Source: Luteitalea sp. | Lineage (GTDB): Bacteria; Acidobacteriota; Vicinamibacteria; Vicinamibacterales; Vicinamibacteraceae | NCBI GenBank assembly: GCA_009377605.1 | Contig: WHTT01000003.1 | Coordinates: 62,001 to 126,000, forward strand | Direction: 5' to 3' | Length of the DNA stretch: 64,000 nucleotides | Shown: in pieces, positions 1-64,000 of the stretch | Layout: each line of letters begins with the position of its first letter | Position numbering within the stretch: the first letter of the stretch is position 1 | The notes under the pieces: generated by a model | Seen by the model: the letters and a program-made list of their open reading frames with translations, nothing else | Told to the model about the DNA's origin: nothing | Database searches by the model: none | Position numbers and translations under genes: made by a program

Positions 1-172
1 CCAGGTGCGGCATGCCGTGCCAGCCTGCCATGTCCTTGCCGTTGAACAGTGCCGTGAAGCCTGGCGGCGGCGCCGACTGCGCGAGAGCCGGTACGGCGCA
101 ACCGAGCAGTACGCCCAGTGCCACGAGCGGGAAAATGGCGAGCGATCGATGACGAAGCGACATCCGGCGCAC
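1..172 (-). CDS. DUF1080 (3-keto-disaccharide hydrolase-like) protein, N-terminal part only
   Basis: Only the first 57 codons lie in the window. They encode a signal peptide with a hydrophobic run (IFPLVALGVLLGCAVPALA) and then the phrase GFTALFNGKDMAGWHG, typical of the start of DUF1080 domains, which bind or cleave sugars outside the cytoplasm. Two starts are possible. GTG at 172 has a GGAGG five bases upstream (178-182 on the plus strand), while ATG at 163 would leave the ribosome site 14 bases away, so GTG is preferred. The rest of the gene is off the left edge. Confidence 0.75.
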   Translation of the reverse strand, partial: MRRMSLRHRSLAIFPLVALGVLLGCAVPALAQSAPPPGFTALFNGKDMAGWHGMPHL

Positions 173-198
173 GATTACCTCCGAGGAAATGAAATGAA

Positions 199-235
199 AC
201 CGGGTACCTTTTTTCATCCCGAAAGGGTACCCGGT
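199..235. repeat. GGTACC-centred inverted repeat at the 3' end of the acetoacetyl-CoA synthetase gene
   Basis: Two copies of a GGTACC core in opposite orientation (CCGGGTACC and GGTACCCGG, nine matching bases) flank a short T-rich and A-rich loop, giving a hairpin. The stop codon of the neighbouring minus-strand gene lies inside it. A related shorter element (AAAAGGTACC then CCTTTT) is at 6561-6583, again at a gene 3' end. It may act as a terminator; that is inference. Confidence 0.7.
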
Positions 236-2175
236 CTACTTGTGACGGCGTGGGTGATCTCGTCCAGCGCCTCAGGGTTGGCCATCGCCTCCAGGTTTGG
301 CACTTGTCCGCCATTGATCAGGCGTGCGACGGCGATTTCCATGGCCTTGCCGCTGCGCGTCCGCGGGAGCTGGCTCACCTGGAAGACGTGCTTGGGCACG
401 TGACGCGGGCTGGCCTTCGTTCGAATGGCAGCACGGATCCGCTCCGTCAGCTGCGAATCGAGCGTCGCGGCAGGCTGCAACACGACAAAGAGCCAGACGA
501 CCTCATCATCGGCTTCCTTCTTCCCGACGGCGAGCGCCTCCACGACTTGCGAGATGCCCTCGAGCGGGCGATAGATCTCGGCAGTGCCCATCCTCACACC
601 ACCTGGGTTCAACGTCGCGTCGCTCCGGCCGTAGACGATGATGCCGTTCTCGCCGGTCATCTCGATGAGATCGCCGTGCCGCCAGACACCCGGGAACCGC
701 TCGAAGTACGCGGCTCTGTATCGCGCGAAGCTGGGGTCGTTCCAGAACATCAGCGGCATGGATGGAGACGGTTGCCGACACACGAGCTCTCCCGGCTGTC
801 CCACCACCGGCCGGCCGGCTTCGTCATAGCACGCGAGATCAATCGCGAGAGCTGGCCCCTGAATCTGACCGGCGTAGACCGGCTCGGTGGGGACGCCCAG
901 CATGAAGCACCCGACGATGTCGGTGCCGCCGGAGACACTTGCGAGATGGACGTCTCGCTTGACCGCCTCGTAGACCCACTCGAAGCCTGATGTGGACAGC
1001 GGTGAGCCGGTAGACAGAACCGTGCGCACGGTGTCGAGCCGCGCGACGCCGGCCGGACGCAGCTCGGCCGCCTTACAGGCGTGAATGTACCGCGCGCTCG
1101 TGCCGAAGTGCGTGATGCCTATCCGATCGGCCAGCCGCCAGAGCGGCTCGAGGGAGGGGTAGGACGGCGATCCTTCGAACAGCACAATCGTCGCCCCCTG
1201 CGCAAGCGCCGAGACGAGCCAATTCCACATCATCCAGCCGCACGTCGTGAAATAAAAGAGCACGTCGCCTGGCTTGATGTCGCTATGTAGGCGGAGCTCC
1301 TTGTCGTGCGTCAGGAGCACACCTCCCGTGCGGTGGACGAGGGCCTTGGGGAGGCCCGTCGTGCCGGAGGAGTACAGCACGCAGAGGGGATGATCGAAGG
1401 GAAGCGGCTCGAAGGCTGGTACGCGGGAATCCCGCGGCAGCCAATCCTCCCAAGAGTGCCAGCCTGGGCGCGGCCGTTCAGTCGGTCGCGGGACGAGCAC
1501 GATGCCCCGCGACGGGCGAACACGCGCGCCCAGCTCTCGCACGACCGGCAAGGTCTCGTGAGACGTGCCGCCGTACACGTACCCGTCGGAGGCGACGATC
1601 AGCTTTGGCTCGATCTGATGGAATCGCGTGAAGGCGGCGTCGATGCCAAAGTCCGGTGAGCAGGAGCTGAAGACGGCGCCAATCGAGGCGCACGCCAACA
1701 GAAGGATGACGGCTTCAGGGACGTTCGAGATGTAGGCCGCGACGCGATCGCCGCGACCGATGCCTTCGCGACGGAGCGCGGCCGCCGAGCGTGCCACCTC
1801 CTGCCGCAAGTCGGCCCACGCAAGCCGCCGCTCGTAGCCCGTCTCGTCGGCCGCCACGATCGCGGTGGCGGAGGCGGATGGCTGGCTTGCGGGCTCGAGC
1901 AGCGCCTGCGCGTAGTTGAGCGTCGCCCCTTCGAACCACCGCGTGTGCGGCATTGGGTCGTCGCTCGTGATCCGCTGCGGGGGGGTTGCGAAGCGGATCG
2001 CGGCAAAGGCGGCGTACTCGTGCCAGAAGCGCGCGATATCCTGAATGGACCAAGCGTGCAGCGCCGCGTAGGTTGGGAGCGATCTGCCATGGCGTTGCTC
2101 CACGAACCGGCGGAAGCGGGTCATCTCTGCTTGCTCGATCCGTTCGGGCGACGGCGTCCAGAGCGGTGCAGTCAT
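214..2175 (-). CDS. Acetoacetyl-CoA synthetase (acetoacetate--CoA ligase)
   Basis: This 653-residue protein is a complete acyl-CoA synthetase of the ANL superfamily. The ATP/AMP-binding motif YSSGTTGLPK is near residue 268, and the C-terminal lysine region TRSGKAMEIAV is near residue 610. The N-terminal region (LWTPSPERIEQAEMTRF) and the phrase WFEGATLNYAQ fit acetoacetate-CoA ligases rather than acetyl-CoA synthetases. The enzyme would activate acetoacetate in the cytoplasm with ATP, linking ketone-body or polyhydroxybutyrate use to acetyl-CoA. It is divergent from the methyltransferase gene, 65 bases apart. The last six residues (PGTLSG) and the stop are encoded by a palindromic repeat, so the native C-terminus has probably been replaced. 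Confidence 0.9.
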   Translation of the reverse strand: MTAPLWTPSPERIEQAEMTRFRRFVEQRHGRSLPTYAALHAWSIQDIARFWHEYAAFAAIRFATPPQRITSDDPMPHTRWFEGATLNYAQALLEPASQPSASATAIVAADETGYERRLAWADLRQEVARSAAALRREGIGRGDRVAAYISNVPEAVILLLACASIGAVFSSCSPDFGIDAAFTRFHQIEPKLIVASDGYVYGGTSHETLPVVRELGARVRPSRGIVLVPRPTERPRPGWHSWEDWLPRDSRVPAFEPLPFDHPLCVLYSSGTTGLPKALVHRTGGVLLTHDKELRLHSDIKPGDVLFYFTTCGWMMWNWLVSALAQGATIVLFEGSPSYPSLEPLWRLADRIGITHFGTSARYIHACKAAELRPAGVARLDTVRTVLSTGSPLSTSGFEWVYEAVKRDVHLASVSGGTDIVGCFMLGVPTEPVYAGQIQGPALAIDLACYDEAGRPVVGQPGELVCRQPSPSMPLMFWNDPSFARYRAAYFERFPGVWRHGDLIEMTGENGIIVYGRSDATLNPGGVRMGTAEIYRPLEGISQVVEALAVGKKEADDEVVWLFVVLQPAATLDSQLTERIRAAIRTKASPRHVPKHVFQVSQLPRTRSGKAMEIAVARLINGGQVPNLEAMANPEALDEITHAVTSRPGTLSG

Positions 2176-2240
2176 ACGGGCTGTCGCGTGCTATCTTTGC
2201 TGAGCCAATTGTACTCGTGCGGTCCGCACCTGACAGCCCG

Positions 2241-3590
2241 ATGACAACGATGAGCCAAGCGCGGGCACTGCCCTTCGAAGATTCTGCCAGCGGGGCGCTC
2301 GGCGAGGCCTTGCGACGTTTCGACTGGCGCGGCGCACCAACCGTGGTCGAGGCGGTCTCGATTGCCGCCAGCGGTCGTGCCATTCAGATTGACGCGTTCC
2401 TCAACGAGTTCTGGACGGCGCGGCAGCGAGCAGCGCACAGCTTGCACGAGGTGTCGTATCGCGCCTGCTTCAAGCCGCAGCTGCCGCGGTTCTTCATCGA
2501 GCGCCTGACCCAGCAGGGCGATGCGGTGTATGACCCCTTCATGGGGCGAGGGACGACGCTCGTGGAAGCTGCGCTCCTGGGACGCCGCGCCTATGGATGC
2601 GACATCAATCCTCTGAGCCGTGTGCTCTGCGAGCCCAGATTGACTCCGCCCACACTCGCTGAAGTCGAGCGTGCGCTCGCGGACGTAGATTTGGAGCCCG
2701 CTGACCTCGGTGCGATACACGCAGGCGGCGCCGTCGAGCCGCTGGCGAGCGACGTCGAAGCACCTGTGCTGAGCGACGTCGAAGCATGCCCGGAACGGCT
2801 GTTGGTCTTCTACCACCCACATACCCTCCGCCAGATCTGCGCGCTGCGCCAACATCTACTTGCAAAGGAGCGCGCCGGAACGCTCACTCGCGCGGATCGC
2901 TGGATCCGCATGGTGGCGGTGAATCGGCTCACCGGACACTCTCCAGGATTCTTCTCAGTCTACACGCTGCCTCCGAACCAGGCGGTCTCACCGAAATCGC
3001 AGGCGAAGATCAACGCTCGTCGTGGCCAGGTGCCTCCCGAGCGCGACGTCCGCAAGATTATCCTTCGCAAGAGTCGGGCGCTGCTTCGCGACTGCAGCGC
3101 CGAAGTGGGGGCGCTCGTCGACCGAGCGACGCCGCACCATCGCCTCATCGTGGGCAGGGCGTCCGACACCCCGCAGCTCGACGCAAATTCCGTTGCGCTC
3201 GTCGTGACGTCACCACCGTTTCTCGACGTTGTCGACTACAAGACCGACAACTGGCTGCGCTGTTGGTTCTGCGGTATCGACGCCTCGGCTGTTCCAGTCA
3301 CCCTCTCGAGGCAGGTGGCTGCGTGGCAGCAGTTCGTGACCGAGGTGCTGCGGGAGGTGAGGCGCGTGCTGCGTCCCGGAGGCCATGTCGCCTTCGAGGT
3401 TGGCGAAGTCAGAGGGGGAGCCGTGCGATTGGAGGATGCGGTCGTTCCTGCCGGAATCGCTGCCGGCCTCGAGCCGGTGCTCCTGCTCATCAACACGCAG
3501 CGATTCACGAAGACTGCTAATTGTTGGGGGGTCACGAACAACAGCAAAGGCACCAACACCAACAGGGTCGTCGTCTTCAGGAAGCACTGA
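2241..3590 (+). CDS. Orphan DNA methyltransferase with motif I before the SPPF catalytic motif
   Basis: The 449-residue protein has an SAM-binding motif DPFMGRGTT at residues 98-106 and a catalytic-type motif TSPPF at 323-327, followed by DVVDY and NWLRCWF. Both motifs are of the kind found in N4-cytosine or N6-adenine methylases of the beta group. In that group the SPP motif normally precedes DPFxGxGTT; here the order is reversed, with about 215 residues between them that may hold the target-recognition region. The start ATG at 2241 (or 2250) is chosen because the upstream reading lacks family likeness and overlaps the divergent gene. No restriction endonuclease gene is adjacent, so it is an orphan. 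Residues near 169-182 carry a duplicated SDVEA segment from a short DNA repeat. It ends seven bases from the convergent prs gene. Confidence 0.75.
   Translation: MTTMSQARALPFEDSASGALGEALRRFDWRGAPTVVEAVSIAASGRAIQIDAFLNEFWTARQRAAHSLHEVSYRACFKPQLPRFFIERLTQQGDAVYDPFMGRGTTLVEAALLGRRAYGCDINPLSRVLCEPRLTPPTLAEVERALADVDLEPADLGAIHAGGAVEPLASDVEAPVLSDVEACPERLLVFYHPHTLRQICALRQHLLAKERAGTLTRADRWIRMVAVNRLTGHSPGFFSVYTLPPNQAVSPKSQAKINARRGQVPPERDVRKIILRKSRALLRDCSAEVGALVDRATPHHRLIVGRASDTPQLDANSVALVVTSPPFLDVVDYKTDNWLRCWFCGIDASAVPVTLSRQVAAWQQFVTEVLREVRRVLRPGGHVAFEVGEVRGGAVRLEDAVVPAGIAAGLEPVLLLINTQRFTKTANCWGVTNNSKGTNTNRVVVFRKH
2747..2786. repeat. Short direct repeat inside the methyltransferase gene
   Basis: The 16-base unit GAGCGACGTCGAAGCA occurs at 2747-2762 and again at 2771-2786, separated by eight bases, and is translated in frame as two SDVEA segments. 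It lies between the two methylase motifs in a stretch that otherwise looks like a linker. It resembles the in-frame short repeats giving LSEVEG-type peptides that I recall from other GC-rich environmental genomes; that comparison is from memory. Confidence 0.7.
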
Positions 3591-3596
3591 TGAGCG

Positions 3597-4577
3597 TCAC
3601 GGTGAGTCGAAGAGCGCACTGACCGATTCGCCGAGATGAATGCGGCGCATGGCTTCGGCGAGGGCGGAGGCAATCGACAGCACCTCGAGCTTCGGCCGCC
3701 GTTTCGCCGCCGGAATCGGCACCGTGTTCGTACAGACAATCTCGAGCACGTCGGGCTGATCGTGGATCCGATCGAGGGCGTCCGCGGCGAAGAGGCCATG
3801 CGTGCACGCGACGCGGATGGAGGCGGCCTTCTCCTCCCTCAAGCGGTTCAGCAGCTCGATAACGGTCGTCCCTTTCGCGATCTCATCGTCCAGGACGATC
3901 ACATCGCGACCGGCGACATCTCCGATGATGGAGGTGATGCTGACGCGTTCGTCAGTGAATCGCTGCTTGGCGCCGGCGGCGACCGAGACATTCAGCAGCC
4001 GAGCAAAAGCCGCCGCCTGCTTGGCGTTGCCGAGGTCAGGGGAAACGGCCACGGTGTTTGCGAGGTCGTATCGGCGGAAGTGATCCGCGAGCTCGCGGAG
4101 CGCGTGGAGGTGATCGACCGGGATGCTGAAGAAGCCGTGCACCTGCGGCGCGTGCAGGGTCATCGTGAGGACACGATTGGCCCCGGCCGTGACCAGGAGG
4201 TCGGCGACGAGCCGCCCGCCGATCGAGACGCGCGGCGCATCTTTCTTGTCGGAGCGCGCATACGCGTAGTGTGGCATCACGGCCGTCGTGCGGCCGGCGG
4301 ATGCGCCACGCGCGGCGTCGAGCATCAACAGCAGCTCCACCAGGTGCTCCTGGACCGGCGGGACCAGCGGTTGGATCAGGAAGACGTCGCGATCCCGGCA
4401 ATTGGCCTGGAGCTGGACCTCGAGGCAATCGTTGGCGAACCGCTGGACGCGCACGGGCAGCAGCGGGGTGTCGAGATGAGCACAGATCTCACGCGCCAGC
4501 TCCGGATGCGCGCTCCCACTGAAGACCGCCAGCTCTCGCACAATGCCTCCTTCGGTGTGAACGGGTGCCGTTGACAT
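3597..4577 (-). CDS. prs: Ribose-phosphate pyrophosphokinase-like (PRPP synthetase), variant PRPP loop
   Basis: The 326-residue protein has the N-terminal FSGSAHPELA segment, the YARSDKK motif at 106-112, the LHAPQVHGFF segment at 141-150 and a PRPP-binding loop DDEIAKGT at 230-237. It would make phosphoribosyl pyrophosphate from ribose 5-phosphate and ATP for nucleotide, His and Trp synthesis. Classical bacterial enzymes have DDMIDTGGT-type loops, so this belongs to a divergent subgroup. ATG at 4577 is chosen because it is followed by MSTAPVHTEGG and family likeness starts soon after; the reading frame stays open further upstream but would overlap the divergent transporter's promoter region. 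Whether it is the only PRPP synthetase of the genome cannot be judged here. Confidence 0.8.
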   Translation of the reverse strand: MSTAPVHTEGGIVRELAVFSGSAHPELAREICAHLDTPLLPVRVQRFANDCLEVQLQANCRDRDVFLIQPLVPPVQEHLVELLLMLDAARGASAGRTTAVMPHYAYARSDKKDAPRVSIGGRLVADLLVTAGANRVLTMTLHAPQVHGFFSIPVDHLHALRELADHFRRYDLANTVAVSPDLGNAKQAAAFARLLNVSVAAGAKQRFTDERVSITSIIGDVAGRDVIVLDDEIAKGTTVIELLNRLREEKAASIRVACTHGLFAADALDRIHDQPDVLEIVCTNTVPIPAAKRRPKLEVLSIASALAEAMRRIHLGESVSALFDSP

Positions 4578-4659
4578 ACGCGATTGGCCTGTAGCTTCGC
4601 GCCCATTATTTGCTACCCTATGCAGCCATGCCAACGCGCCGACGTGGAAGAGGTTTCGC

Positions 4660-6423
<1,764 letters not shown>

Positions 6424-6433
6424 CTGGCCTCTA

Positions 6434-6547
6434 AACCACGAAGAACACGAAGGTCACGAAGAAAGAAGGACACGAAGAAGAAGATCAATTGTTTCTTCGT
6501 GTTCTTCGTGACCTTCGTGGTTGAATTCTTCATGTCCTTCGTGGTTT
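6434..6547. repeat. CACGAAG-repeat hairpin
   Basis: The left arm (6434-6485) repeats CACGAAG units in the form AACCACGAAGAACACGAAGG, and the right arm (6492-6547) is its inverse complement (TTCTTCGTGTTCTTCGTGAC and further CTTCGTGG units). It lies between the convergent symporter and proline dehydrogenase genes. A second, independent copy sits at 34475-34620. Such arrays read as HEGHEEHEE-like peptides if translated, but no gene is likely here. It could serve as a two-way terminator. Confidence 0.85.
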
Positions 6548-6560
6548 GGCGAAAGGGCGC

Positions 6561-6583
6561 GAAAAGGTACCCAGTTCCTTTTA
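6561..6583. repeat. Short AAAAGGTACC...CCTTTT palindromic element
   Basis: AAAAGGTACC and CCTTTTA form a small inverted repeat overlapping the stop codon of the proline dehydrogenase gene. It resembles the element at 199-235. Confidence 0.5.
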
Positions 6584-7513
6584 GCGCGCGAACAGCGACC
6601 GCGCGACGAACCACACGTTGGCGGGTCGTTCGGCGAGCCGGCGCATGTACCAGGGAAACCAATACTCTCCGTAGCTGATGAGCACGCGGACACGATATCC
6701 CTGGGCGGCAAGCTGCATCTGCTCCGTGCGCTGAACGCCGAAGAGCAGGGCGAACTCGAAGGCGTCCCGCGCGACATCGGCTGTGGAAGCATGCGCTTGG
6801 ATGGCCTGAATGATCCGCTCGTCATGCGTGCCGAAAACGGCACACAGTCCTGCTGCTCGCGCCTCCGGCGCGATCATCTGTTTGGCCAGGGTCAGGTAGT
6901 TCTGGTCCACGTCAGCCTTGTGCGGGTACGCGATCGACGGCGACTCACGATAGGCACCCTTGACCAACCGAATGCCGCCACCGAGCGGGATGAGACTGGC
7001 CAGGTCGCTGGCGGTCCGATAGAGATAGGCTTGCAGGCACACGCCGACGTTGGGGAGCTTGGCGAGTGCTTGCCGGTACAGCTCCAGTGTGACATCGACG
7101 TACGTGTGCTGCTCCATGTCGATCCAGACGCGCCTGCGCTGCAGGCTGGCCGATTCGACGAGGGTCAGGAGATTCGCCAGGCAGGTGTCCTTGTCGACGT
7201 CGAGGCCGAGCTGCGTCAGCTTGACGGAGATCTGTGAGTCCAAGTCGGTTGCCCTGATCCGTCTCAGCACGTCCGCGTAGTGCTGCGTCACACGCGCAGC
7301 TTCCTCGATGTCGGCAATGTTCTCTCCGAGGTAGGTGAGCAGGGTGGCGATATCGTGCTGTCGGAGCGCTGCGGCGGCGTTCAGCGCATCGGTGGCCTGC
7401 TCGCCCGGCATGAAGCGCGAAACGGCCTTCTTGACGAAGCCGAGGCGCGGCGCTTGGTGACGGAGCCAACGACTCTCGGAGCCGGCCAGCAACACACTTC
7501 GCATCATTCCCAT
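6581..7513 (-). CDS. Proline dehydrogenase (FAD-dependent, monofunctional)
   Basis: The 310-residue protein is a short stand-alone PRODH, a TIM barrel that oxidises proline to pyrroline-5-carboxylate and passes electrons to FAD and then quinone at the membrane face. Visible family marks are ISVKLTQLGLDVD, VWIDMEQHTYVDVTLELYR, RLVKGAYRESPSIAYPHK (the lysine and arginine segment at the active site), FGTHDERI and the C-terminal YWFPWYMRRLAERPANVWF. ATG at 7513 is chosen because GAGGA lies seven bases upstream. The P5C dehydrogenase partner is not in the window. The gene follows the oxidoreductase gene on the same strand after 13 bases, so the two are probably co-transcribed. Confidence 0.9.
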   Translation of the reverse strand: MGMMRSVLLAGSESRWLRHQAPRLGFVKKAVSRFMPGEQATDALNAAAALRQHDIATLLTYLGENIADIEEAARVTQHYADVLRRIRATDLDSQISVKLTQLGLDVDKDTCLANLLTLVESASLQRRRVWIDMEQHTYVDVTLELYRQALAKLPNVGVCLQAYLYRTASDLASLIPLGGGIRLVKGAYRESPSIAYPHKADVDQNYLTLAKQMIAPEARAAGLCAVFGTHDERIIQAIQAHASTADVARDAFEFALLFGVQRTEQMQLAAQGYRVRVLISYGEYWFPWYMRRLAERPANVWFVARSLFAR

Positions 7514-7526
7514 AGAGTGGTCCTCG

Positions 7527-8969
7527 TCACCGTGCCGCGCTCGGTTCATTGCTGCGGCGACTCAGCTCCACGCCCTCCGTCGTGACGTAGTACTTCGCCA
7601 GCATGTTGGCCTTCTCCCACGCCGGGACTGTCTCTGGAGCGCGGACGTACTCCAGGAATTGACGCGTCACCTCGGCGAAGTGAGACTCGTGTCCCGTCCG
7701 ATATTTGTCCGGCACGGAGATGTGAATGCGGTCGTCCATCTCTTCGACGGCCACACCGGGATAGCGTGACTGAAGCTGGGCGATTCGGTTTTTCACGGCA
7801 GAGACGATGGCACCGCGCTCGGCATCGTTGACCGGCAGGACGTAGAGCTCCGGACGGTACTTTTCCTCGGCGCCTTGCCGGACCTCGATGTGTGCTTTGC
7901 TGCCGCGCACACCCGCCAGGTGCGTGTCCCCCGCGCCGGGTGGCGCTTCGAAGTTCCACGCCACCTTCACCCCAACGTGAATGCCGCGCAACACATAGGA
8001 AACCTCTGTGTTCGAGAAGTACTGCAGCTCGCCCTCGCTGATGTCCTGCGCAAGAAACGACGGGAAGTCGTCTTCACCTGTCACGCGGCGAAAGTCGGCC
8101 AGGGAGATCGTCGTCGGCCAACGCTTTGCGGAATCCAGTTGGATGTCCTTGCGATACTCGATCCCCTGTTCGGGAAAGAGCATCCAGGGCACGAGGTCCA
8201 CGAGGTGGGTGCCCACGTCGGAAAGACCTTCCCCTTGCTGCTTCGTATCGAAGAACCACGCAGGGCGAAGGTTGGGCACGCCGGCCACCGTTTTCATCAA
8301 GTGGTGCACGCTCTCGAGATGGACCGCCGGTTCCGCCACGGTTCCCGCAACGACCTCACCGATGACCGCCTCGTCTTGCACGAGCTCCCGCTGCACAATC
8401 GTCGTGATCTCGTATCGCTCGGTCATCACGTCGTACGCAACGACATCGTTCTCCTCGGCGGCATCGAGGCTCGCTTCGAGCTTCGAGAAGTCGCTCGCCG
8501 AGATGATCCACGGCTTGTCCGCGAGCACGTGGAGCCCTGCCTTCGCCGAGGCCAGGATGCGATCGATCTTGCCCCGATTGCGGCCAGAGAGCACGACGAC
8601 GTTCCCCGGACGCTCGTCGAGCATGCGCTCCAACGGCTCTGGCGTCGTGTGGATCTCGAGCTGCCAGCGAGTCGGGTTCTCCTCGCGACTGTTGAACTGT
8701 GCAATGCGATTCAGGTGTCCGACGAGATCGGGGCCGAGCGGCGCGTAGACGTGCACGACATCTGCGACACCAGGATACATCTCTTGCTGGATCAATGCGG
8801 CGTGGAAGTGACCGGGATCCAGCGTCATGAGCTCGACCGATGCGTCGGTTGATCTGAGAGACACGCCTTCTTGCTGTGTCATGGCCTCACCCTTCGGCCG
8901 GGACTGGGCAAGGCCGACCAATGCGAGCGTTCCAACCAATGCCGGAAGCAGCCAGAGCCGTCTCATCAT
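7527..8969 (-). CDS. Exported Gfo/Idh/MocA-family oxidoreductase with a PF16490-like C-terminal domain
   Basis: The 480-residue protein begins with a clear signal peptide (MMRRLWLLPALVGTLALVGLAQS), so it acts outside the cytoplasm, which is unusual for NAD(P)-dependent enzymes. After it comes a Rossmann-like domain (MTLDPGHFHAALIQQEMYPG, then VLSGRNRGKIDRILASAKAG and VLADKPW), which is the Gfo/Idh/MocA pattern with the catalytic-type DKPW. The C-terminal half with RPAWFFDTKQQGEGLSDVG and DTHLAGVRGSKAHIEVRQG matches the putative oxidoreductase C-terminal domain family. The substrate is unknown; sugars or their keto derivatives are likely, and the DUF1080 gene at the window edge fits such a pathway. 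ATG at 8969 has GAGG upstream. Confidence 0.8.
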   Translation of the reverse strand: MMRRLWLLPALVGTLALVGLAQSRPKGEAMTQQEGVSLRSTDASVELMTLDPGHFHAALIQQEMYPGVADVVHVYAPLGPDLVGHLNRIAQFNSREENPTRWQLEIHTTPEPLERMLDERPGNVVVLSGRNRGKIDRILASAKAGLHVLADKPWIISASDFSKLEASLDAAEENDVVAYDVMTERYEITTIVQRELVQDEAVIGEVVAGTVAEPAVHLESVHHLMKTVAGVPNLRPAWFFDTKQQGEGLSDVGTHLVDLVPWMLFPEQGIEYRKDIQLDSAKRWPTTISLADFRRVTGEDDFPSFLAQDISEGELQYFSNTEVSYVLRGIHVGVKVAWNFEAPPGAGDTHLAGVRGSKAHIEVRQGAEEKYRPELYVLPVNDAERGAIVSAVKNRIAQLQSRYPGVAVEEMDDRIHISVPDKYRTGHESHFAEVTRQFLEYVRAPETVPAWEKANMLAKYYVTTEGVELSRRSNEPSAAR

Positions 8970-9077
8970 TTGCCTCGGTTCCAAGAGCGGGGAAGAAGGG
9001 CCTGTCCCGTTTCCCTCGGCGTGAGGCATCCTAACAAACCCTCTCACTCTTGCCCAGTCCGATTACAATCGATTGGC

Positions 9078-10049
9078 ATGGAAACGCGACGGCTTGGACG
9101 AAGTGATCTTCGCATTACACCGATTGGATTCGGCGCCTGGGCCGTCGGTGGGGGAGGCTGGCAGTTCGCTTGGGGACCCCAAGACGATGAGGCGTCGGTT
9201 CGAGCAATTCATCGGGCCATCGGTCTCGGCGTCAACTGGATCGACACGGCAGCCGCCTATGGGCTCGGACACTCCGAAGAGGTCGTCGGCCAGGCGGTGG
9301 CTCAGCTCCAAGCGGGAAGCAGGCCGTACATCTTCACGAAATGCAGCTTAGTGTGGGATAACAACAGGAATCTCTCGCACAGCCTGCATGCCGAGTCGAT
9401 CCGCCGCGAAGCGGAGAGCAGCCTCCGGCGTCTCGGCGTCGATTGCATCGATCTGCTGCAGATTCACTGGCCGCGCTGGCACGGAGCGCCACCCGGTGCC
9501 AATGTTGACGCTCTCGACGAGGCCTGGACGACGCTCGCTGCGCTCGTGCAGGAAGGGAAGGTTCGCTACATCGGCAGCTCGAACTTCACCGTGGCAGATC
9601 TCGAGCGTGTGGAGGCGATTGCACCGGTGACGAGCAACCAACCACCGTATTCCATCGTGCGTCGCTCCATCGAGGAAGAGCTGCTACCCTGGTGTCAGGC
9701 ACACCAGGTCGGCGTCATCGTCTATTCGCCGATGCAGTCCGGCTTGCTCTCTGGTCGCATGACGAAAGAGCGCGTGGCGAGCTTGGCGCCGGATGACTGG
9801 CGTCGCGGAAGCGTCGAGTTCCAGGAGCCGAAGCTGACACAGAATCTTCGGATCGCCGGCAAGCTCGGGGAGATCGGCCAGAGGCACGGCCGAAGCGCTG
9901 GCGAGACGGCCATCGCCTGGACGCTCCGTCACCCCGCCGTGACCGCGGCAATCGTGGGCGCGCGCAGCCCGGAGCAAGTGGACGGCGTCATCGGCGCGGC
10001 GACGTTCAGGCTGAGCGCCGCCGAAATCGATGAGATCGAGCAGCTCTAG
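9078..10049 (+). CDS. Aldo/keto reductase
   Basis: The 323-residue protein is a cytoplasmic NADPH-dependent (beta/alpha)8 barrel. The tetrad residues are seen as Asp and Tyr in DTAAAYGLGHSE (about 53-64), Lys in IFTKCSL and His in LLQIHWPRWHG. The later phrases YIGSSNF, VYSPMQSGLLSG and AIVGARSPEQV are typical of the AKR11/12-like bacterial branch, which reduces or oxidises sugars and small carbonyls. The start at ATG 9078 follows the family pattern METRRLGRSDLRIT. The stop codon TAG is immediately followed by a dispersed repeat. Confidence 0.9.
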   Translation: METRRLGRSDLRITPIGFGAWAVGGGGWQFAWGPQDDEASVRAIHRAIGLGVNWIDTAAAYGLGHSEEVVGQAVAQLQAGSRPYIFTKCSLVWDNNRNLSHSLHAESIRREAESSLRRLGVDCIDLLQIHWPRWHGAPPGANVDALDEAWTTLAALVQEGKVRYIGSSNFTVADLERVEAIAPVTSNQPPYSIVRRSIEEELLPWCQAHQVGVIVYSPMQSGLLSGRMTKERVASLAPDDWRRGSVEFQEPKLTQNLRIAGKLGEIGQRHGRSAGETAIAWTLRHPAVTAAIVGARSPEQVDGVIGAATFRLSAAEIDEIEQL

Positions 10050-10095
10050 GTAGGGCCGCCTCGCCGAGGCGGCCGTCATCTCGCCGAGGCGTCCG
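10050..10095. repeat. GCCGCCTCGCCGAGGCGGC palindromic repeat (copy 1 of a dispersed family)
   Basis: GTAGGGCCGCCTCGCCGAGG is continued by CGGCCGT, and a second partial unit CTCGCCGAGGCGTCC follows. The core is a near-perfect palindrome able to form a GC-rich hairpin. The element begins at the base after the aldo/keto reductase stop codon. Other copies are at 11663-11689, 19609-19635, 36002-36024 (partial), 41914-41931 (half), 43633-43659 and 43694-43720. Confidence 0.9.
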
Positions 10096-10159
10096 CGACA
10101 CCCGCCCGTGCGGTAAACGTCACAAAAGTTGAATAGTATTGGAAGACATGGAGGACTCG

Positions 10160-11653
10160 ATGTCCGGCCGCCTGCCTCGCCGCGCCTTTTTGACGCGGGC
10201 CCTTGCGGCGCCGAGTGCGCTCGTCGTGGGCTTCGATCCGGACAGGCGCTCATGGGTTATGAATGGATCCGCCGCGCGCCCGCTCGAGCGGTTGCCACGG
10301 CTCGCGGGCAAGCTGTCGTTCGACGAGGCAGCGCTCGATGCCGTGACGCTCGACAACGGCAACATCGTTCATCGCAAACCTCGCGCTGTCCTGCAGCCTA
10401 CCTCGGTCGAGGATGTCGTCGCGATGGTTCGTTACGCGAACCAGCACGGTCTTCATATCGCCATGCGCGGTCAGGGCCACTCGGTGTATGGCCAGTCGCA
10501 AGCCGAAGCCGGGATCGTCGTCGATTCGAGCACGCTCGGTGGTGTTGTGAAGATTGGTGAGGATTTCGTCGATGCGCAAGCCGGTGCAACCTGGGAGGCG
10601 GTGACTCGCGCGACGCTCGAGAAAGGTCTCACACCCGGTGTGATGCCAGACACGATGTCGCTCTCGGTCGGCGGTGGTGTCAGCGTGGGCACGTGGGGAC
10701 ACACCAGCCATCGTTTCGGCGGCCTCGTGGATATGGTGACCGAGCTCGACGTGGTGAGCGGAGAGGGACGGCTCACGACCTGTTCTGCCGACCGTGAGCC
10801 TGAGCTCTTCGAGATGGTGCTCGCCGGTCTGGGCCAATGCGGCCTGATCGTCAGAGCGCGGATTGGGCTCATCCCAGCCCCTGACCAAGTGGTGCGCCAG
10901 AACCTCCTCTACGACGATCTCGATCGCTTTTATGCCGATCAGCAGCGCCTGGTCGAAGACGGCCGTTTCGAGCACCTCGAAGGGAGGTTCATCAAGGATT
11001 CGGCGGGCCGCTGGAGGCCGCGGATCGAAGTGGGAAGCTTCTCGGCCTCCAGCGATGCCGAGCTGACGAAGCGACAAGATGGCCTCCGCTTCACGAGTCG
11101 CGAGGCCACCGTGCACCTGCCTTACTGGAAGTATCTGACGACGAAGTCGTTCGTCCCGATACCAACCGAGCAGCCGGAGCGAGACGAGATGCGGGTGTCC
11201 CGGCGTAACCCGTCGGTTGTTACCTGGTTGCCCTGGTCCCGCGGCCAATCGTTCATCCAAGAGCACGTACTGAACGGTGCAGCGACTGTTGGCGACACCT
11301 GGGTGTTCGCATCATCTGTCATGGACACGGCGCGCTTCACGCGACCGCTGTTCAAGATGCCGAGCGAGCGTCTGGCGGTCTCCGCTTGGTTGTTTCGCAG
11401 CGCGCCGGTCGACGAGCCGCGCCTGTTCGAGGAGTTGCTGACCTCAGGCGCAGAGCTAATCGACGAGATGCGAGCTGCTGGCGGAAAGCGATACGCGCCG
11501 TACGGCCTCGTGCGGGAGCAATCCGAGTGGCAAGAGCACTACGGTCCAGAGGTCTGGTCGCGATTCGTGAAAGCGAAGCGGCAGTTCGATCCCAACAACG
11601 TGCTCACCCCCGGTCCAGGAATCTTCACCTCACCGCCGGACCTGAGCGAGTAA
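10160..11653 (+). CDS. Tat-exported FAD-linked oxidoreductase, cytokinin-dehydrogenase-like
   Basis: The 497-residue protein has a Tat-type signal RLPRRAFLTRALAAPSALVVG. An FAD_binding_4 (PCMH/VAO fold) domain follows, with MRGQGHSVYGQSQAEAGIVV near residue 95. The GHS histidine is the usual site of covalent flavin attachment. SVGGGVSVGTWGHTSHRFGG and the C-terminal FDPNNVLTPGPGIF complete the family pattern. This is closest to cytokinin dehydrogenase and related alcohol/sugar oxidases. Folded, flavinylated enzyme would be exported. The ATG at 10160 is preferred because GGAGG lies five bases upstream, although in-frame TTG and ATG codons exist at 10139 and 10148. The true substrate is not predictable. 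Confidence 0.8.
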   Translation: MSGRLPRRAFLTRALAAPSALVVGFDPDRRSWVMNGSAARPLERLPRLAGKLSFDEAALDAVTLDNGNIVHRKPRAVLQPTSVEDVVAMVRYANQHGLHIAMRGQGHSVYGQSQAEAGIVVDSSTLGGVVKIGEDFVDAQAGATWEAVTRATLEKGLTPGVMPDTMSLSVGGGVSVGTWGHTSHRFGGLVDMVTELDVVSGEGRLTTCSADREPELFEMVLAGLGQCGLIVRARIGLIPAPDQVVRQNLLYDDLDRFYADQQRLVEDGRFEHLEGRFIKDSAGRWRPRIEVGSFSASSDAELTKRQDGLRFTSREATVHLPYWKYLTTKSFVPIPTEQPERDEMRVSRRNPSVVTWLPWSRGQSFIQEHVLNGAATVGDTWVFASSVMDTARFTRPLFKMPSERLAVSAWLFRSAPVDEPRLFEELLTSGAELIDEMRAAGGKRYAPYGLVREQSEWQEHYGPEVWSRFVKAKRQFDPNNVLTPGPGIFTSPPDLSE

Positions 11654-11662
11654 CCACGTAAG

Positions 11663-11775
11663 GTAGGGCCGCCTCGCCGAGGCGGCCGTTATCTCACCGA
11701 GGCGTCCTGACGGCGCGTTCACGCCTTCGCGCTCCGCGCTACGGCGGACGAGTCGGCGAACGCGCCCTACTGGTC
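11663..11775. repeat. GCCTCGCCGAGGC palindromic repeat (copy 2) plus GC-rich hairpin
   Basis: A full copy of the family lies at 11663-11689, followed by a degraded unit (ACCGAGGCGTCC) and then a second imperfect hairpin built on GGCGCGTTCACGCC and GGCGAACGCGCC. It fills the gap between the convergent FAD oxidase and msrA genes and may work as a two-way terminator. Confidence 0.8.
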
Positions 11776-11779
11776 TTGA

Positions 11780-12445
11780 TCAGTGCGTCGCTGCTTCGCC
11801 CCACAACGCCTTCAATCGCCTGTCGCGGCCGCAACTGAACCGATAGTATTTGTAACGTAGGGGATTCGTCTGGTAGTAGTCCTGGTGATAGTCCTCTGCG
11901 CGATAGAACGCCCCTTGGTCGACGATCTCGGTCACGATCTTGCCTTGGAGACGGCCCGAGGATTGTAGCGCCGCCTTGGATTTCTCTGCCGCTGCCCGCT
12001 GCTCGGCATTGTGCACGAAGATCGCGGTACGGTACTCAGAGCCGCGATCGCAAAACTGTCCGCCATTGTCGAGGGGGTCGACATTGCGCCAGAAGACGTC
12101 GAGCAGCTGCTCGTAGCTGATCTTCGCCGGGTCGTAGACGATTTCCACGGCCTCCGCGTGCCCCGTTCCGCCTGCCGAGACATCCTCGTAGGTAGGGTTC
12201 CGGGTGCGGCCGCCGGTGTAGCCAGAAGTCGTCGACACGACGCCGTCGATCTCGTCGTAGGGCTGCTCCATGCACCAGAAGCACCCTCCGGCGAAGATCG
12301 CCTTCGCCAGCCCTTTCTCAGCGGGGGGCGCCTTGTCTGGCTGGCCGATCGCCGACCTCTCGACCATCGAAGGGCTCGAGGCGCCGGACGCCACAACCGA
12401 AGCGAGCAGGAGGACACCGGCAACTGACAGTAGCGCGCGTGCCAT
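11780..12445 (-). CDS. msrA: Exported peptide-methionine (S)-S-oxide reductase
   Basis: The 221-residue protein has an N-terminal signal segment (MARALLSVAGVLLLASVVASG) followed by an MsrA domain with the catalytic motif GGCFWCMEQPYDEIDGVV. The Cys of GCFWC is the nucleophile. GYTGGRTRNPTYEDVSAGGT and the FCDRGSEYRTAIF region are also diagnostic. It repairs the S form of methionine sulfoxide in periplasmic proteins. MsrB, for the R form, is coded divergently 228 bases away, also with an export signal, so the two form an exported repair pair instead of the fused MsrAB of some bacteria. The intergenic stretch holds a GGTGTCA/TGACACC inverted repeat of unknown role. Confidence 0.92.
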   Translation of the reverse strand: MARALLSVAGVLLLASVVASGASSPSMVERSAIGQPDKAPPAEKGLAKAIFAGGCFWCMEQPYDEIDGVVSTTSGYTGGRTRNPTYEDVSAGGTGHAEAVEIVYDPAKISYEQLLDVFWRNVDPLDNGGQFCDRGSEYRTAIFVHNAEQRAAAEKSKAALQSSGRLQGKIVTEIVDQGAFYRAEDYHQDYYQTNPLRYKYYRFSCGRDRRLKALWGEAATH

Positions 12446-12673
12446 CAGGGGACTCCTTGAGTTGGTCCAGGCGAAGTCCGAGGCGCTGGGCTCGAAACGA
12501 TGAGTCTACATCTTAAGACGCGGTCCCGGCCAAAAGGTGTCACAGAATCAGGAATCCGGAACCTGCGAGAATTTTCGCCTACTCCTCTTGGGCAGCCTGA
12601 CACCCATCCCCGGCCTTCGGCGTCATATCATGGTAAGACTATAGATGTCCCAGCCTTGCTAGAGAGGTGAGTT

Positions 12674-13198
12674 ATGCGGCGCCGCCATTTCCTTACGGTA
12701 TCGGCTGGAACCCTGGGCGCCGCCCTCGCGGGCGGAGGCTGGTCCCGCTTGAGCGGCTCGTCCGGAGGCACGCAGGAGACGAAGGCCATGTTGACCAAGT
12801 CGAAGGCGGAGTGGCGAAAGCTCCTTCCCGAAGGCGCGTACCGGGTGCTGTTCGAGGAAGGGACCGAGCGCTCGTTCTCGAGCCCGCTGGACAACGAGAA
12901 GCGTGAAGGGACCTTCGTCTGTGCCGCCTGCTTTCTCCCCCTCTTCGAATCTGACACCAAGTTCGATAGTCGCACGGGTTGGCCCAGCTTCGTCAGGCCG
13001 ATAGACGGCAGCGTCGAGACCAAGAGCGACTACAAGCTGATCTTCAGACGTACCGAATATCACTGCACGCGCTGCGGTGGTCACCAGGGACACGTGTTCG
13101 ACGATGGCCCGCCGCCGACAGGACAGCGGTGGTGCAACAACGGCGTCGCGCTGAAATTCGTGCCGAAGGGAGAGCCGTTACCAGCACTGCGCAAGTAA
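12674..13198 (+). CDS. msrB: Exported peptide-methionine (R)-S-oxide reductase
   Basis: The 174-residue protein starts with a twin-arginine-like signal (RRRHFLTVSAGTLGAALAGG), followed by an MsrB domain from about residue 47. Two zinc-binding pairs are seen, CAAC and CTRC. The catalytic cysteine lies in RWCNNGVAL, where most members have RYCxN. FDSRTGWPSFVRPI is the classical substrate-side motif. The ATG at 12674 is preceded by GAGAGGTGAG. A long inverted-repeat element begins directly after the TAA stop codon. Confidence 0.92.
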   Translation: MRRRHFLTVSAGTLGAALAGGGWSRLSGSSGGTQETKAMLTKSKAEWRKLLPEGAYRVLFEEGTERSFSSPLDNEKREGTFVCAACFLPLFESDTKFDSRTGWPSFVRPIDGSVETKSDYKLIFRRTEYHCTRCGGHQGHVFDDGPPPTGQRWCNNGVALKFVPKGEPLPALRK

Positions 13199-13357
13199 GG
13201 ACCTGTCAGGGAATAAGTGCACCATTCTGGCTGCCGATGCATCCCGTCTGGCAGCGTTGCTCGTCGCTTACATACTCCCGGTATGCGTACTCCTCGCGCC
13301 TTGCCAGACGGGCGCCTCGACACCCAGAACGGCACACTTATTCCCTGACAGGCCCTA
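13199..13357. mobile_element. Candidate MITE or large REP element with about 55-base inverted ends
   Basis: The left arm (13199-13255, starting with CCTGTCAGGGAATAAGTG) is the imperfect inverse complement of the right arm (13301-13355, ending with CACTTATTCCCTGACAGG). The loop holds a smaller hairpin, CATAC-TCCCG-GTATG. No transposase gene is present. The element sits exactly behind the msrB stop codon. A non-autonomous element moved by a Y1/REP-type transposase elsewhere is the simplest reading. Confidence 0.75.
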
Positions 13358-13398
13358 AGCGGGGCGTTCGGTTCCACTGGCGAACAAGTGACGGGTGG

Positions 13399-14088
13399 TC
13401 ACGGCACCGTAGCGTGTGCCGCCACCGAATCTGCCTGGCGTTCCGCCGTTCGTTGCTGCAACCGGCTGGCTTTGACTTCTGCGCTCACGCGGCGTCCCAC
13501 GTCGAAGGCGCGGTCCGTTTCGTAGTTGTCTCGACCCACCCGCAGCACCCCACTTCCGCGGACTTCGGCCAAGTGGCGTAGCTCGAGCCCCTCCACCTGC
13601 TCCAGCACGTGTTCCAGCTCGTGAGCCACGACCTCGACCACGTTCCCAGGAAGGTAGAAGACGACGTTGGCGATCATCGCGCCAGCCTCGTACTTCCGAA
13701 TCTCCGCGCGAGCGGCGTATAGCCGATCGCCACGCAAGCCACCAGCGAGAAAACGAACGAAGACCGACGGCGTACGGGCCAGATTGTGGCACTGCGCGCG
13801 AAGGGTGGGCGAGCTGCGCAACGCCTCTTCGACGTGCGGCTGCAAGAATGGAGGCACCACGACATTGGGCGGCAACTGTGTCGTGCAGGAATCGGCGACT
13901 TCACGGGACACCGGCCGCAACGGTACCATGGGAGGTTCGCTCTTGCGGCGAACGGGCATCGCACAGTTGACAGCCAGTAACAGTGGAAGCAAAAGGAGAA
14001 CGGGGCGGCCGCGACGCGCATGCGACGTGCGGGTCGACCTTGCTGTCCATCTGCCAGAAGCACAGAGTGAAAAAGCACGATGAATCAT
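13399..14088 (-). CDS. Uncharacterised secreted protein with an HELEH zinc-protease-like motif
   Basis: The 229-residue protein has a long N-terminal region ending in a hydrophobic signal (VLLLLPLLLAVNCAMPV). The body holds ARTPSVFVRFLAGGLRG, then AGAMIANVVFYLPGNVVEVV directly before AHELEHVLEQVEG. HELEH is an HExxH motif of the zincin kind, with a further Glu nearby (EQVEG). The tail (DRAFDVGRRVSAEVKA) has no assigned role. The cysteine after AVN could be a lipid anchor, but the residue before it (Asn) does not fit the lipobox. I do not recognise a named family. It is convergent with msrB, separated by the MITE-like element. Confidence 0.6.
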   Translation of the reverse strand: MIHRAFSLCASGRWTARSTRTSHARRGRPVLLLLPLLLAVNCAMPVRRKSEPPMVPLRPVSREVADSCTTQLPPNVVVPPFLQPHVEEALRSSPTLRAQCHNLARTPSVFVRFLAGGLRGDRLYAARAEIRKYEAGAMIANVVFYLPGNVVEVVAHELEHVLEQVEGLELRHLAEVRGSGVLRVGRDNYETDRAFDVGRRVSAEVKASRLQQRTAERQADSVAAHATVP

Positions 14089-14457
14089 GCCCCATCCAAC
14101 AGCAAGGGGCGATCCAGAGCGCGGCCGTTAGTGCGCTGATTACCGAAAGTCCTTGAGAATGCGGCAAATCGCCGAACATCTGCTGACGCTCCCTTTGAGA
14201 TGATCACGACACGGAGGTCGGACCGATACCACACCGGCCACGACGGTGTCGGCTGCCGGGCGAACGAACCGCGCGTGACCCGTTGGAGCTGCGTGGCGGG
14301 TTATCAGCGCGGTGGGCGACAACGCAACGGGAGCGACGCGACGGTTGGAGACACGTTGCAATAACGACGATGTATCATCGTCTCGGAGCCCCGAAACTTG
14401 ACTCAAACGCGTCAAGCTTCGCGCTCACAAGGGTTCAAAGGGTTGGGCAACAAATGA
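14089..14457. other. Gene-free stretch with an operator-like palindrome and a dispersed repeat
   Basis: No coding region is supported in these 369 bases. At 14367-14381 there is a perfect palindrome ACGATG-TAT-CATCGT of the same layout as the PadR-type operator at 20941-20955. At 14386-14440 lies a copy of the second repeat family (GAGCCCCGAAACTTGACTCA and following). Both sit in front of the PIG-L deacetylase gene and may influence it. Confidence 0.55.
14386..14440. repeat. CCCGAAACTTGAC dispersed repeat (family 2, copy 1)
   Basis: The stretch contains CCCCGAAACTTGACTCAAAC followed by GCGTCAAGCTTCGCGCTCAC and AAGGGTTC, an imperfect inverted repeat centred on the AAACGCG stretch. The other copies are 19578-19606, 43720-43740 and 55393-55450, the last being the most complete. 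It was not coding in any copy. Confidence 0.75.
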
Positions 14458-17400
14458 ATGACGTTTCCCAAGATGCGCGCGCTTGACACGTCAAGATTAA
14501 TGGTGAGAGCACGCTTCGTTTCGATCGCGCTGCCCACGCTGCTGGGGGCCTGGCTGCTCGGCACTGGCCTCCACTCGACCGCGTTGCTTGAGGACGCCGG
14601 TGCCGCCGGAGCGTGGCAGCAGCTCCTGAAGCTCACGACGACGGCGAGCGTCCTGCACACCACGGCGCATCCGGACGATGAGCATGGCGGTCTCTTGGCC
14701 ATGCTGGGCCGGAAGCAAGGCGTGCGTGTGGGCCTGCTGACGCTGAACCGCGGCGAGGGGGGCGACAACGCAATCGGTCCAGAATTGTTCGATGCCTTGG
14801 GCTTGATTCGCACCGAGGAGCTGCTCGTTGCAGGCCGGTACTACGGCGTTGACGATCAGTACTTCACGACCGTCGTCGACTATGGGTTCTCGAAGCGTCT
14901 AGACGAGGCGCTCGAGAAGTGGGGCCGCGAGCACGTCCTTCGCGATATGGTGCGCGTCATCCGCATGAATCGGCCGCTCGTCATCGTCTCTCGCTTCCAG
15001 GGCAACGACCGTGACGGCCACGGAAACCACCAGGCCGCCGGCTTGCTCACGCGGGAAGCCTACGAAGCCGCAGCGGATCCGACGGCGTTTCCCGAACAGG
15101 TAGCGGAGGGGCTACGTCCATGGCCAGCGCTGAAGCTGTATGTAGGCGGCGTGCAGGAGGGCGAGAACTGGAGCGTTCGCCTGAATACGGGCGAGTACAG
15201 CCCCTGGCTGGGAGATTCGTACGCCAATTTCGGCCGTCTTGGACTGAGCTTCCAACGGTCACAGGTCAGCGGTCGATTCCGCCGCGTGGTGGGTGCCTCC
15301 TATAGCTACTACCGAAGAATTGACAGCAAGGTACCAGCTTCGGACCAAGAAGGAGATCTCTTCGATGGCATCGACACGACTCTGGCTGGGCTCTTCGGCC
15401 TGTTTCGGAAAACCGCGCCGGAGGGAGTGGAGACGGCCCTCGCGACAATCGACGCGGCGGTCGAGAAGGCCATGAAGACGTTTTCTCCGACCGATCCGTC
15501 GGCGAGTGTTCCAGCGCTGGTCGAAGGTCTACAGGCTACTCGCGCAGCGCTGCGAGCCGCGGCGGCCGAGCCAGACGCGCGGTTCATCCTGGAGATCAAG
15601 GAAGCGCAATTCATGCAGGCCATCAACGCCGCGCTCGGTCTCGACTTCACGGCGATGGCGCAGCCGGCTGGCATCCCCGAGTCGACCGCTTCGTCGGCTC
15701 CATTCACACCGCAGCCCACGATGCCTCCTGTCGTTCCAGGGCAGCGCTTCGACGTGCTTACGACGCTCACCAACCGCGGACGTCTATCGATTTCACCGAC
15801 CGAGATCACGTTGACCACTGCGCCGGGCTGGAACGTGACGAACGGACCGGCGAAGCTTGGCTCGCTGGGAATGAACGAGACGGCATCACAGGGCCTCTCC
15901 GTGAGGCTGTCAGATGATGCGGCTATCACGAGCCGGCCATACTTCAGCCGCGAATCTATTGCAGAATCGCGTTACACCATTTCGGAGCGGGAGCAGTTCG
16001 GTCGGCCGGCCGGAGCGCCTGCGGCCATCGCCCTTGCGCGCTACACGGTGAACGGCGTCGCCGTTGAGGCACACGACGTCGTTCGTCGGCGAGAAGCGAA
16101 CCTCCCGTACGGTGACGAGCTGCGCGAGCTGCAGGTCGTTCCGCCTCTGGCCCTCACGGTATCACCTACAAATGCCATCATCCCGGTCGCCGCTCCGAAG
16201 AAGGAGATCCCGCTGCAGGTGGAGCTGCTCAACAACGTCGAAGGCCGGTCCGCTGGGGAGCTCTCGCTCATCCTGCCCGCGGGCTGGTCGTCCAGACCCT
16301 CGGCGATGCCTTTTGCTTTCTCGAGCGCCGGAGAGCGTGCTGTCTACCGCTTCACGGTATTCGCCGATTCGATCGACGACCGGGAGTACGAGGTGCAGGC
16401 CGTTGCGCGCACCAACGGTGGAGAGTATCGCGACGGCTACGAGACCGTCGCACAGCGAGACCTCGAGACGCGCTATCTCTATCGTCCCGCCACGAGCCAT
16501 GTGCGCGGCGTAGATGTCGACGTCGCGCCTGGCTTGAGCGTGGGCTATGTGATGGGGGTCGGTGATCAGGTGCCCGCCGCCATCGCCCAGCTGGGCGCTC
16601 GCGTGACGCTCCTCGACGCCGAGGAGCTCTCCACCGGCGACTTGAGCCGCTTTGACGCCATCATGACCGGCACGCGTGCCTACGCGGTGCGCGAAGACCT
16701 CCGCACGCACAACCAGCGTCTGCTCGACTATGTCCGCGAAGGTGGCAACCTCATCGTGCTCTACAACACGCAGGAATTCGTGCCGGAGAAATGGGCGCCG
16801 TTTCCAGCCGCGCTCCCACGCGAAGCCGAAGAGGTGTCAGAAGAGGATTCGCCGGTCGAGATCCTTGCGGCGGATCATCAGGTGTTCACCTGGCCCAATC
16901 GGATCACGAACGATGACTTCGACGGCTGGGTCGAGCAGCGTGGGTCGAAGTTCTTCACGACGTGGGATCCGGCGTACACGCCGATGATTGCCGCACACGA
17001 CCAAGGCCAGGACCCACAGCGCGGCGGCTGGGTCTGGGCCAGGCACGGTCGCGGTCACTACACTTACTTCGCCTACGCGTTTCATCGCCAGCTGCCTTAC
17101 GGTGTTCCTGGTGCGTACCGCCTGCTCGCCAATCTGCTCGCGCTGAGCCAGCCTTCGCCGCCCTTTCGGGCGGCTTCGGCTAGGCAAGCCCGCGAAGGCT
17201 GTCTCGCCGAAGCACGCGAAGCGTGCGGAGGCGGAGACCATAGAGAAGGGATTCTTATTACTCGGAGCGCAGAGCGACGAGCGGATCGACAGTGGCAGCA
17301 CGCCGTGCCGGAACGTAGCTTGCGGCCAACGCGACCAGCAGCAGCACGGCCGGGGCGACGAGAAACGCGGTTGGATCGAGCGCACGAACACCGAAGAGCA

Positions 17401-17484
17401 GACTCGAGACGGTGGTGGCGGCGAGCGTCCCGGCCAACAGACCGACGAGCGCTCCCGCTGCCGCGAGCCGCATCCCCTGGCTGA
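14458..17484 (+). CDS. Secreted PIG-L family deacetylase with a C-terminal extension read from a repeat and antisense DNA
   Basis: An N-terminal signal segment (residues 15-45) precedes a PIG-L (LmbE-like) domain with the zinc motif HPDDE in TTAHPDDEHGGLLAMLGRKQ, then RFQGNDRDGHGNHQAAG carrying the second His pair. Such domains remove acetyl groups from N-acetyl sugars. A middle region with beta-sandwich character (TNRGRLSISPTEITLTTAPG) and a C-terminal GATase-like or ThuA-like segment (LIVLYNTQEF, GHYTYFAYAFHRQLPYG) follow. Family likeness stops near LLANLLALS at about position 17145. The final 110 or so residues come from a palindromic repeat and then from the antisense strand of the neighbouring permease. 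Starts at 14458 and 14500 are both possible. Confidence 0.8.
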   Translation: MTFPKMRALDTSRLMVRARFVSIALPTLLGAWLLGTGLHSTALLEDAGAAGAWQQLLKLTTTASVLHTTAHPDDEHGGLLAMLGRKQGVRVGLLTLNRGEGGDNAIGPELFDALGLIRTEELLVAGRYYGVDDQYFTTVVDYGFSKRLDEALEKWGREHVLRDMVRVIRMNRPLVIVSRFQGNDRDGHGNHQAAGLLTREAYEAAADPTAFPEQVAEGLRPWPALKLYVGGVQEGENWSVRLNTGEYSPWLGDSYANFGRLGLSFQRSQVSGRFRRVVGASYSYYRRIDSKVPASDQEGDLFDGIDTTLAGLFGLFRKTAPEGVETALATIDAAVEKAMKTFSPTDPSASVPALVEGLQATRAALRAAAAEPDARFILEIKEAQFMQAINAALGLDFTAMAQPAGIPESTASSAPFTPQPTMPPVVPGQRFDVLTTLTNRGRLSISPTEITLTTAPGWNVTNGPAKLGSLGMNETASQGLSVRLSDDAAITSRPYFSRESIAESRYTISEREQFGRPAGAPAAIALARYTVNGVAVEAHDVVRRREANLPYGDELRELQVVPPLALTVSPTNAIIPVAAPKKEIPLQVELLNNVEGRSAGELSLILPAGWSSRPSAMPFAFSSAGERAVYRFTVFADSIDDREYEVQAVARTNGGEYRDGYETVAQRDLETRYLYRPATSHVRGVDVDVAPGLSVGYVMGVGDQVPAAIAQLGARVTLLDAEELSTGDLSRFDAIMTGTRAYAVREDLRTHNQRLLDYVREGGNLIVLYNTQEFVPEKWAPFPAALPREAEEVSEEDSPVEILAADHQVFTWPNRITNDDFDGWVEQRGSKFFTTWDPAYTPMIAAHDQGQDPQRGGWVWARHGRGHYTYFAYAFHRQLPYGVPGAYRLLANLLALSQPSPPFRAASARQAREGCLAEAREACGGGDHREGILITRSAERRADRQWQHAVPERSLRPTRPAAARPGRRETRLDRAHEHRRADSRRWWRRASRPTDRRALPLPRAASPG
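17148..17243. repeat. GCCTTCGC-type palindromic repeats at the 3' end of the PIG-L gene
   Basis: CAGCCTTCGCCGCCC, then GGGCGGCTTCGGCTAG, AGCCCGCGAAGGCTG and CGAAGCACGCGAAGCGTGCG form several overlapping small hairpins. They occur where the deacetylase should have stopped, and the frame reads through them. Confidence 0.65.
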
Positions 17485-19486
17485 CCACGTGGCAGACGAT
17501 CCGCCGGGGCGACGCACCTAGTGCCAGGCGGACGCCGAGCTCTGATGTGCGCTGAGCGACCAGGTACGACAGCACGGCGTACAACCCAATCACGGCAAGC
17601 GTGAGCGCCAGGGCGGCAAACGATGCCAGCAGCAGCATGGTGAAGCGTCGCGCTGCAAGCGAAGCCGCGACGATCTCGTCGAGGCGCCGTACGTCGAACA
17701 CCGGCAGCCCAGGATCCACCGAGGAAATGATCTTTCGCACGTCGGGTCCCAGCCTGGTCACATCAGTCGCTGCCCGAACCACGAAGACAGCATTCCTCGT
17801 CGCGCCACTTTCGATCTGGTACACGGAGTTGTAGACAGTCGGTGTGACGGCTCCATCCAGGCCTTGCAGCCGCACGTCGCCGGCGATGCCGACAATCGTC
17901 AGCGTGCGGCCAGCCCACAGAATGCGCTTGCCAATCGGGTCGTCTCCCGGCCAGAAGGTGTGCGCCATCGTTTGGTTCACGACGGCGACCATAGGAGCTT
18001 CGGGGGAATCGGCGTCCGTGAAGGTTCGCCCGCGGACGAGCCGGATCCCCATCGCGCTGAAGTAATTGCCGCTCACAAGGGTGTTGTTGGCCCAGTAGAA
18101 ATCGTGTGGATCGCTGCCTTCGAGCGCAAAGCCAATGGAGCGGTCATCGGCGAGCGGCAAGTGCGTCGTGATGGCCACCTCCGTCACACCTGGGAGGGAG
18201 CGTAGGCGCTCTGCGATTGCTCGCTCGACCAGCCTTCGCCTCGGGGAGTCGGGATAGCGCTCGCGATTGAACGACGTCCGCGCTACCAGGACGCCCTCAG
18301 GATTGAAGCCCGGCGACACCTGAAGGACCTCGACAAAACTGCGGATCAGCAAAGCAGCGCATACCAGCAGCACCACGGCACTCGCGGTCTCGAAGATCAC
18401 GAGGGCGGCACGGGCGCGCTGAGCGCTCCGGCCGAGATCGCCGCCTTGGCGGCTGGCACTCTTGAGAGTCTCGCCGATGTTCGGCCGCGACGAGTGAATG
18501 GCCGGCGCGAGCCCGCAGACGAGGCCGGTCATCAAAGAGACGGCTACGGTGAAGCCCAGCACCCGGAGGTCGATAGCGGCGCTTTGGAGTCCCGGCGCCT
18601 GCTCCGGTCCGACACGCGTGGCCACGCTCGTGATGAGGTGCGCGAGCAGGCACCCGAGGACGCCGCCGGTACCGGCCAGTAGGAGGCTCTCGGTCAGGAG
18701 CTGGCGAATCAACCGTCCGGCGCTCGCTCCCAGGGCGCTGCGCAGCGCGATCTCGCGCCGGCGGGCAGCCGCCCGTCCCAACAACAAGTTGGCGACGTTG
18801 CTACACGCAATCAACAGCACGAACGCGACAGCGGCCGCGAAGGTCAGCAACACCGGTCGCGCGCGAGCAGCTCCTTCGGCGGCGAGCGGTTCCAGAATCG
18901 TCTCCGGCCTGATCCTGACGCCTTTGATTCGCTGCGCTTCGCGCCCATCGGTGGCATCGAGCGCCACTGTTTCGTAGGCTGCTGTCGAGGCGAACGCCCG
19001 GTTGCGATCGCGGTAGTCGCGGTACTCGGCTGGGGAAACGCCGAGACGCACCATCCCAGCTTCCGGCAGGTTCTGCCACAGATCCACCAGCCGAGACGGC
19101 TCGTGATATGGCGGCTGGTAAAGCAGCGTCGCGTTGATGAGGCTGAAGACCGCCGTATTCGCGCCGATGCCCAGCGCTATCGTCAACACCGCGACGGCAG
19201 TGAAGCCGGGATGCTGGCGAAGCTGGCGGCCGGCGTGCCTGACATCGCTCACCAGGCGCTCGAGCAACATCCAGCTCCAAGTCGCGCGCGTATCCTCCTT
19301 GATCAGGGGCACGTTGCCGAGCGCTCGCCGAGCGGCATAGGCGGCGTCCAGCTCGGTAAGACCGGACTCGCGTTGTTCTTCCGCTTCCAGGTCCAGGTGA
19401 GCGCGGAGCTCGCGATTCAGATCTTCCTCGCGAGCGTGTTGCCGGACGCCTGCTCCCCATTTCACGATCGAGTGCCACCAGCTCAT
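17258..19486 (-). CDS. ADOP-type permease (MacB/FtsX-like) with an internal deletion in the first periplasmic domain
   Basis: The 742-residue protein has an N-terminal permease prefix domain (residues 1-70, ELRAHLDLEAEEQRESGLTE), then the first membrane helix (PGFTAVAVLTIALGIGANTAVFSL), a periplasmic stretch, FtsX-like helices (VAFVLLIACSNVANLL), and a second MacB_PCD plus FtsX unit ending ARRAATVDPLVALRSE. Relatives in this window have about 190 residues between the start of the first periplasmic domain and the LLIACSNV helix; here only about 45 remain, joined at a segment reading RIKGVRIRPETILEPL. The reading frame is intact. ADOP proteins usually have no dedicated ATPase gene beside them, as here. 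The function of the family is not established, and this copy may be inactive. Confidence 0.8.
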   Translation of the reverse strand: MSWWHSIVKWGAGVRQHAREEDLNRELRAHLDLEAEEQRESGLTELDAAYAARRALGNVPLIKEDTRATWSWMLLERLVSDVRHAGRQLRQHPGFTAVAVLTIALGIGANTAVFSLINATLLYQPPYHEPSRLVDLWQNLPEAGMVRLGVSPAEYRDYRDRNRAFASTAAYETVALDATDGREAQRIKGVRIRPETILEPLAAEGAARARPVLLTFAAAVAFVLLIACSNVANLLLGRAAARRREIALRSALGASAGRLIRQLLTESLLLAGTGGVLGCLLAHLITSVATRVGPEQAPGLQSAAIDLRVLGFTVAVSLMTGLVCGLAPAIHSSRPNIGETLKSASRQGGDLGRSAQRARAALVIFETASAVVLLVCAALLIRSFVEVLQVSPGFNPEGVLVARTSFNRERYPDSPRRRLVERAIAERLRSLPGVTEVAITTHLPLADDRSIGFALEGSDPHDFYWANNTLVSGNYFSAMGIRLVRGRTFTDADSPEAPMVAVVNQTMAHTFWPGDDPIGKRILWAGRTLTIVGIAGDVRLQGLDGAVTPTVYNSVYQIESGATRNAVFVVRAATDVTRLGPDVRKIISSVDPGLPVFDVRRLDEIVAASLAARRFTMLLLASFAALALTLAVIGLYAVLSYLVAQRTSELGVRLALGASPRRIVCHVVSQGMRLAAAGALVGLLAGTLAATTVSSLLFGVRALDPTAFLVAPAVLLLVALAASYVPARRAATVDPLVALRSE

Positions 19487-19577
19487 GTCGCGTTGTCCGA
19501 GGGTAGAGATTCTACCATCACTCTGAACGGACGCGCCGACGACAGAGATGGTTAGGAAGAGAGAACCAGATCGGTCT

Positions 19578-19665
19578 GCGTCAAGTTTCGGGTTCTCAAG
19601 TGTTCTGGGTACGGCCGCCTCGCCGAGGCGGCCGTTACCTGGCCGAGGCGGGTCGCAGTCCTAGG
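19578..19665. repeat. Composite repeat: family 2 (copy 2) joined to the GCCTCGCCGAGGC palindrome (copy 3)
   Basis: GCGTCAAGTTTCGGGTTCTC at 19578 belongs to family 2, and GTACGGCCGCCTCGCCGAGG at 19609 continues as the palindromic family. A degraded partial unit (GGCCGAGGCGGG) follows. The same pair of families is adjacent at 43633-43740, in the opposite order. The 211 bases between the two divergent genes hold nothing else obvious. Confidence 0.8.
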
Positions 19666-19697
19666 CTTTCGCTAATGTTTCGCCTATACTAGGCATT

Positions 19698-20765
19698 ATG
19701 CCTGACGAGCGGCGGGCGATTCGCGGGCGGGGCACGGCCGTCAACCCGCCGAACAGGTACGAGCGCCTGGCCTACGTGGAGGATCTGGAGCCGTCCGACG
19801 AACAAGACGAGGAGCGCCTCCCTCGAACAGAGCTCCTCCGCGACTCTTCCAGGACGATCATTGCGAGAAACGACAGTCCGGATGTTGGCTTCGAGGCCAG
19901 CATCAACCCATATCGCGGTTGCGAGCACGGTTGCGCCTACTGTTATGCTCGTCCCTCTCACGAGCAGCTAGGCTTTTCATCCGGCTTGGATTTCGAGACG
20001 AAGATCCTCGTCAAGGAGAACGCGCCGGAGCTCCTGCGCCATGAGCTCGCATCGCCGCGCTGGAAGCCGCAACCGATTGCGCTGTCGGGCGTCACAGATC
20101 CTTACCAGCCGATCGAGCGACGACTCCAGATCACACGCCGCTGTGTCGAGGTGCTCGCCGACTTTCGAAATCCGGTGGCCGTGGTGACCAAGAACTACCT
20201 GGTTACTCGAGACGTGGACTATCTCGCCGAGCTCGCACGGTACGACGCCGCGCTCGTCTTTGTCTCGGTCACCACGCTCGATGCGGCGCTCCAAGGCAAG
20301 CTGGAGCCTCGCGCCTCCACGCCTGCGCGACGGCTCGCGGCAATCGAGGCGCTCGCCCGTGCCGGCGTGCCGGTGGGCGTCATGGTGGCCCCAATCATTC
20401 CCGCGGTCAACGACCACGAGATTCCCGCCATCCTCACCGCGGCGGCACGCGCAGGTGCGACGGCGGCTGGCCACGTCATGCTGCGCCTCCCGTATGCCGT
20501 CAAGGAGCTGTTCGAGCGCTGGTTGGAGGCCCATCTCCCCGATCGCAAAGACAAGGTCCTCAGCCGGGTGCGTGAGCTGCGCGGCGGTCAACTGAACGAT
20601 CCGCAGTTCGGCTCGCGCATGCGCGGCACCGGGCCATACGCCTCCAGCGTCAACGCGCTGTTCGCCGCGGCCTGCCGTCGTGTTGGGCTCAACCAGCGGC
20701 GCCGACTGCTTTCCACGGCCGCCTTCCGCCGCCCGGAAGGATCTCAGCTCAGCCTCTTTCGCTAA
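19698..20765 (+). CDS. PA0069-type radical SAM protein
   Basis: The 355-residue protein carries the cluster motif CEHGCAYCYA (CxxxCxxC) near residue 75, preceded by FEASINPYRGC. The phrases ALSGVTDPYQPIERRLQITR, VVTKNYLVTRD, RLAAIEALARAGVPVGVMV and HVMLRLPYAVKELFERWL match the PA0069/Rv2578c family, distantly related to spore photoproduct lyase. It would bind a 4Fe-4S cluster and SAM in the cytoplasm. The substrate is unknown. A GC-rich hairpin follows the gene at 20785-20860. Confidence 0.88.
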   Translation: MPDERRAIRGRGTAVNPPNRYERLAYVEDLEPSDEQDEERLPRTELLRDSSRTIIARNDSPDVGFEASINPYRGCEHGCAYCYARPSHEQLGFSSGLDFETKILVKENAPELLRHELASPRWKPQPIALSGVTDPYQPIERRLQITRRCVEVLADFRNPVAVVTKNYLVTRDVDYLAELARYDAALVFVSVTTLDAALQGKLEPRASTPARRLAAIEALARAGVPVGVMVAPIIPAVNDHEIPAILTAAARAGATAAGHVMLRLPYAVKELFERWLEAHLPDRKDKVLSRVRELRGGQLNDPQFGSRMRGTGPYASSVNALFAAACRRVGLNQRRRLLSTAAFRRPEGSQLSLFR

Positions 20766-20784
20766 TTGTCTGGTTGGTCGTTGG

Positions 20785-20860
20785 GGGAGGGCGGGCTTCT
20801 GCCTTCGCGCTACGGCAGACCGCCGTAGCCTTGGCGAAGGCGGCTGCCCCCCACTGGAGG
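20785..20860. repeat. GC-rich hairpin downstream of the radical SAM gene
   Basis: GCCTTCGCGCTACGGC and its near inverse complement GCCGTAGCCTTGGCGAAGGC form a strong stem with a short loop. It belongs to the GCCTTCGC type also seen at 17148-17243 and at 11700-11775, and could terminate transcription. Confidence 0.7.
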
Positions 20861-20916
20861 GTCGTCGTTTGTAGCCGATCCAGCCGTGATCCTGTGCCTT
20901 GTGACACCAGGAGCGC

Positions 20917-20955
20917 TTGACACTAAGTCGTCTTACGACGTATCGTGATACGATA
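20917..20955 (+). promoter_or_regulatory. Promoter and PadR-type operator of the padR-permease pair
   Basis: A consensus -35 box TTGACA is at 20917-20922. Eighteen bases on, TATCGT at 20941 can serve as the -10 box and is at the same time the left half of a perfect palindrome TATCGT-GAT-ACGATA (20941-20955). A regulator bound there would block the promoter. The site lies 25 bases before the PadR start codon, which fits autoregulation. Confidence 0.7.
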
Positions 20956-20980
20956 GAGTGTGAAAGAAGAGTGCACACTA

Positions 20981-21349
20981 ATGGCTCACAAGCAAGATCC
21001 GGAAGCATTCCTACCGCTCACGCCGGCGCTCTTCCACGTCCTGGTGGCGCTCGCGGCTGGCGACAAGCACGGCTACGCCATCCTCCGAGACGTCGAGCAG
21101 CGTACTGAGGGCCGGGTGCTGCTCAGCACTGGAACCCTCTACGGAATCATCAAGCGACTGCTGGCGGACGACTTGATTGCCGAGGCGCGCACGCGACCCG
21201 CGGCCAGCATGGACGACCAGCGTCGCAGGTACTACCGCCTGACCGCGTTTGGCCGCGACGTGGCACTGGCCGAAACGGCGCGCCTGGAGCAGGCGAGTGC
21301 CATGGCTCGAGCGACGAGAGGGCTACGGCTCGCGCGGGGTAAGGCCTGA
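20981..21349 (+). CDS. PadR family transcriptional regulator
   Basis: The 122-residue protein is a compact winged-helix regulator: LTPALFHVLVALAAGDKHGY, AILRDVEQRTEG, then LSTGTLYGIIKRLLADDLI (recognition helix and wing) and RRRYYRLTAFGRDVALAE. It has no large ligand domain. A GTG at 20960 is also in frame, but the ATG at 20981 matches the usual short N-terminus. The ADOP permease gene starts 18 bases downstream on the same strand, so they are one unit. PadR-permease pairs are common in acidobacteria, and the regulator probably represses both genes. Confidence 0.9.
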   Translation: MAHKQDPEAFLPLTPALFHVLVALAAGDKHGYAILRDVEQRTEGRVLLSTGTLYGIIKRLLADDLIAEARTRPAASMDDQRRRYYRLTAFGRDVALAETARLEQASAMARATRGLRLARGKA

Positions 21350-21367
21350 GCTGCGCTGGATCCGATC

Positions 21368-24064
21368 ATGCGCTTGTTTCGGTGGCTCCTGCGGCTGCTT
21401 CCCACCGACTTCCGGTCCGACTTTGCCACGGAGATGGAAGAGGTGTTCGACGAGCAGCGTACGGATGCGCGACGTCGCGGGGGCCGGACCGCTCTCGTGC
21501 GGCTGTGGGCGAGAACCTTGCTGGACATCGGACGCGCCGTGCGACGTGAGCACCTGGACGACCTGCGGCGAGATGCGTCGTACGCGTTGCGCATGATGCG
21601 CCGGAGCCCAGGCTTCGTCGTCACCGCTGTGCTGTCGCTTGGCCTTGGCATTGGCGCCAATAGTGCGGTCTTCAGCCTGATCGACGCTGTGTGGCTCCGC
21701 ACGTTGCCCGTGGGATCTCCCGAAGAGCTGGTCTTGGTTCGCCGAAGCGGCGGCCAGACGATCAAGCCGAACAGCAATATCACACGTCCGCAGTACGACC
21801 ACCTGCGCGACAACAGCGCCTTGCTTCAGGACATCTGCTTCTTTTCGAACAGCGTGCCGGTCAGCGTCACGGTTCACGGGGTGTCCGAGCGCGTCGAGGC
21901 GCAGCAGGTATCCGGCACGTTCTTCGAAACACTCGCGGTCGGCGCGTGGCTCGGCAGAACACTGACTCGAGACGATGACCTCGTTACCGGTGCGAGCCCG
22001 GTGGCTGTGATCAGCGAGGCCTACTGGCGCCGACGATTCGCACGGGATCCGGCGGTCGTTGGGCGAGCGGTCGTGATCAATGCCACAACCTTCACGATCG
22101 TAGGTGTGATGCCGCCCGGATTCTCCGGCGTGATCCTGGGTGCCCGCCCTGACCTCTTCGTGCCCTGGGCCACGCGTGGAGCGATGCCGTTCGGTCGCGA
22201 GGGTAATTCGGGAGACGGCCCGTTGCCGTCCATTCTCGCCCGCCTTCAATCAGGCGTGAGCACGCAGCGTGCGGCCGCGGAGCTCACCAACCTGTTGCAG
22301 CGGGCAGTTGCTACCGAGAACACGTCACCGGTCGCGCCGGAGCAGCGCGCCAGACTGATGGATCGACGCGTCGAGCTATCCTCGGCCAGCCACGGGATCA
22401 CCAGGCTCAGGTCGGAGCTGTCGACGCCGCTTGGCATGCTGATGGCCGTCGTGGCGCTCGTGCTCTTGGTCGCCTGTGGGAACGTCGCCGGCCTGTTGCT
22501 CGCTCGCGCTTCAGCGCGTGCACCAGAGCTCGCGCTCCGGCTCGCGCAGGGTGCGACGCGTCAGCGTGTTGTACGGCAACTGCTGACCGAGAGTCTCTTT
22601 CTGGCGCTCGCCGGCGGACTATTCGGTGTGTGCCTGGCGAGCTGGAGCTTGACGTTTCTCGAAGCGCTGACGGCAAGCGGGAATAGGCCCCTCCAGCTCG
22701 ATGTTCGTCTCGACGCTCACCTCATCATGTTCGCCGGTGCTGTGTCGGTTGCGTCGGCGCTCCTCTTTGGCCTGGTCCCAGCGCTGCAGGCCTCGTCTAG
22801 CGATCTTACAGCGTTGATGAAACGCCACCCGGGCCGGGGTGGAGGAACAGGGCTCCTTCGATGGGGCAACACACTTGTCGTGGCACAAGTAGCCTTGTCG
22901 ATGACGCTGCTCGTCGTCGCCGGCCTGTTCCTCCGCACCTTTCAGGAGCTCGGCCGTGTGGACACTGGGTTTGCGCGCGACCGTATCGTGCTCGTTTCAA
23001 CCGATCCTCGACTCGTGGGCTACGACAGAGAGCGCATTCCAGCGATCTATGAGGAGCTCCTTCGTCGACTGCGGCAACTGCCCGGCATCGCTTCCGTCAG
23101 TCTGGGCCGCCAGGGCCTGGTGAGCGGGGGTGGTACATCGGGCAGCGTGTACATCGAGGGTCGCGCACCGCTCCAAGGCGAGCATGACCTCGTCAACGGC
23201 AGCAAGGGTCTCGAGCTGAATGCGCCGGTTTTCAGCGAGGTGAGTGCTGACTATTTCAAGACGTTGGAGATACCGATTCTGCGTGGGCGCGGGTTCCAGC
23301 CCACAGATGACGCCCGCGCGCCCCGCGTTGCCGTGGTCAACGAGACGTTCGCTCGGTACTACTTCGGCGATCAGAATCCAATCGGGCACCGCTTCGGTGG
23401 CAGCGTCGAGGGGAGCAACACGATTGAGATCGTCGGCGTTGCCAGAGACATCAAGTATCACAGCATGCGCGAGCCAGTGCCGCGCGCGTATTATCGACCG
23501 TACCTCCAGGATCCTGGGGCCTGGCGGGAGACGACCTTCCAAATACGAACCGCGGCCGAGGCAACTGAGCTAGTCGCCAGCGTGCGACGTGCGATCGCTT
23601 CCGTCGACCCGAGGTTGCCCGTCTATAACGTGACGTCGCTCTCCGACCAGATCGAGGCTTCGCTGCACCAGGAACAAACGACCGCCACGTTGACCAGCTT
23701 ATTTGGCATACTCGCCCTGGTCCTGGCCAGTGTCGGACTCTATGGCTTGCTGTCGTACGCGGTCTCCCAGCGGACCGGTGAGATCGGCGTACGAATGGCG
23801 CTCGGCGCCGCGGCAGCAGACGTCCTGCGTCTGGTGATCGGACGCGGGATGTGGCTCGTCGCGCTCGGCATCTCCGCTGGCGTCTTGCTCGCCTTGCTGG
23901 CGACTCGCCTCCTGGTTAGCCAGCTCTACGGAGTGACACCCACGGATCCGGCCACCTTCATGATCGTCGCGCTCATCCTGCTCTCCGTGGCGCTTACTGC
24001 TTGCGTCCTCCCCGCGCGCCGCGCGGCGCGGATCGACCCCGTGCGAGCACTTCGCGCCGAGTGA
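21368..24064 (+). CDS. ADOP-type permease (two MacB_PCD/FtsX units), PadR-linked
   Basis: The 898-residue protein has a short N-terminal prefix (PTDFRSDFATEMEEVFDEQR), the first transmembrane helix with GLGIGANSAVFSLIDAVW, a full first periplasmic domain (about 110-290), FtsX-type helices with VALVLLVACGNVAGLLLARA, a second anchor helix with VVAQVALSMTLLVVAGLFLR, a second periplasmic domain, and a final FtsX unit ending ARRAARIDPVRALRAE. It is complete and serves as the reference for the shortened copy at 17258-19486. These proteins resemble the membrane part of MacAB efflux systems but occur without a nearby ATPase. The substrate is unknown. Confidence 0.9.
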   Translation: MRLFRWLLRLLPTDFRSDFATEMEEVFDEQRTDARRRGGRTALVRLWARTLLDIGRAVRREHLDDLRRDASYALRMMRRSPGFVVTAVLSLGLGIGANSAVFSLIDAVWLRTLPVGSPEELVLVRRSGGQTIKPNSNITRPQYDHLRDNSALLQDICFFSNSVPVSVTVHGVSERVEAQQVSGTFFETLAVGAWLGRTLTRDDDLVTGASPVAVISEAYWRRRFARDPAVVGRAVVINATTFTIVGVMPPGFSGVILGARPDLFVPWATRGAMPFGREGNSGDGPLPSILARLQSGVSTQRAAAELTNLLQRAVATENTSPVAPEQRARLMDRRVELSSASHGITRLRSELSTPLGMLMAVVALVLLVACGNVAGLLLARASARAPELALRLAQGATRQRVVRQLLTESLFLALAGGLFGVCLASWSLTFLEALTASGNRPLQLDVRLDAHLIMFAGAVSVASALLFGLVPALQASSSDLTALMKRHPGRGGGTGLLRWGNTLVVAQVALSMTLLVVAGLFLRTFQELGRVDTGFARDRIVLVSTDPRLVGYDRERIPAIYEELLRRLRQLPGIASVSLGRQGLVSGGGTSGSVYIEGRAPLQGEHDLVNGSKGLELNAPVFSEVSADYFKTLEIPILRGRGFQPTDDARAPRVAVVNETFARYYFGDQNPIGHRFGGSVEGSNTIEIVGVARDIKYHSMREPVPRAYYRPYLQDPGAWRETTFQIRTAAEATELVASVRRAIASVDPRLPVYNVTSLSDQIEASLHQEQTTATLTSLFGILALVLASVGLYGLLSYAVSQRTGEIGVRMALGAAAADVLRLVIGRGMWLVALGISAGVLLALLATRLLVSQLYGVTPTDPATFMIVALILLSVALTACVLPARRAARIDPVRALRAE

Positions 24065-24097
24065 CGCACAGGTCGGAAACGGGATACGCTACCGACG

Positions 24098-25018
24098 ATG
24101 GCCGCACGGAGAACGACATCCCACCGAAAGGCACGCGTCCGACCCCGGTCGGCCAATGATCAGGCCCGCCGGCCCCGGCGACGCCTCCTCTGGAGTGTCG
24201 CCATCCTGGCGCCGTTCCTCGCTCTGGCCGCGCTTCTGCTGCGACCCGCCTGGTCCGACAGCCCCTCCTCTGCCTCCGAGCCCCCTCGGGCGACGACCTC
24301 GACCGGAGCTCGGTCGGCGGCACGCCTTCGCGTCGACGTGGTCGAGAGTTATCCGCACGACCCGGCGGCCTTCACGCAAGGCCTTCTGTTGGAAGACGGC
24401 GTCCTGTACGAGAGCACCGGCCTTTCCGGGCAGTCGAGTCTCCGAGAGGTCGAGCTCGAAACCGGTCGCGTGCTCCGGCGTCTCGATATCCCGGCACCGG
24501 AGTTCGCTGAGGGGCTGGCGCTCGTCGGCCAGCGTCTCGTTCAGCTCACCTACACGAGCGGGCGAGCCTTCGAGTATGAGCTGGACACCTTCGAGCGCCA
24601 GGGTGAGCTGACTTACTCGGGAGAAGGGTGGGGGCTCTGCTACGACGGCAGCTCTCTCGTGATGAGCAACGGCAGCGATCGGCTCACCTATCGCGATCCA
24701 GAATCGTTTGCCGTGCAACGCGAGCTCAGCGTGACACGGGACGAGTCGCCGCTGGTCAACATCAACGAGCTCGAGTGTGTAGGAGACAGCGTGTACGCCA
24801 ACGTGTGGAACAGCGAGACGATCGTGAGGATCGAAGGATCTACGGGCCGCGTAACGGAGCAGATCGATGCTTCCGGACTGCTTTCCCCCGACGCGCGGCG
24901 CAGCACGGATGTCTTGAACGGCATCGCGTACGACGGCTCCACCAAGACGTTCTTGATTACCGGCAAGCTCTGGCCGCGCCTCTTCCGCGTGCGCTTCGTT
25001 CCTACTCGTCAGAGCTGA
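24098..25018 (+). CDS. Glutaminyl-peptide cyclotransferase (bacterial beta-propeller type)
   Basis: The 306-residue protein has a basic N-terminus and one hydrophobic segment (LLWSVAILAPFLALAALLL), so it is membrane-anchored or secreted. The catalytic region then reads VVESYPHDPAAFTQGLLLED near residue 80, followed by LYESTGLSGQSSLREVELET, WGLCYDGSSLVMSNGSD, INELECVGDSVYANVWNSE and VLNGIAYDGSTKTFLITGKL. This is the pattern of the five-bladed papaya/Xanthomonas-type enzyme, which converts N-terminal glutamine to pyroglutamate. It lies 33 bases after the permease gene and before the M28 peptidase on the same strand; a link in peptide handling outside the cell is possible but not shown. Confidence 0.88.
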   Translation: MAARRTTSHRKARVRPRSANDQARRPRRRLLWSVAILAPFLALAALLLRPAWSDSPSSASEPPRATTSTGARSAARLRVDVVESYPHDPAAFTQGLLLEDGVLYESTGLSGQSSLREVELETGRVLRRLDIPAPEFAEGLALVGQRLVQLTYTSGRAFEYELDTFERQGELTYSGEGWGLCYDGSSLVMSNGSDRLTYRDPESFAVQRELSVTRDESPLVNINELECVGDSVYANVWNSETIVRIEGSTGRVTEQIDASGLLSPDARRSTDVLNGIAYDGSTKTFLITGKLWPRLFRVRFVPTRQS

Positions 25019-25095
25019 GACCATTGTGATTTACACTCCGGACAGCTCGTCGAGAACCGGCGAACGAATCGGGACTCATCTTGCTGGAGGAGCAG

Positions 25096-26742
25096 GTGCA
25101 ACTCAAGTGGCGAAGCATATTGATACTCGCGATCGCGGGCGTCGCGCTGCCATCGCTGGGCAGCGGACGAGCGATCGCGCCACCCCGAGCTGAGAGCGGA
25201 GGAGCGTCACGAGTACGTGCGCACATGGAGTTCCTCGCAAACGATCTGCTCGAAGGTCGCGAGGCCGGAACACGCGGTTACGATGTAGCTGCCAAGTACG
25301 TGGCGTCCGTGCTGCAAACCTACGGCTATGAGCCAGCCGGGGCCTCCGGGACGTTCTTCCAATCCGTTCCGCTGCTCGAGAGTCGCCTCACGAAGGGCGA
25401 GCTGACCTTCGCACCCAAGAGCGGTCAAGCTGTCGGGCTCGATCTGCCGATTGATGCCGTTGTCGCACCCAGTCACGTGCGTCCCTCGTTCGACGTCACC
25501 GGGCCGCTCGTGTACGTCGGGTTCGGCGTCACGGCTCCAGAGCTGAAGTACGACGACTACGCCGGGATCGACGTGCGGGGCAAGATTGTGCTGCTGCTGA
25601 GGAATGCGCCGGCACAGTTTCCCAGCGAGCCGCGAGCGCACTACTCGGCCTTGGACCAAAAGCTCAAGAACGCGGCGGATCGTGGTGCGGTAGGCGTACT
25701 CATTGCGGCGCTTCCGTCCGACCTGAAGCGATTCTCGTGGGAACGCACCGCACAGATTGCGAGCGGACCACTGATGACCTGGATCGATGCGCAGGGCCAG
25801 CCGGCCAACCAGCATCCGGAGTTGCAGGGCGGCGCCCTACTCGGTCCAACCGGTGCGACGAAGCTGTTCGCACACTCGCCCACGCCGCTCGACGACGTGT
25901 ACGCCGCCGGCGAGTCCGGCAAGCCCGAGAGCTTCGAGCTTCCTGTCACCGTGACCATCAAAGGCACCACCGCGCACGAGAAGAAGTCGAGCCCGAACGT
26001 CGTCGGCGTCCTGACCGGACGCGACCCTGCGCTGGCGAAATCGTACGTCGTCCTCACGGCGCACCTCGATCACGCGGGCATTGGCCCGGCCGTGAGCGGT
26101 GACACCATCTACAACGGTGCCTACGACAACGCTGCAGGATCTGCCATTCTGCTGGAGGTCGCGCGCGCGATCGCGGAGGCGCCAGAGCGGCCCCGACGAT
26201 CGGTGCTCATCACATTCGTCACCGCGGAGGAGAAAGGACTGCTCGGCTCCGACTACTTCGCGCGCAACCCGACGGTTCCGCCCGACGCGCTCGTTGCCAA
26301 CGTCAATCTCGACATGCCCGTGCTGCAGTGGCCGCTGGCAGATGTCGTGGCCTTCGGGGCCGAGAACTCATCGCTTGGCACGGTGGTCGCGCAGGCGGTG
26401 AAGAGCGCCGGCTTGAAGCTCTCGCCGGATCCGCTGCCCGACGAGAACCTGTTCGTCCGCAGCGACCAATACTCTCTCGTCAAGCAGGGTGTGCCTGCCG
26501 TCTATCTGATGCCGGGGTTCACGTCGAGCGATCCCGAGAAGGATGGCGGGAAGATACTCGGGGCCTTCTTGGCCAGCCACTATCATCAGCCGAGCGACGA
26601 CCTGTCGTTACCGATGGACCTCTCGGCCGTCCAGACCTTCACACACGCAAACTATCTCATCGCGGTTGCCATCGCGAACGATCCCCAAGCGCCGACGTGG
26701 AAGCCAGGAAACTTCTTCGGGGAACGGTTCGGCCGTCGGTAA
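25096..26742 (+). CDS. Secreted M28 family metallopeptidase with PA domain
   Basis: The 548-residue protein has a signal peptide (ILILAIAGVALPSLGSGRA). An N-terminal segment with HMEFLANDLLEGREAGTRG precedes a PA insert (about 120-260; VYVGFGVTAPELKYDDYAG). The M28 catalytic domain has the two-zinc ligands in TAHLDHAG (His), NGAYDNAAGSAILLEV (Asp), TAEEKGLLGS (catalytic Glu and ligand Glu), NVNLDM (Asp) and SHYHQPSDD (His). It is an aminopeptidase-type enzyme acting outside the cytoplasm. GTG at 25096 is preferred as the start because GGAGG lies five bases upstream; a TTG 15 bases earlier is the alternative. Confidence 0.9.
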   Translation: MQLKWRSILILAIAGVALPSLGSGRAIAPPRAESGGASRVRAHMEFLANDLLEGREAGTRGYDVAAKYVASVLQTYGYEPAGASGTFFQSVPLLESRLTKGELTFAPKSGQAVGLDLPIDAVVAPSHVRPSFDVTGPLVYVGFGVTAPELKYDDYAGIDVRGKIVLLLRNAPAQFPSEPRAHYSALDQKLKNAADRGAVGVLIAALPSDLKRFSWERTAQIASGPLMTWIDAQGQPANQHPELQGGALLGPTGATKLFAHSPTPLDDVYAAGESGKPESFELPVTVTIKGTTAHEKKSSPNVVGVLTGRDPALAKSYVVLTAHLDHAGIGPAVSGDTIYNGAYDNAAGSAILLEVARAIAEAPERPRRSVLITFVTAEEKGLLGSDYFARNPTVPPDALVANVNLDMPVLQWPLADVVAFGAENSSLGTVVAQAVKSAGLKLSPDPLPDENLFVRSDQYSLVKQGVPAVYLMPGFTSSDPEKDGGKILGAFLASHYHQPSDDLSLPMDLSAVQTFTHANYLIAVAIANDPQAPTWKPGNFFGERFGRR

Positions 26743-26800
26743 TTGGCCCGTAATCAGACGAGCAACAGTCTTCAATGTGATCGACGTCACCCAGCCGTGC

Positions 26801-27355
26801 TCATCTCAGAGCTTGAGTGTCCTGCCGGCAGTTGGCCTCGCCCCGATGCTGCCACGGAGGCATCGGATGCAGTGTGCGCCAGAGCCCCTTCTTCTTCACG
26901 CGCGCCATCGTCTCGGCGCGTTGTAGGTCGCGATTCCCGCTGTGCCGGCGGCAGTACCAAGCCAGACCTTCCTCGAGCAACGCCAGGCTGAGACTCGACC
27001 CCTTCAGCTCGACCCATGCAATGCTTTCAGCGCCGGCAGGCGCGCGGCTCTTCACACGGACGGTCACGACCCTGCTCACCGCCAATGCGTCGAGGAACGT
27101 CCTGGCTTCGCGGCCGAGCTCCTGATCGAGCTCCGGGGCGTCGATGCCATCGAGGTGCAGGGTCAGCGGCCCTCGCGCGTCGTTGACGATGATGGTGTCG
27201 CCGTCGACGACCTCAATCACCCTCGCCTCGAACACCTCTTCTACGACGGTCAGAGGCTGGTCCTGTGCGCTTCGCCCCGGCTGTGCAGCTGCCATTGCGA
27301 GAACCACGGTGAACCTGCCGACCGTGGCCAGCCGTCCGCTGCCTCCGTTGATCAC
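26801..27355 (-). CDS. Staphylococcal-nuclease-fold protein with altered catalytic arginines
   Basis: The 184-residue protein has a weak N-terminal signal (RFTVVLAMAAAQPGRSAQ) and an SNase domain with ARVIEVVDGDTIIV (calcium-binding Asp), DGIDAPELDQELGREARTF and ALLEEGLAWYCRR. The position of catalytic Arg35 (normally LRL before the GID) is LHL here. The segment normally reading DRYGRxLA, with the second catalytic Arg, reads APAGAESIAW. It may therefore bind nucleic acid or protein without cutting. It overlaps the stop of the OsmC gene by four bases, so the two are co-translated. The C-terminus after PMPPWQHRGEAN is not conserved in the family as far as I can judge. Confidence 0.75.
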   Translation of the reverse strand: MINGGSGRLATVGRFTVVLAMAAAQPGRSAQDQPLTVVEEVFEARVIEVVDGDTIIVNDARGPLTLHLDGIDAPELDQELGREARTFLDALAVSRVVTVRVKSRAPAGAESIAWVELKGSSLSLALLEEGLAWYCRRHSGNRDLQRAETMARVKKKGLWRTLHPMPPWQHRGEANCRQDTQALR

Positions 27356-27876
27356 CGCTCCGTCTCCGCGGTTACAACGTGGCGCGATACCTCGATGACC
27401 GGCGGCTGGCGAAGCGTTTGATAGACCACGCAGTACCGCTCGGTCAGGCGAACGAGCGTTGTCAATTGCTCATCCGAGGCATCGGTCGTGAGGTGGAAGT
27501 GAAGGCGCACGCGTTGGAATCCGACGGGCACCTCCTTGGAGACGCCCAAGGTACCACGGAAGTCGAGGTCGCCCTCGGCACGGACGATACCGGAACGTAT
27601 CTCTACGCCAATGGCAGTTGCGACCGCGCTCATGGTGACGCCCGCGCACGCTGCCAAGGCCTCGAGCAGTATGTCCCCAGAGCAGACCATCGCGCCCGTG
27701 CCGCCGGTGGCTGGGTGCAGGCCAGCTTCGACCAGCGCTTTGCCTGTCTCGACACGACAGGTAACGCCTTCACCGATCCGACCTTGTGCCCTCAAGGTGA
27801 CCAACGCGGCATCAGGGTCCTCCCGATATCGTTCCTTCAATGGAGCCTGTAACGATCGCAGCTCATCGGCCTTCAT
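27352..27876 (-). CDS. OsmC-like peroxiredoxin-fold protein
   Basis: The 174-residue protein has the OsmC/Ohr fold marks: GGTGAMVCSGDILLEALAAC with the first redox Cys (LAACAGVT) and RLTERYCVVYQTLRQPP with the second Cys. FQRVRLHFHLTTDASDEQL is also typical. Members reduce organic hydroperoxides in the cytoplasm. The start ATG at 27876 has AGGAG nine bases upstream; the frame stays open further but without family likeness. The next gene (SNase fold) overlaps its end by four bases. Confidence 0.87.
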   Translation of the reverse strand: MKADELRSLQAPLKERYREDPDAALVTLRAQGRIGEGVTCRVETGKALVEAGLHPATGGTGAMVCSGDILLEALAACAGVTMSAVATAIGVEIRSGIVRAEGDLDFRGTLGVSKEVPVGFQRVRLHFHLTTDASDEQLTTLVRLTERYCVVYQTLRQPPVIEVSRHVVTAETER

Positions 27877-28087
27877 TACTCGGTTCTCCTGATAGGCGTC
27901 GCCCATTCCGGGGCGGCCTGCTGTTCCGGCAGCTGACGCCACTATACCTCGCCCTCGCCGCTGTGCTCCTTGCATTCACGCCGGCCCTGGCTGGACAAGA
28001 ATGCGAACAGGGCAGCAGCGCCGGTGCAGTGCGTCACCGACAGAGTACCGGGCTGGATCGGCCTGATCCCCGATTCCAAATTCCTGA

Positions 28088-28762
28088 TCAAGGCTTCGCG
28101 GTGGTCACGCTTTCAACAGCTTCTGGCAGGGCTCGAACATCCTCGAGTCGCAGCGTCGCCGCCGTGGGATCGTCACCCGTTCGGTCACGATCCACCCAGA
28201 TCCGCCGGACGTCCATTTCGCGTGATGGCTGGATATCGTGATACCAACTGCACGCCACGTGTACCCAGTCGCGCCGCTTGACGCCGGATGCGCGCCAGAA
28301 ATAGAGGAAGTGCGCCAGCGACGGCTTGTAGTCTTTCACCTGCTCGGCCGTGACGACCAGATCGAATGGTTGCTGAAAGCTGCCCTGTGTGAGGTCGAAC
28401 AGGTCGACGTCGCAGTTCGTCAGCACCGCAAGCTTCCAGCCTGCTGCACGCAAATTCGACAGTGCTGGCTCGACATCAGCAAACACCGGTTGCCTGTCCC
28501 AGCCAGCCGACAGCGCTTCCGCTTGCGCACCTGTCAGCCTCAATCCAATCCTCGCCGCCGCACGAGCCAGCCCTGTCTCGAGCACATCACGATAGAGTCG
28601 GTGGGGCCGCTCCTGCTCCAACTGACGCTCGAGCTCGTGGTAGGCAGTGATCAGCGCGTCCGTGCGCTCGCCTGCCAGTGGACGCAGGATGGTGGCAAAG
28701 CCCGTCCGCCAGTCCACGAGCGTCCCAAAGCAGTCGAATGTAATCCATTTGTTCGCCATCAT
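28088..28762 (-). CDS. HAD hydrolase, haloacid dehalogenase type II-like
   Basis: The 224-residue protein starts with the nucleophile motif WITFDCFGTLVDW, continues with a helical cap, then LAVLTNCDVDLFDLT (motif II), VKDYKPSLAHFLYF (motif III Lys) and HVACSWYHDIQPSREMDVRR (motif IV region). This is the type II L-2-haloacid dehalogenase pattern, although many such proteins are phosphatases of unknown substrate. Two adjacent ATG codons (28762 and 28759) can start it. A remnant of a PQQ-propeller gene ends eight bases upstream. Between this gene and OsmC are 211 bases with no supported gene. Confidence 0.83.
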   Translation of the reverse strand: MMANKWITFDCFGTLVDWRTGFATILRPLAGERTDALITAYHELERQLEQERPHRLYRDVLETGLARAAARIGLRLTGAQAEALSAGWDRQPVFADVEPALSNLRAAGWKLAVLTNCDVDLFDLTQGSFQQPFDLVVTAEQVKDYKPSLAHFLYFWRASGVKRRDWVHVACSWYHDIQPSREMDVRRIWVDRDRTGDDPTAATLRLEDVRALPEAVESVTTAKP

Positions 28763-28769
28763 TTCACGG

Positions 28770-29092
28770 CTATCGCCCAATCGCGAAAAGGCTCTCCGAC
28801 GAGCGGACGTACATCACTCCATCCGAGAGCGCCGCTGTTGCCATCAGCAGCTCACCCATCGAGTTCGTCGCGATGTGTCTGAACGTTTGGCCGGCGGCAA
28901 CGACGAGTATCTCTCCGTCCTCGTTCGACAGGAACGACGACCACGCACCGGACCCGGTGTTGCCATCTGGAGCGCTGCTGTCGTTCGCTGGCCGCGGGCA
29001 GACGAGCCTCCTGCGGAACCTGCAGCATAGGCGCACAACGCAAGCACCGCTGCCAGGCCGACCCGCCGACCTTCCAGCATCCTCGTTCGCAT
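28770..29092 (-). pseudogene. Gutted PQQ-binding-like beta-propeller gene (head and tail only)
   Basis: The 5' end, from an ATG at 29092 or 29080, encodes an export signal ([20 protein letters not shown]). The 3' end, in another frame, encodes [20 protein letters not shown], then [20 protein letters not shown] and [14 protein letters not shown], which is the closing blade of PQQ-type propeller proteins. The middle of the gene, normally over 1 kb, is missing and the remaining pieces are out of frame. The break lies near 28985-29005. Confidence 0.75.
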
Positions 29093-29174
29093 AACAGCCT
29101 CACTTTGCCCGCCACGGGTCTTGCGCCAGGGGCCTTTGACCCGCATGCTATTATCTGCGGCCGTCGATTTGCCA

Positions 29175-30668
29175 ATGTCTACACGCCAGGCTCGCCAGCC
29201 TACACTCCTCGAGTCGTTCGTTCCAGTTCTCCTATTGATAGCCATGCTCGCCAGCGCCGTGGCGCTCTTCGGCGACGAGGCGTCGAGTGGAGCCAACCAG
29301 ATTGCGCTGATGCTGGCGGCTGGCATCGCCGCGCTGTTCGGAATCCGCTTCGGACATCCATGGACCGCGATCGAACGCGGTATCGTGCATGGCATCTCGC
29401 TCGCCCTCGGCGCGGTGCTCATCCTGCTCGTGGTCGGGGCGCTGATTGGCACCTGGATCCTCGCTGGCATCGTGCCAACGATGATCTACTATGGCCTCCA
29501 ATTGCTGACGCCGGCCGTCTTCCTGCCAAGCGCCTGCGTGATTTGCGCGGTTGTGTCAGTAGTGACGGGCAGCTCCTGGACGACTGCGGGCACCGTCGGT
29601 GTGGCGCTCATTGGCGTCGCGACGGCGCAGGGGCTGAACCCAGGCTTGGCGGCCGGCGCCGTCATCTCCGGCGCCTACTTCGGCGACAAGATGTCGCCGC
29701 TGTCTGACACGACGAACCTCGCCCCGGCCATGGCCGGCACGGAGCTCTTCACCCATATTCGCTACATGCTCTGGACGACCACGCCGAGCATCCTGATCGC
29801 GCTCGTGCTGTTTACGTTCGTTGGGCTCACGGTCGTGGCCCCCAGCGACACGACCTCTGTCGCGGCGATTCAGAATGCGCTCCTCCAGCAATTCAACATC
29901 GGCGTCCATCTGCTGCTGCCTGCCGTGCTCGTGGTCGGTCTCATCATCCGCCGGATACCAGCCTATCCGGCCATCCTCATCGGCGCTCTCGTCGGCTGCG
30001 TCTTTGCGGCGCTCTTCCAGCGAGAGGCCGTGTTGACCTTCGCCGCTGCCCCGGGGCTGCCGCCGTGGGCCGGCCTCATCAAGGGAAGCTGGGTGGCGCT
30101 CTTCGATGGCTATCGGCTGGACTCGGGCAACGCCGTGCTCGACGAGCTGTTGTCACGGGGCGGCATGTCGAGCATGCTGGGCACGGTGTGGCTGATCGTC
30201 TCCGCGATGATGTTCGGCGCGGTGATGGAGGTCACGGGCATGCTCGAGCGCATTGCGCGTGCAATTCTCGGCCTGGTCACCGGCACCGGCAGCCTGATCA
30301 GCGCAACCATCATCACCTCTATCGGCATGAACGTGATCGCCTCCGATCAGTACATCGCGATCGTCTTGCCGGGACGGATGTTTCGCGCCGAGTTCGCACG
30401 GCGCGGCCTCGACCCGAAGAACCTGTCGCGCTCGCTCGAGGACTCCGGCACGCTTACTTCAGCGCTCGTCCCCTGGAACACGTGCGGTGCCTTCATGGCC
30501 CAGACACTCGGTGTTGCCACGCTCGCATACGCGCCGTACGCGTTCTTCAATCTGATCAGCCCGTTGATCGGGGCGGCGTATGGTTTCTCGGGCTTCAAGA
30601 TCGCCCGCATCGACGAGGCGGCGAGCCCTGTCGCCGTGGCCCCAGGACAGGTGCCCGTAGAACGTTGA
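29175..30668 (+). CDS. nhaC: Na+/H+ antiporter NhaC family
   Basis: The 497-residue membrane protein has about 11-12 hydrophobic segments. NhaC-family marks include GALIGTWILAGIVPTMIYYG, VVSVVTGSSWTTAGTVGVAL, SGAYFGDKMSPLSDTTNLAP (the ion-site region) and DSGTLTSALVPWNTCGAFMA. It exchanges sodium and protons, or belongs to the malate/lactate exchanging relatives of that family. ATG at 29175 is chosen since the hydrophobic part starts soon after; ATG codons at 29145 and 29121 are in frame but code for nothing conserved. It is convergent with the phosphonate operon, ending 10 bases before the phnY stop. Confidence 0.9.
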   Translation: MSTRQARQPTLLESFVPVLLLIAMLASAVALFGDEASSGANQIALMLAAGIAALFGIRFGHPWTAIERGIVHGISLALGAVLILLVVGALIGTWILAGIVPTMIYYGLQLLTPAVFLPSACVICAVVSVVTGSSWTTAGTVGVALIGVATAQGLNPGLAAGAVISGAYFGDKMSPLSDTTNLAPAMAGTELFTHIRYMLWTTTPSILIALVLFTFVGLTVVAPSDTTSVAAIQNALLQQFNIGVHLLLPAVLVVGLIIRRIPAYPAILIGALVGCVFAALFQREAVLTFAAAPGLPPWAGLIKGSWVALFDGYRLDSGNAVLDELLSRGGMSSMLGTVWLIVSAMMFGAVMEVTGMLERIARAILGLVTGTGSLISATIITSIGMNVIASDQYIAIVLPGRMFRAEFARRGLDPKNLSRSLEDSGTLTSALVPWNTCGAFMAQTLGVATLAYAPYAFFNLISPLIGAAYGFSGFKIARIDEAASPVAVAPGQVPVER

Positions 30669-30678
30669 TCTCGGTGGC

Positions 30679-32121
30679 TCACCAAGGCAGCGACCAGGTC
30701 TTCACATACGTCATGTAACGCAGCGCTTCCATGACCCCTTCCTTGACGCCGAGGCCCGAATCCTTCACGCCGCCGAACGGCGTGCTCTCGATGCGATAGC
30801 CGGGAACCTGGTTGACGTTGACGGTGCCGGTGCGGAGTCCGCGGATCACCTGGAGCGCGTGGCTCAGATGCGTGGTGACAACGCCGGCTGCCAGCCCGTA
30901 TGCGGTGCCATTGGCCAATCGAATCGCATCGTCGACATCCTCCACGGCGAGGATCGGCGCCAACGGCCCGAAAGACTCCTGCACGACCATGGTTGCGTCG
31001 CGCGGCACGTCCGCGATGACCGTCGGCTCCAACAGGGCGCCGTCGCGCCGGCCCCCTTGCAACACACGCGCACCCTGGCGCACCGCCTGGTGAACGACCG
31101 ATTCGAGGTGGGCGGCAGCGGCCTCGTCTATCACGGTTCCCACGCGCGTCTCGCCAAGCGCTGGATTCCCGCACACGTACTCCCGCGTCTTCTCGACGAG
31201 CCGCTCCGTGAAGTGGTCCAGGATCGGCCGTTGTATCAAGAGCCGCTTGACTGCTGTGCAACGCTGTCCAGAGTTCCGGTACGCGCCTTCCGCCGCGAGT
31301 CGGACGGCGAGATCGAGGTCGGCATCCTCCAGCACGATGAGCGGCGAGTTGCCGCCCAATTCCAGGCACAGCTTCTTGTAGCCAGCGATGGACGCGATCC
31401 GCTTGCCAATCGCGACGCTGCCTGTAAAAGTGAGCGCCTCGATCCTCTCATCGCCGATGAGCGGCTCGAGCACCTCTTTCACCGGGCAGAGGAATGCGCT
31501 CAGCATCCAGCCGGGCAGTCCGGCTTCGTACAGGAGCTCGGCGAACCGCAGCGCCGTGAGTGGCGTCTTCTCGGACGGCTTGAGAATCAACGGCGTTCCA
31601 GCGGCAATCGCTGGAGCGACCTTGTGGACGACTTGGTTGAGTGGGTGGTTGAACGGCGTGATGGCCAGCGCCAGCCGGAGCGGCTCGCGGGTGGTGAAGA
31701 TCTTCCGGCTCTGCCCATGCGGCGAAACGTCGCCAGAGAAGATTTGGCCGTCATCCTTCATGCATTCGATGGCAGCGAACCGAAGCACGTCGAGCGCCCG
31801 GCCCACCTCATACCGCGTCTCCCGCACGCAGAGCCCCGATTCGGCACAGATCAAGGACGCGAATTGCTCCGCCCGCGTCTCGAGCGCGATGCGCGCCTTG
31901 TCGAGAATCTCGAAGCGCTGATGGCGGCCGAGCGGATGGCCGCCGGCGAGTGCTTGCCGCACCGCGCGCTCGACTCCGGCCGCGTCGACCATGGCGGCGC
32001 TCCCCACCAGGGTGCCGTCGTAGGGATGGCGCACCTCCATCCGCTCGCTCGAGGATACGGCTTCGCCGGCGATCCAGGCAGGATACTCGACCCCCGTCGG
32101 CAACGATACCGCTGCGCTCAC
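30679..32121 (-). CDS. phnY: Phosphonoacetaldehyde dehydrogenase
   Basis: The 480-residue aldehyde dehydrogenase has the catalytic Cys in RNSGQRCTAVKRLLIQ and the catalytic Glu in CLELGGNSPLIVLEDADLD. The end GVKEGVMEALRYMTYVKTWS is typical of the phosphonoacetaldehyde and lactaldehyde dehydrogenase branch. The enzyme oxidises phosphonoacetaldehyde to phosphonoacetate with NAD(P)+ in the cytoplasm. The gene starts with GTG at 32121, overlapping the stop of the phosphonoacetate hydrolase gene by four bases (GTGA), so its translation is coupled. The neighbour gene, which hydrolyses the product, strongly supports the substrate. Lactaldehyde or another aldehyde would be the alternative if seen alone. 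Confidence 0.87.
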   Translation of the reverse strand: MSAAVSLPTGVEYPAWIAGEAVSSSERMEVRHPYDGTLVGSAAMVDAAGVERAVRQALAGGHPLGRHQRFEILDKARIALETRAEQFASLICAESGLCVRETRYEVGRALDVLRFAAIECMKDDGQIFSGDVSPHGQSRKIFTTREPLRLALAITPFNHPLNQVVHKVAPAIAAGTPLILKPSEKTPLTALRFAELLYEAGLPGWMLSAFLCPVKEVLEPLIGDERIEALTFTGSVAIGKRIASIAGYKKLCLELGGNSPLIVLEDADLDLAVRLAAEGAYRNSGQRCTAVKRLLIQRPILDHFTERLVEKTREYVCGNPALGETRVGTVIDEAAAAHLESVVHQAVRQGARVLQGGRRDGALLEPTVIADVPRDATMVVQESFGPLAPILAVEDVDDAIRLANGTAYGLAAGVVTTHLSHALQVIRGLRTGTVNVNQVPGYRIESTPFGGVKDSGLGVKEGVMEALRYMTYVKTWSLPW

Positions 32122-33383
32122 ACCGTTCCCCCGTTGCAGGTGAGATCGAAGATGTCGAAGTTCCGCGGGTCGCCAGCCACGAGCGCCTCATAGCGCGGGG
32201 TGAGTGGTCGCGAGACGATCATCGGCACCATCTCCTCGTATCGCCCTCCGTGCGAACGCAGCCCGCCACGAAGCAGGCTCAGGTCATGATCTGCCGCAGT
32301 TCGGCCCAGCACGACATCGCGACCGGACAACACACAGAGATCACCGATCCGATCCGGCGGCAGCTCGAGCTTTCGCACCGCCAGGTCGCGCTCGTAGACC
32401 TCGGTGATGCCGTCGCAATCGAGGAGGAATCGGCTGACAACGGCAGCCGGAAGATGATCGGGCAGGTGCACGGTCACAAACGAGCCCAGTGCGCCGTGGT
32501 GCGCCACGTACGGATCGGTGATTGGGCAGATCACCCGTGCACCAGGCCCGAATCGCTCACGCAACAGACTCTCCACGTAGAGCACACGCGGACTTCTGTC
32601 GGCCGTCTGCTTGGCGTTCATGCCGTGATCGGCTGTCAGACCCAACACGGCTTTCAGCGCGAGCAGGCGGCCGAGGCGCTCGTCCATGGCGCTGTAGAAG
32701 TCCAGCGACTCCTCGTCTTCTGGTGCAAACGTGTGCTGCATGTAATCCGTGAGTGACAGATACAGGAAATCTGCCAATCCTCGCTCGACGAGGGCCACGC
32801 CGGCGTCGAGCACGTAGAGGCTCGCATCGGCACTGTAGATCGAGGGTGTCGGACGTCCAACCAGCGCTTCGACGTTCCCAACGCCATTGCTCTCGGCTGT
32901 TGCCTCATGGGCCCGCTCGGCCGAGAACGCGATGCCCCGGAGTCCGTCGGAAAGGATCTCACGGAGCTTCTCCTTGGCGGTGACCATTGCCACCTTGCGT
33001 CCGGCACGCGCCGCGGCAGCGAGGATCGTCTCACACCGCAGGAACCGCGAGGCATTCATCATGACTTCCTCGCCCGTTTCCGGATCGAGGAAGAAATTGC
33101 CCGAGATGCCAGTCACCGCCGGTGGACACCCGCTGACGATGGCGGCGTTGTTGACGTTGGTGAAGGTCGGCAGGGCCGCCCGCGCCAACCCACGGTATCC
33201 ACACCGCGCCACTCGCTCCAAGTGAGGCATTCGCTGGTGTGCCAATGACGAATCGAGGTATTCGTCCGCACATCCGTCGATGCAGACCACGACGATCGGC
33301 CGCGCCGCAGGGCGATACGCGCGGCCGTTGGCCGTGAAGCCAACGTCTTGTATCCGTGAGTCGTTGACGATCGGGGCGTTCAT
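32118..33383 (-). CDS. phnA: Phosphonoacetate hydrolase
   Basis: The 421-residue protein is of the alkaline phosphatase superfamily, similar to the PhnA hydrolase of Pseudomonas fluorescens 23F. Metal and nucleophile motifs are visible: VVCIDGCADEYL (Asp), ALPTFTNVNNAAIVSG (nucleophile Thr), SLTDYMQHTFAPEDE (Asp, His), GLTADHGMNAKQT (Asp, His) and LLRGGLRSHGGRYEE (His). FFLDPETGEEVMMN is also typical. It cleaves phosphonoacetate to acetate and phosphate. The ATG overlaps the alcohol dehydrogenase stop (ATGA), and the phnY GTG overlaps its own stop, so three genes form one tightly coupled unit. It is unrelated to the zinc-ribbon protein also named PhnA in E. coli. Confidence 0.9.
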   Translation of the reverse strand: MNAPIVNDSRIQDVGFTANGRAYRPAARPIVVVCIDGCADEYLDSSLAHQRMPHLERVARCGYRGLARAALPTFTNVNNAAIVSGCPPAVTGISGNFFLDPETGEEVMMNASRFLRCETILAAAARAGRKVAMVTAKEKLREILSDGLRGIAFSAERAHEATAESNGVGNVEALVGRPTPSIYSADASLYVLDAGVALVERGLADFLYLSLTDYMQHTFAPEDEESLDFYSAMDERLGRLLALKAVLGLTADHGMNAKQTADRSPRVLYVESLLRERFGPGARVICPITDPYVAHHGALGSFVTVHLPDHLPAAVVSRFLLDCDGITEVYERDLAVRKLELPPDRIGDLCVLSGRDVVLGRTAADHDLSLLRGGLRSHGGRYEEMVPMIVSRPLTPRYEALVAGDPRNFDIFDLTCNGGTV

Positions 33384-34465
33384 TGGACCGCACCGTCGAT
33401 GGCCACACGGAGAAATCTGTGACTTGCCGCCATCTGCAACGCGTTTCCGAGATCCGCCAGCTCGAATGCTGGACTCACGAGGCTCTCGTATGGGTACTTA
33501 TCAATCGTTTGCGCGAGGAATGCCAGCGCCTGGTCCAAATGGACGGGAGAATAGTTGTGAATGCCACGGATCGTGAGGCACTTGCGGATGATCTCTTCAC
33601 CAGTGATCTGCAGCGCGCTGTCCGGGTGGACCATCCCCGCGAGCGCGTAGAAGCCGCCCGGGCGCAGCAGGCGGACGCCCTCGGCTACCACGGAGGGAAC
33701 GCCGGCAACTTCGATCACGGCATCCACGCCATCGGGAGCGCCCGCGAGAATCTGCTGCCGCGCTGTGGTGTACTGCGCGACGTCTCCCGCAATAGGAGTG
33801 CCTCCGAAGAGCGGCACGTGCTCGAGGCGACGCTCGGAGGGATCGACGCAGAACACCTGTGCAACGCCACGCTCTCGAAGCAGCGCGCAGCCGTAGAGGC
33901 CCAGCAGGCCGGCGCCCTGAACGACGACGGTCTCGCACGGAGCCGGCACCTGGGAGACCACGTTCACCATCGTCGCCAGCGCACAGTTGGCCGGCGCGGC
34001 CACCACATCTGGAATCGTGTCTGCGACCCGGGCGATGTGCGTGCCAGGCCGAAGCAGCACATGTGTGGCATAGCAGCCGTTCAGCCCAGACCCATCGCTC
34101 AGGGCGGCGTGGCCGTACTTGAACAGGGCGTGACACTTCGCTGGCAAGTGATGTTGGCGGCAGGCAACGCACGTCCCACAGCTATCCACGACGCTCCAGC
34201 TGACTCGTGTCTGGAGCGGTAGACCAGAGCGCGCACTGCCGACGTGGACCACCCGGCCCACCGCTTCGTGACCCAAGACGCACGGCACGGGTGTATCGCG
34301 TTGGCCCGACGTCGTGTGGAGGTCCGATCCACAAACCGTCGCCAGCCCCATCTTCACCAGCACCTCGCCAGGTCGCAGGGTTTCTGGAAGGGGGCGCGTC
34401 TCCAAACGGAATGGCAGCCCGGGACCGTCGAAGATCTGCACGACCGCGTGACCATTGTTTGTCAT
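33380..34465 (-). CDS. Zinc-dependent alcohol dehydrogenase of the phosphonate-associated (HpnZ-like) type
   Basis: The 361-residue MDR protein has the catalytic zinc region ATVCGSDLHTTSG and VLGHEAVGRVVHVG, a four-cysteine structural zinc site in DSCGTCVACRQHHLPAKC, and the Rossmann motif VVQGAGLLGLYGCALLRERG. It matches what I recall of the phosphonate-associated clade (TIGR03366, a proposed family). In this operon it would oxidise an alcohol phosphonate, for instance 2-hydroxyethylphosphonate, to the aldehyde used by PhnY; this role is an inference from position. ATG at 34465 has GGAG five bases upstream. A CACGAAG hairpin lies between it and the upstream transporter gene. Confidence 0.83.
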   Translation of the reverse strand: MTNNGHAVVQIFDGPGLPFRLETRPLPETLRPGEVLVKMGLATVCGSDLHTTSGQRDTPVPCVLGHEAVGRVVHVGSARSGLPLQTRVSWSVVDSCGTCVACRQHHLPAKCHALFKYGHAALSDGSGLNGCYATHVLLRPGTHIARVADTIPDVVAAPANCALATMVNVVSQVPAPCETVVVQGAGLLGLYGCALLRERGVAQVFCVDPSERRLEHVPLFGGTPIAGDVAQYTTARQQILAGAPDGVDAVIEVAGVPSVVAEGVRLLRPGGFYALAGMVHPDSALQITGEEIIRKCLTIRGIHNYSPVHLDQALAFLAQTIDKYPYESLVSPAFELADLGNALQMAASHRFLRVAIDGAVQ

Positions 34466-34474
34466 CATCGCTCC

Positions 34475-34620
34475 AACCACGAAGGTCGCAAAGATCACAC
34501 CACGAAGAACACGAAGATCACGAAGAAGAAATTCAAATGGCTTTCTTCGTGTTCTTCGTGTCCTTCGTGGTTGATCCTTTGTGTTCTTCGTGGTGTGCAT
34601 CTTCGTCCCTTCGTGGTTGA
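34475..34620. repeat. CACGAAG-repeat hairpin (second copy)
   Basis: CACGAAG-type units (AACCACGAAGG, ACCACGAAGAACACGAAG) and their inverse complements (CTTCGTGTTCTTCGTG, CTTCGTGGTT) fold back on each other, with a third set at 34581-34620. It occupies the whole gap between the MFS gene and the alcohol dehydrogenase gene, and may lower read-through between the two. Confidence 0.85.
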
Positions 34621-34626
34621 CGGCCT

Positions 34627-35892
34627 TCACCTTCGGACTGGCACGATGCAGACCGCAGCGAGCAGGCAGACCAACGCGGTGACGCCAAAGACCGACGCTG
34701 TGTTCTCCGTGTGCTGGATCGTCAGGCCAATCAGCGGCTCGCCGGCCGCCGCGAAGGCGTAGGCGAACGCGTTCATCAGACCAACGCCGGTGCCGGCGTG
34801 CTGCCGGCCCAACAGATCCGGGCACAGTGCCCAGTACGCAGATTGTGGTCCGTAGACGAGAAAGCCTGCGACAAAGAGCAGGATCAACCCGAGAAGCGTA
34901 TGCTCCCGCGGCACGAGAGACATCGCCAGCGTGACGCCGGCTGCGAGCAGCAGGAGCAATGCGATCGGGCGGCTGCGATTCGCGCGAAACAACCGATCGG
35001 AGATGTATCCACTGGAGAGCGCCCCGACCGCCATGCCCAACGGCAGCGCCAGCGTGATCCAGACGCTCCCTGATTGTCCCTTCCAATCGTCGCCCAGGTA
35101 GTGGTAGGGCACCCAGATCAGCAAGCCGTAGCGTGCAAGACTCTCGAAGCCGATCGAGACGCTCGCGACGAGGAACCGCCAGTTCTTCAAGGCATGCGTA
35201 TACCGCTGAACGACGCCCTGGCGCTCCATCGCCTGCTCGTCGCTGGCCTCGTCTGACAGAGGCTCGAAGCCGAGATCCTCCGGCCGATCGCGCGCGAGGT
35301 AGAAGAACGTGATTCCTGCGCAGAGGAGCAGGATCACCGGCAGCCGGAATACCCACTGCCAGGAGAATCGATCCAGAACGAGGATGGCCGCGACGAATGT
35401 CAGGACCGAGGAGGAGCCGGCAGCAAAGACGTAGAATCCAAAGGCGCGCCCTCGCTCGGCCCGCTCGAACCAGTTCGAGAGGAGGCGGCTTCCCGGCGCC
35501 CAAGCGAGCGATTGGAAATAGCCGTTGGCGGCCCATGGTAAGAGCAGAGTCCAGAACGAGTGACCGAAGCTGGTCGCCCAATTCAAGGCAAATGAGCCGA
35601 CGGCTCCCAGTGTCATCATCCGGCGCGCGCCGAATCGGTCGCCCAGGTTCCCATTGATTGCCTGACCAATGCCGTAGCAGGCGAGCATCGCGCCGCTGAT
35701 CAGTCCCAGATGCGCCGGCGAGATGCTCAACTGCTCGTTGAGCGATTTCATCACCCAGCCAAAGTTCTGCCGGCCCGTGTAGAAGAACAGGTAGCAGAGC
35801 ATCAGGGCGACGAGCATGCGCAGCTGTGCGCGCCTGAACTCGGGCGTGCCGCTAGAGCGGAACGTACCATGGAATTGATTTCTAATCAACAA
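34627..35892 (-). CDS. MFS transporter of the organophosphate:phosphate antiporter type, candidate phosphonate carrier
   Basis: The 421-residue protein has 12 predicted helices. The N-terminal half contains FFYTGRQNFGWVMKSLNEQL, LGLISGAMLACYGIGQAING, NLGDRFGARRMMTLG and NGYFQSLAWAPGSRLLSNWF, the GlpT/UhpC-like pattern of the OPA family, whose members carry phosphorylated or phosphonate-like anions. The last helices (QSAYWALCPDLLGRQHAGTG) are also typical. In this cluster an alkylphosphonate is the likely cargo. No ATG lies at the right place. TTG at 35892 has GGAG five bases upstream, and a second TTG follows directly. It runs between the regulator gene and the catabolic genes on the same strand. 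Confidence 0.78.
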   Translation of the reverse strand: MLIRNQFHGTFRSSGTPEFRRAQLRMLVALMLCYLFFYTGRQNFGWVMKSLNEQLSISPAHLGLISGAMLACYGIGQAINGNLGDRFGARRMMTLGAVGSFALNWATSFGHSFWTLLLPWAANGYFQSLAWAPGSRLLSNWFERAERGRAFGFYVFAAGSSSVLTFVAAILVLDRFSWQWVFRLPVILLLCAGITFFYLARDRPEDLGFEPLSDEASDEQAMERQGVVQRYTHALKNWRFLVASVSIGFESLARYGLLIWVPYHYLGDDWKGQSGSVWITLALPLGMAVGALSSGYISDRLFRANRSRPIALLLLLAAGVTLAMSLVPREHTLLGLILLFVAGFLVYGPQSAYWALCPDLLGRQHAGTGVGLMNAFAYAFAAAGEPLIGLTIQHTENTASVFGVTALVCLLAAVCIVPVRR

Positions 35893-36001
35893 AGTGTCTC
35901 CGCCCTTGTGGCGGCGTCGGCCCGTCGGCGAGCCCAACGCGCCTTACCACTGTGGTTGGCGACCGCGCTCTCACCTGGCCGTGGTCGGACAGGCCGCCCC
36001 A

Positions 36002-36024
36002 GCGCCTCGCCGAGGCGTCCGTGA
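36002..36024. repeat. GCCTCGCCGAGGC palindromic repeat (copy 4, partial)
   Basis: GCGCCTCGCCGAGGCGTCCG lies 11 bases after the stop of the XRE-cupin gene, in the 142-base gap before the MFS gene start. Confidence 0.75.
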
Positions 36025-36034
36025 GACTCGTGCG

Positions 36035-36598
36035 TTAGGCGGAGCTCGGCTCCGAGAAGACGCACAGCACCTTCGCGGGGACGTGGTTCGGGTTGATGAG
36101 GCGATGCTTCACGTTCGCATCGAAATAGATCGAGTCGCCCGCGGCGAGATGGTACGTGTGCTCACCAAACTCGAAGTCCACGTTTCCCTCCAGCACCATC
36201 AGGAATTCCTCGCCTTCGTGGCCTAGAGCTTCCTGGCGGGCGACGCCAGATGGGACCGTGAGAAAGAACGGATCCATCATGCGACCCGATCGCTTGTGCG
36301 CCAACGCCTCGTAAACGATGCGCGATCCGGGCCGATCGCGCTCGACGACTTTCCGCTCGTTGCTGCGCACCAGCACGAGCTGAGGCTTCTGGTCGAGGCC
36401 TTCCATGAGCTTCGCCAACGAGATCCCAAGGACCTCGGCGATGCGTCCCAAGGCGGGGAGGGAGGGCGTGACGCGAAAGTTCTCCACCTTGGAGAGCCAG
36501 CTCCGCGTGAGCCCAGTTGCCGACGCCACCTGCTCCAGCGTCATCCTCCGTTCGATTCGCAATGCCTTGATGCGCTGGGCCAGCTCGACCAGGTTCAT
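36035..36598 (-). CDS. XRE-family regulator with C-terminal cupin domain
   Basis: The 187-residue protein has an HTH domain at about 5-60 ([20 protein letters not shown], then [20 protein letters not shown]) and a cupin sensor domain at about 105-185 with [40 protein letters not shown]. Regulators of this kind bind a small ligand in the cupin barrel and control the neighbouring catabolic genes. Its place as first gene of the minus-strand phosphonate run makes it the likely local regulator, perhaps responding to a phosphonate. The start at ATG 36598 is chosen from HTH position; the ribosome site is weak. Confidence 0.87.
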
Positions 36599-36633
36599 CA
36601 AGGATGAATCGTAGCCGCTCACGGGCAACTGCC

Positions 36634-36836
36634 ACAAGGGCACAAGGGATCAAGGGGTCAAGGGGTCAAGGGATCGAGGGCCCTAGGGATCAAGATCACG
36701 GTTGCTCGCAGCGTCCGATGCTTCTCCATTTTCCCTAGACCCCCATAGACCCTCAGACCCTTCGACCTTTCGACCCCTTGACCCCTTGACCCCTTGACCC
36801 CTTGACCCCTTGACCCCTTGACCCCTTGATCCCTAG
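36634..36836. repeat. CAAGGGGTC / GACCCCTTG repeat arms forming a large hairpin
   Basis: The left arm (36634-36692) repeats CAAGGGGTCAAGGGGTCAAG-type units, and the right arm (36731-36836) repeats GACCCCTTG about eight times in exact tandem from 36771 to 36829. The arms are inverse complements. The right arm contains the TAG stop codon of the TonB receptor gene. The same type of tract is at 58071-58124. Confidence 0.88.
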
Positions 36837-39800
36837 AAATTGACCTTCAACCCGAGCTGAACGATGCGGGCGTCGCCCGCGCTGTTGACCACGCCGAAGT
36901 TGGACGTTCCAAGCGCGGCGCCCGGGTCGCCGAAGGGTGGCGTGTTGGTGGCGTTGAACAACTCGGCGCGGAACTGGAGGCTGGCGCCTTCTGTTGGACG
37001 GAACGTCTTGAAGATCGCCAGATCCAAGCTCCGGTACCCGGGACCGAGCAACGGATTGCGCGACGTGTCGCCAAAGGTGAACGGCTCGTTGGGCACGAAG
37101 CAATCGGTATCGAACCAACGGTCGAGGCTTCGTTCAGACCGACTCAAGGTGCCGTCGCAGACACGGTTGGGTCGATCGGTGCCGCCGGTATTGGACGGGT
37201 TGCCAGACATGCTGATGTAGATCGGACGTCCGGATTGCAACGTGAGGATGCCTCCGACCGACCAGCCTCCGAGCACCGCGTTGACCACGCCCGGACTCTT
37301 GGACAGGAATCGTTGCCCGTGACCGACGGGCAGCTCATAGTTCACGCTCGAGACGAAGCGGTGCGGCCGATGCTCATCGGCCAGGGACCACTCGGCCGCG
37401 AGGTTGCGTGGGTCCTGCGGCCGCGTGGGTGCCTGCCGCCCTGCCAGCTCTCCGCCCACGGCATCAGCCATGGCTTTGGACCACGTGTAGGCGGCGACCA
37501 AGTGCAGGCCCTGCGAGAAGCGCTTTTCGACCCGCGTTTCCAGCGCGTGGTAGCTCGATCGCGCTGTCCATTCACGACGATAGACGTCGGCAAGCGAGAC
37601 GGGCTGATCGATGCCCGGCACCTCCACCTCGGTGTACGGCCGGCGAGGGTTGACCTCACCCGGACCAGGGACTGGCGCGTTGGGGTCCAGCGTGGTCAGC
37701 AGATTGCTTCCCTTCGTGCCGACATAGCCGATCTCCACGCTGACATCCACGGCAATCTCGCGTTGGATCGTGAGATTCCAGTGCTGGGCGTACGATGAGG
37801 GATTGTCCTGCTGGACGGAGATCATCTGTAGGTCCGACAAGCCCGTAGTGAGCGCGTCTGGGGGGAACCCGTCGCGCAGCGACATGACCGGATCGATGGT
37901 GCCGGCGAGCAGAGTCGAGGTGAGATGGAAAGGCGGCCCGGAGCCCATGTAGCGGTCGCCGGTATGGTCATTGACACCGTAGAAGATGCCGTATCCGGCA
38001 CGCACGACCGTTCGATCGCTTGGCTTGTAGGCGACGCCGAGCCGTGGCGCGAAGTTGTTGTGGCGCGGATCCACGAGCGCTCGCTCGCGGAGGCTGTCGC
38101 CCTGAACGGTCTGGAGCGTGGGGTTGGCCGGGTCCGTGTCGATGTCGTAGTTCGACCAACGATCCTCGGCCTCCCACCATGGCGTGAGGTAGTCGTACCG
38201 CAGACCCAGGTTGAGCGTGAGCCGGCTGGTGGCGCGGAAATCGTGCTGCAGGTACAAGCCATAGAACCCTCGTCTTTGGTCGAAGGTATTCAACGTGGTG
38301 ACATCCGCCCGCCGGGCGGCACCGAGGAGCAAGTCGGCAATGGCGTGTCCGCCAACGCGGGGTGTGAGCTGACGCGTGAACCGACCATCGAAGAAGAGGC
38401 GTCCATTGGCGTACCGATAGTGTGTCTGTTCCACACGCACCAATCGGACCTCGCCACCCATCTTTAGCGCGTGGCGGCCGCGGGTATAGGTGAAATCGCT
38501 CGCGATGTGCAGCACGTCGGACGTGGGCAGCGACGCCCCTGTGTGTCCGAGGTTCTGATAACCGGTGAGCTGCGCGTCCACCATGCCGGGAAGTGGGATC
38601 AAGCCCTGTAGCCCGATCTGCGCGTTGATGTCCTCGTCTGTCGGGGCGCTGCGCTCGGTTGGCAAGTGGTTGTAGCCCACGCGGGTCGAGCTGAAGAGCG
38701 ATCCGCTGAAGATGCGGCTGTAGCTCACGACGCCAGAGCGGGGACGGTTCGAGAAGCCCATCGGCCCGGTGCCTCCGCCCCAGGCCGGTGCCGGCAGGGC
38801 GCCGTCGATCCCACCGTCCTTCTTCCAGTTGCTGTAGCTGAAGCGTCCGAACAGGCTGTCGCGCGGGCTGAGGACGTGATCCACGCGCAAGTGGAATTGC
38901 GCCGCGTCCTCGTGCGCGAGCGGGTTCCACAAGTAGTTGTTCGAGAACCCTGGCCGGTTCGGCAGTGGGTAGAGCGACACCAGCTCGACGCCGACAGGAT
39001 CGAGCCGATCAGCGGGGATGCGGTTGCTTGGAAACGGCTGCCGCTGGTCGGTGGCGGCGTCGTAGGTGAGCGGATCGAAAACCTGCACCGGCTCATCGGC
39101 GAGCAGCGACTGCGAGAAGTCGCCGTTCCGCTCGAGCTCGGTCGGGACCGTCGCCAGAACCGTCCGCGACGTTCTGAGCCGGCTCCCTTCGTAATTGAAG
39201 AAGAAGAACGTGCGGTTCGCGAAGACCGGTCCGCCGAGCTGGCCGCCGAACTGGTCACGACGATATGGCGGGATGGGCTCATCGGGATCCGCGAAGAAGT
39301 TGCGTGCTGCGAGGCGATGGTGGCGGTTGAACTCGAACAGCCCACCCTGGTACGTATTGGAGCCCGCCTTCAGCGAAACGTTGACGGCCGCGCCAAGGCC
39401 GCCGCCGAATTCTGCCGAATAGGCGTTCGTCTGTACCTTGAACTCCTGAATCGCGTCCACCGAAGGCCGAACGCCTTCCAGCGTGTTCGACGTTCCAGCA
39501 TGCTGGTAGTTCTGGTTGTCGATCCCGTCCAACAGGTATGTGTTGTGGCTCGCGCGCAAGCCGCCCGACGAGAAGCCTCCTCCTCGCGCACCGGATGCCG
39601 GCGGGTTGGTGCCTGCGGTCAGCCGGGCGAGTTGGAGGTAGTTGCGACCGTCCAACGGCAGGTCGACAATGCGGTTTCCGCTGATGACCTCCCCGCGAGA
39701 GGCTTCGGTCGCCTGCAGGAGCGGTCCGTCGGCGGTCACCGTCACTTCATCGGTGATGTCGCCGACCTCGAGCGACAGATCGACAGTGGCCTCCTGTTGG

Positions 39801-40105
39801 ATGGCCAGCGTGACGCCAGCGCGGGTCGTGCGCTCGAAGCCGGGCGCCTCGGCGGTGATCGTATACGTCCCAATCGGCAGCGGCGCCGAGCGGTAGAAGC
39901 CATGCGTATCAGTCGTGGCTTCGTAGCTCCGATTGGTGTCCACGTGTGTCATCACCACTCGCGCGCCCGGAATGACAGCGTCGCTGCTGTCCCGGACGCT
40001 GCCCAGAATCAGACCCTGCGCTACCTGCGCCATAGCGGGCGGAGCGAGCAGCGCCCCAACGCACATCGTCAAGAAAGCTGGAGGACCCAGTCCAGATAGC
40101 CGCAT
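36833..40105 (-). CDS. TonB-dependent receptor, Oar-like, with carboxypeptidase-regulatory-like N-terminal domain
   Basis: The 1090-residue outer-membrane protein has a signal peptide (AFLTMCVGALLAPPAMA). A CarboxypepD_reg-like beta-sandwich at about 30-115 follows (GSVRDSSDAVIPGARVVMTH, TDTHGFYRSAPLPIGTYTI), then a plug region with LPLDGRNYLQLARLTAGTNP and YLLDGIDNQNYQHAG, and a long barrel ending LRAELFNATNTPPFGDPG and QLGLKVNF. These receptors import or bind large substrates using TonB energy, and they are very numerous in acidobacteria. The ATG has GGGAGG seven bases upstream. The AraC gene is divergent, 241 bases away, and may regulate it. Confidence 0.9.
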   Translation of the reverse strand: MRLSGLGPPAFLTMCVGALLAPPAMAQVAQGLILGSVRDSSDAVIPGARVVMTHVDTNRSYEATTDTHGFYRSAPLPIGTYTITAEAPGFERTTRAGVTLAIQQEATVDLSLEVGDITDEVTVTADGPLLQATEASRGEVISGNRIVDLPLDGRNYLQLARLTAGTNPPASGARGGGFSSGGLRASHNTYLLDGIDNQNYQHAGTSNTLEGVRPSVDAIQEFKVQTNAYSAEFGGGLGAAVNVSLKAGSNTYQGGLFEFNRHHRLAARNFFADPDEPIPPYRRDQFGGQLGGPVFANRTFFFFNYEGSRLRTSRTVLATVPTELERNGDFSQSLLADEPVQVFDPLTYDAATDQRQPFPSNRIPADRLDPVGVELVSLYPLPNRPGFSNNYLWNPLAHEDAAQFHLRVDHVLSPRDSLFGRFSYSNWKKDGGIDGALPAPAWGGGTGPMGFSNRPRSGVVSYSRIFSGSLFSSTRVGYNHLPTERSAPTDEDINAQIGLQGLIPLPGMVDAQLTGYQNLGHTGASLPTSDVLHIASDFTYTRGRHALKMGGEVRLVRVEQTHYRYANGRLFFDGRFTRQLTPRVGGHAIADLLLGAARRADVTTLNTFDQRRGFYGLYLQHDFRATSRLTLNLGLRYDYLTPWWEAEDRWSNYDIDTDPANPTLQTVQGDSLRERALVDPRHNNFAPRLGVAYKPSDRTVVRAGYGIFYGVNDHTGDRYMGSGPPFHLTSTLLAGTIDPVMSLRDGFPPDALTTGLSDLQMISVQQDNPSSYAQHWNLTIQREIAVDVSVEIGYVGTKGSNLLTTLDPNAPVPGPGEVNPRRPYTEVEVPGIDQPVSLADVYRREWTARSSYHALETRVEKRFSQGLHLVAAYTWSKAMADAVGGELAGRQAPTRPQDPRNLAAEWSLADEHRPHRFVSSVNYELPVGHGQRFLSKSPGVVNAVLGGWSVGGILTLQSGRPIYISMSGNPSNTGGTDRPNRVCDGTLSRSERSLDRWFDTDCFVPNEPFTFGDTSRNPLLGPGYRSLDLAIFKTFRPTEGASLQFRAELFNATNTPPFGDPGAALGTSNFGVVNSAGDARIVQLGLKVNF

Positions 40106-40346
40106 CGGTCACCTCCCTCGCCGCAGCATTTTCGTCATACTGGCGTTACGCTACCGACAACAAACGTGATTAAGAATCAACGCAAGGATCGCACAAGTTC
40201 GCGATTACGCAAGTGTTATTTTGTTGTTACATCAGCGGTTACGAGGAAAGCCGGAGCGTGGGTCTCCCGGTACCACGATGGTAGGTGCTTCTATAGTACG
40301 ATTGCGCTACAGGATGTCGAAAAGGTGAGCGTGTTGAGGCGAACCG

Positions 40347-41297
40347 ATGGGCACCGAGCAGCTTGAGTGGTGGGAGCCGGCCGAGCCTGCGGAACGAGAG
40401 ATTCAGTCCCGCACGGAGCTCATGCGGCTCGGGGTGGGCTTGGTCGAAGACGTCCGTTCTGGCGCCCCGGCTCGTTCGCGTGGACCTGAAGGGTTCTCCC
40501 CAGACTTCCAGGTTTGCTTTCCGTATCGCGGCATGTTCGTGTGGCACGTCCGTGGCGCCGAGGTCGTCGGCGATGCAAACCAAGTGCTGTTCGTGACGGG
40601 CGGAGAAGACTGTCGCATCAGCCATCCCGTCTCCGGTGGCTACCGTGAGCTCATCATCACACCGGAGCCCTGCGTTCTTCCGGATGTCGTGGGTGAGAGC
40701 GGAATCCCTCTACCGGGGCATCCGCTGTTCCGCAGCCGCGCGCGCCGGGTACAGCCGTACCTGCAGAGCCTTCGCGCGCGCTTCCTTGCCTGGGCAAACA
40801 GCGAGTCGAGCGACGGGGAGCTCGCAGCCGAGGAGCTGGTGCTGGCGCTGCTCCGTGCAGCGCTCGACGCGAACGCTCCAAATGGCGAGGTGAGCAGCTC
40901 GACGCGGCGCTTGATCCGACAGACGAAGGAGTATCTCGAGGCGGAGCTGGCCAGCCCGATACGGCTCGCCGACATCGGACGCGTGGTTGGCGCATCCCCG
41001 GCGTATCTCACGCACGTGTTTCGATCGGTCGAAGGGATCTCGCTGCACCAATACCTGATGCAGTTGCGTCTTGCGCGTGCGCTCGTCGAGCTACCGCACG
41101 CAAATAGCCTGACGGCGCTGGCCCTCGAGGTCGGCTTTTCGAGCCACAGTCATTTCACGGCGGCGTTTCGGCGCGCGTTTGGTGCGACCCCGTCGGAGTT
41201 CCGGCAGACCTCGCGTACTCGCTTGCCTCCATCGGCTTTGGAGCACACGACGCCTGAAGCTACTTCTGTGTGGAACCGGACGCGTCGAGCGCTTTGA
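40347..41297 (+). CDS. AraC/XylS family transcriptional regulator
   Basis: The 316-residue protein has an N-terminal cupin-like sensing region (VCFPYRGMFVWHVRGAEVVG, FVTGGEDCRISHPVSGGYRE) and a C-terminal pair of HTH motifs: IRLADIGRVVGASPAYLTHV and LTALALEVGFSSHSHFTAAF, closing with AFGATPSEFR. The effector is unknown. It is divergent from the TonB receptor gene and a plausible regulator of it. Its last 38 bases overlap the convergent ompH-like gene. Confidence 0.88.
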   Translation: MGTEQLEWWEPAEPAEREIQSRTELMRLGVGLVEDVRSGAPARSRGPEGFSPDFQVCFPYRGMFVWHVRGAEVVGDANQVLFVTGGEDCRISHPVSGGYRELIITPEPCVLPDVVGESGIPLPGHPLFRSRARRVQPYLQSLRARFLAWANSESSDGELAAEELVLALLRAALDANAPNGEVSSSTRRLIRQTKEYLEAELASPIRLADIGRVVGASPAYLTHVFRSVEGISLHQYLMQLRLARALVELPHANSLTALALEVGFSSHSHFTAAFRRAFGATPSEFRQTSRTRLPPSALEHTTPEATSVWNRTRRAL

Positions 41298-41886
41298 TCA
41301 CGTCTTGCGTGACGTCGATTCCGCGATCCACCCAGACCACCGTCTGGCGATTGAGGACGGCATGCAGCCCTTTATCGGTCGCGACTTTTTCGATGACGGG
41401 CAGCAGCTTCTGCTGCAGCTCCTCATGGACCCGCGTGGCGAAACGACTGACCTCGTTGTTGGCAACCTGCGCTTGGTACTGAAGGTCGAGCTGCAGCTTC
41501 TCCGCCTCCTCGCGTAGCTTCTCGAGCGCCTCCGGATTCATTACCGAGGCCCCCTCCTGAATCTTCTTCTGAGCCTCTTCGAGCGCCTTCTGATTCGGTG
41601 CAAGCTCGGCGCGCTTCTTGGCCTGCAGGTCCTGGATCTGCTTGGTGGCCGCTTTTCCAGGCGCGGACTCCTGCGCAATGACGTCCAGGTCGATGTATCC
41701 CACCCTGGCACCCTCCGGAAAGGGCCGCGGTGGCCGCGCTTTCGATTGCGCCCCGGCCTGACTGGCCGGCGGCGCCGTCGCTTGCTGCGCGTGCAATCGT
41801 TCCTGGTACCCGGGCAGCAGGCCGACACTGACCGCGAGGCTCAGCGCTGAAACCGTGAGATTCCGTTTCATCTGGTGTTTTCTCAT
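41260..41886 (-). CDS. OmpH/Skp-like periplasmic chaperone
   Basis: The 208-residue protein has a signal peptide (LTVSALSLAVSVGLLPG). A short beta strand region with GARVGYIDLDVIAQESAPGK follows, then a long helical hairpin (ATKQIQDLQAKKRAELAPNQ, EALEKLREEAEKLQLDLQYQ), and a closing strand segment VIEKVATDKGLHAVLNRQTV. This is the Skp layout: jellyfish-like trimers holding unfolded outer-membrane proteins. The ATG at 41886 has AGGAG directly upstream (two-base gap); the ATG at 41871 is the alternative. A half copy of the GCCTCG repeat lies 28 bases upstream at 41914-41931. Confidence 0.85.
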   Translation of the reverse strand: MRKHQMKRNLTVSALSLAVSVGLLPGYQERLHAQQATAPPASQAGAQSKARPPRPFPEGARVGYIDLDVIAQESAPGKAATKQIQDLQAKKRAELAPNQKALEEAQKKIQEGASVMNPEALEKLREEAEKLQLDLQYQAQVANNEVSRFATRVHEELQQKLLPVIEKVATDKGLHAVLNRQTVVWVDRGIDVTQDVIKALDASGSTQK

Positions 41887-41913
41887 AACTCCTGATCGTG
41901 ACATGGTTTCTAG

Positions 41914-41931
41914 GTAGGGCCGCCTCGGCGG
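41914..41931. repeat. GTAGGGCCGCCTCGGCG half-copy of the palindromic family
   Basis: The sequence begins like the other copies (CTAGGTAGGGCCGCCTCG) but breaks off in the middle of the palindrome. The bases up to 42074 hold no supported gene. Confidence 0.6.
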
Positions 41932-42074
41932 GAAAGACCGACCATTTCTGCAGTGAGACGTGCAAGAAGCGGTTCACGGCGGATCCGCAGACGTATTCCA
42001 ACCACAAATAGAGACCGACTGCATGGCCAGTCCGACATCCCGTCCTGGATGCAAGAGCTCACATGATGGAGCGG

Positions 42075-42964
42075 CTACTGCACAGGCGAGGTCGGCTGTT
42101 CCGGCGTGAACGGTGTACCCGCTTCCGAGGCCTTGGGGAGCCGCTCGACGGGACTGGTCTTGCCGCTGTGGATCTCGAGCAAGCGATGATGCGTGGCCTT
42201 TGCCGCGGCAACCATTTCGGCGTAAGCCTGATCGGTCACATCGACGAATCCGATGTTGTAGTTCTCGCCGTCTCGACGTCCTGTAGCTGGTTGGTCGAGC
42301 CATTGGAACCGCCGTAAGGACAACGGTCGTTTGAAGCGTCGTCTTGCAGGGCTGCATCCTCCGCAGCCCAGGCTCCCTTCAGGTCGTCGAGCGACTGCAC
42401 CTTACCGGGCCACTCAGCGTGCGCATACTGCCCGAGCTCGTCCACGAGCGGATTACCCTCGAGCACGGCGTCGCCGGGATCCACCTTGGCCAGGGACACG
42501 GATCGGATCTCGAGCGTTGGTGAGGCGACCGGATAGTGCATGATCACGGTCAACGCGCGAACCTCTGTGGTCGGGCCATGCCGGCTGCTTCCGAGGTTGA
42601 TCCAATACGAGCCGCGCGGCTGGTGGAAGGTGGCGGCGAGGTCGATGCCATCGCCGGCCGGCGACCGATAGAAGCGCAGCGGAATGGAGGCGCGCACCCA
42701 CACGCCAGCCAAAGGATGGATCCGCTTCGTGACGCGTCCGCTCGTCGTCTCGAGCCCAAGCTCGAATCGCTGCGAGGAGGAGGCCTTGAGCTCGAGCACC
42801 AGAAACTCGTATGGTGTCCAATCGCTGGGCAGCTCTCGGTCCAGCTCCTCGAGCAGCCACGTGTGCTCGGACGTTGTGCCGGTGAACGTCGTCTGCACGG
42901 AGGGCGCGGCACGCACCGTGACTACGACAAGGGCAGCGACGAGGGTAAGACCGATGCGAAGCAT
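42075..42964 (-). pseudogene. Gutted glycoside-hydrolase-like gene (head and tail only)
   Basis: The 5' part from ATG 42964 encodes a signal (LRIGLTLVAALVVVTVRA) and a domain with WLLEELDRELPSDWTPYEFL, PAGDGIDLAATFHQPRGSYW, and NPLVDELGQYAHAEWPGKVQ then LKGAWAAEDAALQ. In agarase-like glycoside hydrolases such a segment leads into the catalytic barrel. Here it runs at about 42320 into another frame reading RRFQWLDQPATGRRDGENYN and IGFVDVTDQAYAEMVAAAKA, which is the C-terminal end of the same kind of enzyme. The catalytic domain is gone. The family call is from memory and moderate. Confidence 0.7.
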
Positions 42965-43007
42965 GGGGATATTTTGGGACGAGTGACAGAAGGGTCGGCG
43001 TTGGTCG

Positions 43008-43436
43008 CTATTCACTCGTACTGCGTGCAGCCGCATAGACCTTGTTGGCGATCTTCCATTCATCGCCGACTTTCAGCAGCACGAAATAGTCGGTGAACGT
43101 CGTCGCGCCATGAACGAGTGTGGCACGGGCCATTGCCGCGTTGCCGGAAACGTCCACGCTATCGATGGTCCGGCGACGTGACGCCTCGTCTTGAGCTGGC
43201 TTGCCCGTGAAGAGCGCACAGTATTCTTCGAGGGTCCACGAAACGAACTTACCGTCACGCATGCCCTCGATGTGGGCCGTCGGCAGGAACGCCTTGCGCA
43301 TGTAAGACGGGTCGCCCGTCGCGTGCCCCATCAGATAGTGTTTCAAGGGCATGCGCATAGCTTTGTCTGTTTCAGTTGCCCCGACGATGGAAGCGAGCAG
43401 CAGAACGGCGCAGAGCGCCAAGGATCGGCGAGCCAT
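43008..43436 (-). CDS. Secreted lumazine-binding-like / NTF2-fold protein
   Basis: The 142-residue protein has a signal peptide (SLALCAVLLLASIVGATE). An NTF2-like fold of the putative lumazine-binding type follows (LKHYLMGHATGDPSYMRKAF, TAHIEGMRDGKFVSWTLEEY, GATTFTDYFVLLKVGDEWKI, NKVYAAARS). Members are small proteins of unknown role, often secreted in acidobacteria and Bacteroidetes. It is complete and lies 43 bases upstream of the gutted glycoside hydrolase on the same strand. Confidence 0.82.
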   Translation of the reverse strand: MARRSLALCAVLLLASIVGATETDKAMRMPLKHYLMGHATGDPSYMRKAFLPTAHIEGMRDGKFVSWTLEEYCALFTGKPAQDEASRRRTIDSVDVSGNAAMARATLVHGATTFTDYFVLLKVGDEWKIANKVYAAARSTSE

Positions 43437-43744
43437 TCTCGAATACTATCAGCACCGCGTGACTTCAGGCGCGGTGAACCCGAGGCCCGGCCGTCCCGTC
43501 TAAAGAAGGCAAGTTTTGGGCCCCCGAGCGTCAGCGCGCTTTTTTCGTGTCGCGTAGAGCGGCGGCAGAACGGCACCACCGGCAGGGACGCCGCTCCGAA
43601 CACACGGGACCGCTCGAAGGCAGAGATTCTAGGTAGGGCCGCCTCGCCGAGGCGGCCGTGACGGCGCGGGAGGCTGACGCGCTCTACCACGTGGTAGGGA
43701 CGCCTCGCCGAGGCGGCCGTTTCGGGTTCTCAAGGGTTCACACG
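43437..43744. other. Gene-free stretch dominated by dispersed repeats
   Basis: Of these 308 bases, 43633-43740 consist of repeat copies. The rest (43437-43632) holds no gene I can support; it is GC-rich, with no clear promoter. The permease ATG follows four bases after the repeat block. Confidence 0.6.
43633..43740. repeat. Composite repeat: two GCCTCGCCGAGGC palindromes (copies 6 and 7) and family 2 (copy 3)
   Basis: GTAGGGCCGCCTCGCCGAGG at 43633 and GTAGGGACGCCTCGCCGAGG at 43694 are two full copies of the palindrome, 61 bases apart. The second runs directly into TTCGGGTTCTCAAGGGTTCA, family 2. The permease start ATG at 43745 is only four bases after the repeat, so its ribosome site (AAGGG) comes from the repeat. 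Confidence 0.85.
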
Positions 43745-46213
43745 ATGGCGCTTTCCACTGCATCATTTGGCCAGTTGTGGCGCAGGCTGCTGCGCGCGCC
43801 GCTCTTCACTGTCGTCTCGGTGCTGACGCTCGGCGTTGGCATCGGCGCGAACACCGCCATTTTCAGCGTTGTCTACGCCGTTTTGCTCAAGCCGTTGCCT
43901 TTCACCGAGCCGGGGCGTCTCGTCGGCGTGTGGCACACGGCGCCCGGGTTCGGCGTCGACCTCGCCAACGTGAGTCCTGCGACCTACCTCACGTACCGTG
44001 ACGAGAGCCGCGTGTTCGAGGACATCGGCATGTGGGACACGGGGCAGGTCTCTTTGACGGGTCGCGGCGAGCCTGAACGTGTCGAAGCCCTCTACGTGAC
44101 CGATGGCACGCTGCCGATCCTCGAGGTGCAGCCGGTGCTCGGTCGGGTCTTCACTAGGGCCGACGACGCGCCTGGCAGTCCGCAGCGGACGGTCTTGACG
44201 TACGGTTATTGGCAGCGTCGATTCGGCGGCGCTCGAGACATCGTCGGTCAGACCGTGAGCATCGATGGCGAGCCGGTCGAGATCATCGGCATCCTTCCGT
44301 CATCCTTCAACTTTCTCCGCACGAGCCCAGCTCTGGTCTTGCCGTTCCAGATCAATCGTGCCGAAACACACCTGGGCAATTTCAGCTTCCAAGCCATCGC
44401 ACGGCTCAGGCCAGATGTGACAATCGCGCAGGCCAATCGTGATGTGGCGCGCATGATCCCGCTGATGCTCGAGCGCTTCGCGCCGCCGCGCGGGTTCACG
44501 CGGCAGGCCTTCGAGGAGATACGGCTCGGGCCAAACGTGCGCCCGCTGTCGAAAGACGTGATTGGCGACGTCGGACGTGTGCTGTGGATTCTCCTGGGCA
44601 CCGTCGGCATCGTGTTGTTGATCGCTTGCGCCAACGTCGCCAACCTGTTTCTCGTGCGGGCCGAGGGACGACAGCAGGAGTTTGCGGTCCGCGCCGCGCT
44701 GGGCGCGAGCCGCGGTCGTCTGGCCCGGGAGCTGCTCGGCGAGAGTATGACGCTCGGACTGGCGGGCGGCCTGGTTGGGCTGGTGCTCGCCCGGGCGGCC
44801 ATTGGCCTGCTCGTCTGGCTTGCGCCGTCCGGACTGCCGCGCCTCGACGAGATCGGCCTGGATCCCATTGTGCTGCTGTTCACGCTCGCGATCTCCATCA
44901 TCGCGGGGCTGTTGTTCGGCGTGATTCCTGTGTTCAAGTTCGGGGCGCCGAGCGCGACCGCTCTGAAGGAGGGCGGCCGATCGACGAGTGACGGTCCCGA
45001 ACGGCACCGCGCACGCAATACGCTCGTCGTGGGGGAGGTCGCGCTGGCGCTCGTGCTGCTGGTCGTGTCGGGTCTCATGATTCGCACATTCCTCGCGTTG
45101 CGCCAGGTCGATCCCGGCTTCACGCGTCCTGAGGAGGTGCAGACCTTCCGCCTCGCGATCCCCGAGGCCCTCGTCAGCGATCGACACCAAACCGTGCGGA
45201 CACACGAACAGATTGTCCAGCGCTTGCAGCAGCTTCCTGGCGTGACGTCAGTCGGCTTGTCATCGTCCATCACGATGGATGGCAATGACAGCAGCGATCC
45301 AATCCTCGTCGAGGAGCGCCCCGACGTTGGGAGACAGATGCCCCCGCTTCGCCGATTCAAATTCATCGCGCCTGGCTACTTCGAGACGATGGGGAACCCG
45401 GTGCGAATGGGGCGTGCCATCACGTGGAGGGACATCTATCAAGATGCGCTCGTCGCCGTCGTGTCTGAGAATTTGGCGCGTGAGTACTGGAAGGACCCGG
45501 CGGAGGCGATTGGCAAGCGCATCCGATTCAACCCGACGAATCCCTGGCGCGAGATCATCGGGATCGTCGGCAACGAGCGCGATGATGGGCTGAATCGAGC
45601 GGCACCCACCATCGTGTATTGGCCGATGGCGATGGAGCAGTTCTATTCCGAGGAGCCGTTCATCTCTCGCACGATGGCGTACGCCGTGCGGTCGACCCGG
45701 ATGAGCTCGCCTGGCTTCCTGCGCGAGATTCAGCAGGCGGTCTGGTCGGTGAATCCGAATCTGCCGCTCGCGAGCGTGCAGACGCTCGATGAGATCCGGG
45801 CAGACTCGATGGCCCAGACCTCCTTTGCGCTCACGATGCTGGTCATCGCTGCAGCGGTGGCGCTGCTTCTCGGTGTCGTCGGCCTCTACGGCGTGATCGC
45901 CTACATCGCCGCGCAGCGGACGCGTGAGATCGGCATCCGCATGGCGTTGGGCGCGCAGGCGGGAGACGTCTGCCGGTTGTTCGTCCGCCAGGGCCTCTGG
46001 CTCACTGGGATTGGCGTGGCGCTCGGCGTTGCCGCAACGCTGGGGCTCACGCGACTAATGTCCTCATTGCTCTTCGGTGTCAGCGCGATGGACCCGATCA
46101 CCTATCTGACCGTGTCCGCCAGCCTGGGAGGCGTGGCGTTGTTGGCCACGTATCTGCCGGCCCGCCGCGCGTCGCGTATCGACCCGATCAGCGCCCTGCG
46201 CTCGGACAGGTGA
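43745..46213 (+). CDS. ADOP-type permease without the N-terminal prefix domain
   Basis: The 822-residue protein starts directly with the first membrane helix region (LFTVVSVLTLGVGIGANTAI). It then shows the first MacB_PCD domain (VQPVLGRVFTRADDAPGSPQ, QTVSIDGEPVEIIGILPSSF), FtsX helices (GIVLLIACANVANLFLVRAE), the second anchor (LVVGEVALALVLLVVSGLMI), the second periplasmic domain, and an end reading ARRASRIDPISALRSDR. Both halves are complete, unlike the copy at 17258-19486. There is no own ribosome site beyond an AAGGG contributed by the repeat block upstream. The stop is at the break point of the truncated TonB receptor gene on the other strand. Confidence 0.88.
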   Translation: MALSTASFGQLWRRLLRAPLFTVVSVLTLGVGIGANTAIFSVVYAVLLKPLPFTEPGRLVGVWHTAPGFGVDLANVSPATYLTYRDESRVFEDIGMWDTGQVSLTGRGEPERVEALYVTDGTLPILEVQPVLGRVFTRADDAPGSPQRTVLTYGYWQRRFGGARDIVGQTVSIDGEPVEIIGILPSSFNFLRTSPALVLPFQINRAETHLGNFSFQAIARLRPDVTIAQANRDVARMIPLMLERFAPPRGFTRQAFEEIRLGPNVRPLSKDVIGDVGRVLWILLGTVGIVLLIACANVANLFLVRAEGRQQEFAVRAALGASRGRLARELLGESMTLGLAGGLVGLVLARAAIGLLVWLAPSGLPRLDEIGLDPIVLLFTLAISIIAGLLFGVIPVFKFGAPSATALKEGGRSTSDGPERHRARNTLVVGEVALALVLLVVSGLMIRTFLALRQVDPGFTRPEEVQTFRLAIPEALVSDRHQTVRTHEQIVQRLQQLPGVTSVGLSSSITMDGNDSSDPILVEERPDVGRQMPPLRRFKFIAPGYFETMGNPVRMGRAITWRDIYQDALVAVVSENLAREYWKDPAEAIGKRIRFNPTNPWREIIGIVGNERDDGLNRAAPTIVYWPMAMEQFYSEEPFISRTMAYAVRSTRMSSPGFLREIQQAVWSVNPNLPLASVQTLDEIRADSMAQTSFALTMLVIAAAVALLLGVVGLYGVIAYIAAQRTREIGIRMALGAQAGDVCRLFVRQGLWLTGIGVALGVAATLGLTRLMSSLLFGVSAMDPITYLTVSASLGGVALLATYLPARRASRIDPISALRSDR

Positions 46214-47550
46214 CAGAACGCTCGAGTGCGTGACGACCGTTTACCCAGGTCGGTCCTGAATACGCCGTACCGACCGAACAGCTTGAGCCGATCGCTGATG
46301 TTCCAGTCGATGCGCTGCGAGAGGTTCCAGTAGTCGACCTCTTCGGCGACGTTGTACTGGAGGTTATCAACGTTGCCGGCCACGTTCGGCATCGGGATCT
46401 GCTCCAACATTGTGAGCGCGACAGGATCCCAGAGATCCCGCGGGATGGCGTTGCCGGCAAACGGCTGTCGTACTACGCTCCCCGTCGTCGGATCGACGGT
46501 CGACGTGAAGGGGTTGTAGATCGTGCGCACGGCGCCGTCGAGGACCGACTGGCTGAAGTCACCCTGCCGTTCCCGCTCCGTGGGCACGGTCCGGACGACC
46601 GACAGTGGGCGGCTGTCGTTCCACTGCTCGAACGACGTGAAGGTGAAGAGGGTGTTCCGCTTGATCGGACCGCCCACGGTGGCGCCGTACATCTGGAGCT
46701 CGGTGCCGCGCAGCGGGCTCGTATCGGGCACGATCTCCAGGCTTGGGTCCGTGCGGGCGTTCATGTTCGGGTCGCGGAAATTCGTGTAGGCCGACCCGTG
46801 GAACGTGTTGGTGCCCGACTTCATGTTCAGGCTGATGATGCCGCCAAGGCTGTGGCCGTTTTCAGCATCCACGCTGTTCTTCGAGATCGTGATCTCTTCG
46901 ACCGCGTCTACGGCTGGCGTGTACGCTGTCTTGTAGCTCGCGCCGAGCGGCACGCCGTCGAGCAGCACGTCGTTGGCGCGGCGCGTGCCGCCGCCGCCGT
47001 CGTAGTCGTTGGCGAAGGCATGGTGATATGGCCGGTTCTCGTTCGTGTTCGGTGAGACGAGCACGGTCGGATCCAGCGCCGCGACGTTGTACGGATTGCG
47101 GCCGCCGATCGGCAGCTGGTCGACGAGCTGCCGCTCCACCGTCAACTGGGCGCTGCTCGAGTTGAACGCGACGGCGGCTGGCGCAACCCTGACCGTGACG
47201 ACCTCTTCGCGCCCGCCGACATCGAGCGTCAGGTTAGCGGTGACATCGCCCCGCTGCTGCACGCGGACGTTCTGCTGCTCTGCCTGCTTGAAGCCCTCGA
47301 GCTCCGCGGTCACGGTGTACATGCCCGGCTCGACGAAGTCGAAGAGGTAACGGCCTTCCTCGTTGGTCACGCGTGCGACCGCGACGCCTGTCGCGGTGTT
47401 GACCAGTGTGACGGTCGCGCCAGGCAGCGCCCCTTGGCTCGAATCCTCGACCGCCCCTTGCACGCGCGCGCGATAGTCCTGGGCGTTGGCGAGCGGGGCC
47501 AACAGCATCAACGAGCCGACCGCCACGATTCCCGCGATGGACTGTTTCAT
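46214..47550 (-). pseudogene. Truncated Oar-like TonB-dependent receptor (C-terminal two thirds missing)
   Basis: The gene has a signal peptide (AGIVAVGSLMLLAPLANAQ), the carboxypeptidase-regulatory-like domain (VTNEEGRYLFDFVEPGMYTV), a plug with LPIGGRNPYNVAALDPTVLV and VLLDGVPLGASYKTAYTPAV, and the first barrel strands (DYWNLSQRIDWNISDRLKLF). Family likeness ends at about 46240, after roughly 437 residues of an expected 1100. The frame then runs on antisense into the permease gene to a stop at 46102. A deletion that ended next to the permease stop codon explains this. The protein could not form a barrel. Confidence 0.85.
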
Positions 47551-47808
47551 GGTTCGCTCTTCATTCCGCTGATCGAAACAGCGTTCTCGGTGGTTCCACC
47601 ACAGCGCGCGTCAGGAGGCGCACAAAAGCAGACAACGCCTCGCAAAAGACGCAAACAACCCGCGAGTGGACGTACCACTTCAGAGTTGTATCGAATATAT
47701 GTAATTACCAGTTTCCGGGACTGCTTATAGCAGCATCAAGGAACTTGAGTCAAGCGACAGGCGGAGAGGTGTCGGCGGAGACTGGTAGAATCCCGGAGAG
47801 GAGCCAAC

Positions 47809-50800
47809 ATGTCCCGTCTTGCTGCTGTGCTTGTTCTGCTCATGGCCGGCGTGTCACGGGTGTCCACGCAAGCCACCTCTGGCACGATCACAGGACTGGT
47901 GAGTGATCCTGACGGTGGTGCCGTCCCCGCCGCGATCGTCGCCATTACCGAAGTCAACAAGGGCGTCAGTTTCAGCACCAAAACGAACGACCGCGGTTAC
48001 TACACCCACGCACGTGTTCCGGCCGGCGAGTACATCCTGACCGTCGAGAAAGAGGGGTTCAGGAGCTTCGTTCGGGAGAACGTTCTACTCTCGGTGGATT
48101 CCACGCTCCGAGTGGACGTGGGCTTGACGCTCGGACAGGTCAGTGAGGAAGTGGTTGTGACGGGGGCTGCTCCTCTTCTACGAAGCGAGCGCGCCGACGT
48201 CAGTACGACGCTGGAGAACCGGGTGATCACTCAGGTACCGACCGTTGGACGCAACGTGTCGAATCTGCAGTTGCTTGCGCCAGGCGCCGTGAGAGAGCCT
48301 GGTCAGGTGGGCCTGGCAGAGAACCCGCAAGGCTCGGTCTCGATCAGCTCGAACGGCCAGCCCAACGGCGCGCGCAACATGCAGCTCGACGGGGTGGACA
48401 ACAACGAGAACGTGCTGGGCGGTAACGTTGTCATTCCCACGCAAGAGTCGGTCCGGGAGTTCAGAATTACCACCTCGAGCTGGGATGCCGAGTTCGGCCG
48501 GGCAGGTGGCGCGCTGACGCAGGTCGAGACGAAGTCCGGCACCAACAGCCTGCACGGCTCTGTCTTCGAGTTTCTGCGGAATGATGCCACCAACGCACGC
48601 AATCCGTTCACGGAGCCGGACGAAGCGTCGCCGTTGAAATGGAATCAGTTTGGCGGCTCGGTGGGTGGCCCTCTCAAGAAGAACAAGACCTTCTTCTTCG
48701 GCGACTATCAGGGTCAGCGCCAGCGGTTGGGCGGTACCACGGTCGCAACGGTCCCGACCATGCCTATGCGCGAGGGCGATTTCTCCGAGCTCCGAGATAG
48801 CAACGGCAATCTCATCCCAATCTTCGACCCGCTCACTGGAGATCAGAATGGCCTCGGGCGCCAGCAGCTTCCGGGGAACCAGATCCCCTCGGACCGCATC
48901 AACCCGGTTGCAGCCAACCTCCTGGATCTCTTGCCAGCGCCGACCAACCCTGAGCGCATCGAAGACAACTTTATTGCGTCCGGCTCGACCACGTTCGACA
49001 CGAATCAGTACTCCGGCCGGGTGGACCACTATGTCGGCCAGAACACTCGGCTGTTCGGACGCTATATCTATTTCGATTCGGACCTGTTCTCTCCGCCAAT
49101 CTACGGCGTGCAAGCTGGCGGTCCATCTCTCCACGGCGGTGTCGGTGGAGTCTCGACGGGGAACAACCACAACCTGAGCCTCAACCTGAATCATGTCTTG
49201 AGTCCCACCCTCTTGATAGAGGCGCGATACGGCTACTCGCGCTACGACGTGCAGGTGCTGCACGCCGATGCTGGGACGAACTTCTCGACCGAGGTGGGTC
49301 TCCCCGGCATCAATACGGGTGACGTGAATACGAGCGGCCTTTCCCGCATCGACGTCACGGGCGTGGGTGAGTTCAGCATGGGCGGGTCGGCAGCGTGCAA
49401 CTGCCCGCTGGATCAGGTCCTGAACCATCACCAGTGGGCTGCGACCCTGACGTGGATCAAGGGGAGCCACACCGCGAAGTTCGGCGCCGACATCCGCCGC
49501 TATTCAAACCTTCGGATCAGCAATGCCGCGCGCCGCGGCACGTTCGGGTTCACCCCTGGTGTGACCGCGGCGGCTGGCGTGCCAAATTCCGGCTTCGCCA
49601 CCGCCAGTCTGCTGCTGGGCGAGACCACCTCCTTCAATCGCCAGTTCAACTTGCAAGACAATGTTGGTCACGAGTCCGAGACTCACCTGTTCGGCTATGC
49701 CCAGGACACATGGAAGATCACGCCCAAGCTGACGCTCAGCTACGGATTGCGGTATGAAATCTACACGCCGCCCTCCACACCCACCGGTGCAGGATCGAAC
49801 CTCGATCTGTCCACCGGCATGGTGCTGATCGCGGGAGTTGGGGATGTCTCGAACCGCGTCAACGTGCGGACCGACATGAACAACGTCGCCCCGCGTCTAG
49901 GATTGAGCTATCTGCTGAATGAGAAGACGGTCATCCGTGCTGGCGCGGGCCGCAGCTACTTTCCAAACGTCTTCAATGTGCTGGTTTCGGGTAACTACCC
50001 GCTGTTCGGCAACCAACAGATTCTCAACGAGACGACATTCAGCCGGGCGCTGACCCTCGGTAGCGAGTTGCCTGGATTCACGTTCCCGACCATCCCAGAG
50101 AGCGGGATGTTCCCGCTGCCCGTCGGGCAGAACATGACCTTCAACCCATTTGACCGAGACACCGGCTATGTGGACGCCTGGAACGTCACGCTCCAGCGTG
50201 AGCTCGCGCCGACGCTCTCGCTCGAAGTCGGGTACGTCGGCAATGTCGGGCGAGACCTCTACTTCAACATCCCGCTGAATCTGCCCGTTCCAGGACCGGG
50301 TCCGCTGGATCCGCGGCGCCCACTGTTCGACCAGTTCGGCTACACGCAGAACATCGTCTGGCGCGGTAACAGCGGAAGGTCCAACTACCACAGCCTTCAG
50401 GTCAAGGTGGAAAAGCGCGCCACCGAAGACCTGGCACTGGTAGCGAGCTATGCCTGGTCCAAGACGATCGATTCCGGCACCTACGACGTGGTGACCGACC
50501 CGCAGAATATCCGGAACGACCGCGGCGTTGCCGACCGCGATCGGGCGAGCGTCCTGACCGTTGGCCACGTCTACGAGCTGCCGTTCGGGCCGGGCAAGCG
50601 TTTCCTGCCGAATGCGACCGGGGTCGTGCGGCACATGGTGGAGGGCTGGAGCTTCAGTGGCCTTGCCGTATTCGCGAGCGGGTTGCCTGTCATGCCCCTG
50701 ATGGCCAACAACTCGACGCTCAACTCGGAGTTCCGCCTGCGACCGGATCTCGTCGGCGATCCGTCAGTGTCCGATCCGACGAGAGACCTATGGTTTGATC

Positions 50801-51084
50801 CTGCCGCCTTTGTGGTGCCGGATCCGTACCGGCAGGGCACCGCAGGACGCAATATCCTGCGTGGGCCTTCTTACTACAATGCGGACTGGTCGCTCGCCAA
50901 GACGTTCCGCCTGTTCGACGACACGCAGCTCGAATTCCGCGTCGACGCGTTCAATGTGTTCAACCACACCAACCTCGGCCAGCCGAACAACACCGTGGAC
51001 GGTCCTGGTGCGGGCCAGATCGTCGATGTGGCCGGCGACTCGACCATGCGGCAGATGCAGTTCGGCCTGCGGCTGATCTGGTGA
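47809..51084 (+). CDS. TonB-dependent receptor, Oar-like, full length
   Basis: The 1091-residue protein has a signal peptide (LAAVLVLLMAGVSRVSTQA). The carboxypeptidase-regulatory-like domain reads GTITGLVSDPDGGAVPAAIV and TNDRGYYTHARVPAGEYILT. A plug with VPTVGRNVSNLQLLAPGAVR and NMQLDGVDNNENVLGG follows, and a barrel ends FRVDAFNVFNHTNLGQPNNT and MRQMQFGLRLIW. GAGGAG lies seven bases before the ATG. It is divergent from the truncated receptor gene with 258 bases between them, which probably hold promoters for both. An AraC-type gene follows after 161 bases on the same strand. Confidence 0.9.
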   Translation: MSRLAAVLVLLMAGVSRVSTQATSGTITGLVSDPDGGAVPAAIVAITEVNKGVSFSTKTNDRGYYTHARVPAGEYILTVEKEGFRSFVRENVLLSVDSTLRVDVGLTLGQVSEEVVVTGAAPLLRSERADVSTTLENRVITQVPTVGRNVSNLQLLAPGAVREPGQVGLAENPQGSVSISSNGQPNGARNMQLDGVDNNENVLGGNVVIPTQESVREFRITTSSWDAEFGRAGGALTQVETKSGTNSLHGSVFEFLRNDATNARNPFTEPDEASPLKWNQFGGSVGGPLKKNKTFFFGDYQGQRQRLGGTTVATVPTMPMREGDFSELRDSNGNLIPIFDPLTGDQNGLGRQQLPGNQIPSDRINPVAANLLDLLPAPTNPERIEDNFIASGSTTFDTNQYSGRVDHYVGQNTRLFGRYIYFDSDLFSPPIYGVQAGGPSLHGGVGGVSTGNNHNLSLNLNHVLSPTLLIEARYGYSRYDVQVLHADAGTNFSTEVGLPGINTGDVNTSGLSRIDVTGVGEFSMGGSAACNCPLDQVLNHHQWAATLTWIKGSHTAKFGADIRRYSNLRISNAARRGTFGFTPGVTAAAGVPNSGFATASLLLGETTSFNRQFNLQDNVGHESETHLFGYAQDTWKITPKLTLSYGLRYEIYTPPSTPTGAGSNLDLSTGMVLIAGVGDVSNRVNVRTDMNNVAPRLGLSYLLNEKTVIRAGAGRSYFPNVFNVLVSGNYPLFGNQQILNETTFSRALTLGSELPGFTFPTIPESGMFPLPVGQNMTFNPFDRDTGYVDAWNVTLQRELAPTLSLEVGYVGNVGRDLYFNIPLNLPVPGPGPLDPRRPLFDQFGYTQNIVWRGNSGRSNYHSLQVKVEKRATEDLALVASYAWSKTIDSGTYDVVTDPQNIRNDRGVADRDRASVLTVGHVYELPFGPGKRFLPNATGVVRHMVEGWSFSGLAVFASGLPVMPLMANNSTLNSEFRLRPDLVGDPSVSDPTRDLWFDPAAFVVPDPYRQGTAGRNILRGPSYYNADWSLAKTFRLFDDTQLEFRVDAFNVFNHTNLGQPNNTVDGPGAGQIVDVAGDSTMRQMQFGLRLIW

Positions 51085-51245
51085 CGAACCACAGATCGAT
51101 GCGACGGCTGATCATCACGCAAGTCCGTATTGCCCAGCGCAATCGAGCGGCTGCTGATCCGCAACACGACTGAGAGGCGCGAATTGCGCACGGACGGTCA
51201 AGACGGCCGCAGCGGCTCACGCGATACTGCCGACATCACGCCGGT

Positions 51246-52223
51246 ATGGGCCGGCACCATTCGAGGTCAATCCCGTTGCGAGCGACGACCAGGACCGACT
51301 ATCTCGATCGCATTCGGCGCGTGCTCCGTTTCGTCCAGGAGCATCTGGACAACGAGCTGACGCCAGACGAATGCGCACGCGTGGCGCACTTCTCGCGGTA
51401 CCACTTCCATCGCATCTTCAGCGGCCTTGTCGGCGAGTCACTTCGCGAGCATGTCCGCCGGATACGACTGGAACGTGCCGCCGGCGAGCTGCGCCGCACA
51501 GACCGTAGCGTCATCGAGATTGCGCTGGCGGCCGGCTATGGAGCGCACGAGCCGTTCACGCGCGCGTTCCGCGCCCACTTCGGCGCGCCGCCTGCGGAGC
51601 TCCGAAAGCAGTCGGAACCGCTCATGTTTCGTCGCGCGTTGTGCGGCGTGCACTATGGGATTGACGATGTGGTGTCCCGGTTCGTGCCACTTCAGGAGGA
51701 TTCCAACATGATCGAGGTAAGCATCGAGACCCAGCCTGCACGTCGCCTGCTCGCCACCGCATACAAGGGCGACTACTTGCGCATCGGCCAGGCGTTCGAC
51801 CGCGTGTGTGCCTTCGCCGGCCAACGAGGTCTACTCGGGCCGGATACCGCATCCATTGGTATCTACTACGACGACTGGGACGTCACACCGGTCGCCGACC
51901 TGCGTGCTCATGCGGGCATCACCGTCGCGGAGAGCTTTGGTCCCGCGCCGGAAGGATTCGAGCTGATCGATCTGCCCACGGGTGAATATGCCATAGGTAT
52001 TCACCGTGGTCCGTACGAGAAGCTGCACGAGAGCTATCGTTGGCTCTTTGGGCAGTGGCTGCCCTCGAGCGAGCGGGACGCTGCCAACCAGCCGTGCCAT
52101 GAGATCTACATGAACGATCCGGCAAAAACGGCCCCGGAGGATCTCGTCACGCACATCTGCATTCCGCTCGTTGGGGCACGACAGGAGCTGCGAGGCATTC
52201 CTGCCGAAGCCGTTGAACAGTGA
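51246..52223 (+). CDS. AraC-type regulator with GyrI-like effector domain
   Basis: The 325-residue protein has an N-terminal AraC DNA-binding domain at about 20-115 (FVQEHLDNELTPDECARVAH, FSRYHFHRIFSGLVGESLRE, VIEIALAAGYGAHEPFTRAF). A C-terminal GyrI-like ligand domain lies at about 155-320 (VSIETQPARRLLATAYKGDY, FELIDLPTGEYAIGIHRGPY, NQPCHEIYMNDPAKTAPEDL, THICIPLV). This is the Rob/SoxS-fused layout that senses small hydrophobic or cationic compounds. Which genes it controls is not visible. A TTG at 51276 is another possible start. Confidence 0.85.
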   Translation: MGRHHSRSIPLRATTRTDYLDRIRRVLRFVQEHLDNELTPDECARVAHFSRYHFHRIFSGLVGESLREHVRRIRLERAAGELRRTDRSVIEIALAAGYGAHEPFTRAFRAHFGAPPAELRKQSEPLMFRRALCGVHYGIDDVVSRFVPLQEDSNMIEVSIETQPARRLLATAYKGDYLRIGQAFDRVCAFAGQRGLLGPDTASIGIYYDDWDVTPVADLRAHAGITVAESFGPAPEGFELIDLPTGEYAIGIHRGPYEKLHESYRWLFGQWLPSSERDAANQPCHEIYMNDPAKTAPEDLVTHICIPLVGARQELRGIPAEAVEQ

Positions 52224-52284
52224 GCCAGCCACAATCCGGAAAAGCTGGACAGCACAGAGTGGCACCTGGGGCTGCCCAAGGAAA

Positions 52285-52393
52285 TCATCGCGGATACGCG
52301 GACATCATCGCGGTCAAGGGGGACGTCCTCCGCTATATCGACAAGCTCGATGACGTGGACATCGTCATCAAGCACGGGGTGCGCTACAAGTAG
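52285..52393 (+). pseudogene. C-terminal remnant of an amidohydrolase gene
   Basis: The frame ending in TAG at 52391-52393 encodes GYADIIAVKGDVLRYIDKLD followed by DVDIVIKHGVRYK. This is the closing strand pair of imidazolonepropionase-like amidohydrolases (KxADIIAVxGDPL, then VxFVMKxGxVY). No start or catalytic part is present upstream, where the GyrI-type gene ends at 52223. Only the last 35 or so codons survive. Confidence 0.7.
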
Positions 52394-52432
52394 TCGCCTT
52401 CGACGAGGATTGTGGCCGCCCTCTCCGCGCGG

Positions 52433-53394
52433 TCATTCCCTCGCGTTGAACAGGATGCGAGCACCGAGCGAGGGCTCGCCGTTTTCGCTCGAGTAGAAGG
52501 ACGCGGTGATGGACCCGAGCGGCTTGATGGCTAACCCCAGCGTCTGCCCATCGATCATTCGCTGGAGGACAGGTCGCGAGATCGTGAAGTAGGTCTTGCC
52601 GCCGTCGCCCTCGGTCACGGGCCAATCGATGATCATCTGTGAGTTCAACACGCGGGACAGCGGTGTCCCGCGCCTCAGGCTGTCGGCGGTCACCGTCCGC
52701 TCATCCCAGGCCGGGTCACCACCCAGAATTTCGACCACGCGCACCAGGCCGAAGTCTTTCAACGGATCGGAGGTGCGCTGGACCGAGTGGGTCGTCAGCT
52801 CGAGGAGCCCGTGGTCTGCGATCTGGCGTCCGTCGAACGCTCCGAGATCGAAGCGCAGGATCACGTACATCGTGCCGTTGACCGTGAGCAGGTGTTTCTT
52901 CGAGGCGCCATCCTGGACGTACCAGTTGTTCAGATTCACATCAGGATTATCGAGGTCGATGATGGCATCCTCGCCGGCGCGAACCTCCTGCCGGAAACTG
53001 GCGAGATCAGGTATCGGCGGATGATATGGGACCTGTGCACCCCGATCGGGCCCCGCACGCGCGACCTCGATGATGTCCACCTTGAAGTAATCGACGTCGA
53101 CGCGGTACTTCTCGAGGCCCCAGTCGATGAGCGCAAGTTGAGCGAACACCGAGTCGCCGGTCTGTGCAGGGAAATCGCGGGTCGTCAGGCTGATCGTGTG
53201 CCAGCCGTCCGTGTCCGGGATATCGAACTCCATCAAGTGACTGTGGAAGTCGGTCGTTCGCTGCGTGTTCGCATGGAGGTTGACGCGACGCGGGGCGTGG
53301 CTGACACGAATCCGCGTTTCAATCCGCAGCTCGTACCCGGGCCGACTCAGCAGCTCGAGGTCCATCCCATCGGACACCTTGCGCTTGATGACGG
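52433..53394 (-). pseudogene. 5'-truncated gene for a secreted DNRLRE-like protein
   Basis: The readable part encodes about 320 residues with KVSDGMDLELLSRPGYELRI, DFHSHLMEFDIPDTDGWHTI and KYRVDVDYFKVDIIEVAR, a jelly-roll-like domain. A second domain has LTVNGTMYVILRFDLGAFDG, GLLELTTHSVQRTSDPLKDF and PAWDERTVTADSLRRGTPLS, the pattern of DNRLRE-type surface domains. It has no start codon or signal of its own. Upstream of about 53395 the same frame passes into the antitoxin-like gene. The 5' end was therefore lost in a rearrangement. Confidence 0.72.
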
Positions 53395-53957
53395 CCCACC
53401 AGGCGCTCAAACCGCCCGCCTTCGCGGCAGAGGGCGAGGGTCCGCGCGACGGTGTCCTCGGGCGAGAGCTCGCTCGTTTTGCCGGCGCGGCGCAGGAAAT
53501 CGAGAAGCGCCGCGTCAGTGTCCGATAGCCGCACCCAGGCCTCGGGCCTGCGCGTGTGAACGACCGTGTCGCTCCCCAGTAGCTTTCGCGGCAGCCGGAA
53601 CCCGCTCGTCGCGACTTCGCCCCGGCCGGCCGTTTGCGTCGTAAATCCCAGGAGGTTAGAAGCCGCGATTCCGGCCGGGAAGACGACGTTGCGCTGGGAT
53701 GCAAGCCTCTGGATTGCGGCCGGGTTCGGGGCGCTCTTGCCCAAGGGCGTTTCGCGGGGCCTGTAGTAGACGCCCTTGCTGATGCGCTGCAGCACCTCCT
53801 GGCGCGCGAGGCGGGACAGTGCCTGCGCGACGGCGGAGACGGGAGCCTCCGGAAAGTCCTCGAAACGCCACAGCCGTTCGCCGCCATCCTGGATCTGTCG
53901 GCGGACCCAACTGGCGATCTGTCCGGGTCCTTTCGGAGGTTTTCTGCGCTCGGCCAT
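53395..53957 (-). pseudogene. AbiEi-like (DUF6088) antitoxin-type regulator, 3' end cut off
   Basis: From ATG 53957 the gene encodes ERRKPPKGPGQIASWVRRQI, then a winged-helix region AQALSRLARQEVLQRISKGV, YYRPRETPLGKSAPNPAAIQ, LLGFTTQTAGRGEVATSGF and LDFLRRAGKTSELSPEDTVA, up to EGGRFERLV. This is the DUF6088/AbiEi pattern of type IV toxin-antitoxin regulators, which bind their own promoter. About 20-25 C-terminal residues and any downstream AbiEii nucleotidyltransferase toxin are missing, because the DNA switches at about 53395 to another gene. The frame stays open to 53319 in foreign sequence. The reading from upstream starts (to 54095) crosses the operator and is not supported. Confidence 0.75.
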
Positions 53958-53986
53958 GCGCTCGACTGTGGCCGCACCCAAGCATG

Positions 53987-54018
53987 ATGTCAAGTTTTTG
54001 AGCAAAAAAACTTGACAT
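53987..54018. promoter_or_regulatory. Palindromic operator with promoter elements before the AbiEi-like gene
   Basis: ATGTCAAGTTTTT and its inverse complement AAAAACTTGACAT form a perfect 13-base inverted repeat with a short centre. Read on the minus strand it contains TTGACAT, a -35 box pointing toward the antitoxin-like gene; on the plus strand a second TTGACAT points toward the ParB-domain gene. AbiEi-type proteins repress their own promoter through such repeats. Confidence 0.78.
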
Positions 54019-54133
54019 TCCGCCCGAGCGACCACAGCCCGAGCGCACCAGCGATGGGCTTGTGGCATCATGGCACCCACACCATGCGAGGGCACCCTTC
54101 AGCGGGCAGCGACCGCGGAGATGAAAGTAAACT

Positions 54134-55029
54134 ATGCCCCAGACCAAACTGGTGCGCGTCTCGGAACTCGCGCTCGACTTGCATAACTACCGCACGATAT
54201 CCCAGCCGGACGAGCAAACCGCGATTGAGGCGATAATCTCAACGAGCCCCGACCGCTTCTGGGCGTTGACCGACAGCCTGCTGCAAGACGGCTACTTGCC
54301 GACCGAGAGCGTCATCGTGCTGCGCGGCAACAAGCCTCGCGTCCTGAGCGTGCGCGAGGGGAACCGCCGTGTCGCGGCGCTGAAACTGATTCATGGCATC
54401 CTGCCGCTCAACGGGTTCACGGTTCCCGATGACATCCGGCGCGCCATCAAGGCCGTCTCCGCCGACTGGCGGCGCCAGAACGCCGAAGTGCCCTGCACCA
54501 TTTATGAACCCACCGACGCCCAGACGGTCGATCGCATCGTTACGCTTGCGCACGGCAAGGGCGAAAAGGCCGGCCGCGACCAGTGGAACGCGGTGGCGCG
54601 CGCGCGCCACAACCGCGATGCGAACAACGCAGCGGAACCGGCGCTCGATCTGCTCGAAGCGTACCTGAAGGAAGGAAGGAACGTCACCGCACAGCAGAAG
54701 GCGCGCTGGGCCGGCGCCTACCCCTTGAGCATCCTTGCCGAGGCGATGAAGCGGCTCGCCCCGCGCCTCGCCCGGAAGATCACGTCCGCCTCGCGCACAC
54801 CATTCAGACGAAGCTGCGCCGGCCGTGGATCGTGTCGTACGACTCGCACGCCGCCATCGCGGCGCTGTACCGCAACCGGCGGAAATTCTCCTATGCCCTT
54901 CAATACAGCGCCACCCGCGCCTACGAAGGCAGCGAGTTGTTTGTGTTCTCGGATTCGCTTCAAATACCGGGGAAATCAGCTCTGCCGTATATTGCGGCCG
55001 GCCTGGGTCGGGTCCGCCGCTCCGCATAG
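54134..55029 (+). pseudogene. ParB-like nuclease-domain gene, frameshifted near 54775
   Basis: The first 215 residues carry a ParB/Srx-type domain (KLVRVSELALDLHNYRTISQ, TDSLLQDGYLPTESVIVLRG, VLSVREGNRRVAALKLIHGI). These are followed by helices (GEKAGRDQWNAVARARHNRD, ALDLLEAYLKEGRNVTAQQK). After AEAMKRLAPRLARKI the frame becomes unnatural. Reading continues in the next frame as HTIQTKLRRPWIVSYDSHAA and YSATRAYEGSELFVFSDSLQ, to a stop at 55029. I do not recognise this second part. The proteins are typical of integrated elements and plasmids. The gene is divergent from the AbiEi-like gene and shares its operator region. Confidence 0.65.
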
Positions 55030-55082
55030 GTACGACCGGACGCGATGGGCCACCGGGAAAGCCAGGAATCGGCGCCGGATTT

Positions 55083-55110
55083 TTGACAACAGGCTTGACA
55101 ACTTGACAAC
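55083..55110. repeat. Three TTGACAAC direct repeats next to the tRNA-derived att sequence
   Basis: TTGACAAC occurs at 55083-55090, 55095-55102 and 55103-55110, about 30 bases from the tRNA-like repeat at 55140. Clustered octamers this close to an att core resemble arm-type binding sites of a tyrosine recombinase or its excisionase. No integrase gene remains. Confidence 0.55.
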
Positions 55111-55139
55111 TCACGGCCGCTCAAAATCGCCGTAAGTTA

Positions 55140-55162
55140 TTGGTGCGGAAGGGGGGACTCGA
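55140..55162. repeat. Attachment-site repeat: copy of the tRNA-Leu 3' end
   Basis: The 23 bases beginning TTGGTGCGGAAGGGGGGACT are identical to 55241-55263, which covers the CCA end and the T-arm side of tRNA-Leu. The match ends one base into the T-loop. Such duplicated tRNA 3' ends mark integration of an element into a tRNA gene. Here the two copies are only 101 bases apart. Confidence 0.85.
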
Positions 55163-55241
55163 CCCTGAAGACCGAGGCGCGTAGCGCCGAAGGTCGATGG
55201 CTGAGAACGACCGTGAGCGCCAAACGAAATGAAATGGAGTT

Positions 55242-55328
55242 TGGTGCGGAAGGGGGGACTCGAACCCCCACGATGTTGCCACCGCCAGCCCCTCAAGCTG
55301 GTGCGTCTGCCAATTCCGCCACTTCCGC
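55242..55328 (-). tRNA. tRNA-Leu (anticodon GAG)
   Basis: The 87-base minus-strand gene starts GCGGAAGTGGCGGAATTGGC, has the anticodon stem CCAGC/GCTGG around the loop TTGAGGG (anticodon GAG at 55292-55294), a long variable arm, the T-arm with GTTCGAGTC, and an encoded CCA at 55242-55244. Acceptor bases GCGGAAG pair with CTTCCGC. The gene is intact. A 23-base copy of its 3' end lies 101 bases downstream (see 55140). Confidence 0.97.
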
Positions 55329-55392
55329 AAGTGGGACGCGCGTTGAACGTGACACGCCGGGAACCGTGTAGGCCCGACCCTCAGGGCCGGAC

Positions 55393-55450
55393 TAGAACCC
55401 TTGAGAACCCGAAACTTGACGCATTTGGGTCAAGTTTCGGGGCTCGCAAG
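55393..55450. repeat. Family 2 repeat (copy 4, most complete)
   Basis: GAACCCTTGAGAACCCGAAA continues as CTTGACGCATTTGGGTCAAG and TTTCGGGGCTCGCAAG. The two halves form an inverted repeat (CCCGAAACTTGAC / GTCAAGTTTCGGG) around GCATTTGG. It lies between tRNA-Leu and secG. The rest of the 203-base gap shows nothing else. Confidence 0.85.
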
Positions 55451-55531
55451 TGAGCGTCGGGGAGCGCGGCCGGAGCCCGCGGTCCGCTAGAAATTCTAGC
55501 ACGGCGCGTTCGGCGAGCGCGCCGTGCCGCA

Positions 55532-56011
55532 CTACGGCTTCGACGGGGGCTTGGACGCCGGCTTCTCCTGCGCGTTCGGTGCTGGCTTCTCGCTTGCCGG
55601 GGCCTTCGGTGCTGGCTTTTCGTCTGCCGAGTCCTGCTGGGGCAGACCAGACGGCTTTTCTTGCCCTTGCGGCGTTCCAGTTTCCTCTTGCGATGCGGGC
55701 GGGGTCGTGGGCGCCGGCTTCGCTGGCGCGCTCTGCTGGGCGGGTTTTGGGGCCCCGACACCACTCAGAAGCGAGCCCGGACCACGCTGTCCGACAACGG
55801 CGAGCAGGAGGGCGCCGATCATGAACAGCGCACCGAGCACGGTCGTGGCCTTGGTGAGGACGGTCGCACCCTGGCGCGCGCCAAACGCCGTCTGGGTGCC
55901 CGCGCCTCCAAAGGCGCTCGCAACGTCCCCGCGCCCCTGCTGGAGGAGGACGACCACCATCATCAGCAGGCAAACGACCACATACACCGTCGTCAGGATG
56001 TAATAGAGCAT
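55532..56011 (-). CDS. secG: Preprotein translocase subunit SecG with extended C-terminus
   Basis: The 159-residue protein has two membrane helices (YYILTTVYVVVCLLMMVVVL and LTKATTVLGALFMIGALLLA) linked by the conserved LLQQGRGDVASAFGG loop. This is the SecG layout of the SecYEG protein-export channel. About 80 extra residues rich in Pro, Ala, Lys and Gln (KPAQQSAPAKPAPTTPPASQ) follow the second helix; such tails occur in several acidobacterial and deltaproteobacterial SecG proteins. It is last of the gap-pgk-tpiA-secG run, 65 bases after tpiA. Confidence 0.92.
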   Translation of the reverse strand: MLYYILTTVYVVVCLLMMVVVLLQQGRGDVASAFGGAGTQTAFGARQGATVLTKATTVLGALFMIGALLLAVVGQRGPGSLLSGVGAPKPAQQSAPAKPAPTTPPASQEETGTPQGQEKPSGLPQQDSADEKPAPKAPASEKPAPNAQEKPASKPPSKP

Positions 56012-56076
56012 ACCAACTTGATTCTAGCGCGACGTCCCGCATCGCGCCAGGCCCGGCCCCCCGTCCGCCGCGCCGG

Positions 56077-56850
56077 TTACTTTCTCGCGGCGGCCACGCG
56101 GGTGGCGTTGACAATGGCGAGGAAGCCGGTCACGTCGAGGCTCGCTCCACCGACCAAGGCGCCATCGACGTCAGGCTGGCGCATGAGCTCGGCGGTGTTG
56201 TCCGGCTTTACGCTGCCGCCGTAGATCACATGGCACTGGTCCGCGGCGTCGGCGCCAAACCAGCCTCGCAGCCGTTGCCGTATATGCTGGTGGGCTTCCG
56301 CCGCCTGCTCGGGTGTCGCGTTCCGTCCCGTGCCGATCGCCCACACTGGCTCGTAGGCCACCACCAGCAGACCGACCTGCTCGCCCGAGAGTCCATCCAG
56401 ATCGCGCGTGAGCTGTTGGTCGAGGACGCTCAGCGTCTCCCCACGATCCCGCTGCTCGAGTGTTTCACCGACGCAGACAATCGGCGTCAGATCTGCGCTG
56501 AATGCCGCATGCACCTTGCGGCTCACGGTCTCATCCGTCTCACCAAACAGGCGGCGACGCTCCGAGTGGCCGATGATGACGAGCTCTGCGCCTGCCTCGC
56601 GCAGCATGGGGCCACTCACTGCACCCGTGAACGCTCCCTCGCGCTCCCAGTACAAATCCTGTCCGGCCACGGCGATGCCGGTTGCCCGTACCGCGTCCGC
56701 GACCGCGTGTAGCGCCAGGAACGGCGGCGCCAGAACGATCTCCATGTCAACCAGGTCCTTTGCCGCGCTCTTGAACTGCTTGGCGAAGGCCACGGCTTCG
56801 TGGACCGTCTTGTACATCTTCCAATTGGCTGCCACAAACGGCATGCGCAT
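56077..56850 (-). CDS. tpiA: Triosephosphate isomerase
   Basis: The 257-residue TIM barrel has the active-site Lys in AANWKMYK, the His in VIIGHSERRRLFGETD, the catalytic Glu loop VAYEPVWAIGTGRNATPEQA and the phosphate site VIYGGSVKPDNTAEL. It interconverts dihydroxyacetone phosphate and glyceraldehyde 3-phosphate. The start at ATG 56850 (MRMPFVAANWKMYK) is 27 bases after the pgk stop. The gene is third in the glycolytic operon. Confidence 0.96.
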   Translation of the reverse strand: MRMPFVAANWKMYKTVHEAVAFAKQFKSAAKDLVDMEIVLAPPFLALHAVADAVRATGIAVAGQDLYWEREGAFTGAVSGPMLREAGAELVIIGHSERRRLFGETDETVSRKVHAAFSADLTPIVCVGETLEQRDRGETLSVLDQQLTRDLDGLSGEQVGLLVVAYEPVWAIGTGRNATPEQAAEAHQHIRQRLRGWFGADAADQCHVIYGGSVKPDNTAELMRQPDVDGALVGGASLDVTGFLAIVNATRVAAARK

Positions 56851-56877
56851 CGAAGTATTCTCGCTTGTCAATCCTCG

Positions 56878-58068
56878 TTACGCGTCGGGCAGCACAGCCA
56901 CCCCCGGCAGTGTGCGCCCACCCAGGAACTCGAGCGACGCACCGCCGCCGGTCGAGATGTGGCTGACGCGGTCGGCCACGCCTGCCTTCGTTATCGCTGC
57001 AATCGAGTCGCCGCCTCCAACGATCGTCGTGCCCTCGACCTCCGCCACCGCTCGCGCGACTGCGGTGGTGCCCGCGGCGAAGCGGTCCACCTCGAACACC
57101 CCCATTGGACCGTTCCAGACCACCGTCTTGGCCCCCTTCACGAGCTCGGCGTAGTCGGTGGCTGTTTCCGGGCCGATGTCGACACCCATTCGGTCGCCAA
57201 TTGCAGGATCGCCGACGGCAAGCCGCTCGCCTTCGGCATCCGGCGCGATTCTGTCGGTGACGACATGATCTGTTGGCAACGCCAGTGTGACCCTGCGTGC
57301 CTTGGCCCGCCGTTCCACGTCGGCGGCCGTTCCGGTGAGCGCCGTCTCGACGAGCGATTTGCCCACCGGCACGCCACGCGCCTTGAGGAACGTGTAGGCC
57401 ATCGCGCCGCCAATCACCAAACTGTCCACGCGCGTGAGGAGGTTCTCGATCACTTCCAGCTTATCGGAGACCTTCGCGCCTCCGAGCACCGCCACGAACG
57501 GCCGCTCCGGTCGCTCCAGCGCCTTGCCCAGATATTCGAGCTCGCGCGCCATGAGGAGGCCCGCGGCGGCCTCCTTCACCGCGCACACCATACCCTCCGT
57601 CGACGCATGTGCCCGATGCGCCGACCCGAACGCATCGTCCACGTAGACGTCGCACAAGGACGCCAGCTCCTTCGCAAACGCCTCGTCGTTGGCTTCTTCC
57701 TCTTTGTGAAAACGCAGGTTCTCCAAGAGGACGATGCCACCGTCTCCGGCATCGCGCAGAGCCGCACGCGCGGGCTCACCAATGCAGTCTTCTGCAAAGG
57801 TGACGGGCCGATTCAAGAGCTCAGCGAGGTGAGCAGCCACGGGCCGCAGACTCATCTCCGGATGCGGCTCGCCTTTCGGCCGGCCGAGATGTGACGCGAG
57901 AACCACCACCTGTGGATTCTGCGCCAGCGCGAAGCGAAGGGTCGGCAGCGACGCCCGGACGCGCGTGTCGTCCCCAATCACTCCACCCTTGAGCGGCACG
58001 TTGAAGTCCACACGGATGAACACCCGACGCCCCTGCAGGTTCAGATCTTTGATGGTTCGTTTCACCAC
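56878..58068 (-). CDS. pgk: Phosphoglycerate kinase
   Basis: The 396-residue protein has the N-domain RVFIRVDFNVPLKGGVIGDD, VVLASHLGRPKGEPHPEMSL and RFHKEEEAND, and the C-domain nucleotide-binding GGAKVSDKLEVIENLL and VVWNGPMGVFEVDRFAAGT. It catalyses the ATP-forming step of lower glycolysis. The start is a GTG (58066-58068); a second GTG follows directly. The AGGG upstream is part of the repeat tract at 58071-58124, so the repeat supplies the ribosome site. Confidence 0.96.
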   Translation of the reverse strand: MVKRTIKDLNLQGRRVFIRVDFNVPLKGGVIGDDTRVRASLPTLRFALAQNPQVVVLASHLGRPKGEPHPEMSLRPVAAHLAELLNRPVTFAEDCIGEPARAALRDAGDGGIVLLENLRFHKEEEANDEAFAKELASLCDVYVDDAFGSAHRAHASTEGMVCAVKEAAAGLLMARELEYLGKALERPERPFVAVLGGAKVSDKLEVIENLLTRVDSLVIGGAMAYTFLKARGVPVGKSLVETALTGTAADVERRAKARRVTLALPTDHVVTDRIAPDAEGERLAVGDPAIGDRMGVDIGPETATDYAELVKGAKTVVWNGPMGVFEVDRFAAGTTAVARAVAEVEGTTIVGGGDSIAAITKAGVADRVSHISTGGGASLEFLGGRTLPGVAVLPDA

Positions 58069-58070
58069 GT

Positions 58071-58124
58071 TGATCCCTTGATCCCTCGGTCCCTTGATCC
58101 CTTGGTCCCTTGGTCCCTTGATCG
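58071..58124. repeat. CAAGGGATC / CAAGGGACC tandem tract between gap and pgk
   Basis: On the plus strand, units TTGATCCC, TTGGTCCC and CGGTCCC alternate through the whole 57-base gap of the glycolytic operon. It is the same type of repeat as 36634-36836, but without the second arm. Confidence 0.8.
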
Positions 58125-58125
58125 A

Positions 58126-59133
<1,008 letters not shown>

Positions 59134-59363
59134 GAATGCGTCCTCCCGGACCGAATTAAGAACCAGCTCCACCCGAGGCAAACCCCCTTCGCAAGGCGAG
59201 GCCGGGCGGGTTGCGCGATGGCGGACTTGTCCCGCCGAGGCTCACGACGTGAGCAAGGGCGGATGAGGAGGGGCGACGGACGCGCCCAGAACCTCGTATT
59301 CTAATACAGTCGCATGTGAGGGCTACGGATTGTGCGCTCCGAGGCGACGAGATCGCCGGGAGC

Positions 59364-60710
59364 ATGCCGCCAATGTACTTGTTCTACAGTGTCCTGAGCT
59401 TCGTGGCCTTGCTCCTCGCGTCACCCTACTTTGCCTATCGTGCGCTCCGGGATGGAAAGTACATTCGGGGATTCTCGCAACGGCTCGGCTCCCTGCCGTC
59501 GTCGCTCAACGTCGAGCGCGAGCCCTCGATTTGGATCCATGCCGTGTCGGTGGGCGAGGCGCTCACGGCGCGGGTGCTCGTCGACGGTCTCCGCAAGCGT
59601 TACCCGAGCCACAAGCTATTCCTCTCGACGACGACCCGCACCGGACAGGAAGTGGCGCAAACGCGTGTGGCGTCGATCGACGGTGTCTTCTACCTTCCCT
59701 TCGACTGGGCGTGGCCGATCCGCCGTGCTCTGGATACGGTTCGGCCGGAGCTCTTCGTCATGATGGAGACAGAGCTCTGGCCCAATCTCCTCCGTGCGTG
59801 TCGCGCCCGCGGGGTTCGAACGGTCCTGGTCAACGGCCGGCTATCGGTGCGCTCGCACAGGCGCTATCGACTCGCCCAGCCGTTCTTTCGTCGCGTGCTC
59901 GCCGACGTGGACCTTCTGCTGGTGCAGGGAGAGACATCGGGACAGCATTTCATCGCGCTCGGCGCGGATCCATCGCGCGTGGTCGTCACGGGCAGCTTGA
60001 AGTTCGATTCTCTCGACTGGGCTGCGGCCGGATCCGTAGGGCGGGGTGATGACGGTGTCCTGCGTTACTTCCGTATGCCGGAATCGCGCGTCGTGATCAT
60101 CGCGGCCAGCACGCTGCGCGGTGAGGAGACGACGGTACTTCGGGCGTTCCGCAGCGTGCAGCGAAAGGTGTCGAATGCGCTGCTGATCCTGGCGCCGCGG
60201 CACCCAGAGCGGTTCGACGAGGTCGTTCAACTTGCGTCCGAGGAAGGCTACCGAGCCACGCGACGGACGGAATTGCAGATCGACGCCGAGCTCCGAGACG
60301 AGGTGATCGTCCTCGACACGATGGGCGAGCTTGCGCGCCTCTATCAGATCGCGACGGTCGTCTTCGTGGGAGGGAGTCTCGTCGATGGCGGCGGACACAA
60401 TATCCTGGAGCCAGCGCTGTTCGGCAAGCCGATTCTCTTCGGGCCCTACATGCGCAACTTCGCCGAGATTGCCGACGAGTTCCTGCGAAAAGGCGCGGCA
60501 GTGCAGATACGCGATGGCGTTCACCTCGCGACCGAAGTGCGCCAATTGCTGGACGACCCCGTGCGACGTACCGGCATGGGCGCCGCGGCACGTGCGCTGG
60601 TCGAAGCCAACCGCGGTGCGAAGGCGCGCACGCTCGAGGAGATCGAACGACTGCTGCCTCCGCCCCGCCGGGAGGAAAACGAAAAGATGCCGGCCATCTT
60701 TTTCAGATGA
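59364..60710 (+). CDS. waaA: 3-deoxy-D-manno-octulosonic acid transferase
   Basis: The 448-residue GT30 enzyme has an N-terminal membrane segment (YLFYSVLSFVALLLASPYFA). The acceptor site region SIWIHAVSVGEALTARVLVD carries the conserved catalytic Glu. VMMETELWPNLLRACRARGV, VVTGSLKFDSLDW and GGHNILEPALFGKPILFGPY complete the pattern. It adds Kdo to lipid IVA at the inner membrane. Starts at 59364 or 59373 are both possible; GGGAG precedes both. It is the first gene of the LPS-core run and overlaps lpxK by four bases. Confidence 0.93.
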   Translation: MPPMYLFYSVLSFVALLLASPYFAYRALRDGKYIRGFSQRLGSLPSSLNVEREPSIWIHAVSVGEALTARVLVDGLRKRYPSHKLFLSTTTRTGQEVAQTRVASIDGVFYLPFDWAWPIRRALDTVRPELFVMMETELWPNLLRACRARGVRTVLVNGRLSVRSHRRYRLAQPFFRRVLADVDLLLVQGETSGQHFIALGADPSRVVVTGSLKFDSLDWAAAGSVGRGDDGVLRYFRMPESRVVIIAASTLRGEETTVLRAFRSVQRKVSNALLILAPRHPERFDEVVQLASEEGYRATRRTELQIDAELRDEVIVLDTMGELARLYQIATVVFVGGSLVDGGGHNILEPALFGKPILFGPYMRNFAEIADEFLRKGAAVQIRDGVHLATEVRQLLDDPVRRTGMGAAARALVEANRGAKARTLEEIERLLPPPRREENEKMPAIFFR

Positions 60711-61843
60711 GTCACGAGACGAAGATGACAGGCGTCCTTTCGTTTTCCTCGCTCTACGCGGTGATGGCTCGGCGTCGGCGGCGATGGTATCGCGCGCATC
60801 CGGACGCGCGACGCACGCTCCATCGGCCAGTCATCAGCGTGGGGAACATTGCCGTGGGCGGACGGCGCAAGACACCTATTGTGGCGGCGCTGGCGCGGTG
60901 GCTCATCGAGAAGGGTGAGCGCCCGGCAATCTTGAGCCGTGGTTATGCGCGAGAGCAGCCTCGAGATGGCGTGGTGGTCGTGCGAGACGCCGAGAGGGTG
61001 CTCGCGCCGCTGACCGAGGCCGGAGATGAGCCTTTCCTCCTTGCGCAGAACCTCACGGGGTGCGCGGTGGTCGTTTGTGCGGATCGGTATCTGGCCGGAC
61101 GATTGGCCGAATCGCGCCTGGGCTGCACGGTTCATCTGCTCGACGATGGCTTTCAACATTTCGCCTTGGCGCGCGATGTCGATCTGGTCGCGGTGGATCC
61201 TCAGGACGTGACGGCTGCGAGGGTCTTGCCGCACGGTCGGCTTCGCGAGTCGCCAGATGTGCTCGATGTTGCAGACGCGTTGATCTGGCTCGGGGCCGCC
61301 CACGACACCGCTCGCGACCGTCCGAGCGACAATGAGCTGCGGCCCCCGCAGTTCATCGCGCGCGATCGTCACGGCGTGCCGCGACCACTAGCGTCGAGCC
61401 TCGGCGTACCGGCGCTGGCGCCGCCCGCGCGCGTCGTGGGCGTCGCCGCAACTGCAGAGCCCGAGCGCTTCTTCGACCACCTCCGCGCCGCCGGCTGGGC
61501 ACTGACCGACGCGCTCGGCTTTCCGGATCATCATCCGTTCAGCCAGCAGGATCTCGGGCGCGTGGCCACGCGAATGCAGGAGACCGGTGCTGTTGCCGTG
61601 TTGACCACGGAGAAGGACGGGGTGCGGCTCGACGCCCGTGGCGAGCTGCCGTTTCCGGCGGCGGTCGTTCCGCTCGCCGTCGATATCGAGCCGCGAGAAG
61701 CGTTCTTCTCGTGGCTGGCCGGCAAGCTCGAGGCGGCCGGTCATAAGGTCCCTGTAGGGAGGGGCCTTGAGGCCCCTCGGCCCGCGGCGGCGGAAAGGCC
61801 GTGCGCTACGTCGCGGAGCAGGAGTGGTGGGTCAGTACGCTAA
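60707..61843 (+). CDS. lpxK: Tetraacyldisaccharide 4'-kinase with an altered P-loop
   Basis: The 378-residue protein has the LpxK layout: HRPVISVGNIAVGGRRKTPI at 39-58 (P-loop), PAILSRGYARE, GDEPFLLAQNLTGCAVVVCA, LLDDGFQHFALARDVDLVAV, and ALGFPDHHPFSQQDLGRVAT, VLTTEKDGVRL near the end. It would phosphorylate the 4' position of the lipid A precursor. The usual P-loop reads GGxGKTP; here GGRRKTP has Arg in place of the last Gly. The C-terminal 30 or so residues after AGHKVPVGRG are read from a palindromic repeat and flanking DNA. The start overlaps waaA by four bases. Confidence 0.87.
   Translation: MSHETKMTGVLSFSSLYAVMARRRRRWYRAHPDARRTLHRPVISVGNIAVGGRRKTPIVAALARWLIEKGERPAILSRGYAREQPRDGVVVVRDAERVLAPLTEAGDEPFLLAQNLTGCAVVVCADRYLAGRLAESRLGCTVHLLDDGFQHFALARDVDLVAVDPQDVTAARVLPHGRLRESPDVLDVADALIWLGAAHDTARDRPSDNELRPPQFIARDRHGVPRPLASSLGVPALAPPARVVGVAATAEPERFFDHLRAAGWALTDALGFPDHHPFSQQDLGRVATRMQETGAVAVLTTEKDGVRLDARGELPFPAAVVPLAVDIEPREAFFSWLAGKLEAAGHKVPVGRGLEAPRPAAAERPCATSRSRSGGSVR
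61748..61790. repeat. GAGGGGCC-TTGA-GGCCCCTC palindromic repeat at the lpxK 3' end
   Basis: GAGGGGCC and GGCCCCTC form a perfect eight-base stem with a TTGA loop (61759-61778), preceded by GTCCCTGTAGG. The lpxK frame reads through it, giving a non-conserved tail. Confidence 0.8.
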
Positions 61844-61852
61844 GCTCACTTT

Positions 61853-62797
61853 GTGAACCAGTCGGGCTTTCGGCATCGTCTCGAGTACTTGGGCGTCAGC
61901 ACCGCCACAACGTTGGTGCGCGCGCTGCCACAGCGGATGGTGCTCGCGCTCGGCACGCTGCTCGGCCTCGGGTTCTACACGCTGGACAGGCCGCATCGCC
62001 GGCTGACGCTGAGCAACCTCGCGTCGGCCTTTCCGACACGGTCGGTTCCCGAGCGCCGTGCCATCGCCCGAGGTGTGTTCGCGCACTTCGGCCGGCTGTT
62101 GTTCGAGCTGCTTCGGTTCAGCGGGCTGTCGCGCGACGAGATGCTGGCGCTGGTCGAGATCGAGGGTGAAGACCGCGTTCGAAGCGCCCTCGCGCAGGGA
62201 CGCGGCGCGCTCTTAGTCACAGGACACTTCGGATTCTGGGAGATTCAGGCAATCGCGCACAGTCTCGTCTTTCCGCCGATCGCTGTCGTAGCCCGCACGC
62301 TGGACAACCCGCTGCTGGACGAGCTCCTCGGGCGCGTGCGCACCACGACAGGCAACATCGTGATTCAGCGACGCGGGGGTCTACGCCGCATCCTGCGAGC
62401 ACTGGGCACGAATCAGGGTGTCGGCCTCCTCATCGATCAGCACATTCATACCCCAGAAGCCGTCGTGATCGATTTCTTCAATCGGCCGGCCGCGACGACC
62501 TCGGCCGTCGCGGCGTTGGCGCTCCGCACCGGCGCACCGGTGATTCCGGTGTTTGCCGTGCCGATTGGCGACGGTCGTTATCGGATGATCTACGAGCACG
62601 CCGTACCGCCGCCGGATGCCGACACGCCGGATCCGCTCAGGGTGTTCACGCAGCGCTGCACGGACGTGCTCGAGATGTACGTGCGGCGGTATCCTGCCCT
62701 GTGGCTCTGGATGCACCGGCGTTGGCGCGACGAGGTGCAGCACGAGCGCACGCCTGGAATGTTCCCCGCCGGCGCCCGCGAAGAGCTGGAAAGCTGA
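61853..62797 (+). CDS. Lipid A late acyltransferase (LpxL/HtrB family)
   Basis: The 314-residue membrane-associated protein has the HX4E catalytic motif in LLVTGHFGFWEIQAIAHSL. Further family marks are VVARTLDNPLLDELLGRVRT, GVGLLIDQHIHTPEAVVIDF, and the C-terminal RRYPALWLWMHRRW. It adds a secondary acyl chain to Kdo-lipid A. The start is GTG at 61853, ten bases after the lpxK stop. Its stop overlaps the start of waaF (TGATG). Confidence 0.9.
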   Translation: MNQSGFRHRLEYLGVSTATTLVRALPQRMVLALGTLLGLGFYTLDRPHRRLTLSNLASAFPTRSVPERRAIARGVFAHFGRLLFELLRFSGLSRDEMLALVEIEGEDRVRSALAQGRGALLVTGHFGFWEIQAIAHSLVFPPIAVVARTLDNPLLDELLGRVRTTTGNIVIQRRGGLRRILRALGTNQGVGLLIDQHIHTPEAVVIDFFNRPAATTSAVAALALRTGAPVIPVFAVPIGDGRYRMIYEHAVPPPDADTPDPLRVFTQRCTDVLEMYVRRYPALWLWMHRRWRDEVQHERTPGMFPAGAREELES

Positions 62798-63879
62798 TGC
62801 CAGGCCGGCGGATTCTCGTCCGTGCGCCGAACTGGCTGGGCGACATGGTCATGGCGCTGCCCGCCATTCGGCTCGTCCGCCGGTCGGAGCCAGGGGCGCA
62901 TCTCGCCGTGGCGGCGCCGCAGGGGACAGCCACGCTCTTCTCGTTTGCACCAGATGTCGACGAGGTCGTGCCGCTTCCCGGGGCCAAGGGACTCGGCGGA
63001 CTGCGAAGACTCTCCGGCGACATCGCAAGCCTCGCGGGGGCACGGCCGGACCTTGCCGTCTTGCTCACCAACTCGTTCAGCTCGGCGTTGGCGGCCTCTC
63101 GCGCCGGAATCCGGGAGCGGTGGGGATATCGACGAGACGCACGTGGACGGTTGTTAACGCGCGCCGTGCGCCGGCGAGACGCGAAGCCACAGAGCGCGCA
63201 CCATTCCGCGTACTACGTTGCGCTCGTCAGAGCGTTGGGCCTGGTGGCGGAGAGCGGTGCGGATGCGGCGCCGCGCGCGCCGGCGTTGGAGCCTGACCCT
63301 GCGATGCCTTATCTGCGGGCGACGGCAGAGGTCCAGGCGCGCGCGGACGAGCAGCTTGCGGCGATGGGTTGGGATCCATCGACGCCATTGGTTGGCGTGG
63401 CACCCGGTGCGGCATACGGTCGTGCCAAGCAGTACCCGCCGGATCTCATGGCCTCGCTCATCGACGGGCTCGTTGCAGCCGGGTGGACACCGCTTCTCGT
63501 TGGCGCGCCACAGGATGAGGCGACAGGCCGGGCGATCGTATCCGCCCTCGGCCCATCGGTGGCACGCACGCGGCTCCTCGACACGATCGGCAAGACGAAC
63601 CTCGCGCTGCTCATTGGTCTCGTCGATCGCTGCAGCGCCTTCGTGTCGAACGATTCCGGTGCCATGCACATTGCCGCCGCGCTGGGGACCCCCGTCGTCG
63701 CCATTTTTGGATCGACTGACGAACATGCGACGGCGCCGATCGGACGCCACGTCATCCTGCACTCCGATGCGTGGTGCCGCCCGTGCCTCCTGCGTGAGTG
63801 TCCCATCGATCACCGGTGCATGCGCCGGATCCCGCCCGCGCGGGCGGTGGAAGCCGTCGAGAAACTGTCGAGGATGTAG
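62797..63879 (+). CDS. waaF: ADP-heptose:LPS heptosyltransferase II
   Basis: The 360-residue GT9 enzyme shows RILVRAPNWLGDMVMALPAI at the N-terminus and VGVAPGAAYGRAKQYPPDLM, LLIGLVDRCSAFVSNDSGAM, and TPVVAIFGSTDEHATAPIG in the ADP-heptose half. A cysteine cluster CRPCLLRECPIDHRC closes the protein, as in WaaF relatives. The start overlaps the acyltransferase stop by one base (TGATG). It builds the inner LPS core. Confidence 0.92.
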   Translation: MPGRRILVRAPNWLGDMVMALPAIRLVRRSEPGAHLAVAAPQGTATLFSFAPDVDEVVPLPGAKGLGGLRRLSGDIASLAGARPDLAVLLTNSFSSALAASRAGIRERWGYRRDARGRLLTRAVRRRDAKPQSAHHSAYYVALVRALGLVAESGADAAPRAPALEPDPAMPYLRATAEVQARADEQLAAMGWDPSTPLVGVAPGAAYGRAKQYPPDLMASLIDGLVAAGWTPLLVGAPQDEATGRAIVSALGPSVARTRLLDTIGKTNLALLIGLVDRCSAFVSNDSGAMHIAAALGTPVVAIFGSTDEHATAPIGRHVILHSDAWCRPCLLRECPIDHRCMRRIPPARAVEAVEKLSRM

Positions 63880-63889
63880 GATATCGACG

Positions 63890-64000
63890 ATGTCACCTGC
63901 GGTGTTCCTCGATCGTGACGGCACGCTCATCGCGGAGGTGGGATACCTGCGGCGCGTGGAGCAGCTCGAGCTGTTTCCCTGGACGGTCGATGCGCTCCGC
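63890..64000 (+). CDS. gmhB: D-glycero-D-manno-heptose 1,7-bisphosphate phosphatase, N-terminal part
   Basis: Only 37 codons are inside the window. They encode SPAVFLDRDGTLIAEVGYLR, where DRDGT is the HAD motif I of GmhB/HisB-type phosphatases, followed by VEQLELFPWTVDALR. Its position behind waaF supports the heptose role. It starts at the ATG 63890-63892, ten bases after the waaF stop. HisB-N or another HAD phosphatase would be the alternative. Confidence 0.82.
   Translation, partial: MSPAVFLDRDGTLIAEVGYLRRVEQLELFPWTVDALR

Follow-up and report, generated by a model that had tools for sequence, protein, structure and literature searches.

The window, a stretch of 64,000 nucleotides from Luteitalea sp., contains msrB (positions 12674–13198, + strand; SelR domain, PF01641, E 2.1e-43), which adjoins msrA (11780–12445, − strand; PMSR domain) and is transcribed divergently from it. 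On the other side, a gene matching no Pfam family (13399–14088) reads toward msrB, and a 157-bp MITE at 13199–13355 lies between these two convergent genes with TAA on either side. The left TAA (13196–13198, + strand), one half of a 3-bp target duplication, is the stop codon of msrB itself, and it is repeated on the right at 13356–13358 (+ strand). The first-pass annotation had described a MITE-like mobile unit behind msrB at 13199–13357, with ends starting CCTGTCAGGG; the left limit was correct, the right limit ran past the true end at 13355 into the TAA duplication, and CCTGTCAGGG belongs to the element but lies 3 bases inside its true edge.

The MITE is an imperfect inverted repeat with arms of 43 nt, 84% complementary and 73 nt apart, in agreement with the long inverted repeat claimed earlier, and the small palindrome reported within its loop is the apical hairpin CATAC-TCCCG-GTATG (13271–13285, + strand), the stem of which covaries in two alignments of core copies (A2 and A3). 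The left terminal inverted repeat GGACCTGTCAGGGAATAAGTG (13199–13219, + strand; family form GGGCCTGTC...) and the right one, GGGCCTGTCAGGGAATAAGTG (13335–13355, − strand), located by an end search, enclose two variable inner arms (13220–13234 and 13321–13334, both + strand) that are partners in the RNA and DNA folds. Inside these lies a hairpin core (13235–13320, + strand), recognised by its conservation across genomes and by a match to 86 positions of covariance model R1 at 106.4 bits. The core holds a left CTC-X-TC motif (13260–13265, + strand; columns 27–32 of A2), in which X is the G at 13263, and a right TC-X′-TC motif (13291–13295, + strand; alignments A2 and A4), in which X′ is the C at 13293 that pairs with it. 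Folding 13190–13370 as RNA gave −94.7 kcal/mol (z −8.8), and folding 13199–13355 as DNA gave −48.6 kcal/mol (z −8.6) with near end-to-end pairing; none of 200 shuffles was as low in either case. With as many as 3 mismatches allowed, the window contains two occurrences of the 17-base end, one per strand, where 0.07 would be expected. No coding capacity was found, as had also been claimed: the ORFs that cross the MITE are overlapping frames of at least 80 aa, none of them confined to it. Its 157 bp also lie within the usual size of a MITE, below about 300 bp.

The element is not single-copy. In the draft genome that carries the window (G000, 382 contigs), the end type forms part of an element at 14 places, ten of them full length, nine at 97–100% identity and the one on contig C35 at 90%; the incomplete copies are truncated (C123) or interrupted by contig ends (C24, C32 and C52). 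Since the latter three contigs terminate within element copies, the repeat itself breaks the assembly and the copy number is a floor. Exact TAA or TTA duplications were present on both sides of 8 of the 10 full-length copies, the exceptions being C28 (TTA/TCA) and C35 (TAA/TTA). The end pattern matched 28 times in this genome, compared with 6 matches for a reversed control pattern, and 17-mer matches with 3 mismatches on C9, C83 and C86 were rejected as not element-like. A further lone end lies on C177 (3896–4134), where an exact 18-base element end stands by itself after CTAA. Beyond it, a reading frame that runs off the contig is represented by its C-terminal portion, which by eye resembles a PIN-domain (VapC-like) end; comparison of its 66-residue fragment with Pfam matched no family. 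Perhaps this end belongs to a larger, gene-carrying element with the same ends.

An empty orthologous site was found in a genome of the same genus (G001, contig C72), in which the msrB block (83% identity) is separated from the downstream block by 109 bp, compared with 286 bp in the window. The interval there is without the element; the sequence at the junction is diverged, and the stop codon reads TGA. The multiple copies, the duplications and the empty site bear out the first-pass annotation in its central claim, and it is practically certain that the feature is a MITE, ordinary in its ends and in its mode of insertion.

On target preferences, IS5 and IS701 were the suspected partners of such an element, and IS5 (PF01609, 9 matches in G000) was set aside once the ISAzo13 family (PF07592) showed matching ends. 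In G021, a genome of the same order, GGGCCTGTCAGGAAATAAGTG lies beside ISAzo13-family coding sequence and agrees with the window family in 20 of 21 bases, and in G048 GGGCCTGTCAGGAAACAACTG lies beside PF07592 coding sequence and agrees in 18 of 21; both ends follow TTA or TAA, and both elements are known as pieces at contig ends. The transposase partner looked for in the first-pass annotation was thus located in part, as matching ends beside ISAzo13-family coding, and no complete element with these ends was found. Matching ends together with an exact TTA/TAA duplication were identified at 5 of 16 ISAzo13 loci (L103, L104, L110, L111 and L121) by a script that scored a bonus for duplications, and the remaining loci of the 16 gave no clear exact case. 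These five loci share with the MITE the end form GG-n-AATAA as well as the exact duplication, and the MITE differs from such insertion sequences in having no gene. ISAzo13 was present in 14 of 30 core-positive compared with 4 of 30 core-negative genomes. In G000 the ISAzo13 gene is complete on C113 and interrupted by a contig end on C28; both of these PF07592 loci have other ends by eye, and no matching autonomous partner was found in this genome, in the draft of which a partner copy may have collapsed. Judged from these sequences, it is well supported, and highly probable, that an ISAzo13-type transposase mobilised the window copy.

The MITE most probably inserted at the TAA stop codon of msrB, where the 3-bp duplication rebuilt the stop and spared the gene. 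By a simple longest-frame gene caller, on which all gene-end, orientation and stop-codon counts rest, 39 of the 52 elements that have duplications showed an overlap of the duplication with a stop codon closing an open frame of 100 codons or more, compared with 104 of 314 YTAR sites sampled in the same loci. Among 87 copies, the nearest gene end was a 3′ end in 66, and the surrounding genes were convergent for 29, co-directional for 28 and 20, and divergent for 10. Little damage is done by insertions of this kind, since TAA, TTA or TAG is part of the target and the stop is restored by the duplication, and insertion at stop codons would explain how elements of this kind gather at gene ends without damage.

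The widely conserved part of the element is its interior and not its ends, an observation that goes beyond the view taken in the first-pass annotation. A whole-element query matched 30 of 60 genomes of the order, and many of the weaker matches covered only approximately positions 37–121. Covariance model R1 (31 core copies) detected the core in 34 of 199 genomes of the phylum, seven of which carry at least 22 copies each, numbers that are floors since the scan scored at most 22 candidates per genome. Scanning named genome contigs with the core motif gave at least 118 stretches; among the 80 matches listed, 50 are from Acidobacteria and 30 from elsewhere by their titles (Pseudomonadota, Elusimicrobiota, Thermodesulfobacteriota, Nitrospinota, Myxococcota and Troglogloeales), nearly all titles being those of metagenome assemblies, with misbinning possible for the cross-phylum records. 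The core is also present in one Bacteroidota locus (L259), and its carriers include Polaromonas sp. A23, the title of which is not that of a MAG, and a 3.1-Mb gammaproteobacterial chromosome. Five loci from Elusimicrobia (L260, L194, L227, L188 and L174) hold larger palindromic elements in which two opposed cores, one of them divergent, lie inside ISAzo13-like ends. No published description of the core was found in the literature searched, which covered few subscription journals.

Alignment of 31 copies chosen by blastn similarity to the window element (A2) revealed that 94.0% of the cells are paired and that 14 pairs have changed on both sides. The covariation score of A2 was 0.272; shuffles gave 0.104 (0 of 500 as high), and sliding the partners gave no more than 0.078. 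A weaker indicator was the count of further pair types, 23 versus 18.7 in shuffles, a value that 5 of 500 shuffles attained. The covarying pairs alternate with T·C or C·T mismatches, at columns 28/66, 29/64, 31/62 and 32/61, each kept in 30–31 of the 31 rows. In alignment A4, composed of 30 phylum copies chosen by model R1, both TC-X-TC motifs are present in 20 of 30 copies, and X and X′ form a pair in all 20 (10 G–C, 8 C–G, 1 A–T and 1 T–A); in the other 10 at least one of the TC motifs is absent, which means that not every copy of the core has the motif. The same test on A2 found both motifs in 28 of 31 copies and the X–X′ pair in 27 of those 28. In the cross-phylum alignment A3, the innermost pair of the apical stem is Watson–Crick in 112 of 112 distinct rows and occurs in all four types; the scan of named contigs had fixed the TC letters, so that TC conservation there and in A3 is circular and only the N positions are evidential. 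These patterns make it likely that the core is selected as a structure, and the conserved mismatches between covarying pairs offer a precise target for mutation.

The ends behave differently from the core. An end finder that favoured duplications in its scoring recovered ends for 129 of 152 distinct core copies (23 were without), with a duplication of TTA/TAA in 32 (median length 157 bp), of TA in 56 (median 160 bp) and none in 41. They fall into three broad classes, namely T1, with GG..AATAA (ISAzo13-like), T2, with GCAGCCCGTGG.., and T3, with GTG... In G000 alone, the 13 further loci that were read comprise the C35 copy, two without the core by the script's motif, and ten other copies with six kinds of end by eye, belonging to T1 and T3. 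Over the 77 of 152 copies compared, median end identity between classes was 0.31–0.38 and median core identity was 0.79–0.81, with core identity of 0.79–0.83 within classes; the collecting motif inflates the absolute core identity and not the comparison.

A tree of 72 cores (72 of 152 rows, 83 columns, with 38 of 65 inner branches open and a bootstrap that had not settled) requires no fewer than 14 end-class changes, although 2 would have been sufficient, and its well-supported branches alone force 4 (T3), 3 (T1) and 2 (T2) changes. The end-class label is nevertheless clustered on this tree (14 changes versus a mean of 33.6 after shuffling, with none of 200 shuffles as low), indicating that exchange is recurrent, not free. 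Matching of both ends, for which 109 of the 152 copies were used, gave 10 copies that matched at one end only, and mixed ends were seen in L071 of G022 (T3 on the left, T2 on the right), in C35 of G000 (two different T1 arms) and, weakly, in L247. L071 (G022:C163) starts with GTGTCCC.., carries GCAGCCC.. on the right, and immediately follows an element of a third kind, at its right end. The best explanation of the whole, and one that we consider quite likely, is a MITE with a conserved structural core and repeatedly exchanged ends, in which the core would stay conserved while the ends are replaced, time and again, by those of other transposons of the IS630/ISAzo13 group.

A simpler account treats these elements as ordinary MITEs, the interior of which is an ancestral remnant spread across phyla and the arms of which are kept complementary by fold-back (quasipalindrome) correction and not by selection. 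Long palindromes are prone to arm-to-arm copying, which could yield complementary changes without selection, and the near identity of nine of the ten full-length copies in G000 (97–100%) indicates that recent spread does occur. Such correction should, however, also erase the T·C mismatches, which at four positions persist in 30–31 of 31 rows beside covarying pairs, and core identity does not fall between end classes. We regard this account as rather unlikely, with a real minority chance of being right.

Exchange between IS630- and ISAzo13-type ends would take place within one wide group, since the two kinds of transposase are remote relatives (hhalign probability 84.6, E 6.8e-6). Ends with at least 16 of 22 matching bases were obtained at 12 of 23 IS630 (PF13358) loci, one of which (L311) is in G000, and 11 of them begin with GTGT; the finder required TA flanks, so TA is assumed at these loci and is not evidence. 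These GTGT.. ends resemble those of class T3, and no partner was found for the ends of class T2. The window copy lacks the IS630-type features (TA duplication and GTGT.. ends), having TAA and GGACC.. instead, and those features are found in T3 copies of the same core, such as L344 in G000. Within IS630 loci, the core motif was not found except as neighbouring elements. At L326 (G000:C8), L325 and L330 (G241), core elements abut IS630 copies with one TA shared, as though every insertion created a new target site beside itself.

How ends might be exchanged is speculative. Recombination within the core could join it to a new end, and this end could then be copied from arm to arm by fold-back synthesis, in which case the mixed-end copies would be intermediates; fold-back copying of ends is a conjecture that we think has a low chance of being correct. 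As a tentative and somewhat better-placed possibility, the lasting unit may be the hairpin core, read by a putative protein that is widely shared, which would have acquired the ends of active IS630/ISAzo13-like transposons over phylum-scale time, its palindromic arms letting a gained end be copied across.

Wobble pairs are rare in the core, with 3 G–T and 9 A–C among 372 cells of A2 and 8 G–T and 9 A–C among 1008 cells of A3, and neither reading direction is preferred by the flanking genes, which enter one strand in 49 and the other in 57 of 87 copies. Together, these two features favour a DNA structure over an RNA structure, and we assign selection of the fold to the DNA level with modest confidence. 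As folded DNA, either a cruciform or a single-stranded hairpin, the core would putatively be recognised by a widely distributed protein. That the core is instead an RNA element, a 3′ untranslated hairpin or small RNA carried by MITEs, would suit the strong RNA fold and the 66 of 87 copies nearest to a 3′ gene end, but G–T pairs are rare on both strands, no reading direction is preferred, and 10 loci contained no Rfam family at gathering score, the best Rfam match in the window (MIR949) reaching 38 bits where the gathering score is 100. We therefore consider an RNA element improbable. The MIR949 match itself (13200–13354, − strand, E 3.2e-5) was read as an effect of the palindrome.

It is very improbable that the element serves chiefly to terminate transcription in both directions, from msrB and from the gene that faces it: its position does separate convergent genes, and transcripts may end at a strong hairpin, but no terminator-like site with a T run was detected in 13100–13460, and copies occur in all four gene arrangements. 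No promoter site was found at the element.

Least credible of all is mobilisation as a REP/REPIN-like element, by a Y1 (RAYT) transposase that reads the hairpin, for although REPs are hairpins with conserved unpaired bases and the paired inverted cores of Elusimicrobia recall REP dimers, no Y1_Tnp match was found in 11 of 30 core-positive genomes (60 searched), including G022, with at least 22 copies, and G043 (3 contigs), and the length, target duplications and CTC-X-TC pattern are unlike the GTAG and CGTC REPs described in the accessible parts of PMC3733652. As far as the available text of PMC3733652 and PMC3116915 describes them, REP/REPIN elements with RAYT resemble the core in being hairpins with conserved unpaired bases, often behind genes and sometimes in inverted pairs, and differ from the element in their length of 20–40 bp, their GTAG or CGTC tag and the lack of TWA/TA duplications. 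CGTC-tagged REPs were rejected on the description in those parts of PMC3733652. A dif-like or attC-like site was set aside by eye.

MITEs of the IS630/Tc1-mariner type include Correia/NEMIS, RUP and ERIC. Like the present element, these are geneless palindromes of 100–200 bp with short AT-rich duplications, located near gene ends; they are known by their shared ends, whereas the present elements have their interior in common and vary at the ends. All three are named in the accessible portions of PMC3733652 and PMC4853749, and the Thiomargarita MITEs in the portion of PMC4853749 have other ends and duplications. Tn3-derived TIMEs, in what is accessible of PMC4133298, are likewise non-autonomous and reported to generate mosaic transposons, but they have Tn3-family ends and, by the title of that paper, do not combine one core with many kinds of end.

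What is unusual in the element is a hairpin core that crosses phyla and the ends of which have been swapped many times. MITEs are usually viewed as parasites bound to one transposase through their ends, a picture that is reversed by a core which is conserved across phyla and the ends of which can be exchanged. From such a core one would predict a trans-acting factor recognising the hairpin, and the case would illustrate the way in which a geneless sequence can outlast the transposons that move it.

Searches of mobile replicons gave few matches. The exact core motif was not found in viral contigs, and neither the 159-bp element nor the gammaproteobacterial copy, used as queries against phages and plasmids, gave a match. 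The Thiobacillus copy, used in the same way, gave one weak match, to a Burkholderia stagnalis replicon (L359, NZ_CP156686.1). This is a complete replicon of an isolate, unannotated at the hairpin site, and it carries two core-like hairpins in opposite orientation, with R1 scores of 40.1 and 30.1 bits.

Follow-up and report, generated by a model that had tools for sequence, protein, structure and literature searches.

The apparent second attachment site next to the tRNA-Leu(GAG) gene is one unit of a tRNA-tail repeat family and not an att scar. The locus as a whole is very probably explained by this tail repeat plus a separate, eroded integrative element, which inserted at the copy of the tRNA 3' end that the tail carries (termed D' in the following) and was reduced by later deletions to a dead remnant. 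The mobile remnant itself is ordinary. The tail-repeat family, on the other hand, is apparently undescribed in this order: a literature search for RtT or tRNA-tail repeats in Acidobacteria found no description, which is a weak negative, as subscription journals were outside its scope. The features of the locus are given below with their strands; the window is the whole stretch of 64,000 nt that was analyzed.

52433..53395, minus: gene of an unknown family, 5' part lost at the junction (ORF only)
53397..53978, minus: AbiEi-type antitoxin gene, 3' truncated (PADLOC AbiEi, E 2.6e-26 and 7.9e-24; Pfam DUF6088 above cut-off)
53987..54018, no strand: perfect palindrome ATGTCAAGTTTTT-N6-AAAAACTTGACAT between the divergent AbiEi and PD-lambda-5 genes
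54134..54769, plus: PD-lambda-5 gene A, N-terminal 212 codons only (PADLOC PDLC03997, E 1.5e-100; aligned to the intact L089 homologue)
54770..55029, plus: PD-lambda-5 gene B (methyltransferase), C-terminal fragment (PDLC04018, E 6.1e-17; L089 gene B alignment from residue 212)
55083..55140, minus: putative tRNA-proximal end of the integrative element, with ATAACTTACGGC...GCCGTGAGTT inverted repeat and three arm-type octamers
55083..55090, plus: octamer TTGACAAC, copy 3
55095..55102, plus: octamer TTGACAAC, copy 2
55103..55110, plus: octamer TTGACAAC, copy 1, nearest to the tRNA
55141..55241, minus: tRNA-tail unit, 79-nt spacer plus direct copy of the tRNA-Leu(GAG) 3' end (covariance model R1, homologous units in relatives)
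55141..55162, minus: direct copy D' of the tRNA-Leu(GAG) 3' end, 22 nt exact from T-loop TCGA to CCA
55176..55188, minus: hairpin GGCGC-TAC-GCGCC within the tail (covarying pairs in relatives)
55242..55328, minus: tRNA-Leu(GAG) gene (ARAGORN, Rfam RF00005), 3' end at 55242, secG side upstream

An earlier note on this DNA had reported an exact 23-base copy of the tRNA-Leu 3' end at a distance of 101 bp, and this copy is real: TTGGTGCGGAAGGGGGGACTCGA occurs exactly twice in the window (55140-55162 and 55241-55263), the start-to-start distance is 101, and 0 occurrences are expected in shuffles. The three TTGACAAC octamers beside it are also present, at 55083, 55095 and 55103, and the same octamer is found at only one other, unrelated place of the window. 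The description as two tandem att copies holds in part, as both copies exist, but the putative element end adjoins the distal copy only. Directly downstream of the tRNA lies an RtT-like architecture with an exact 22-nt copy of the tRNA's own 3' end at 55141-55162.

With a covariance model (R1) that was built with the window unit among its sequences, the tail unit at 55141-55241 scores 91.9 bits. Homologous units follow tRNA-Leu(GAG) in seven genomes from several families, two units each in G003 and G011 and one each in G005, G033, G057, G152 and G115, and further units follow tRNA-Leu(CAG), two in G030 and one each in G033 and G005. At a cut-off of E 0.01, R1 has matches in 38 of 162 genomes, the weakest of them not individually confirmed. 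The strong matches that were examined lie behind Leu (GAG, CAG, TAA, CAA), Ser, Lys, Pro, Ala, Asp, Asn, His and Met tRNAs; one tRNA-Met of G003 has five units. The tails, about 93-119 nt per unit, share a common plan: the tRNA 3' end is followed by a short loop, often CTCGCTTCGCTCG, then in many tails by its own inverted copy, often by TTCAGGC and a hairpin, and finally by a direct copy that begins in the T-loop. In every intact case, this direct copy tracks the sequence of its own tRNA. Behind the tRNA-Leu(GAG) units of G003, and likewise in some other relatives, there is no element end. Some tails (L132, L136, L138 and L163; G112, G118 and G048) have, in place of the loop behind the tRNA, a strong GC hairpin and then a T-rich stretch, an arrangement that resembles an intrinsic terminator within the tail.

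How unusual are these copies? A direct copy matching at 18/18 positions was found 79-87 nt downstream of 7 of the 41 tRNAs of the window genome, i.e. about a sixth, and behind 5/44 tRNAs of G003, while three outgroup genomes had 0/35. The seven tails of the window genome belong to seven amino-acid types, and all seven match exactly over 21-22 nt from T-loop to CCA. When the 3' ends of other tRNAs served as null, 8/41 tRNAs of the window genome and 7/44 of G003 exceeded all null values, with about one expected. The inverted copy is significant for the tail family as a whole, yet degenerate: in 36 tail-bearing tRNAs it matches on average at 11.2 of 16 positions versus 8.6 of 16 for the ends of other tRNAs, and 47% of these tRNAs reach p<0.01; in the window's own tail it is not above chance (9/16, p 0.54). 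The central hairpin has changed on both sides in five of its six consensus pairs, 94.6% of the cells pair as compared to at most 54% in slid versions, and the covariation exceeds slid as well as shuffled controls. The folding energy of single tails is no strong discriminator (mean z -2.2 versus -1.1 behind other tRNAs). Within the window genome, the likeness of the spacers is 0.67 versus 0.61 when shuffled, and as the spacers are barely more alike than shuffled sequences, the exactness of D' would not simply reflect a recent origin but most likely is a maintained property. In these tails, drift is seen in the rest of the unit but not in the copy, which raises the questions of what holds the copy identical and what it serves.

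The closest known arrangement is RtT at the E. coli tyrT locus, in which the same script detects direct copies of 19/19 nt at 159, 337 and 515 nt and an inverted copy with a run of 10 nt versus a null maximum of 8, and which the Rfam model RF00391 detects four times. As in RtT, the Acidobacteriota tails consist of units behind the tRNA whose last part copies its 3' end exactly, and the units can be tandemly arranged; a partial inverted copy is present in many of them, although the one in the window's own unit is not above chance. They differ in unit length (178 nt in E. coli versus about 93-119 nt), in their occurrence behind many tRNA species of one genome, whereas RtT was seen here only at tyrT-tyrV, and in their sequence: with RF00391, neither the window region (threshold E 5) nor 12 other tail loci (threshold E 1) give a match, and no other Rfam family matches the tails at these loci. 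The tails therefore resemble RtT by architecture without belonging to RF00391. RtT-like repeats, with the known example of E. coli tyrT, thus occur in a distant phylum and behind many tRNA species.

Could the tails be mobile themselves? They might be non-autonomous mini integrative elements of about 100 bp that are moved in trans by tyrosine integrases and duplicate the end of the tRNA from T-loop to CCA. In each of the seven tails of the window genome, D' has the borders of a usual T-loop att segment, and tandem arrays with near-identical units within a genome exist in G003, G011, G030 and G112. Nevertheless, we regard this as unlikely, as the tails follow many different tRNAs with an inverted copy that matches the respective host tRNA, so that a separate element lineage would be required for every tRNA. 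Moreover, no arm-type repeats were noticed within the spacers, and within the family, the Leu(GAG) unit seems to have been inherited vertically.

In contrast to the tail, the sequence beyond it has the characteristics of a mobile element. Directly behind D' follows ATAACTTACGGCGATTTTGAGCGGCCGTGAGTTGTCAAGTTGTCAAGCCTGTTGTCAA, and the block at 55083-55140 combines an inverted repeat and three octamers of arm type with the core at the tRNA 3' end, an arrangement that recurs in nine genomes. Among 162 genomes of the order, 9 contain a single match each to the end-motif pattern, always at tRNA-Leu(GAG), which ARAGORN found in eight cases; in the ninth, the contig ends within the tRNA, but the tRNA can still be read. 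In G007 and G022, the three octamers shift jointly from TTGTCAA to TGGTCAA, which fits the idea that they are sites of one binding protein. A Fic gene is the first large gene beside the end motif at four loci (G077, G142, G038 and G090), and tRNA-Leu(GAG) is a recurrent home of Fic, AbiEi and PD-lambda-5 genes in the order. The octamer block was found neither in 267 genomes of the phylum outside the order nor in a scan of viral contigs, and phage records matched tRNA-Leu genes only.

An intact island of the same genome gives an idea of what the complete element may have looked like. At tRNA-Thr(CGT), 30-bp direct repeats lie 7.5 kb apart, an integrase with an arm-binding domain adjoins the distal repeat, and the proximal end is AATCAATCACTTACGGG, a sequence comparable to the element end of the window. 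This island (L234:421-7953, G000 C2) also contains a replication-initiation-like gene and a head protease/major capsid gene and is like a small phage satellite or a reduced prophage.

We found no Phage_integrase match on the entire contig C3 of the window genome, in line with the statement of the earlier note that no integrase is left, and no further core copy that could represent the far att across the 55 kb of the window beyond the tRNA; as no displaced core copy occurs in these 55 kb, only a remnant is claimed. Complete elements with an integrase, which had been suggested as a check, were not found on the other motif-bearing contigs, which also have no second core copy within at most about 17-19 kb. 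With neither far att nor integrase surviving, the element end is assigned by its position, the covariation of the octamers and the analogy to the tRNA-Thr island, and taken together these strongly suggest that the block at 55083-55140 is the end of an integrative element. The notion of an eroded element with arm-type octamers is supported by a block that is conserved at tRNA-Leu(GAG) in 9/9 cases and whose counterpart borders an intact island. As in tRNA-borne islands of the Islander type (PMC4383910), the tRNA 3' end constitutes the att core, with the tRNA-Thr island and its 30-bp repeats and distal integrase as an intact example, but the remnant of the window differs in having neither integrase nor far att, and in starting behind the tail copy D' and not at the tRNA.

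It is quite unlikely that the ACTTACGG block with its octamers is instead native sequence downstream of tRNA-Leu(GAG), e.g. a terminator or a regulator site. All nine instances are indeed at this tRNA, and none has a second core or an integrase nearby, but the block occurs in only 9 of the 162 genomes, scattered over several families, the closest relatives are without it, related ends precede the intact island at the tRNA-Thr of the window genome, and the neighboring genes are of foreign type (Fic, AbiEi or PD-lambda-5).

The genes next to this end are remains of defense systems. Gene loss at the left border, which the earlier note had placed at about 53395 within another gene, is borne out by the ORF at 52433..53395 that is without its 5' part, and the AbiEi-like antitoxin gene is broken as described: its ORF spans 53319-54095 on the minus strand, the AbiEi homology (E 2.6e-26) ends at about 53397, and another gene starts there. 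Pfam has no match for the gene on the other side of the junction, and 60 relatives contain no homologue of it by which the ancestral left flank could be fixed. No AbiEii toxin gene was seen beside AbiEi, so that a truncated AbiEi without an identified adjacent AbiEii does not make up an AbiE toxin-antitoxin pair. As in type IV AbiE systems, the gene product matches the winged-helix antitoxin model, and a palindromic operator-like sequence lies upstream; the 3' truncation and the lack of an identified neighboring AbiEii are the differences. The palindrome at 53987-54018 between the divergent genes is a probable operator. A near-perfect inverted repeat, CCCGAAACTTGACGCA/TGGGTCAAGTTTCGGG, is found at 55408-55441 between tRNA-Leu and secG, and its CAAGTTT core resembles this palindrome.

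The second gene had been taken for a ParB-domain gene. It is broken as claimed, by an internal deletion, but it is a defense gene and not a partition gene: the ORF matches residues 1-214 of the 491 residues of the PD-Lambda-5_A model (E 1.5e-100), and a partition function was therefore dropped. In another frame 3' of this fragment, 78 matched codons correspond to the C-terminus of PD-Lambda-5_B (model residues 212-279). An intact A-B pair exists in the Thermoanaerobaculia MAG_60 (L089), with 71% identity to the A fragment of the window, and relative to this pair the fusion junction near 54770 reflects a deletion of about 1.45 kb. According to its description in E. coli, PD-lambda-5 protects broadly against phages and looks like a compact combination of RM and abortive infection (PMC9519451). 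The A N-terminus and the B C-terminus match the PADLOC models strongly, but complete A and B genes are not present, as A residues 1-212 are joined to B from residue 212, and since both genes are fused by the internal deletion of about 1.45 kb, the system is almost certainly non-functional here. The only other near-full gene A that was found in the order (L099, G077 C44:27719-29901) is split by a roughly 1.5-kb insertion that has inverted ends of 30 nt.

Since the assembly consists of 382 contigs, the deletions could partly be assembly errors. That the A-B fusion and the 53395 junction are both artifacts of this fragmented assembly, and that the organism has an intact island, is nevertheless very unlikely, because gene A of PD-lambda-5 was not found a second time in the assembly and both junctions lie deep within a long contig.

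How could the locus have arisen? The tail probably is co-transcribed with the tRNA and then trimmed off, and either recombination between the direct repeats or selection may maintain the identity of D' with the tRNA. A tyrosine integrase would then have recombined an integrative element into the distal copy D' and not into the tRNA itself, and such a use of D' would explain why the island starts behind the tail and why tRNA and tail were left intact. The tRNA-proximal end of the element, with inverted repeat and three arm-type octamers, would have survived, and its cargo would have comprised the AbiEi antitoxin and the PD-lambda-5 phage-defense system. A later deletion presumably took the distal part with the integrase and the far att, leaving the junction near 53395, and another one would have fused PD-lambda-5 A to B near 54770, resulting in a dead remnant.

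It is most improbable that the 101-bp unit was left by two successive integrations at tRNA-Leu(GAG), by tandem att sites that lost one element or by a residual insertion, as the earlier note had proposed: the copy does extend exactly from T-loop to CCA, a recognized attachment segment in tRNA genes, and the element end does adjoin the distal copy, but members of the 101-bp spacer family follow the same tRNA in relatives, of which G003 and others have no element end beside it, as well as many further tRNA species, where they also form tandem arrays and lack an element end, and a scar would not turn up repeatedly with a covarying hairpin. For this unit, the refuting observation that the earlier note had named, the same arrangement in relatives with no mobile genes, has thus been made.

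If an element used the tail copy, tails might have a role in this. The tRNA tails, which in this order would form a genome-wide system and each re-encode the 3' third of their own tRNA, could be decoy attachment sites, which offer integrases a spare copy so that the tRNA gene is spared. We consider this idea doubtful. The island of the window does sit behind the spare copy D', and element-like ends seem to lie behind the last tail copy also at tRNA-Lys of G002, tRNA-Arg(CCG) of G003, tRNA-Ser(CGA) of the window genome and tRNA-Leu of G005, although only the ends of G002 and of the window meet the scripted motif, while the other three were judged by eye. Such sequences at four other tRNAs make a decoy role worth testing. 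Independent of this role, integration is the usual explanation for tRNA fragments beside tRNA genes, but here they mostly belong to the tail repeat, and therefore a search for islands that relies on tRNA fragments would misplace their ends in these genomes.

Two further loci concern other elements at tRNA-Leu. In G057 (C33:138000-174120; L062, L069), a 5' half of tRNA-Leu(GAG) lies by secG, and the whole tRNA with its tail follows 36 kb away, which suggests a 36-kb element that is inserted at the anticodon loop of this same tRNA. In G002 (L067, C1:1602185-1602388), a tRNA-Leu fragment from the anticodon loop onward, together with a tail, is located 4.4 Mb from the intact gene; it is preceded by TGTGCAA-type repeats and probably represents the far end of an anticodon-loop element.
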